From Acidobacteriota bacterium (GTDB lineage Bacteria > Acidobacteriota > Blastocatellia > UBA7656): DNA of 32,356 nucleotides. Within the stretch, counting starts at the first letter, position 1, and the number at the start of each line of letters is the position of its first letter. The notes under the pieces are model-generated. The model searched no databases, was not told the DNA's origin, and saw only the letters and a list, made by a program, of their open reading frames with translations. The position numbers and the translations under genes are program-made. Where the stretch lies: the NCBI GenBank assembly GCA_016201275.1, contig JACQDB010000073.1:1-32356 (forward strand), in the 5' to 3' direction. Shown piece by piece: positions 1-32,356 of this stretch.

Positions 1-125
1 CCACCGCAGGGTCGCCCGTACAGGGCATGGGAAAATCACTCAAGTCTTGCAGGTTATTTTATCCACCCTCCTAACCTGATCCTCTGACCGCCTCTATTAT
101 TGTCGCTGGCGGCATTGAATGCTAT

Positions 126-158
126 AGGGAAAATCGGAAGCCGGTAGGGGTTTTCCCT
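126..158. other. Inverted repeat downstream of kinase gene
   Basis: AGGGAAAA (126-133) and TTTTCCCT (151-158) form perfect 8-bp arms around a 17-nt loop, about 10 bases past the stop codon of the minus-strand kinase gene. It could act as its transcription end. There is no clear U tract on the minus-strand side, so the terminator role is only an inference. Nothing else is recognised in bases 1-167. Confidence 0.35.
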
Positions 159-167
159 GTTTCTGGC

Positions 168-3100
168 TCAGGGCATTTTGTGATCCAGCACTTCTCGAAC
201 TTTGCGAATCAGGTCTAGGGGCGAGAACGGTTTTTGAATGAAGGCGATGTCCTCATCCAGCACGCCGTGATGATTGATGGCATCGGCGGTGTAGCCGGAC
301 ATATACAGCACTTTGGTATCGGGGCGCGTAAGCGCCACCCGTTCAACCAGTACGCGCCCGTTCATCTGCGGCATGATGATGTCGGTCAATAGCAGATGTA
401 TGGGGCCTTGATGTTGCTGGGCGACCTGCAAAGCTTCCGCGCCGCTGGCCGATTCCAGCACCGTATAGCCATTGAGGTCTAAAGCGATGCGCGCCAGATT
501 TCGCACGATCTCTTCATCTTCGGCCAGTAAGATGGTCTCTGAACCTTGCGGCAATACTTCTTTATCAAAGCGACGCTCCGGCAACTCTGGCGCTTGATCG
601 GTGCGCGGCAGATAAATTTTAAAGGTGGTGCCGTGGTCGGGTTCGCTATAGACCCATATATGCCCACCGCTTTGTTTGACGATGCCGTACACTGTCGCCA
701 GTCCCAGGCCAGTGCCTTTGCCCATCTCTTTGGTGGTAAAAAACGGCTCGAAGATTTGCGCCAAGGTCTCGCTGTCCATACCGAAGCCGGTGTCGCTGAT
801 GGCCAGCATCACATAACGACCGGGCTGGATTTCGGCGTGCAGCGGCACGGCATTTTCATCCAGAGTGATGTTGCAGGTCTCTATGGTTAGCCTGCCGCCA
901 TGGGGCATGGCGTCGCTGGCATTGACCGCCAGGTTCATAAGGATTTGTTCGATCTGACCGGGATCAACTTTGACCTGTCCCAGTGTTGCCGAGGCGAGGA
1001 TGGTCAGATTGATGTCTTCGCGGATCACCCGCTTGAGCATTTTACTGATGTCGTTGACGATGTCACCGAGGTTGACGATTTTCGGTTGCAACAATTGTTT
1101 GCGGCTGAAGGCCAACAGTTGATTGGTCAAAGCGGCAGCCCGTTGTCCGGCTTTATCAATCTCCTGAATCTCTTGATATATCGGGTCATCGTGGTCAAGG
1201 CCGCGCATAATCAACTGACTGTAGCCGATGATGGCGGTCAACAGATTATTGAAATCGTGCGCCACGCCCCCGGCCAGACGGCCTATGGCTTCCATCTTCT
1301 GCGATTGGCGCAACTCGTCTTCCAACCGCTTCTGTTCGGTGATGTCGTTGGCCATCACCAACACTGACGGCCTCTCGGAGGCATCAAGCTGATGGTGAAT
1401 CACTTCAACATCTATGAGCGCGCCGCTCTTTTTGCGATGCCGATAAAATCCGCGATTGTCCTCATGGGAGAGCGTCGCCAGTCTATCGAGCAGAGCCGGA
1501 ATGTCTTCGGCAGGGCGTATGTCTTTAATCGTCATGCCAAGAAATTCGTCTTTGGTATAGCCGTAGTGTTTGATGGCGGCTTCGTTGACCGTAAGAAAGG
1601 CCAGCGTTTGCAAATCACAAACCCACATCGGAAAGGGATTCTTTTCAAACATGAAACGATAGCGCTCTTCGCTGTCGCGCAAGGCGGCTTCGGCGCGTTG
1701 GCGCTCGGCAATCTCTTCCTGCAATTCGCGGTTCGATCTTACCAATTCGGCAGTGCGCTCCTGCACTCGATGTTCGAGTTTGTCTTTGGCCTCTTCCAAT
1801 GCCTGCACGGTCTCGACCAGTTGTTGATTGATCAACGCGGTGGCGTCTTTTTGCCGCAGGACTTCGCGGGTGCGTTCGCCGATTCTGGCTTCGAGTTCCT
1901 GATTGACGATTCGCAGATGGCGAGTGCGAAAGAGATGGCTGCCGCCAAGCAACAGCGCCAGCGCCAGCACCGCCAGCGCATAGAACCATCTGGTCTGATA
2001 GAAATAAGGGCGCAATTCAAACGACACCGCCGCGCCGGGTTCGCTCCACACCCCGTCGGCGTTGGCGGCGCTGACGCGAAAAGTATAATGACCGGGCGAC
2101 AGGCTGGCATAATAGGCCGTCCGCCGCGTCTCCGCCTCTATCCAGTCTTTGTCGTGGCCTTCCAGTTGGTAACGGAAGACCGCCTTTTCCGGGGCGTTGA
2201 ATCCCGGCGCACTGTATTGAAACTCAAAGCCCTGCTTACCCGCCGCAAACGAAAGTTGATCGCTGTGCGGCGCTGACTCGCGATCCACGCGCACCTCTTC
2301 GATGACCACAGGCGGCGGCGGCGCGTTGCTTTCGGCGGTTTCGGGATTGATGATGACGATGCCTTTCATGGTGGGAAACCACAAGCGCCCATCGTTGGTC
2401 TTGCATACCGAGGGTTGAACGCCGCCGTTGCACTCGACCGTATTCATGCCGTCGCTTTTGCCGTAAGAGCGCGACCGCACCGCCGTTAGTTGGCCATCGG
2501 CGACCGCATCCAGTTCAATTTTTTTGACGCGATAGAGACCTTTGTTGGAACTGATCCAGAAGAAGCCTTGCAGGTCTTCGACGATAGCTAAGGCGAGATC
2601 GTCAAACAAACCCTGGCGCACGGTGAAAGAGGTGAAGTGCTCGTCTTTGAAACGCAGCAGCCCGGAACCGTTGGTGCCGATCCATAAGGCTCCGGCAGCG
2701 TCTTCGTAAAAGCAATAGACTTCGGTAGCGGCAAAGCCCTGTGCCGCCTTGTAGGTGGTGAAACGGCCATTTTGGCAACGGCTGAGGCCGCCGCCTCGGG
2801 TGCCGATCCAGAGCGTGCCGCTGCGGTCTTGAAAGAGTTGCGAAACGATGTCGCTGCCGAGTCCGTCGCGACTGGTGTAGGCGGTGAATTTGCCATCGCG
2901 CCAGAGATTGATGCCGCCGTGTGTGCCGATCCAGAGGTTGCCGCTGGCGTCCGCCAACAAAGCGGTAATGGTGGTATTGGATAAGCCGTCTTTCTTTTTA
3001 TAAACCGTCACCCGATCATCGGAAATGCGGTTGAGGCCGTCCAGCGTGCCAACCCACAAATTGCCTTGCGGGTCTTCGGCCAATGACAAAATCAGATTGT

Positions 3101-4247
3101 GCGACAGCCCGTCTTTATTGGTAAAAGTTTTGACCTTGCCATTGGTCAAGCGATTGAGTCCTGCGCCCGCCGTGCCAATCCAAATTCGTTTGCGTCGGTC
3201 TTCGAGCAAGGGCAAAATCACTTCGCTTGACAGCCCTTCGGCGGTACTCAGGGTGGCGAACATTTTGTTGGTCAGGCGATTCAAACCGCCGCCGGTGGTT
3301 GCCACCCAGATGCCGCCTTCGTGGTCTTCGCACAAACTCATGACCAGATCGCTGGACAAGCCTTCCTTGCTGGTGTAGCGCGATAACGAGCCGTGGTGAT
3401 AAAGGCTCAAGCCGCCGCCATTGGTGCCTAGCCACAGCCGGCCTTGACGATCTTCGAGAATGGTATAGACCGAATTATTTACCAGCCCGTTTTGTGTGGT
3501 GTAGTTGTCGAGGTGCGCGCCGGAAAGCCGAAACACGCCACGGTCGGAAGTGCCTATCCACAGTTGTTGCTGACGGTCTTCGTAGAGGGCGCGTATCGTT
3601 TCATTGGCGAGCGCCGCCAGCGCCGTATGCGTGATGAGCTTGCCGTCCTGAATCAGGTTCAAACCTTTGCCGGTTCCCACCCATATCCGCCCCTCGTGGT
3701 CTTGACAGATGGAGCGCACCACATCGTGCGATAAACCGTCTTTCGTGGTGATGGCGTGAAAGCTTCCGTCTTTGAAGCGTTGAACGCCGCCGCCTACGCT
3801 TCCCACCCATAAGCCGCCATCGCGGTCTTCATACAAAGTGCTGACCAACGCATTCGACAAGCCCGCTTCCTGACCGTAGCGTTTGAAATGCCCGGCCTGA
3901 TAATTGAGCAAGCCGTTCATCGTGCCAATCCACAAGCTGCCATCGCGACTCACGAGCAGCGCTTGAATGAAATGTTCGACCAGTTCCGGCGTGTTCGATT
4001 TGTTGAAGATGGTGAAGCGTTTGCCATCATAGCGCACCAATCCTTCTTCGGTGCCCAGCCATAAATAACCATCCGCAGTTTGCGCCACGCTGAGTACCGA
4101 GTTCATCGGCAGCCCATCGTCAAGCTGGAATACCTGATTGATGAAACGGGCAGCCGCAGGCGGCGGTGCCAGCGCCTGCACCGGCAGCAGCCAGACCCCT
4201 GTCAGCACTAGCAATATGAATAACAGGATGTGTGTCAGCCTGACCAC
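168..4247 (-). CDS. Hybrid histidine kinase with two-component propeller sensor
   Basis: A 1359-aa exported-sensor hybrid kinase. Residues 1-27 are a signal peptide. Fourteen Reg_prop-type repeats (LWIGT-like cores, about 60-632) could fold as two seven-bladed propellers outside the membrane. A Y_Y_Y domain (~680-747) and one TM helix (~754-772) follow, then a coiled coil (~775-860), PAS (~860-975), HisKA with phospho-acceptor His997 in GGVAHDFNN, HATPase with N1105/N1109, DTGFGMD and GKGTGLGLA, and a receiver with Asp1289 (LLTDIIMP) and Lys1339. It should sense a periplasmic ligand and pass phosphate to its own receiver, then presumably to an unlinked HPt or regulator, since no DNA-binding domain is present. 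The start is GTG with GAGG five bases upstream. The sensor layout resembles Bacteroidetes HTCS proteins but lacks the AraC output. The ligand is unknown. Confidence 0.93.
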   Translation of the reverse strand: MVRLTHILLFILLVLTGVWLLPVQALAPPPAAARFINQVFQLDDGLPMNSVLSVAQTADGYLWLGTEEGLVRYDGKRFTIFNKSNTPELVEHFIQALLVSRDGSLWIGTMNGLLNYQAGHFKRYGQEAGLSNALVSTLYEDRDGGLWVGSVGGGVQRFKDGSFHAITTKDGLSHDVVRSICQDHEGRIWVGTGKGLNLIQDGKLITHTALAALANETIRALYEDRQQQLWIGTSDRGVFRLSGAHLDNYTTQNGLVNNSVYTILEDRQGRLWLGTNGGGLSLYHHGSLSRYTSKEGLSSDLVMSLCEDHEGGIWVATTGGGLNRLTNKMFATLSTAEGLSSEVILPLLEDRRKRIWIGTAGAGLNRLTNGKVKTFTNKDGLSHNLILSLAEDPQGNLWVGTLDGLNRISDDRVTVYKKKDGLSNTTITALLADASGNLWIGTHGGINLWRDGKFTAYTSRDGLGSDIVSQLFQDRSGTLWIGTRGGGLSRCQNGRFTTYKAAQGFAATEVYCFYEDAAGALWIGTNGSGLLRFKDEHFTSFTVRQGLFDDLALAIVEDLQGFFWISSNKGLYRVKKIELDAVADGQLTAVRSRSYGKSDGMNTVECNGGVQPSVCKTNDGRLWFPTMKGIVIINPETAESNAPPPPVVIEEVRVDRESAPHSDQLSFAAGKQGFEFQYSAPGFNAPEKAVFRYQLEGHDKDWIEAETRRTAYYASLSPGHYTFRVSAANADGVWSEPGAAVSFELRPYFYQTRWFYALAVLALALLLGGSHLFRTRHLRIVNQELEARIGERTREVLRQKDATALINQQLVETVQALEEAKDKLEHRVQERTAELVRSNRELQEEIAERQRAEAALRDSEERYRFMFEKNPFPMWVCDLQTLAFLTVNEAAIKHYGYTKDEFLGMTIKDIRPAEDIPALLDRLATLSHEDNRGFYRHRKKSGALIDVEVIHHQLDASERPSVLVMANDITEQKRLEDELRQSQKMEAIGRLAGGVAHDFNNLLTAIIGYSQLIMRGLDHDDPIYQEIQEIDKAGQRAAALTNQLLAFSRKQLLQPKIVNLGDIVNDISKMLKRVIREDINLTILASATLGQVKVDPGQIEQILMNLAVNASDAMPHGGRLTIETCNITLDENAVPLHAEIQPGRYVMLAISDTGFGMDSETLAQIFEPFFTTKEMGKGTGLGLATVYGIVKQSGGHIWVYSEPDHGTTFKIYLPRTDQAPELPERRFDKEVLPQGSETILLAEDEEIVRNLARIALDLNGYTVLESASGAEALQVAQQHQGPIHLLLTDIIMPQMNGRVLVERVALTRPDTKVLYMSGYTADAINHHGVLDEDIAFIQKPFSPLDLIRKVREVLDHKMP

Positions 4248-4297
4248 TTCGACCTCATCGCCACAACGAAATAGTTATATCGGGGATTTTGTACGCA

Positions 4298-4319
4298 CGA
4301 GAGTTGTGCCACACTCTCG
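4298..4319. promoter_or_regulatory. Hairpin/dyad upstream of kinase gene
   Basis: CGAGAGTTGTG and CACACTCTCG form a dyad with one bulged T and a very short loop, about 50 bases upstream of the minus-strand kinase start. It could be an operator or a leader hairpin. The rest of 4248-4504 holds no gene and nothing else was recognised. The function is inferred from position only. Confidence 0.3.
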
Positions 4320-4504
4320 ACAATGTTCGGAAAGCCTGTAGATTACTCATGCCCGAAGTTCGCCAATTACCTGATCCCGCTTTCCGACTCTTGTAAAAGG
4401 CAGTGTACCACATTCTGTAAAGCCTTCTTGCGGTTTTCCGCGAACGGCAAATGGCGCTCTGGCCTGTTGCAGCAAGTCGGGAGTCAGTTTTTGTGGAGGG
4501 CTTC

Positions 4505-5113
4505 AGCTCGACTTTGTACAAGTTGAGGCTCACGATTTCCAGGGGGTGAAAGTAAAAAGCGGATTCACTCCGGGTGCTGCACCGCTGAAAAATTTAGCAA
4601 CGGAGAACCGAGGCGGTCGGGTCATTCGCTTGAATCCCCCCAACGGCAGTTGGGAGATGGTTAAAGCCCAACCTGCCAGAGCCGGCAAGCAAAGCTTTTT
4701 TGCAATCCCCCCAACTGCCGTTGGGGGATGCTTAAAGTCCAACCTATCCCGCACCACTAAACTTTTTTGCAATCCCCCCAACGGCAGTTGGGGGATGGTT
4801 AAAGTCCAACCTACACACCAAGCCAGCAAAACTTTTTTGCAATCCCCCCAACGGCAGTTGGGGGATGGTTAAAGTCCAACCTTGCCCGATGCTCAAGGCT
4901 GGACTTTAACCATCCCCCAACTGCCGTTGGGGGGATTCGTTGATCTTTGGCGGCGTTTCCTAGGTTGGACTTTAAGTATCCCCCAACTGCCGTTGGGGGG
5001 ATTCGTTGATTTTTGGTGGCGTTTCCTAGGTTGGACTTTAACTATCCCCGACTGCCATCGGGGGATTGGCAAGCTCGGTTCGCCTCTGAAAAATGTACCA
5101 AGTCGAGTTCAGG
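4505..5113. mobile_element. Composite palindromic repeat element A
   Basis: A non-coding element of about 610 bp. It is bounded by an inverted 13-bp box: TCGACTTTGTACA at 4508-4520 and TGTACCAAGTCGA at 5094-5106 (12 of 13 match). Inside, CTGAAAAATTTAGC near 4585 opens an array of seven hairpin units, and CCTCTGAAAAATGTACC closes it at about 5083-5099. The same parts occur in reverse order and on the opposite strand in element B (24408-25260), so A and B are inverted copies of one design. No transposase is encoded. It is plausibly a MITE-like or otherwise non-autonomous element, but no target-site duplication was identified. Bases 5114-5323 between it and the next gene hold nothing recognisable. 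Confidence 0.7.
4633..5067. repeat. Array of seven 42-bp hairpin repeats (4 forward, 3 reverse)
   Basis: Forward units lie at 4633-4674, 4704-4745, 4771-4812 and 4841-4882; reverse units at 4896-4937, 4962-5003 and 5028-5067. Each unit has a hairpin core of the type CCCCAAC-GGCA-GTTGGGG followed by a tail ATGGTTAAAGTCCAACCT. Units are spaced about 66-71 bp apart. The forward spacers resemble one another (ending CTTTTTTGC) and so do the reverse ones (CGTTGAT...GGCGTTTCCT). The two sets face each other around CTTGCCCGATGCTCAAGG (4882-4898), which is itself a partial dyad. Reading frames stay open through parts of the array because the period is often a multiple of three, but no RBS or protein family supports coding. 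Confidence 0.9.
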
Positions 5114-5323
5114 AAAGGTAAACTCTGAGACGAAGATGGGCGTATCCCAAAGGGAATTGCAAGTTTGTTGTCAGACAGGCAAGCGCGGCGTTGCGGCGCT
5201 CTGGTGCTTGCGATGGCGAGGAAATCATTTTACTGTTTGGCAGAAGGCAACAAGCGAGTTGCAGAAGGGCATGAACTTTCTGCAACGCAAAACCGCAGAC
5301 TCGTTTCGAGGGAGGAATGCCAT

Positions 5324-6184
5324 ATGTTTTGTCCGAAATGTGGAACCGCCGCGCTGGCCGAAGACCAACGCTTTTGCAAATCCTGCGGCACCAATCTGCA
5401 AGCCATCAACGATGCTCTCGAACGCGGCGAAAGCAAGACCGGCGTGCTGGGCTTCAACGTCGGCGAAATCGTCAAAACGGTCAAAGAAAATATTGATGTG
5501 GATACCATCGTCAAGAATGTCAAGGAGAGCGTTGGCGAGGTGACGATCAACCAAAATTCGCGCCGCGCCGCTCGGCGTCAAGCGCGCCGCAACCGTTACG
5601 ATTTACGAAAAGCCGGAGGCGAGGCGACCACCGGCGACCATTACGATAACTGGCTGAAATGGGAAGAGACCAAAACCCGTATTGCCGAACAGAAAGCCCG
5701 CCGCAAAGAGTTGCAAACGCCGAAACCCAAAGAGTGGCTGACCTATTCCTGGCAGCATAATTTGCGCCAAGGGCTGACCAGTCTGTTGTCAGGCGCGGGG
5801 CTGGGGATATTTTTTTACTATGTCGGTAGAGCCGCCCTCGACGCCGGAGTTATCCAGCAGATCGAAGCTTCCGTCGGGCATCCGGTTTTCGGCTTGGAGC
5901 AGATTTTTCGGCTGGCTTGGTTGCTGGCCATTTTTCCGGTGTTGAAAGGGCTGGGGCAATTGATCTACGCGGCCTTCTTTGCCGAATCCATAGCGACCTT
6001 GGCCGAACGCTTTGCGCCGCGCCTTGAAGCGCCGCACACCGACCCGATGCCTTCGTCAAGAGACACCGCGCCGCAAGGCTTTGTGTCGCCAACGGTGGAG
6101 GCGTTGCCGGAGCCGCCGCCGAGCGTCACCGAAGGCACGACGAAATTTTTTGACGATGCGCCGGTTAGCAAAACCCAGGTTTGA
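5324..6184 (+). CDS. Zinc-ribbon membrane protein of unknown function
   Basis: A 286-aa protein opening with a zinc-ribbon: Cys3-x2-Cys6 and Cys18-x2-Cys21 (MFCPKCG...FCKSCG). A charged, Arg-rich stretch (~79-130) follows, then two hydrophobic segments (~151-171 and ~196-219) likely to span the inner membrane, and a Pro-rich acidic tail. The ATG at 5324 is chosen because GAGGGAGG lies just upstream and the zinc-ribbon begins at residue 2; a longer frame reaching to 5165 has no such support. Zinc-ribbon plus TM proteins are common in Acidobacteriota and Cyanobacteria, but their roles are mostly unknown. It stands alone on the plus strand, convergent with the metallophosphoesterase gene. Confidence 0.8.
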   Translation: MFCPKCGTAALAEDQRFCKSCGTNLQAINDALERGESKTGVLGFNVGEIVKTVKENIDVDTIVKNVKESVGEVTINQNSRRAARRQARRNRYDLRKAGGEATTGDHYDNWLKWEETKTRIAEQKARRKELQTPKPKEWLTYSWQHNLRQGLTSLLSGAGLGIFFYYVGRAALDAGVIQQIEASVGHPVFGLEQIFRLAWLLAIFPVLKGLGQLIYAAFFAESIATLAERFAPRLEAPHTDPMPSSRDTAPQGFVSPTVEALPEPPPSVTEGTTKFFDDAPVSKTQV

Positions 6185-6274
6185 GCGGCGCTTTAACAGC
6201 GATATTCAGTTTAATAGGCGCGATTTTATTGGCTTTCACTTGCCTGCTCCGGGGTGATGAAAACCTCTGCGGCA

Positions 6275-6343
6275 CTCTGCAAAAACCTCTGCGTCCTCTG
6301 CGATAAAGAAAAAATCGCAGAGGACGCAGAGGTTTTTGCAGAG
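6275..6343. repeat. Perfect 30-bp-arm inverted repeat between convergent genes
   Basis: The arms 6275-6304 and 6314-6343 are exact reverse complements around a 9-nt A-rich loop. The sequence is built from CCTCTGCG-type words, and a further diverged copy of the left arm (AAAACCTCTGCGGCACTCTGC) precedes it at 6260-6280. It lies between the stop codons of a plus-strand and a minus-strand gene. It could form a cruciform or act as a two-way transcription terminator; the T run on each outer side is short. Confidence 0.85.
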
Positions 6344-6364
6344 GAGGTTAAACGTATTGCCGGT

Positions 6365-7021
6365 TTAGTCTATATCCACGACGATGGGCGGGTTGGTGGC
6401 TTTGTAGGTTTCGTTGCACAACGAGGCATTGACGAAAAGAGTATTGCCGACTTTTTCCTGCCCGTAGGAACCGTGAATGTGACCGAAGGCATGAACTCTG
6501 GGTTGCACGACGCTGACGCGCTGTAATAACAGTTCGCAACCGACGTGGTCTTGGATGCCGAAGGGGCGGTCTAAAATTCCGTATGGCGGCCCGTGGGTGA
6601 TTAACACTTCGGTATCTTCGGGAATCAAGCTCCAGTAATGCGCCAGTTCTTTGCCCTTGCGCGGCAGGTTGAACGCCCAATCGTAAAACCACGGCTGATG
6701 CGGCGAGCCGTAAAACTTCACCCCGTCTATCTCTATGCCGCTGTCCTGTAAATAAGTGATGTGCTGCAACTGGCGATAAGCGAGTTTATCCACTTCAAAC
6801 AACCAGTCGTGATTTCCGGCAATCAACAACACCTGTGCATACGGCAACGCGCCGCAAAAGGCATCCAGTTCGTGCATTTCGTTCAACTGAAAATAGGCGT
6901 CGCGTTCAGGGATGGCTGAACGATTGGCGAACACGTCTCCGGCAAGGATAAGAATATCGCCCGCCGGAAGTTCTGCCTCCTGCAATTTGCCGTGACAATC
7001 GGAAGTGATAACCAGTCGCAT
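6365..7021 (-). CDS. Metallophosphoesterase, calcineurin-like (MPPED/239 type)
   Basis: A 218-aa cytoplasmic metal-dependent phosphoesterase. All family motifs are visible: DCH (residues 8-10, the DxH metal site), GDVF, GNHDW, THGPPYG and GHIHGSYG. Spacing and the compact length match the MPPED1/MPPED2-like (239 protein) branch, whose bacterial members hydrolyse phosphodiesters in vitro but whose natural substrates are mostly unknown. The start is the ATG at 7021, giving the typical MRLVITSDCHG beginning. It lies 68 bases downstream of dxs on the same strand and may be co-transcribed with it. No functional link to isoprenoid synthesis is visible. Confidence 0.88.
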   Translation of the reverse strand: MRLVITSDCHGKLQEAELPAGDILILAGDVFANRSAIPERDAYFQLNEMHELDAFCGALPYAQVLLIAGNHDWLFEVDKLAYRQLQHITYLQDSGIEIDGVKFYGSPHQPWFYDWAFNLPRKGKELAHYWSLIPEDTEVLITHGPPYGILDRPFGIQDHVGCELLLQRVSVVQPRVHAFGHIHGSYGQEKVGNTLFVNASLCNETYKATNPPIVVDID

Positions 7022-7089
7022 AGCGTGGCAGACAAGACAGGCACGCAGCGCGTAAAGTTTTTATCGCTTCGTGCCTGCCAGAGAAAAAT

Positions 7090-8985
7090 TTACTTGGCGA
7101 CAAAACTGTATTTGCTCGCCATCAATTCTTTGGTGCTGGAATAGATGCCGTCGCCGTCCAAGCCGTACTTGGCCAGCAACAAACCTTGTGACCCGTGTTC
7201 GATTAATTTGTCGCCAAAGCCCAGACATTTCACCCGGCAATCATAGACTTTGTGATGTTCCAGACATTCCAAAACGGCGCTGCCAAATCCGGTCATCAGG
7301 TAGTGGTCTTCGACCGTGACGATAGAGCCGTGGGTGCGCGCCAGCGCTAAAATCAATTCTTCGTCGAGCGGTTTGACGAAGCGCGCATTGACGACCGTTG
7401 CATTGATGCCGTCTTGCGCCAGTTTATCGGCGGCTTTCAAACAGTAGGCGACCTGTGTGCCGATGCCTAAAATCGCTACGTCTGTGCCGTCGCGTAAAAT
7501 TTCGGCCTTGCCGATTTCCAGCGCTTCTATCTCTTCATCCAACTTCACACCTGTGCCGTTGCCACGCGGATAACGCAAAGAGGCGGGGCCGTTGAAATAA
7601 ACCGCCGTCTTCAACATATGGCGCAACTCGTTTTCATCTTTCGGAGCCATTACCACAAACCCAGGCATATGGCGCAGGTAACCGAAATCCATCAAGCCGT
7701 GATGCGTAGGGCCGTCGGCTCCGGCCACACCGCCTCGGTCCAAGGCGAACGTCACATCCAAATCCATCAACACCACATCGTGAAAAATCTGGTCATAAGC
7801 GCGTTGCAAAAAAGTCGAATAAATCGCCGCGATAGGCTTATAGCCTTCGGTGGCCATTCCTGCCGCAAAGGTGACAGCGTGTTGTTCGGCAATCGCCGCG
7901 TCAAAGGTGCGGTCGGGAAATTCCTTCATCACTTTGCTGACCCCTGTGCCGTCCGGCATCGCCGCCGTGATGGCGACTATGCGTTCATCCTGGCGCATCA
8001 GTTCGATGGTCGCATCGGCAAAGACCGCCGTGTAAGAGGGCGCAGTCACAGGCTCTTTGATGAACTTGCCGGTAGAGATTTCAAACGCCGAAGTGCCATG
8101 CCAGGCAGCCTTGTCGCGTTCAGCGGGTTCGTAGCCTTTGCCCTTGACGGTCAGCGCGTGAATCAATACCGGGCCGTCTTCTTTTTTGGCTTCTTCGAGA
8201 GTCTTGATAATGGCGTTGATATCGTGGCCGTTGATCGGTCCCATATATTTCAAGCCCAATTCTTCCCACAACGCGCCGGGGATAATTTGACTGGCGAGCG
8301 CGTCTTTCAACGATTTGCCGACCGACAACATTTTTTCGCCGATAGCGGGAATCATCTTCACCCACTCTTCGATTTCGTGTTTGAGTTCGTGATAGGGTTT
8401 TGCGCCGCGTATGCGATTCAAATATCCCGACAACGCGCCGACGTTGGGAGCGATGGACATCTCGTTGTCGTTGAGCATGATGGTCATCTTCTTTTTCAGA
8501 TGGCCGACTTGATTGATGCCTTCCAAAGCCATGCCTGCGGTCAATCCGGCATCGCCTATGAAGGCAAGGACGTTGAAATCTTCGCGCTTCAAATCGCGTG
8601 CGGCGGCGATGCCTAAAGCGGCGGAAATCGAAGTTCCGGCGTGCGCCGCATTGAAGACATCGTATTCGGATTCATCGCGTTTCAAGAAACCGCTGAGGCC
8701 GTCGTACTGACGAATAGTCGGGAATTGATCGCGGCGACCGGTGATGATTTTGTGCGCGTAGGCTTGATGGCCGATGTCGAAAACCAGCCGGTCTTTCGGC
8801 GTATCAAAGACGTAATGCATGGCGATGATCAATTCCACAGGGCCTAGACTTGCGCCGGTATGACCGCCGATTTTCGACAGCGTTTCAATCATGTACTCGC
8901 GCAATTCATCGGCGAGCGGTTGCAGTTTCGCCGGCGGCAGCTTACGCAAATCCGCCGGGTCGTTGATCTGGTTCAATAAATTCAT
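7090..8985 (-). CDS. dxs: 1-deoxy-D-xylulose-5-phosphate synthase
   Basis: A 631-aa thiamine-diphosphate enzyme. It condenses pyruvate and glyceraldehyde 3-phosphate into DXP, the first step of the MEP isoprenoid pathway, which also feeds thiamine and pyridoxal synthesis. Landmarks are GGHTGASLG with His42, FDTPKDRLVFDIGHQ, the TPP/Mg site at 142-172, the transketolase pyrimidine-binding half (IAEQHAVTFAAGMA) and the C-terminal domain (RFVKPLDEE). The start is ATG with AAGAGGAG upstream. The usual GDG of the TPP motif reads GDAG (G142-D143-A144-G145), with the partner LNDN at 169-172. It lies downstream of xseB and ispA, as in many proteobacteria. It acts in the cytosol as a dimer. Confidence 0.97.
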   Translation of the reverse strand: MNLLNQINDPADLRKLPPAKLQPLADELREYMIETLSKIGGHTGASLGPVELIIAMHYVFDTPKDRLVFDIGHQAYAHKIITGRRDQFPTIRQYDGLSGFLKRDESEYDVFNAAHAGTSISAALGIAAARDLKREDFNVLAFIGDAGLTAGMALEGINQVGHLKKKMTIMLNDNEMSIAPNVGALSGYLNRIRGAKPYHELKHEIEEWVKMIPAIGEKMLSVGKSLKDALASQIIPGALWEELGLKYMGPINGHDINAIIKTLEEAKKEDGPVLIHALTVKGKGYEPAERDKAAWHGTSAFEISTGKFIKEPVTAPSYTAVFADATIELMRQDERIVAITAAMPDGTGVSKVMKEFPDRTFDAAIAEQHAVTFAAGMATEGYKPIAAIYSTFLQRAYDQIFHDVVLMDLDVTFALDRGGVAGADGPTHHGLMDFGYLRHMPGFVVMAPKDENELRHMLKTAVYFNGPASLRYPRGNGTGVKLDEEIEALEIGKAEILRDGTDVAILGIGTQVAYCLKAADKLAQDGINATVVNARFVKPLDEELILALARTHGSIVTVEDHYLMTGFGSAVLECLEHHKVYDCRVKCLGFGDKLIEHGSQGLLLAKYGLDGDGIYSSTKELMASKYSFVAK

Positions 8986-9117
8986 GGTTGCTTGCTCCTC
9001 TTGAGATGCCGTGTCTGATGCAGGATGTTCCGTTTAAGATGTCGTAGAATCATGGTTGTGCAAGGTGAGATAGTAATCCGAAAAGTCCTCTTTGCGCTAC
9101 CCCATACGGTATTTTCA

Positions 9118-9138
9118 AAGGCGTCGCAGCGTCGCCTT
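9118..9138. other. Short hairpin in ispA-dxs gap
   Basis: AAGGCG-T-CGC and GCG-T-CGCCTT form an almost perfect dyad in the 233-base gap between ispA and dxs. A weaker hairpin lies near 9190-9212. On the minus strand they could be RNA processing or attenuation signals within the operon. No T tract supports a strong terminator. Confidence 0.35.
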
Positions 9139-9218
9139 GTCCTGACATTGAAAGCGGCGCGCCGGAGGCCGGATGAGAGATTTTTTGCCTCCCTTCGGGT
9201 GTGCCGGAAGGTACAGGG

Positions 9219-10124
9219 CTAGGATTTTCTCGCCACGATAAAGCTGGCGATGGCGGCCAGAATTTGCGTATCGCCGCCCAGCGAGGCGATGATGGCGATG
9301 GCTTCGTCAACCAGTTCGTGGGCTTTCTTTTTTGAGGCCTCAAGGCCGTGAATCGCCGGATAGGTGGCTTTCGAGGCCGCTTGATCTTTGCCAGCGGTTT
9401 TGCCCAATTGCTCGCTGGTCTGGGTCACGTCAAGAATGTCGTCGGCAATTTGAAAAGCCAGTCCAATGCGACGGCTGTAATCATCGAGCTTGCTCATCTG
9501 TTCGTCTGTGGCTTCGGCGATGAGGCCGCCGACGATAACCGCAGCGCGAATCATCGCGCCGGTCTTCGAGCGATGAATGTAGTCGAGCGTCGCCGCGTCA
9601 ACCGTCTGGCCTTCGCTCTCCATATCCACGACCTGTCCGCCGATGAGCGCTTCAACGGTTCCCGCCGCCTTGGCGATTTCGCCTATGACGCGAAGCTGTT
9701 TGAGCGCATCACGATGCGGCGCGTCCAGTGCCAACACCCGAAACGCCTGCGTGAGTAGCGCATCCCCGGCAAGTATCGCCATCGCTTCACCGAAGGCTTT
9801 GTGACAAGTTGGCCGACCGCGCCGCAAATCATCGTTGTCCATCGCCGGTAAATCGTCGTGTATGAGCGAGTAAGTGTGAATCATTTCCAGCGCGCAGGCG
9901 GCGGGCATTAAATCATCGGTAGCCGCGCCCAATGCTTCACCGCTGGCGAGAACCAAGACCGGGCGCAGGCGTTTGCCACCCGCAAACATCGAATAGCGCA
10001 TGGCCTTGTGAAGATTGACCGGCGGCGTGGATTCTTTGGGCAGCAAGCTATCCAGCCATTGATTGACCTCTTCGCTGCGGCGCGTGAAATATTGCGGTAA
10101 TGATTCGCTTGCTGGTGTTGTCAT
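9219..10124 (-). CDS. ispA: Farnesyl diphosphate synthase (IspA family)
   Basis: A 301-aa trans-isoprenyl diphosphate synthase that adds isopentenyl diphosphate to DMAPP and GPP to make FPP in the cytosol. The first aspartate-rich motif is in HDDLPAMDNDDLRRG and the second is DDILD. The residues just before the first motif (HTYSLIHDD) match the E. coli IspA pattern, so FPP is the most likely product; GGPP cannot be excluded. The ATG at 10124 gives MTTPASESLPQYF. A longer in-frame extension to 10193 would translate the flanking repeat and is rejected. The gene follows xseB and precedes dxs. The 118-base xseB-ispA gap is filled by an inserted palindromic repeat. Confidence 0.95.
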   Translation of the reverse strand: MTTPASESLPQYFTRRSEEVNQWLDSLLPKESTPPVNLHKAMRYSMFAGGKRLRPVLVLASGEALGAATDDLMPAACALEMIHTYSLIHDDLPAMDNDDLRRGRPTCHKAFGEAMAILAGDALLTQAFRVLALDAPHRDALKQLRVIGEIAKAAGTVEALIGGQVVDMESEGQTVDAATLDYIHRSKTGAMIRAAVIVGGLIAEATDEQMSKLDDYSRRIGLAFQIADDILDVTQTSEQLGKTAGKDQAASKATYPAIHGLEASKKKAHELVDEAIAIIASLGGDTQILAAIASFIVARKS

Positions 10125-10125
10125 A

Positions 10126-10230
10126 AATATTTTCGTTTGGCGTTCCGCCTTAATATTTTCGTTTGGCGTTCCGCCTTCAGGCGGCAGGCTCACGTTACGA
10201 AACCTGCCGCCTGAAGGCGGAACGCCAAAC
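10126..10230. repeat. Palindromic repeat with tandem half-copy in xseB-ispA gap
   Basis: A perfect inverted repeat has 28-bp arms at 10161-10188 and 10203-10230 around a 14-nt loop. Its outer part is also tandemly duplicated: a 26-bp word (AATATTTTCGTTTGGCGTTC...) occurs exactly at 10126-10151 and again at 10152-10177. The unit contains GGCGTTCCGCCTTCAGGCGG. It fills nearly all of the gap between xseB and ispA, right up to the ispA start codon, so ispA has no visible Shine-Dalgarno outside the repeat. It looks like a REP/MITE-type insertion. Confidence 0.88.
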
Positions 10231-10242
10231 TTTTTCTTTCAA

Positions 10243-10482
10243 TCAAAAGCCTTCATCGTCGTCTTCTTCGAGCGTGACTTTGGCAAACGTGCCGTCGTTG
10301 TTCTTCAACAGCAACTCGACTTTGCGTTCGGCTTCGTCCAGACGCTTTTGACAATCACGCGACAGCGTGACGCCCTGCTCGAATAATTCCAGTGAACGCT
10401 CCAACGGCAAATCGCCGGTTTCCAACTGCTCGACGATCTGCTCCAACTCTTTCAAGGATGATTCAAAACTTTTTTTAGTCAT
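10243..10482 (-). CDS. xseB: Exodeoxyribonuclease VII small subunit
   Basis: A 79-aa XseB: KSFESSLKELEQIVEQLETG, then LPLERSLELFEQGVTLS and a helical C-terminal part with an acidic tail, the usual length for the family. It binds XseA (15986-17338) to form exonuclease VII, which degrades single-stranded DNA into oligonucleotides during mismatch repair and damage processing. It heads the xseB-ispA-dxs cluster. The start ATG is the last of four ATGs, one in each copy of a 7-bp repeat, and no normal ribosome-binding site is visible. xseA is about 5.5 kb away, not adjacent. Confidence 0.94.
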   Translation of the reverse strand: MTKKSFESSLKELEQIVEQLETGDLPLERSLELFEQGVTLSRDCQKRLDEAERKVELLLKNNDGTFAKVTLEEDDDEGF

Positions 10483-10566
10483 TAGTCATTAGTCATTAGT
10501 CATTAGTCCCAGTCTTCCATCACTTGAGCCTTGCAAAAAAGCTAAGGACTAGGGACTAGGGACTGA
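10477..10566. repeat. Heptamer repeat and fold-back over the xseB start
   Basis: Four tandem AGTCATT heptamers (10477-10504) are followed by AGTCCC. About 35 bases further on, the inverted relatives GGACTAGGGACTAGGGACTGATGACT occupy about 10545-10570. The two sides can pair as a long imperfect stem, so the minus-strand mRNA could hide the xseB start codon. The repeat fills most of the gap between the methyltransferase gene and xseB. Confidence 0.75.
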
Positions 10567-10569
10567 TGA

Positions 10570-11580
10570 CTATTTCGATGCCAAAATAATGGGCGAAGGG
10601 CCGGGCGCGGCAACCGTCCAAATCTTTTTGAAGCCCGCCGCTTTCAGCCATTCTTTGTACTGTTTCATGGTGAAGACGCTGCCCTCTGCCGTGTGCAGCA
10701 ACATATTCAAACCGAAGACCAGCGGCAGCACAGGGCCGCTGCGCTGGTCGTTGGGAATCATATCGGCAATCAACAAAAGGCCGCCTTCGCGCAAGGCGTC
10801 GGCGGATTTTTTAATCAGCTTCGCGCCCCATTTTTCGCCTTCCGAATGAATGATGTGACCAAGCAACACCAAGTCATATTGATTGCGCCCGAACTGGATG
10901 TGGCGGAGGTTGCCTTCCCGATAGTTGTAGCGTTCGGTGAGGCCAAATTTCTCTACGAATTGTCGGGCAATCGGTGTGACTTCCGGGTAATCTACGACCG
11001 TGATTTGGGCGGCGGGAATGGCTTGCGCGAAGGGCAGCGACCAGGCTGCCGAGCCTGCCGCTACGTCAAGGATGGCGGTAATTTTGCTGCGTTGTTTCGC
11101 CGTCAAGCTTTGCGCCACAAACGATGCGCCGCTGTAACTCATGGGGAAAATCGCCGCTACCAGTTTTGGGAAGAATTCTTTGCCGAATTTTTCCGCATCA
11201 ACGGCGACGACCGGCTTGCCGGTCTTGACGACTTCGGCGAGTTTCCCCCACGCCTCCCAGTTCAAGGCGGTCTCTTGAGCAAACGCGCCCATGTAGGTTG
11301 GTTTGCTCTTCACCAAAAACATTTCAGACACCGGCGCGAGGCCGTATTGATTGCCTTTTTTAGTCAAGTATTGCAACGCGACCAGGGCATCAAGCAGCGG
11401 TTCCATGCCGCGCTTGCTGGCTTTGGCGGCTTTAGCGATGTCCACTGCGGTGCGCTCGCCATTGGCGACGTGCGTGAAGACTTCGTGTTCAATACCTGCC
11501 GCCAGCGCCATCGCGCTGCGCGCCGCCCACAGGTGATCTATGATTTGCTGCGGCGTAATCGGAGAGGATGTTTCAGTCAC
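10570..11580 (-). CDS. SAM-dependent O-methyltransferase-like protein
   Basis: A 336-aa class I methyltransferase of the plant/CrtF-type O-methyltransferase family. The N-terminal ~100 residues look like the winged-helix dimerisation domain (QQIIDHLWAARSAMALAAG..., AKAAKASKRGMEPLLDAL). The SAM site is ILDVAAGSAAWSLPFAQ, followed by acidic VVDYPEV. The LLGHIIHSEGE segment matches the place of the catalytic His (normally LHDW) in true O-methyltransferases. GTG at 11580 is preferred because AAAGGA lies about seven bases upstream; an ATG at 11613 would add MPRKRNRKDRK with no RBS. The substrate is unknown, possibly a quinone, polyketide or carotenoid. It is 87 bases upstream of xseB and divergent from the next kinase. 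Confidence 0.82.
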   Translation of the reverse strand: MTETSSPITPQQIIDHLWAARSAMALAAGIEHEVFTHVANGERTAVDIAKAAKASKRGMEPLLDALVALQYLTKKGNQYGLAPVSEMFLVKSKPTYMGAFAQETALNWEAWGKLAEVVKTGKPVVAVDAEKFGKEFFPKLVAAIFPMSYSGASFVAQSLTAKQRSKITAILDVAAGSAAWSLPFAQAIPAAQITVVDYPEVTPIARQFVEKFGLTERYNYREGNLRHIQFGRNQYDLVLLGHIIHSEGEKWGAKLIKKSADALREGGLLLIADMIPNDQRSGPVLPLVFGLNMLLHTAEGSVFTMKQYKEWLKAAGFKKIWTVAAPGPSPIILASK

Positions 11581-11784
11581 TTTTCGATCCTTTCGGTTTC
11601 GCTTGCGGGGCATCGTTTGACAACCCGGCGATGGAATTTTCTTTGTTGGTCACGGTCATTTTGAAACAGGCATTGTAGCCAAGAAATTGCGTATAGACAA
11701 AAGAATCACGCACCCAAAGGTGATTGCCCATTGGCATTGGAATTGCCACATTGCCGCTGCACTTGGTAAAAGTGGGGAATTTTC

Positions 11785-14700
11785 ATGCAAAAGGTAAAAA
11801 TGCCCCGATGGTTATCCATGTGGAAAATCCTGGGTGCGGTGGGGCTGGCGTTTTGGCTGACGGATTCGATACCGCAAGTCAAAGAGCATAGCGTGTTTAT
11901 TTTTTTTGTACTGGCAGTGATTTATTGCGCCTGGGATATCGGGTTTGGGGGCGGCCTCTGTGCGGCTGTGTTGGGACTGCTGCTTTGCGATTATTTCTTT
12001 TATCCTCCGCTTCACTCTTTTGGCGCTACCGATTTCGAGCATTTGATGCCGGTTATCGGCTTTGTCATCGTCAGTGTTGTCGGCAGCGCCCTCGCTGCAA
12101 AAAGTCGCAAGGATGCCGCCAGACTGCTTCGCATCAATCGCTTTTATTCTCTGCTGGTCAACGCCCACACTGTCATTAAATCGGGTGACAATCTGCAACA
12201 GACTTGCGAAGGCATCTGCCGAGTGGCGGTCGAAAGCGGTTTATTTAAGATGGCCTGGGTGGGCTATGGGGAAGGCGAACAGGGATTGAACACGCCAGTG
12301 GCGTTCTGGGGGCTTGAGAATGAGTTGCAGGAAACCGAATTCAACGCTCGCAAAGAGATGCCGTGCAGCGGCTGCCCGGAAGGGGCTGCCGTGCGCGCCG
12401 GACATCATTATGTCTGCAATGAGATTGCCAAAAACGCGCAGGAGATTTGCTGGAGCGCAGTGGCGCAAAAACATGGCTATCACTCCTCGGCCACTTTTCC
12501 TTTGACCATCAAAATGCGGATTGCCGGAATCATCACATTTTATGCCGAACAAGAAAAAGCGTTTGGTCAGCAAGAGGTCGAACTGCTCACCACGCTTGCC
12601 GCCAATCTTGCCACGGCGATTGAGGCGCTGGAAAAAGAGGCGCGGCAGCGCGCCGCCGAAGCCGCTTTACAACAGAGTGAAGCCCAGTTGCAGGCGATTA
12701 TTGATAACGCTTCGTTGCAGATTTATGTGAAAGACCTGCAAGGCCGCCTGGTGTTGGTCAACCATTCAGTTGAAGAAGTGCTGGGATTGCCGCGCCAGGA
12801 AATTCTTGGCAAAACCAATCACGAATTATTTGCACAGGAGATTGCCGATCAATATCACGCCAATGATCGAATCGTTCTGCTTTCCGGCAAACCGCTGGCG
12901 GTCGAAGAGACCGTCGTCATGCCACAGGGCTTGCGTACCGGTTATTCGGTGAAATTTCCTTTAGTGAACGAGAGCGGCGAAATCTATGCCATTTGCGGAA
13001 TTTCCAGTGATATTACCGAAAGAAAGCAACAGGAGGAGGCATTGCGGCAACAGGCACAGATCATCAATCAAATACACAGTTCGATCATTACCCTTAATTT
13101 GGATGGTGTGGTGACCAGTTGGAATCACGGTGCGGAGCAACTTTATGGCTACACTATGGAGGAGGTTCTGGGCGAACCTATTGCTATGCTCTACCCCTCG
13201 CAAGAAGGTATTGAGGAAACCTTCCGAGTGATTCTGGCCGCGCTCCATCAAGAAGGAAAATACGAGATTGAGGCCGAGCGTATGACCAAGAGCGGGGACT
13301 CCATTTTTATTCGCTCGTTTCTGTCCTTTCTGCGCGATGCCGAAGGGTTGCCGGTTGGCATCATCGCCAACGCTTTTGATTTGACGCAGGAGCGCAAAGC
13401 TAGAGAAGAGTTCCGGCGCTTTGCCACCGTCGTCGAACAGATCGCTGAAAGCGTCGTCATCACCGACCCGGAAGGCAGGATTCAATACGTCAATCCGACG
13501 TTTGAAAAAATGACCGGATACAGCCGCGAGGAAGTGTTGGGCAAGACTCCCGGAGTAGTGAAAAGCGGTAAACAGGAGGCCGCCTTTTACGAACAGCTAT
13601 GGGCGACCATCAAAAGCGGCAAGGTGTGGAACCGACAACTGATCAATAAAAAGAAAGACGGGACGTTGTATCACGCGGAGTTGGTCATTTCGCCGATTCT
13701 CGACGCCAACGGCAAGCTGATCAATTTCGTCGGCACGCAGCAGGATGTGACCAAAGAGGCAGCGCTGGAATCGCAGTTGGTACAGTCGCAGAAGATGGAA
13801 GCCATAGGCCGCCTGGCTGGCGGTGTGGCGCACGACTTCAATAATCTGCTCACCGCCATCATCGGCTACAGCCAGTTGTCTATGGCCAGAGCCGGAGTGA
13901 ATGACCTGTTGCGAAGCAATCTCGAAGAGATCGAAAAAGCGGGTCGCCGCGCTGCCAACCTGACCAGTCAATTGCTGGCCTTCAGTCGCAAGCAAATTAT
14001 TCAACCGAGCAATCTGGTCATCAATGAAGTCATTACCAATCTACAGAAAATGCTGACGCGACTGATTGGCGAAGATATAGATTTACAGGCCAACCTGGAT
14101 TTGGATTTGGGCACCGTGCGCATGGATCGCACCCAAGTCGAGCAGGTGTTGATGAATCTGGCGGTCAACTCCCGCGATGCCATGCCCGAGGGCGGAAAAA
14201 TTATTATTGAGACCACCAATATTAGTTTGGACGCGGAATACGCCGCATATTTTCTCGACATTCAGCCCGGCGACTATGTGATGCTGGCCATCAGCGATAC
14301 CGGCATCGGCATGGATCAGGAAACCATCAGCCGAATTTTCGAGCCATTTTTTACCACTAAAGAACAAGGCAAAGGCACTGGCTTGGGGCTGTCCACGGTT
14401 TATGGCATCGTCAAACAAAACGGCGGCCACATCGAAGTGTTAAGTGCAATCGGGCAGGGAACCACCTTTAAGATTTATCTGCCGAGGCTTGCCGAAACTC
14501 AGGTCGAAACGCAAGTCGAGCGCGAAACGCTGATCATTCGCGGCGGCGGCGAAAAGATTCTTCTGGTCGAAGATGATTCTTTTGTGCGCGACCTGGCGGG
14601 CACGGCGCTGCGCGAATTTGGCTATGTGGTGACCGAATCGGCTTCCGGCGCGGAAGCCTTTCAACTGTTGAGCGCCGAAGAGCAGCCCTTTGATTTGTTG

Positions 14701-14919
14701 CTGACCGACGTGGTGATGCCACAGATGAATGGCCATGAACTGGCGCAGAAAGCGAGCGGGAAATATCCCGACTTGAAGGTGCTGTATATGTCCGGCTACA
14801 CCGACCGGGCGATTGTCAGTCAAGGGGTTTTGCATCACGGCACGGCGTTTATTCAAAAACCGTTTACGCTCAACGGGCTGGCGCAGAAAGTGCGCGAAGC
14901 CTTGGACCGCTCCTGGTAA
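11785..14919 (+). CDS. Hybrid histidine kinase, DUF4118-GAF-PAS3-HisKA-HATPase-REC
   Basis: A 1044-aa membrane hybrid sensor kinase. Residues ~12-105 contain hydrophobic helices with the DUF4118/KdpD-like look (GFGGGLCAAVLGLLLCDYFFYPP). A GAF-type domain (~120-285) and three PAS domains (~295-410, ~430-540, ~550-660) follow; they may bind ligands or cofactors, but no haem or flavin motif is clear. HisKA carries His683 (GGVAHDFNN), HATPase has N795, DTGIGMD and GKGTGLGLS, and the receiver has Asp975 and Lys1025. There is no DNA-binding output domain. The ATG has GGGGAA upstream. The region from HisKA to REC is very similar to the kinase at 168-4247 (shared QSQKMEAIGRLAGG, LLTAIIGYSQL, YMSGYT), so they are paralogous transmitters with different sensors. 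Confidence 0.93.
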   Translation: MQKVKMPRWLSMWKILGAVGLAFWLTDSIPQVKEHSVFIFFVLAVIYCAWDIGFGGGLCAAVLGLLLCDYFFYPPLHSFGATDFEHLMPVIGFVIVSVVGSALAAKSRKDAARLLRINRFYSLLVNAHTVIKSGDNLQQTCEGICRVAVESGLFKMAWVGYGEGEQGLNTPVAFWGLENELQETEFNARKEMPCSGCPEGAAVRAGHHYVCNEIAKNAQEICWSAVAQKHGYHSSATFPLTIKMRIAGIITFYAEQEKAFGQQEVELLTTLAANLATAIEALEKEARQRAAEAALQQSEAQLQAIIDNASLQIYVKDLQGRLVLVNHSVEEVLGLPRQEILGKTNHELFAQEIADQYHANDRIVLLSGKPLAVEETVVMPQGLRTGYSVKFPLVNESGEIYAICGISSDITERKQQEEALRQQAQIINQIHSSIITLNLDGVVTSWNHGAEQLYGYTMEEVLGEPIAMLYPSQEGIEETFRVILAALHQEGKYEIEAERMTKSGDSIFIRSFLSFLRDAEGLPVGIIANAFDLTQERKAREEFRRFATVVEQIAESVVITDPEGRIQYVNPTFEKMTGYSREEVLGKTPGVVKSGKQEAAFYEQLWATIKSGKVWNRQLINKKKDGTLYHAELVISPILDANGKLINFVGTQQDVTKEAALESQLVQSQKMEAIGRLAGGVAHDFNNLLTAIIGYSQLSMARAGVNDLLRSNLEEIEKAGRRAANLTSQLLAFSRKQIIQPSNLVINEVITNLQKMLTRLIGEDIDLQANLDLDLGTVRMDRTQVEQVLMNLAVNSRDAMPEGGKIIIETTNISLDAEYAAYFLDIQPGDYVMLAISDTGIGMDQETISRIFEPFFTTKEQGKGTGLGLSTVYGIVKQNGGHIEVLSAIGQGTTFKIYLPRLAETQVETQVERETLIIRGGGEKILLVEDDSFVRDLAGTALREFGYVVTESASGAEAFQLLSAEEQPFDLLLTDVVMPQMNGHELAQKASGKYPDLKVLYMSGYTDRAIVSQGVLHHGTAFIQKPFTLNGLAQKVREALDRSW

Positions 14920-14942
14920 AACGCGACAGCCGTGTGCCAACG

Positions 14943-14997
14943 AGACGACAGCGTATGGGAAATCCCCAATAAAACTGGGGGTTTTCCGCGTGTCGTC
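14943..14997 (+). terminator. Probable terminator after hybrid kinase
   Basis: GGAAATCCCCA (14958-14968) pairs with TGGGGGTTTTCC (14976-14987) with a small internal bulge, and the dyad extends outward to GACGACA/TGTCGTC (14943-14997). It begins 24 bases past the stop codon. A clear T tract is missing, so it is a moderate call. Confidence 0.5.
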
Positions 14998-15062
14998 ATC
15001 GTAGCCAGCGCCGCGAAGATCAGCTCAGGCAAGGCGTTTCGGTAGCCATCGGCAGTGTCGGA

Positions 15063-15923
15063 CTAGCGTCGGCGATTTTGTTTGCGGGATTTTTTTGCCT
15101 GCTTGCGTTTATTTTTACTCTTCCTGTGGGTGGCCAATGAACTGCCGGGGGGCGGCGCGCTTTCGCCAAAGGAACTACTCGAAGAGGAGGGCGAGAACAA
15201 AGGCAGGGAGAGGGACTGTAAGGCTTCCAGCAGGCGTTGATCCTCGGCGCGCTGGCGCTGTTTTTTTGCGCTCAATTCTCCGACTCCCAAATCGTACAAC
15301 ACCTCTTCGGCATCGCCCACGACCGTCTCGTCAACCTTGTCGGCGGCAAAGGCGCGTTGGATAATGTCCGCCGCTTCTTTCGCCTGCAAGCCAATCAGGC
15401 TGCCGATTAAAAAACCGTTGAACGATTCGTCCTCGTCGGCAAACGATTCCAATTGTTGCATCAGTATGGCTACACATTGCGAACGCGCTTCGGGATGCTT
15501 TGCGCCTATGGCTTCAATGGCGGATGCTGCAGTAATGCGCGCATAGGAGTCTTTTGCTTGATTGGCCAGAAAGCCGGTAAGCGCCGGTAAGGACGCCGCG
15601 CCAATCATGCCGTAAACCACAGGCAATTCGTCGGCGCTGTAATCATCGTGGGATTCCCATAATTGCAGCAGCGGTTCGATAGCCGCTTCGGCGCGTAATT
15701 GACCGAGCGTCCGCCACGCATGAAGCGGTGCCCAAACCTCTTGGCTGTCGCCTTCCGCCTGATTCAATTCTTCATCGCAAGCCATGCGGATTAATTCGGG
15801 AATGTGTTCGGCAGTGATACCGAGCGCCAGATAATCCGGCCACAGCGTCTTGATTGTTGATTTTTTCGGCTCGCCCAGCTTCAACAATTGATTCACAGGA
15901 GGTGCGTAAGTTTGCTTGTCCAT
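15063..15923 (-). CDS. DUF1186 / HEAT-like repeat protein
   Basis: A 286-aa protein whose body resembles DUF1186 proteins: PLHAWRTLGQLRAEAAIEPL, DELPVVYGMIGAASLPAL and YARITAASAIEAIG are HEAT-like helical repeats, fitting a protein-binding scaffold. Residues ~225-260 are a Ser-rich linker and the last ~25 are strongly basic (KSKNKRKQAKKSRKQNRRR), possibly binding nucleic acid. The ATG at 15923 (MDKQTYAPPVNQLL) is preferred over a TTG at 15962, which would add 13 residues; neither has a strong RBS. It lies 62 bases downstream of xseA and may share its transcript. No function is established. Confidence 0.75.
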   Translation of the reverse strand: MDKQTYAPPVNQLLKLGEPKKSTIKTLWPDYLALGITAEHIPELIRMACDEELNQAEGDSQEVWAPLHAWRTLGQLRAEAAIEPLLQLWESHDDYSADELPVVYGMIGAASLPALTGFLANQAKDSYARITAASAIEAIGAKHPEARSQCVAILMQQLESFADEDESFNGFLIGSLIGLQAKEAADIIQRAFAADKVDETVVGDAEEVLYDLGVGELSAKKQRQRAEDQRLLEALQSLSLPLFSPSSSSSSFGESAPPPGSSLATHRKSKNKRKQAKKSRKQNRRR

Positions 15924-15985
15924 AATAATTTCAACGATAGTAAAAAAGGCTCGCTCTTTCAATTTTCTGGGGCGTCATTTTTTCT

Positions 15986-17338
15986 TCACTCTTTGACGCA
16001 ATCTATTTCCCCGTCGGCTAGGCGCACACGAAGCCGCTCGCCTTGTTGAATCTTATCGGCGCGTTTGATGATGCGCCCTTGCTGGTCAAAAGCAAGGGCG
16101 TAGCCTCTGGCCAACACCGCCAGCGGCGACAGCGAATGCAGCTTGCCCATAGCGATAGCCAAGCGTTCGCGGTCGCGGTCAAGCCTTGTGCGCGAAGCCG
16201 CCGCGAGCCGTGTCCGCAACACCGCGAAAGCGCCAAGTTGACTGGCCAGTTGGTGCCTGATGTTGGCATCGCGTATGCGGAGTTTTAATTTTTCATGCGC
16301 GGCGCGGCGCGTCTTGATAGATTCTTTGAACGCCGCTTCCATCGCATAAACCGCATCATCGCAGGCTTGCGCTAAATTTTTTATGCGTGCCGGAACTTCC
16401 AGGAAGGCGCGACTGCTTTCCGCTTCGGCAAGGGCGTTCTGCGCTTCGATTAATTGATAGCGCAGCGCCGTTACCATGCCTTGCATCAATCCCGCCAATC
16501 GAACCACCACTTCATCACGCGCCATTGAGACGATTTCCGCCGCCGCCGATGGCGTCGAAGCGCGCAGGTCGGCGACGAAATCGGCAATCGTGAAATCGGT
16601 TTCGTGACCGATGGCAGCAATCACCGGAACCGGCGAAGCAAAGATAGCTCTGGCGACCGCTTCTTCATTGAACGCCCATAAATCTTCTACCGAACCGCCG
16701 CCGCGCCCGACGATGATGACTTCAACATCGGCTTGGCGTGTGAGGTTTCCGATGGCCTGCGCGATTTCCGCCGCCGCGCCTTCGCCCTGTACCCGCGCCG
16801 GAGCGATTAAAATGTTGACCGCAGCGTTGCGCCGCGTCAGCACTCTTACGATGTCGCGCAAGGCCGCGCCGGTCGGCGACGTGACCACGCCTATGGTGCG
16901 CGGCAAGAGCGGCAATTCGCGTTTGCGGGCGATGTCGAACAAGCCCTCGGCATCGAGGCGGCGTTTCAATTGCTCGAAGGCCAGTTGCAAAGCGCCTATG
17001 CCAAGCGGTTCGAGTGCATCAACGATGAGTTGATATTCGCCGCGTGCTTCATACACCGAGATGCGACCACGGGCGCGCACCCGCAAGCCGTCTTCGGGCG
17101 TGAAGCGAATCAAGCGATTCTGCATACGAAAACTGGCGCAACGCAAGGTCGCGCCTTCGTCCTTCATAGAGAAGTACCAATGGCCGGACGAGTGGCGTTT
17201 GAAATTCGAGATTTCGCCTTCGACCCAGGCATCCACGAAACGATTTTCCACATGGATTTTCAGTTGCGCGGTGAATTCGGAAACCGTCAACGCCGAGCGC
17301 TCCTGCATCAGTTGTTCGAGGAAAGATAGTTGCGACAT
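15986..17338 (-). CDS. xseA: Exodeoxyribonuclease VII large subunit
   Basis: A 450-aa XseA, the catalytic subunit of exonuclease VII, which cuts single-stranded DNA from both ends in the cytosol. It has an N-terminal OB fold (WVEGEISNFKRHSSGHWYFSMKD), then the conserved catalytic core: GVVTSPTGAALRDI, the VIIVGRGGGSVEDLWAFNEE signature and ASPVPVIAAIGHETDFTIAD. A long helical, Ala/Arg-rich C-terminal region follows, ending in SPLAVLARGYAL. The ATG at 17338 (MSQLSFLEQL) is chosen because CCAGGAA lies eight to ten bases upstream; the frame runs on to 17422 without an RBS. Its partner xseB lies at 10243-10482. Confidence 0.96.
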   Translation of the reverse strand: MSQLSFLEQLMQERSALTVSEFTAQLKIHVENRFVDAWVEGEISNFKRHSSGHWYFSMKDEGATLRCASFRMQNRLIRFTPEDGLRVRARGRISVYEARGEYQLIVDALEPLGIGALQLAFEQLKRRLDAEGLFDIARKRELPLLPRTIGVVTSPTGAALRDIVRVLTRRNAAVNILIAPARVQGEGAAAEIAQAIGNLTRQADVEVIIVGRGGGSVEDLWAFNEEAVARAIFASPVPVIAAIGHETDFTIADFVADLRASTPSAAAEIVSMARDEVVVRLAGLMQGMVTALRYQLIEAQNALAEAESSRAFLEVPARIKNLAQACDDAVYAMEAAFKESIKTRRAAHEKLKLRIRDANIRHQLASQLGAFAVLRTRLAAASRTRLDRDRERLAIAMGKLHSLSPLAVLARGYALAFDQQGRIIKRADKIQQGERLRVRLADGEIDCVKE

Positions 17339-17477
17339 AACGGATTCCTGGCTGATTCTGGAAATCAGATAATGCAGAATAGTACACCGAAGCGTGCGCC
17401 GCGCAAAGTTGAGGCGAGGCAAAATCTATTATGGCGACGATGAATGTCCGAACGGTTTGTAGGAGAATGCTGCGCGC

Positions 17478-17630
17478 ATGAAATTCTTATTCATTTTTTC
17501 GCTGCTCATCGGTTTATTGGCAAACCATTCTGTCGCGGTTATCGCGCAAACAGCGCTCGGCGTCGGACGCCAATACAGCAGCGTCGAACGTCTGCAAAGC
17601 GCTTTACGTCATCCGGGTCGTCGGCTATAA
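17478..17630 (+). CDS. Possible small secreted peptide (50 aa)
   Basis: An ATG at 17478 opens a 50-codon frame, MKFLFIFSLLIGLLANHSVA..., with a textbook signal-peptide start (one Lys, a hydrophobic core, AQT-like cleavage sites near residue 24) and a short basic tail. AGGAG lies 12 bases upstream, a long spacing. It sits in the 421-base gap between the divergent xseA and the large exported protein gene. No family is recognised and no homolog can be checked here; it may be a chance frame or the decayed front of a longer gene. Nothing else is seen in the gap. Confidence 0.3.
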   Translation: MKFLFIFSLLIGLLANHSVAVIAQTALGVGRQYSSVERLQSALRHPGRRL

Positions 17631-17759
17631 TCTGGTTCCTTCAAGGCTCGTCATCTGAGGGGAAAAAGCCACAATCTCACAACCACGGCAGTCAACTTAG
17701 CAGGCGTGTGTAAGCTCTGTCCCCATTATGTTCATTTTACTGTTTGGAGTAAGTACATC

Positions 17760-20534
17760 ATGAAATCCTCATTGGAACGGCTCAATGGGTTTGCCAATCG
17801 GCGAACCATGTTTTTCTTGACTCTCCTGTTGGCGCTCGCCTTCGCGCTTACCGCCACTACCTGGTTCAACAGCGGCAGCAGCAAGGCCGCCAGCCTGATG
17901 CCTGCGCCGCGTGCCGGTGACGCTTGCACCAACGCCACGATCATCAATCCGACGGCGCTGCCGTTTACCGAAAACGCCACCACGGAGGGCGCTAATAATG
18001 ACTTAGACCCGACCAGCAGCGGTTGCGCCAATGGCGCGGGCCTGGATGTGGTCTATGCTTTTACGCCCGCCGTGACCGGCGTGTATGCGTTGGGCGTGAC
18101 GCCGCTGAATAATTCCAATTTCGACCCTAGCCTATATATTGTGACAGATTGCTCTAATCCTACCGGTTCTTGTGTGGCAGGCGTCAATGCGAATTCCGTT
18201 GGCAAAGGCGAAGTCTTAACCACCAACCTCAACGCCGGTACGCAGTATTTCATTGTGGTGGACAGTCCTATCTTTGGCGGCGCGGGGCCGTTTCATTTCT
18301 CGTTGCGACGCGGCGGCCCGACCAACGACACTTGCGAAACGCCCACCATTATTGATCCGGCGCGCTTGCCGTTTTCCGCGATGGGCACCACCGTTGGCGC
18401 GAACAACGATTTGAATCCGCAAACGCCTTGCCTGCGCTCGAACCAATCGGGCAGAGGCGCGGATGTGGTTTATCAATTCACCTCGCCGGATTCGCAGAAC
18501 TATCAAGTGACGGTCACGCCGGTTGGCAACTACGACGTGTCGGTTTATATCCTCACCAATTGCGCCACCAACGCCGCCTGTACTTCGGGTGACGTAGGCG
18601 GCAGCGGCGTTGCCGAATCGGTGCGCCGCAATCTGACGGCAGGCACTACTTACTTTATCGTGGTGGATGGGTTCGGCACGGATGCCGGTGACTTTACTAT
18701 CACCTTGGAGCCGACCATTCCCATAGCGCCACCCGCACCGACCGATTTGCGCGTTACTGCTGTCACCTCGTCGCGGGTGGATTTGGCGTGGACTGATAAT
18801 TCCATCAATGAGCAAGGGTTCAAAGTGGAACGCAGTCTGGACGGTCAGACATTTACGGAAATCGCTACGGTGGCTGCGAATGTGACCACCTACAGCGACA
18901 CAACGGTAGCGCCTTCGACGCTCTATTTTTATCGCGTCTTCGCGTTCAACAATTTCGGCAATTCGCAGCCCACCAATGTGGTAGATGCGACGACCCCGAC
19001 CCCGCCGCCGCCGCCGCTTCCGCTCATCAGCGTGTCGCCCGACCCGGTGGATTTCGGCACGGTACGCACGACCGCAACGGCGACCGTGACCATTGCCAAT
19101 ACCGGCGGTGCAGCTTTGGTGATTACGGAGATCACCAATCCCGCCGCGCCGTTTTCCATCGTCAACAAACCGGCCTTGCCTTTGACCATCGCCGCCGGTC
19201 AGACCGCGCTATTGACGGTGCAATTTGCGCCGCTCTCTTCGCAAGTTTTCAGCGGCTCGTTCGTCATTCGCAGCAATGCTTCCAACACCGCAGAAGCGAC
19301 CGTGAATCTGCGCGGCATCGGTTCAGCGGTTCCGGTAGCCAATCTTGATGTGCCGACCAGCTTGGTGGATTTTCAAGGCAGTTCGACCTTCATCTTTGAA
19401 GTGAAGAACACCGGCGATGCCGATTTGATTATCTCCAGCATCTTTACGCCGACCGCGCCTTTTTCTTTGAGCGGCGCTCCAGCCTTTCCGGCGACCTTCA
19501 AACCGGGCGAAAGCGCCTTGTTGACGATAGCCTTTGCGCCACCCGCCATCGGCGTCTTTCAAGGCTCGTTCACCATCATCAGCAATGACCCGGATTCCTT
19601 GTTGAGCGTGATTTATTTGAAAGGCACGAGTACGACAAGCAGCGAGGCCTTGAAACTGCGCGTGCCTTTGCAGGTCACGGCAGTTGCCGGAGCTACCACT
19701 ACCATCAATGTTGTTGCGGTCAACGGCACCAATTCCGACATACGCTTGACGGCCACCGCCGCGTCAGGCGGCACCTTCACCGACCGTGGCAACGGCAAAG
19801 GCGATATGGTGTTGAATCTGCCAACCACAGCCAGCGGACGCTTCTTGATTACCTACAGGGCAACCGACGGCGCGAATCGCCTGAAGACCGGCCAGAGCGT
19901 TGTCAACATCGTCGCGGCTGCCGACACCCACAACGTGCAAGTGACTTTGCAAGCGCCGCAGGTTGCGCCCAACGCGCCTGCCAATGTCTTTGCGTTCGAT
20001 CAGTCCTTCACGCAACTTGCGCTCGGCGGTTTGGAGGGTGATAACCTTGCGCCGCAGGATGCCGCAGGGTTGACGACTTACCTGGTTTATCGTTCCGACA
20101 ATCCCGGCGTGCAGGCGACGCCGAACAATTTAGTCGGGATGTTTGCTGCCGGTCAGTCTGCTTACCTTGATCGAGTCCCGGTGGCGGCGACTTCGGCGAA
20201 GGTCTTTTATTATGTGGTGACGGCGCTCTATGCAAGCGGCACAGAGAGTGCGGCTTCCGGTGAAACTTCAAACGCGCCGCGCCTGCTCAATCCGCGCTAC
20301 AAGAAGAAGCAGTTGAGTTTCACGGCGACCAATTCCAACATCGGCATCGGCGCGGTGGTCATCGTTGACGGGCGCGAAAGCTTTCCTTTGACGCGCAGCG
20401 GCGAGTTGATTGTTGTGGAGAAGAACGCCACCAGCACGCCCGGCAGATTGATGCAGAAAGGGCTGGTGCAATCCGGCTCACGGCTGCAAATCCGCAATCC
20501 TAACGGGGCGCTGTCGGCTCCCGTTACGCTTTAA
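17760..20534 (+). CDS. Exported multi-domain surface protein (PPC, FN3, ASPM/Hydin-like)
   Basis: A 924-aa exported protein. After a basic start, a hydrophobic segment (~17-35) serves as signal peptide or anchor. Two PPC-like domains follow (each with DVVYAFT/DVVYQFT and TQYFIVVDS/TTYFIVVDG, ~50-310), then an FN3 domain (PTDLRVTAVTSSRVDLAWTD, ~320-405), a Pro-rich linker, two ASPM-SPD2-Hydin-like domains (VDFGTV...ATVTIANTGGAAL and VDFQGSSTFIFEVKNTGDADL, ~415-620) and further beta modules. The end (~840-924) resembles the tail of the protease at 20761-24147. No catalytic motif is seen, so adhesion or scaffolding is inferred. ATG 17760 has GGAG 11 bases upstream. Its transcript ends at a strong terminator. 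Confidence 0.85.
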   Translation: MKSSLERLNGFANRRTMFFLTLLLALAFALTATTWFNSGSSKAASLMPAPRAGDACTNATIINPTALPFTENATTEGANNDLDPTSSGCANGAGLDVVYAFTPAVTGVYALGVTPLNNSNFDPSLYIVTDCSNPTGSCVAGVNANSVGKGEVLTTNLNAGTQYFIVVDSPIFGGAGPFHFSLRRGGPTNDTCETPTIIDPARLPFSAMGTTVGANNDLNPQTPCLRSNQSGRGADVVYQFTSPDSQNYQVTVTPVGNYDVSVYILTNCATNAACTSGDVGGSGVAESVRRNLTAGTTYFIVVDGFGTDAGDFTITLEPTIPIAPPAPTDLRVTAVTSSRVDLAWTDNSINEQGFKVERSLDGQTFTEIATVAANVTTYSDTTVAPSTLYFYRVFAFNNFGNSQPTNVVDATTPTPPPPPLPLISVSPDPVDFGTVRTTATATVTIANTGGAALVITEITNPAAPFSIVNKPALPLTIAAGQTALLTVQFAPLSSQVFSGSFVIRSNASNTAEATVNLRGIGSAVPVANLDVPTSLVDFQGSSTFIFEVKNTGDADLIISSIFTPTAPFSLSGAPAFPATFKPGESALLTIAFAPPAIGVFQGSFTIISNDPDSLLSVIYLKGTSTTSSEALKLRVPLQVTAVAGATTTINVVAVNGTNSDIRLTATAASGGTFTDRGNGKGDMVLNLPTTASGRFLITYRATDGANRLKTGQSVVNIVAAADTHNVQVTLQAPQVAPNAPANVFAFDQSFTQLALGGLEGDNLAPQDAAGLTTYLVYRSDNPGVQATPNNLVGMFAAGQSAYLDRVPVAATSAKVFYYVVTALYASGTESAASGETSNAPRLLNPRYKKKQLSFTATNSNIGIGAVVIVDGRESFPLTRSGELIVVEKNATSTPGRLMQKGLVQSGSRLQIRNPNGALSAPVTL

Positions 20535-20554
20535 CGGTTGTCGGTTGAGGCGTG

Positions 20555-20590
20555 AAAAAGCCCGATTTCATTGATGAAATCGGGCTTTTT
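20555..20590 (+). terminator. Rho-independent terminator
   Basis: AAAAAGCCCGATTTCAT (20555-20571) pairs perfectly with 20574-20590 and runs into a T tract. It lies 20 bases past the stop codon of the exported protein gene. The A tract on the left side means it could also work for leftward transcripts. The rest of 20591-20760 shows nothing recognisable. Confidence 0.92.
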
Positions 20591-20760
20591 TTATGCTCTT
20601 GTGCGGACTTCATCAGGCCATGCGGGTTATCGCTTCATTTCAAGATGCCCGATTTATCCAGCCAAACAGCGATGCACGTCAGACCGCCCAAGCCGCCGAT
20701 TCATCCGAGCAACCCATATTTATGGAGCAATGCAAGATAATCATCGGTCGGCCTCCGTAA

Positions 20761-24147
<3,387 letters not shown>

Positions 24148-24494
24148 AAAAACTCCCGAAATTGCAGGCACACGATTCCGCTCGGCAAGACCTGATGACC
24201 GTGAGGAAAAACTTTTTTATGAGTCCGAGAAGGGGCGAATCGCTGCACATTGGCGAAATGTCAAAACCGCAGGGGCAGAAACCTTCGATAAACAATGCCG
24301 CGATGGTAAGATACCGAAGGCCGCTAGTCAATAGTTTTTCACTGTGAAGAAGCGCCGGTGCGCGGTGGTAAAGCGTTTCAAATACCTATCTCCTCAGCCC
24401 ATCGGGGCGATCTGTCTATAGCCTGTACAGGTAGATAATTTCGTAGCTCCTATGCTCAACTTTGTACATTTTTCAGAGGCGAACCAGCCTTGCT

Positions 24495-24790
24495 AATCCC
24501 CCCGACGGCAATCGGGGGATAGTTGAAATCCAACCTACGCAACGCCGCGAAAGATCAACGAATCCCCCGACGGCAGTCGGGGGATTCTTAAAGCCCAACC
24601 TACGAAACGCTGCCTACGATAAACGAATCCCCCCGATGGAAATCGGGGGATAGTTAAAGTCCAACCTTGCCCGAGGCTCAAGGCTGGACTTTAACCATCC
24701 CCCAACTGCCGTTGGGGGGATTGCAAAAAAACTTTGCTTGCTTGGTGTAGGTAGGACTTTAAGCATCCCCCGATTTCCATCGGGGGGATT
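24495..24790. repeat. Array of five 42-bp hairpin repeats (3 forward, 2 reverse)
   Basis: Forward units lie at 24495-24536, 24561-24601 and 24626-24667; reverse units at 24681-24722 and 24749-24790. They have the same tail as array A (TTAAAGTCCAACCT) and face each other around CTTGCCCGAGGCTCAAGG. Stems vary as pairs: CCCGAC/GTCGGG, CCCGAT/ATCGGG and CCCAAC/GTTGGG all occur, with loops GGCA or GGAA. The spacers match those of array A in reverse orientation. Confidence 0.88.
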
Positions 24791-24914
24791 CAGACGAATT
24801 GCCTCACGACCTCGGCTCTCCGTTGCTAAATTTTTCAGTGGCGAAGTAACCTGATTTCATAGGCTTTTTCAGCACTTAGAGCGGTTTTCCTATCTGTGTA
24901 CGGAACGCGCTATC

Positions 24915-24963
24915 GTTGAGCAGCGGTCTTCGACCGCACGAAGGTCTTCGACCGCCGCTCAAC
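24915..24963. repeat. Inverted repeat with internal 13-bp direct repeat
   Basis: GTTGAGCAGCGGTC (24915-24928) pairs with 24950-24963 (13 of 14). Inside, GGTCTTCGACCGC is repeated exactly at 24925-24937 and 24943-24955. It is part of the extra segment of element B, which is also bracketed by AGAGCGGTTT (24878-24887) and AAACCGCTCT (24993-25002). Confidence 0.75.
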
Positions 24964-25000
24964 GGGTTTGAGGTTTCCTTAATCTCAAACACAAACCGCT

Positions 25001-25148
25001 CTATATGCGCGGCACACCAAGATTCGGGAGATGAAACTTGGCGCACCGCATGAATGTTCATCGGGCCGCGGCGGTCTTACCAAATCTTGGTGTGCCGCGC
25101 ATATAGAATTATTGAACCTCAGATTGTTGAGGTGAGGTTCAATAATTC
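25001..25148. repeat. Two adjoining perfect inverted repeats
   Basis: The first pair has perfect 24-bp arms at 25001-25024 and 25083-25106, with a 58-base interior. The second pair shares the joining base: 16-bp perfect arms at 25106-25121 and 25133-25148 around GATTGTTGAGG. The loop can instead pair CCTCA (25117-25121) with TGAGG (25128-25132), giving two exclusive folds. Confidence 0.85.
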
Positions 25149-25356
25149 CAGGCGCGAACCGCAACGTCAGCGCTTGATTGGTGTGGTTCAATTTGAAATT
25201 GTACAAAGTCGAGCTATGGAGCTACGAAATTGGTTTGCACTTTTTTCTATAGACAGGTCGCGCCTATGGAGTTGCAACTGGCGAAAAATGTAGGCGCTCT
25301 GCTGTACAACTCCGGCGGCACAATTTAGAGTTCAACGGTGAGGTGAAGCAGTGGGT

Positions 25357-25944
25357 ATGAACATACAGACCAGCGAAATGGTGAATCCGCAAACCGCGCC
25401 GCGCATACTGGACATCGGTTGCGGCGCAAACAAAGTGGCAGGCGCAATCGGTATGGACATCAATCCGAAAACGGCTGCCGATGTCATACACGATCTGGAC
25501 GATTTGCCGTATCCGTTTGCCGATGATTCGTTCGATGAAATCATCGGTCGCCACGTCATCGAACACGTCACCAATCCGCTCGCCGTGATGTGCGAATTGC
25601 ATCGCATTACGCGCTCAGGCGGCGTCGTCAAACTGGTCGCGCCGCATTGGACGAATCCCGATTTTGCTACCGATTTGACCCATCGCAATCATTTGAACAG
25701 CTATTCGTTTCGCAATCTGACCGCAGACCGTGCGGTGTTCGAGTTCTATGCCGAGGTGAGATTTCGCCAGCGTCTGGTGCGCGTGACGATCTTGAATTTG
25801 TGGAAGATTTTCGGCGTTGAATTTTTGGTGAACCTCGATCAGCGCTTTCCACGGATGCGCTTCATACGCAAATTCTGGGAGCAATATTTGAATGCCATCG
25901 TGCGCGGCAAAGAGATTTATTTTGAACTGGAAGTCCTCAAATAA
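25357..25944 (+). CDS. Class I SAM-dependent methyltransferase
   Basis: A 195-aa methyltransferase of the Methyltransf_11 type. Motif I is ILDIGCGANKVAGAIGMDINP, giving the SAM glycine loop and the acidic MDI at strand 2. DLDDLPYPFADDSFDEIIGRHVIEHV is the typical motif II/III region, and RSGGVVKLVAPHW follows. The target is unknown; relatives often act on lipids, sugars or small metabolites. A GTG at 25351 also fits: GAGGTGA at 25340-25346 is 4 bases before the GTG and 10 before the ATG. It follows element B and precedes gpmI by about 110 bases, separated by a hairpin. It is likely soluble and cytosolic. Confidence 0.83.
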   Translation: MNIQTSEMVNPQTAPRILDIGCGANKVAGAIGMDINPKTAADVIHDLDDLPYPFADDSFDEIIGRHVIEHVTNPLAVMCELHRITRSGGVVKLVAPHWTNPDFATDLTHRNHLNSYSFRNLTADRAVFEFYAEVRFRQRLVRVTILNLWKIFGVEFLVNLDQRFPRMRFIRKFWEQYLNAIVRGKEIYFELEVLK

Positions 25945-25953
25945 ACGCCGATG

Positions 25954-25985
25954 ATTTGCCGCGCCAGCCTGACCACGCGGCAAAT
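25954..25985 (+). terminator. Hairpin after methyltransferase gene
   Basis: ATTTGCCGCG (25954-25963) and CGCGGCAAAT (25976-25985) form perfect 10-bp arms with a 12-nt loop, nine bases past the stop codon. No long T tract follows, so it is either a weak terminator or an mRNA-stabilising hairpin. Confidence 0.5.
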
Positions 25986-26055
25986 GCGCTTGTCATTGCT
26001 TGAACCTCGCCTGTAACCTTATATGTTTCATTTCACCGAAAATTCGGAGGAGAGC

Positions 26056-27603
26056 GTGAAGAGGTTTCATCATACACCGCTGGCTTTAATCATACTGGAC
26101 GGCTTCGGTCACACCGACAAGACCGAAGGCAATGCTATCGCGCTGGCCAACACGCCGCATTTCGACAAGTGGTTTGCCAACTATCCGCACACCTTGATTG
26201 ATGGCTCAGGCCGCAGCGTCGGCTTGCCTAGCGGGCAGATGGGCAACAGCGAGGTCGGGCATTTGAACATGGGCGCTGGGCGCATCGTCCACATGGACAT
26301 TTCCCGCATAGACGTAGCCATTGAAACCGGCGAGTTCTTTAACAATCCGGCCTTGATGCAGGCCATGAATCATGCCAATGAAAATCAATCGGCATTGCAT
26401 TTGATCGGGCTGATTGGTTGGGGCGGCGTTCATGCATGGCAAGAGCATATTTATGCGTTGTTGAGAATGGCCAAAGAGCGCCAGGTCGAGCGCGTCTTCA
26501 TACACGCTTTTCTGGACGGACGCGACACCGCACCGGATTCGGGCGCGGGATTCGTTGCCGAACTCGAAGCCAAAATTCATGAATACGGCATCGGCAAAAT
26601 CGCTACGCTCATCGGGCGCTATTACGCTATGGATCGAGACCAACGCTGGGAGCGCACCGAAAAGGCTTATCAATTATTGGTGCGCGGCGAAGGCCGCAAG
26701 CGCGAACACGCGGTTGATGCAGTCCGCGAATTTTATCAGGAAGGCATCACCGACGAATTCATGCAGCCGATTCTTCTGGTGGATGAACAGCAACAACCTA
26801 TCGCTACGATTAAGGAAAATGACAGCGTGGTGTTTTTTAATTTTCGCGCCGACCGCGCACGGCAAATCACTCGCGCTGTTACCGAAGCAGGCTTTGACGG
26901 ATTCGCGGTCAACGACCGCCCACAAGTCTTGTACACCTGCATGACGCAATACAACTATGCGTTCAAACTGCCGGTGGCTTTTGGTCCCGAAAGTCACGAA
27001 GAGATTCTTGCCGATGTGTTTGCCGAAGCCGGCATACGCAATCTACGCATTGCCGAGACCGAAAAGTACGCTCACGTCACGTTCTTTTTCAACGGCGGTG
27101 AAGAGCAAGAGTTTCCCGGCGAAAAGCGCATACTGATTCCGTCGCCGAAAGTCGCTACTTATGATTTGCAGCCCGAAATGAGCGCCTATCAATTGACTGA
27201 AGCGTTGTTGAACGAGATCGCCAGCGATGGATACGACACCTTCATCGTCAATTATGCCAACGCCGATATGGTCGGTCACACGGGCTTTCTGGATGCGGCA
27301 ATCAAAGCGGTAGAAACGCTCGACGAATGTTTAGGCCGCGTCGTCGAAGCGATTTGCGCGAAAGGCGGCGCAGTGATTATCACCGCCGATCACGGCAACA
27401 TCGAACAGATGATTAATTACGACACCGGACAACCGTTCACCGCGCACACCACCAATCCGGTGCCGTTTCTGTTGATAGATAATTATCAAGGCAGGCTGCG
27501 CGCAGGCGGCTCTTTGCAGGATGTCGCGCCGACCATTTTAGGCATATTGGGCATCGCGCAACCCAAGCAGATGACCGGGCAGGATTTGCGAATTAGCCAA
27601 TAA
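26056..27603 (+). CDS. gpmI: 2,3-bisphosphoglycerate-independent phosphoglycerate mutase
   Basis: A 515-aa cofactor-independent mutase that interconverts 3- and 2-phosphoglycerate in glycolysis and gluconeogenesis, using two Mn ions. From the GTG at 26056, Asp15 in ILDGFG binds metal and Ser65 in GQMGNSEVGHLNMG is the phosphoserine nucleophile. Further landmarks are HAFLDGRDTAPDSG, IGRYYAMDRDQRWERTEKAY, FFNFRADRARQITR, NYANADMVGHTG and TADHGNIEQM. Length matches the ~510-aa family norm. GTG is preferred because GGAGG lies five bases upstream; an ATG at 26023 would add 11 residues lacking family similarity. It is not in a glycolytic operon here. Confidence 0.97.
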   Translation: MKRFHHTPLALIILDGFGHTDKTEGNAIALANTPHFDKWFANYPHTLIDGSGRSVGLPSGQMGNSEVGHLNMGAGRIVHMDISRIDVAIETGEFFNNPALMQAMNHANENQSALHLIGLIGWGGVHAWQEHIYALLRMAKERQVERVFIHAFLDGRDTAPDSGAGFVAELEAKIHEYGIGKIATLIGRYYAMDRDQRWERTEKAYQLLVRGEGRKREHAVDAVREFYQEGITDEFMQPILLVDEQQQPIATIKENDSVVFFNFRADRARQITRAVTEAGFDGFAVNDRPQVLYTCMTQYNYAFKLPVAFGPESHEEILADVFAEAGIRNLRIAETEKYAHVTFFFNGGEEQEFPGEKRILIPSPKVATYDLQPEMSAYQLTEALLNEIASDGYDTFIVNYANADMVGHTGFLDAAIKAVETLDECLGRVVEAICAKGGAVIITADHGNIEQMINYDTGQPFTAHTTNPVPFLLIDNYQGRLRAGGSLQDVAPTILGILGIAQPKQMTGQDLRISQ

Positions 27604-27661
27604 ATCCGCCGGTTTTTACATAGCCAGTGGTGTTATCATCAAGGCCAAAGGAGAACGCCAA

Positions 27662-27949
27662 ATGCAAAATCTGAACCTCACGCCTGAACTTGCGAAGCAG
27701 CTACTGGCCGAAGCCGCAGCGCACGGCATCTCGGTTACCGAACTGCTCGAAGCGGTGATTGAAAGCGCTGCAAGCGCAGAGTCGAACGCAGCGCAGGAAG
27801 AACATTTTCAACACCGCGCTACGCCCGAAGAATGGGCGAAGGCGATAAGAGAACTGGTCGAAAACTTTCCGCAGAAAGCACCACCCTTATCCGATTATGC
27901 AGTAAGCCGCGAAAGCATTTATGCCGAGAGAAAAGATAGCCAGCTATGA
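27662..27949 (+). CDS. Orphan VapB-like antitoxin
   Basis: A 95-aa acidic protein. The N-terminal part (NLTPELAKQLLAEAAAHGISVTELLEAVIE) fits a ribbon-helix-helix DNA-binding or dimerisation unit. The C-terminal part (LSDYAVSRESIYAERKDSQL) has the look of toxin-binding tails of VapB-type antitoxins that precede PIN toxins. AAAGGAGAA gives a good RBS. Its TGA overlaps an ATG (ATGA), the usual coupling to a toxin gene, but only a decayed start of one follows (27946-28001). If so, the antitoxin is an orphan and may repress itself or neutralise toxins elsewhere. Assignment is from sequence style, not a search. Confidence 0.65.
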   Translation: MQNLNLTPELAKQLLAEAAAHGISVTELLEAVIESAASAESNAAQEEHFQHRATPEEWAKAIRELVENFPQKAPPLSDYAVSRESIYAERKDSQL

Positions 27950-28001
27950 ACGAACGGTAATACTTTTTGATTGCGACACCATAAATTTTTTTAGGAGATA
28001 G
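27946..28001 (+). pseudogene. Vestige of a PIN-domain (VapC-like) toxin start
   Basis: The ATG that overlaps the antitoxin stop reads MNER and then stops. One base out of frame, from 27957, the DNA reads VILFDCDTINFF, which resembles the first strand and catalytic Asp segment of VapC PIN toxins (ILFDTD-type). Restoring one base would give MNER-VILFDCDTINFF. The frame ends at a TAG at 27999-28001, just before ychF, so about 115-120 residues of a normal toxin are missing. The stretch is short and the resemblance could be chance. Confidence 0.4.
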
Positions 28002-28002
28002 A

Positions 28003-29064
28003 ATGAAAGTAGGACTCGTAGGCTTTGCCGGTTCCGGCAAAACAACCATATTTAATACGCTCACGGGATTGACCGCTGAAGTCGGCGGCTATGGCGCGAA
28101 AGAGAAAGCCAACGTCGGCGTCATCAAAGTTCCCGACGACCGCATAGATCAACTCGCTGATTTATTTAATCCGAAAAAGAAGACCTATGCTGAAATCAGT
28201 TTCGTGGATGTAGCCGGGCCGCAGGCCGACGACCCGTCGCGCTCCGAATCTGGGCTTGATGCCAAACTGGTTCAGCATATGCGCGAAGTGGATGCGCTGG
28301 TTCATGTGGTGCGCGCTTTCGATAACGCTATGTTGTTGCAGGATGCCGACGCGCTGCGCGACATCAATAATTTCGATACCGAGTTGTTGTTGACCGATCT
28401 GGTGCAGATTGAAAATCGCATCACGCGCTTGAAGAAAGAGAAAGATTCGACCCGCGAGCGCGAATTGCTCGAACGCCTGAAAGCGGAACTCGAAGCTGAA
28501 CACCTGCTGCGCGACGTGGAAATTTCGCCGGAAGAAGTAGCGCTGATTGCCGGGTTTCGCTTTCTGAGTTTGAAGCCGTTGCTGGTGTTGTTGAATGTCG
28601 GCGAAGAACAGGCCGCCAGCGCCCCCGCTGCGGAAGTGCAATCACTGGCCGCAGCCAAGCACTTGAGTTTGATTCAAATGGCGGGCAAGACCGAGATGGA
28701 GATTGCCGAGCTTGCGCCCGAAGAACAGCGCGACTTTCTACAGGATTTAGGCATCACGGAAACGGCGCGTGACCGCTTCATACGCGCCGCGTACCGTTTG
28801 CTGGATTTAATCAGCTTCTTGACAGCAGGCGAAGATGAATGTCGCGGCTGGCCGATCAAACGCGGCACCTCGGCACAGAAGGCCGCCGGAAAAATTCACT
28901 CGGATATTGAACGCGGCTTCATACGCGCCGAAGTGGTTCGCATCGAAGACCTGCTGGAATACAAAAGCGAAGCGCGTTGCCGCGAACACGGTAAGTTGAA
29001 ACTCGAAGGCAAAGAGTACGCCGTGCAGGACGGCGACGTGATTCATTTCCGCTTCAATGTTTAA
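28003..29064 (+). CDS. ychF: YchF-family (Obg-like) GTPase/ATPase, divergent
   Basis: A 353-aa P-loop NTPase with a C-terminal TGS-like domain (~270-350, ending KLKLEGKEYAVQDGDVIHFRFNV), the YchF/OLA1 layout (E. coli YchF is 363 aa). Family members bind ribosomes and prefer ATP. The G1 loop reads GFAGSGKTT, not the usual GLPNVGKST. The G3 site reads DVAGPQADD in place of DIAGLVKGA, and G4 is NVGE, as in YchF-type noncanonical sites. A coiled-coil insert (~140-175) is kept. It is therefore a YchF relative and perhaps a separate paralog rather than the housekeeping copy. The ATG has TAGGAG seven bases upstream. It is downstream of the antitoxin remnant and may share its promoter. Confidence 0.85.
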   Translation: MKVGLVGFAGSGKTTIFNTLTGLTAEVGGYGAKEKANVGVIKVPDDRIDQLADLFNPKKKTYAEISFVDVAGPQADDPSRSESGLDAKLVQHMREVDALVHVVRAFDNAMLLQDADALRDINNFDTELLLTDLVQIENRITRLKKEKDSTRERELLERLKAELEAEHLLRDVEISPEEVALIAGFRFLSLKPLLVLLNVGEEQAASAPAAEVQSLAAAKHLSLIQMAGKTEMEIAELAPEEQRDFLQDLGITETARDRFIRAAYRLLDLISFLTAGEDECRGWPIKRGTSAQKAAGKIHSDIERGFIRAEVVRIEDLLEYKSEARCREHGKLKLEGKEYAVQDGDVIHFRFNV

Positions 29065-29255
29065 TGGCGTGTCGCATCCGACAATGTTTGACGATGATGA
29101 GAAGTTGTCGAGCGCCGACAGTCAGCAAAGGTCACGGATTTTATGGGGGCGACGGGTAGGCACGGATTAGAGGCTGCCTCTGTCCACCCCATTCGTGTTA
29201 TGCGTCTGCGTTTCCACCGGGGTTGTATCTCGGTTCAACTAATGGAGGTCGAGCA

Positions 29256-29666
29256 ATGAGTCTGAATTTCGCAAACCCATCTGGTGTTCATGCTCCGCTG
29301 GGGCTTTATAGTCATGTCGTTTCCGTGCCGCAGGGCACCGAGTTGCTTTTCATATCGGGACAGATCGGAGTTCGCCCGGATGGGACGACGCCTGCCACCA
29401 TAGGCGAGCAAGCGGATCAAGTCTTCGCCAACCTCGTCGCCTTGCTCAACGCTCACGGCCTGGAGCCTACAGACATCGTCAAACTCACCACCTTCATGGT
29501 TGCCGGACAGGACGGGGACGCGGTTCGCGCCGCCAGACTGAAATACCTGGGCGCGCATCGCCCTGCATCTACCGCCGTATTCGTGTCCGAGTTGGTGGAC
29601 CCTGCATGGTTCGTAGAGGTAGAGGCAATTGCCGCTAAATGCAAATCAAGCGATGGTGCTGTATAA
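29256..29666 (+). CDS. RidA family (YjgF/YER057c/UK114) protein
   Basis: A 136-aa RidA-like protein. True RidA deaminates reactive enamine/imine intermediates such as 2-aminoacrylate and acts as a cytosolic trimer. Visible landmarks are LLFISGQIGVRPDG, EQADQVFANLVALLNAHGLEPTDIVKLTTFM and HRPASTAVFVSELVDPAWFVEVEAIA, which keeps the Arg and Glu expected in the active cleft. The ATG at 29256 has GGAGG upstream; a TTG at 29223 would add 11 residues. Because RidA subfamilies differ, the substrate is uncertain. It stands alone between ychF and the metalloprotease gene. Confidence 0.88.
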   Translation: MSLNFANPSGVHAPLGLYSHVVSVPQGTELLFISGQIGVRPDGTTPATIGEQADQVFANLVALLNAHGLEPTDIVKLTTFMVAGQDGDAVRAARLKYLGAHRPASTAVFVSELVDPAWFVEVEAIAAKCKSSDGAV

Positions 29667-29893
29667 CTCCTCGCTCAACCGTATCCGCAACCATCAGTCA
29701 CGAAAAGAAAAGATGTGACAGCGCCTGGTTTGCTTGGTATGCTGGACGAGCTACACCTCACACATTTTTCAGGTAGTAGTCCCCCATAAAAAATAAATAA
29801 AATCATCAGGCCGAAGCCCGAATGCGACCAGCGGTGTCTGCCTGATTCGATAGCCATCAGTGGGTCAATGAAAAACCTGTGGAGATAAAAAAT

Positions 29894-32356
29894 ATGAAGC
29901 GTCGTTTGCATCAAGCTCTATTCCTGGCATCACGCAAAGTGCTGTTGAGTGTTTTACTGGTTGCCGTGTTGGCAGCGGTCTTTGTCATCAATCGCGTCCG
30001 CGCCGCTGGCGAAACAGTGGGCGAACCGGCAACCCCTGCGGCGAATCTTTTCACGCAAGACAATCGGCCATCGCCGGATAACATCTGGCAATTCATCAAT
30101 GAATCCGCCATCGTACAACGCGGCCCACGACAGATTATTCCGCAGGTCTATCGCACTGTGCAGGTCAATGAAGAGGTCTTGCGACAACGGCTGGCGACGG
30201 CTCCACAGGAATTTACCAGGGCGGCGAAATCCGCTCCCGTCACCTTGAGTCTGCCGCTGCCGGATGGCACTTTTGGCAATTTTCATATCACCGAATCTTC
30301 GATCATGGAACCAGCGCTGGCGGCGCAGTTTCCCGAAATCAAAACCTACATCGGCCAAGGCCTAGACGACCCTGCGGCGACAGCGCGCCTGGACGTTACC
30401 CCGGCGGGCTTTCACGCCATGATTTTATCGGAGTGGGGAACCGTCTTCGTTGACCCGTATGCCAAAGGCGACACAGCGAATTACATCACTTATTTCAAAG
30501 CCGATTACCGCAATGAGACGAAGCCTTTTCAATGTTATTTCTCCGACGCCAATCGGACCTCGCAACCGCTCGCAGCGCCACAACCGAATGTCATCAGCGG
30601 CACGATTCTCAGAACCTATAGGCTGGCGCTGGCGGCGACCGGCGAATACACCGCCTTTCAAGGCGGCACGGTTTCGTTGGCGCTGGCGGCGATGACCACG
30701 ACCATGAATCGCGTCAATGGAGTTTATGAAAAAGACCTGGCGGTGCGTATGATTCTGGTCAGCAATGAAGCTGCGATTATTTATACCAACGCGGCCACCG
30801 ACCCTTATACCAACAATGACGGGTTTACGATGCTATCGCAAAATCAAACCAACCTTGATGTGGTCATCGGCTCGGCCAATTACGACATAGGCCATGTCTT
30901 CAGCACCGGCGGCGGCGGCGTCGCAGGGCTTGGCGTGGTGTGTAACTCGACGCGCAAAGCGCAAGGCGTGACCGGCTCTTCTGCGCCAACCGGCGATGGT
31001 TTCGACATAGATTATGTAGCGCATGAAATGGGGCATCAATTCGGCGGCAATCATACCTTCAATGGCATCACTGCCAATTGCGGCAGCGGCAATCGCGCCG
31101 GGAATGCCGCTTATGAACCGGGCAGCGGCTCGACCATCATGGCTTATGCGGGCATCTGCGGAGCGCAGGATTTGCAAGCGCACAGCGACGACTATTTTCA
31201 TGTGAAGAGCCTAGAAGAGATGGCTTCGTTCATTGCCGGAACCGCTTGTGATGTTGAAACCAACACCGGCAACACCGTGCCGACCGTGACCGTTGGTGCG
31301 GCGGTGACGATTCCGAAAAGCACGCCGTTTACTTTGACCGCAACCGGCAGCGACCCGAACGGCGACGCGCTGACCTATTGCTGGGAAGAGTATGATCTGG
31401 GGGTGTCGTCGCCGCCCGACACCGATGCCGACGGCAACGCCAGACCGATACTGCGGTCCTTTACACCGACCTCGAATCCGTCGCGCACCTTTCCGAAACT
31501 GACCAATATTTTGAACAACACTTCAAGCTTTGGCGAAGTCTTGCCGTCCATCAGCCGCACCATGAGTTTTCAAGTGACGGTGCGCGACAATCGCGCTGGC
31601 GGCGGCGGCATCAACACGGCTACGAAAAGCGTAGTGGTCAGCGCTGGAGCCGGGCCTTTTCTGGTGACCGCGCCGAATACCGCCGTCACCTGGAATGTCG
31701 GAACGCAGCAAACCGTCACCTGGGACGTCGCCAATACCGCAGCCTTTCCGGTCAGTGCAGCGAATGTCAAGCTTTCGCTTTCGACCGATGGCGGCAATAC
31801 TTTTCCGATAACCCTGCTGGCCAGCACGCCCAATGACGGCAGCGAAGTGATTACGGTTCCCAATAACCCGACGACGACAGCGCGCTTGAAAATCGAAGCC
31901 GTAGGCAATGTCTTCTTTGATTTATCGAATCAAAATTTCACCATCGCCAGCGGCGGTGGTTGCACTTATACCATCGCGCCGACCACACAGACGTTCTCTG
32001 CCGCAGCGGGTTCGGGCAGCGTCACTGTCACTACGCAGAGCGGTTGCACTTGGACAGCCCTCAGCAATGATGCGTGGCTGACGGTGACTGCAGGCGCGAG
32101 CGGCACAGGCAACGGCACGGTGAGTTTCAACGTCGCCGCCAACGCCAGCACCAGTCAACGCAGCGGCACGATGACGATTGCCGGACAAATCTTCACCGTC
32201 ACGCAGGCCGGAAGTTGCAGTTATGCGGTCAGCCCTACGAGTCAAAGTTTCACTTCAACGGGCGGCACGGGCAGCAGCAATGTCACGACCACTGCCGGAT
32301 GTAATTGGACAGCGGCAAGCAACGACAGTTGGATCACCATCACGTCAGGCGCGAGC
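29894..32356 (+). CDS. Secreted reprolysin-like zinc metalloprotease with BACON-like repeats (partial)
   Basis: The frame is open from the ATG at 29894 to the window edge (821 codons); the end is missing. A signal peptide (~1-38) precedes a propeptide-like domain (~40-230) and a metzincin catalytic domain (~235-455) with the zinc site [11 protein letters not shown] (His377, Glu378, His381, His387) and a Met-turn at Met416 ([10 protein letters not shown]). Ig/PKD-like modules follow ([31 protein letters not shown]). Two BACON-like units come next ([18 protein letters not shown] and [18 protein letters not shown]); the second is cut by the edge. It likely cleaves extracellular proteins. GGAG lies nine bases upstream of the ATG. 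The 227-base gap before it has an AT-rich run and no gene. Confidence 0.9.

Follow-up and report, generated by a model that had tools for sequence, protein, structure and literature searches.

Hairpin-tail repeats of an Acidobacteriota genome as candidate REP-like sites of a tandem-Y1 enzyme, carried by an IS701-type miniature transposon

The window analysed here, the whole 32,356-bp stretch that forms contig C128 of a 6.84-Mb Acidobacteriota genome assembled in 162 contigs, carries two arrays of a short hairpin repeat followed by a conserved tail. What is such a repeat, which enzyme would recognize it, and what brought it to two places in one contig? The reading we prefer, to which we give a probability of roughly 75%, is that the units serve a new RAYT-like enzyme with tandem Y1 domains as REP/REPIN-like sites and that they were captured by a miniature transposon of IS701 type.

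Hairpin-tail units in the window

An earlier note, made from the letters alone, had described twelve units in two arrays, and these units exist, each about 42 bp long, with seven in array 1 (4632-5068) and five in array 2 (24494-24791); our model R1 scored all twelve:

4632..4674, + strand: unit 1, outer-stem mismatch; model R1, 63.8 bits
4703..4745, + strand: unit 2, inverted loop TGCC; model R1, 60.7 bits
4770..4812, + strand: unit 3; model R1, 70.1 bits
4840..4882, + strand: unit 4; model R1, 70.1 bits
4896..4938, - strand: unit 5; model R1, 69.7 bits
4962..5004, - strand: unit 6; model R1, 68.4 bits
5028..5068, - strand: unit 7, uncompensated GAT/GTC; model R1, 52.0 bits
24494..24536, + strand: unit 8, uncompensated GAC/ATC; model R1, 61.2 bits
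24560..24601, + strand: unit 9; model R1, 56.6 bits
24625..24667, + strand: unit 10; model R1, 66.2 bits
24681..24723, - strand: unit 11; model R1, 69.4 bits
24749..24791, - strand: unit 12; model R1, 61.8 bits
4841..4937, no strand: central inverted unit pair, REPIN-like, single long hairpin with a 9-nt loop; DNA fold

In its usual form, a unit has AAT and a single bulged base before the 8-bp stem, whose loop is 4 nt long; AT, two unpaired bases and the tail TTAAAGTCCAACCT come after it. The claim that stem bases change in pairs across the units holds for ten of the twelve inner stems (AAC/GTT in seven, GAC/GTC in one and GAT/ATC in two), but units 7 and 8 are uncompensated, and the tail, which had been called fixed, is exact in just six of the twelve units and is thus better described as conserved. 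Its recurrence across the genome is no accident, since exact tails number 78+80 against 1+0 for a reversed control; the stem end and tail together (up to two mismatches) gave 198+216 copies against 0 for the control. Forward units are followed by reverse units in 41 of the first 44 arrays of this genome, the three departures being one array of reverse units only and the two halves of a transposase locus described below. The central pair of array 1, the one pair that was folded, reached -54.6 kcal/mol (z -16.6), which none of 200 shuffles matched. A search of the window against Rfam at the gathering threshold returned 0 matches.

Miniature transposons around the arrays

Both window arrays are the cores of miniature transposons (MITEs); each has CTCGACTTTGTACA as its terminal repeats and is flanked by a perfect target duplication of 5 bp:

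4507..5107, - strand: miniature transposon 1, non-autonomous, IS701-type ends, 601 bp (TIR pair; family self-BLAST); TIR CTCGACTTTGTACA at 4507, second copy ending at 5107 with one mismatch
4502..4506, no strand: target-site duplication TTCAG, left
5108..5112, no strand: target-site duplication TTCAG, right
24455..25213, + strand: miniature transposon 2, same family, 759 bp, right arm with other short repeats nested in it (TIR pair)
24450..24454, no strand: target-site duplication CTATG, left
25214..25218, no strand: target-site duplication CTATG, right

Each of the two sits between divergent ORFs, and neither holds a transposase gene, while the TIRs and a target duplication of fixed length are present; transposon 1 has ORFs of 99 and 108 aa across the repeats, an overlapping ORF of 176 aa begins at 5013, and transposon 2 contains no ORF of 80 aa or more. 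Genome-wide, the family has some 90 copies or more. Its ends, each read inward, are CTCGACTTTGTACATTTTTCAGAGG on the left and CTCGACTTTGTACAATTTCA on the right, and beyond them self-BLAST coverage drops to few or no other copies; family coverage is also low in part of the right arm of transposon 2. Genome-wide, the two end patterns (up to two mismatches) had 97 and 81 matches against 0 for a reversed control, with a few sites matching both. Among 100 stretches sampled around repeat and end matches, which represent a subset of the copies, 52 TIR pairs were found, 51 of them with readable flanks and including a few mis-paired long ones; an exact 5-bp flank duplication accompanies 27 of the 51 elements compared to 3.2 after shuffling, with the consensus CTWAG, and duplications of other lengths were at or near chance. 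The same stretches hold 94 arrays, of which 49 have both MITE ends, 41 have one and four have none (ends with up to three mismatches); 26 of the one-ended arrays are close to a stretch edge, and two of the four without ends are the halves of the transposase locus. Reading the arrays as the interior of MITEs is, in our judgement, very highly probable.

Transposon 2 was inserted into the middle of a near-perfect palindrome (flanks 24437-24454 and 25214-25231, which when joined read AATTTCGTAGCTC - CTATG - GAGCTACGAAATT), perhaps another repeat or a terminator. Its right arm has other nested inverted repeats at 25003-25150 (GCGCGGCACACCAAGATT... and GAACCTCA...TGAGGTTC).

As to what moved these elements, contig C135 of the same genome has an IS701-family transposase within CTCGACTTTATCCA ends and with CTTAG on both sides, its open frame being 400 aa long compared to 446 aa in a relative from genome G123, to which it is 55% identical. 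That relative is surrounded by ends of the type CTCGACTTT(A/G)TCCATTTT, which also terminate the relatives' short elements; it scored 319.9 bits against NF049999 (cut-off 170), and the flanks of its element, CTAAG and CTTAG, agree in four of five letters. The MITE family thus resembles the IS701 family and its derived MITEs in its ends starting CTCGACTTT and in its 5-bp target duplication, and a DDE transposase of the NF049999 type is at hand; it departs from such derivatives in that two of 14 end positions are unlike those of the resident IS and that a hairpin array, not IS sequence, makes up its core. A DDE (IS701-type) transposase, not a Y1 enzyme, most likely placed the window arrays, and the similar ends and the duplication suggest that transposition of this type spread them. 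By eye, no long autonomous element bearing the MITE's own ends was seen among the genome-wide end matches. In this genome many MITE ends are no more than a few hundred bases from where a contig stops; the assembly thus breaks in these elements, and it may lack autonomous copies. In other genomes, MITEs with CTCGACTTT(A/G)TCC ends and without the hairpin array occur in G086 and G011 (L153 and L154; 173 and 177 bp), and further such end pairs of similar spacing in G086, G011 and G114.

A tandem-Y1 gene between inverted units

The note had also been reminded of the recognition sites of Y1 (TnpA-REP/RAYT) transposases and had proposed a search for such a gene. Our Y1 search of this genome yielded eight matches, two of which fall in a single frame at contig C80; this gene matches PF01797 twice in one frame, and we named the tandem-Y1 transposase dY1. 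It lies (L025:12021-12851) between a forward unit (11977-12019) and reverse units (12864 on), and MITE ends are absent there. A scan of named genomes gave four dY1 relatives at 46-52% identity, each with both domains in one frame and units around the gene, and the full set came to 16 dY1 loci:

L025 (this genome): R1 units on both sides
L169 (Pyrinomonadaceae MAG SH2), dY1 relative: R1 units on both sides
L170 (Blastocatellia MAG nzgw74), dY1 relative: R1 units on both sides
L171, L172 (Terriglobia MAG SRVP_39), dY1 relatives: R1 units on both sides
L203, L204, L219, L230: R1 units on both sides
L226 (gene only partly matched): units on one side
L223, L231 (more diverged): different stem sequence, hairpin and TTCA tail kept, on one side
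L232, L233: resemble the diverged L223/L231 type by eye
L205 (genome G022): other hairpins
L234: no unit seen in the stretch

In this set L215 (G005:C290), which shows the same unit and motif positions as L170, was treated with it as one record, as were L169 and G136:C421. Model R1 units are found on both sides of the gene, inverted and with their tails inward, at nine of the 16 loci, that of this genome included, which bears out the lead to Y1 enzymes; the enzyme so found, however, is not a canonical RAYT (below). The shuffled control for the diverged L223/L231 type was 0.0 per locus, and a unit also lies near a 17th match, the fragment L206 of G016. At eight of 13 loci (L025, L169, L170, L171, L172, L203, L226 and L231) the gene's stop codon falls within the first tail downstream or directly abuts it. 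In viral contigs, 18 pattern matches included zero dY1 relatives.

The distribution of units and gene points the same way. Among 162 genomes of the class, units were found in 19 (model R1, with up to 39 candidates scored per genome) and dY1 in nine (E-values of 1e-20 or less, one of the nine, G016, being a fragment of 67 positions); both occurred in seven, against 1.06 expected (P = 3e-6, uncorrected for kinship). Part of the material for models R1 and A1 came from five of these genomes; with the five removed, units were present in three of five dY1 genomes compared to 0.45 expected (P = 0.005). Twelve of the 19 unit-bearing genomes gave no dY1 match at 1e-20, and two of the nine dY1 genomes (G022 and G151) had no unit. 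Across the phylum (396 genomes), full-length dY1 was present in three, among the matches listed: this genome (G000), G004 and G022. We consider the association between unit and dY1 highly probable.

Covariation of the stem

The paired stem changes had been taken as a sign of selection for a folded molecule, and a covariation test had been proposed. For this we collected 670 tail matches from seven sources and dropped 294 (no register, many of them loose tails), leaving 376 rows, 251 of them distinct. Against an R-scape-like null of our own (60 simulations), the stem pairs ranked 1, 2 and 4 of 820 column pairs, with E-values of 0.067, 0.18 and 7.6, none below 0.05. In a test that counts events on a tree, double changes from one Watson-Crick pair to another numbered 10 compared to 1.8 when permuted (reached in 0 of 2000 permutations; slid controls 0-3), and, on a tree built from the non-stem columns, 95 compared to 22.7 (0 of 2000; slid controls 1-7). 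In a 60-row alignment picked for variety, with 57 rows from units in which at least six of the eight pairs are formed, there were 47 double-change cells versus 15.6 after shuffling (0 of 500; slid controls 0-7) and the covariation score was 0.226 versus 0.097 (0 of 500), but two of the five measures on this alignment do not exceed shuffles, namely covarying pairs (4 versus 2.8; 29 of 500 shuffles) and further pair types (9 versus 8.4; 218 of 500). The proposed test is hence passed by the tree events and falls short of significance in its R-scape-like form.

Do such paired changes reflect selection, or the way the hairpin mutates? Template switching in a replicating hairpin would copy one arm onto the other and at times invert the loop, and two observations fit it. 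Intermediates with G.T and with A.C were equally frequent as events (23 versus 25), so no strand is singled out and G.T is not in excess. In addition, 260 of the 356 tail matches in this genome are in register, and their loops are GGCA in 173, GGAA in 44 and GGTA in 19; all three are found as exact reverse complements (TGCC in 10, TTCC in 2 and TACC in 2; the other ten are singletons); to pass from GGAA to TTCC would otherwise need four substitutions. Template switching can therefore make paired changes; selection for the fold, as the earlier note had it, agrees with the event tests but shares them with this second possible source. What mutation alone leaves unexplained is the association with an enzyme gene; moreover, stem length and tail are kept while stems are wholly replaced across diverged dY1 loci (CCCCCAAC, CCACCCAC, CCCCAACC, CCATCGG and ACCGCTGGC/ACCACAGGC), and closer loci, in the 60-row alignment, keep the outer AT pairs and the tail. 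We put template switching as the origin of the paired changes at somewhat under even odds.

Split motifs of the dY1 enzyme

The two domains of dY1 have complementary motifs. In domain 1, HxH is found in 0 of 14 readable sequences and a tyrosine with Gln at +4 in 15 of 15, whereas domain 2 has HxH in 15 of 15 and its tyrosine is replaced by Phe or Trp in 13 of 14; the exception is the G022 protein (L205), which retains the tyrosine of domain 2 and is the only one with HUH and Tyr together. These counts are not all independent because some dY1 share a genome (L171/L172; L170/L219/L223/L226; L203/L204). Domain 1 of L170 aligns to IS608 TnpA (2a6m) across the HxH and Tyr regions (E-value 1.4e-4), and domain 2, when aligned with 2ec2 and 2xm3, has its Phe/Trp at the position of their tyrosine. 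As the motif losses are complementary (13 of 14 proteins), the only complete site would be that made of the domain 2 HxH and the domain 1 tyrosine, and we think it likely that the two domains form one composite active site in trans. An AlphaFold model from four sequences was poor (pLDDT 51.9), so this shared site is predicted from sequence. For L171/L172, the one pair with usable dS over both domains (whole-gene dS is saturated in three other pairs, and L170/L226 spans domain 2 only), dN/dS was 0.146/0.717 and 0.105/0.652, which suggests that both domains are under constraint. The dY1 of this genome scored 56.9 bits against NCBIfam REP_Tyr_transpos, below the cut-off of 80, and 146 bits against the IS200/IS605 model NF033573 (cut-off 55); judged by these profiles it is not a canonical RAYT.

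A survey of Y1 transposases, PMC6006769, is presumably that of Quentin et al. (2018). Its available sections state that IS200-type TnpA works as a dimer, with two His and Q131, about four residues past the Tyr, as metal ligands, and that the E. coli TnpA-REP appears monomeric (PMC6006769). A paper on active-site sharing is among its references, and according to the same sections its set excludes a small number of proteins that were longer than expected through fusions or annotation errors. We found no tandem-domain Y1 transposase with split motifs in the literature covered, which included the available parts of PMC6006769, PMC3733652 and PMC2817692; as most subscription journals lie outside this search, it is weak evidence of absence.

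Might dY1 be a decaying relic, and an ordinary single-domain Y1 protein the one that mobilises the units? This genome has six Y1 matches besides dY1, four of them with HxH and Tyr together in one domain (the two without HxH are at G000:C18 (L015), which has DYVH there, and at G000:C42 (L009)). The two exceptions make these proteins an imperfect control for the motif split of dY1. Yet no unit lies within 2 kb of those genes (stretches L026, L027, L028, L029 and L031) and both dY1 domains look constrained, and we regard a single-domain mobiliser as improbable.

Other carriers of the arrays

In genome G005 the arrays lie within elements that have GGTAGTGTCTTAA ends and are flanked by a duplication of 8 bp; in the four both-ended elements, 8, 8, 7 and 4 of the eight letters agree. 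These ends were set by eye, three bases beyond the automatic ones; an automatic duplication scan of the same carriers, with a threshold of three exact, gave nothing. In genomes G004, G027, G099, G110, G114 and G119, most of the few sampled arrays are without such ends (by eye), so the array also occurs outside the MITE; apparently two or more unrelated carriers have acquired it. A further end type beside arrays of G139, G006 and G004 (L236, L240 and L248; by eye), which in L236 reads AGAGACTGT...GAAAACTC and of which parts recur in the other two, hints at a third.

These carriers bear on whether the array has any transposase of its own, or is MITE filler, the units near dY1 being chance insertions. 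At least one MITE end accompanies 90 of the 94 arrays of this genome, and the G005 arrays too sit in a TIR element, both of which would suit filler. This reading is already disfavoured by the recurring tail-inward layout, and it is at odds with the arrays that lack such ends in the six genomes above and with a dY1 gene placed between inverted units, its stop codon in the tail, across different genera; we consider it very unlikely. Slightly less likely again is that the unit acts as RNA (a terminator, a processing hairpin or a small RNA) and its stem is kept on that account, which the stable fold and the paired changes would allow, but the window is without an Rfam match, and inverted units with inward tails around a Y1 gene are in keeping with a DNA site. 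We dismissed integron, CRISPR and terminator readings on the strength of the Y1 and TIR results alone.

Comparison with known systems

Among known systems, the units are closest in form to REP/REPIN sequences and their RAYT (the REPtron): they are short palindromes in high copy, they occur as inverted pairs that form one hairpin, and in opposite orientation they flank a Y1 transposase gene. The defining abundance, a short palindrome in more than 100 copies, is exceeded here (198+216, up to two mismatches). Unlike REPs, they have no GT(A/G)G or CGTC tag, the foot being AAT plus a bulged base (60-row alignment), and a conserved TT(C/A)A...CCT tail lies 3' of the hairpin. Similarly, dY1 is like RAYT (TnpA-REP) in being flanked by inverted REP copies, at nine of 16 loci, and unlike it in falling under the NCBIfam REP_Tyr_transpos cut-off and in having HUH and Tyr split over two domains. 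With the IS200/IS605 family (IS608 TnpA), dY1 shares the Y1 fold matched by NF033573 and a Tyr with Gln at +4; unlike those enzymes, it consists of two domains in one chain with one predicted site and with HUH and Tyr apart (except for domain 2 of L205), and what we find here in high copy are solo units, not whole elements. We take the arrangement of a hairpin followed by a short conserved tetranucleotide to resemble the IS608 right end. Pairing between a tetranucleotide and a guide is described in PMC6006769.

A last comparison is with the class 3 TnpA-Y1, which the same portion of the survey places in Acidobacteria, with atypical flanking hairpins and about 600 copies in Solibacter usitatus, and describes as having a single domain (HMM length 178), a CnGA foot and Y----Q spacing (PMC6006769). 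The acidobacterial host, the atypical flanking hairpins and the high copy number are shared with dY1; the two domains, the AAT foot and the Gln at +4 of the Tyr are not.

Proposed explanation

Based on the above, we propose that each unit of about 42 bp, with its two outer A-T pairs, bulged base, 8-bp stem, small loop, two nucleotides and tail TT(C/A)A...CCT, is a putative REP-like recognition site in single-stranded DNA, and that dY1, encoded between inverted units, is its predicted enzyme. The two dY1 domains would amount to a built-in dimer with one working site, to which domain 2 would contribute the metal-binding HxH and domain 1 the catalytic tyrosine and the third ligand. By analogy with IS200/IS605, dY1 may bind the folded hairpin in single-stranded DNA and cut near TT(C/A)A. 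The core array would be two units tail to tail, as in a REPIN, with more units added on each side, probably by dY1, which may once have spread the units. In this genome such an array became the interior of the IS701-type MITE, with its CTCGACTTTGTACA ends and CTWAG-like 5-bp duplications, and the MITE, driven by a DDE system, would afterwards have spread ready-made arrays, both window copies included. Of this, the sequences themselves show the MITEs with their duplications, an IS701 element whose ends are similar, the dY1 loci with their flanking units and the complementary loss of motifs. We think there is a somewhat better than even chance that these loci define a new group of REP-associated transposases, with a fused Y1 'dimer', one composite site, REPs of their own made of a hairpin and a TT(C/A)A tail, and REPIN arrays carried as cargo, in different genomes, by two or more TIR transposons that are unrelated to each other.

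Such an enzyme, having lost one of the two possible active sites in evolution, would help to tell apart the steps for which one site is enough and the steps that require two, and it would demonstrate that a single-chain heterodimer is a workable form of Y1 enzyme. Its complementary loss of HxH and Tyr also offers a natural experiment on how IS608 shares its active sites. The capture of such arrays by other transposons illustrates how transposition systems with no relation to a hairpin repeat can carry it along; the spread of REP sequences is still called poorly understood in the available text of PMC8266576.

Other repeats in the window

Two further repeats lie apart from the arrays. Between two genes, at 6260-6350, there is an inverted and tandem repeat of the AAAACCTCTGCG/CGCAGAGG type, and at 10126-10177 a 26-bp tandem repeat, two exact copies of AATATTTTCGTTTGGCGTTCCGCCTT, overlaps the start of the ORF at 9219-10193.
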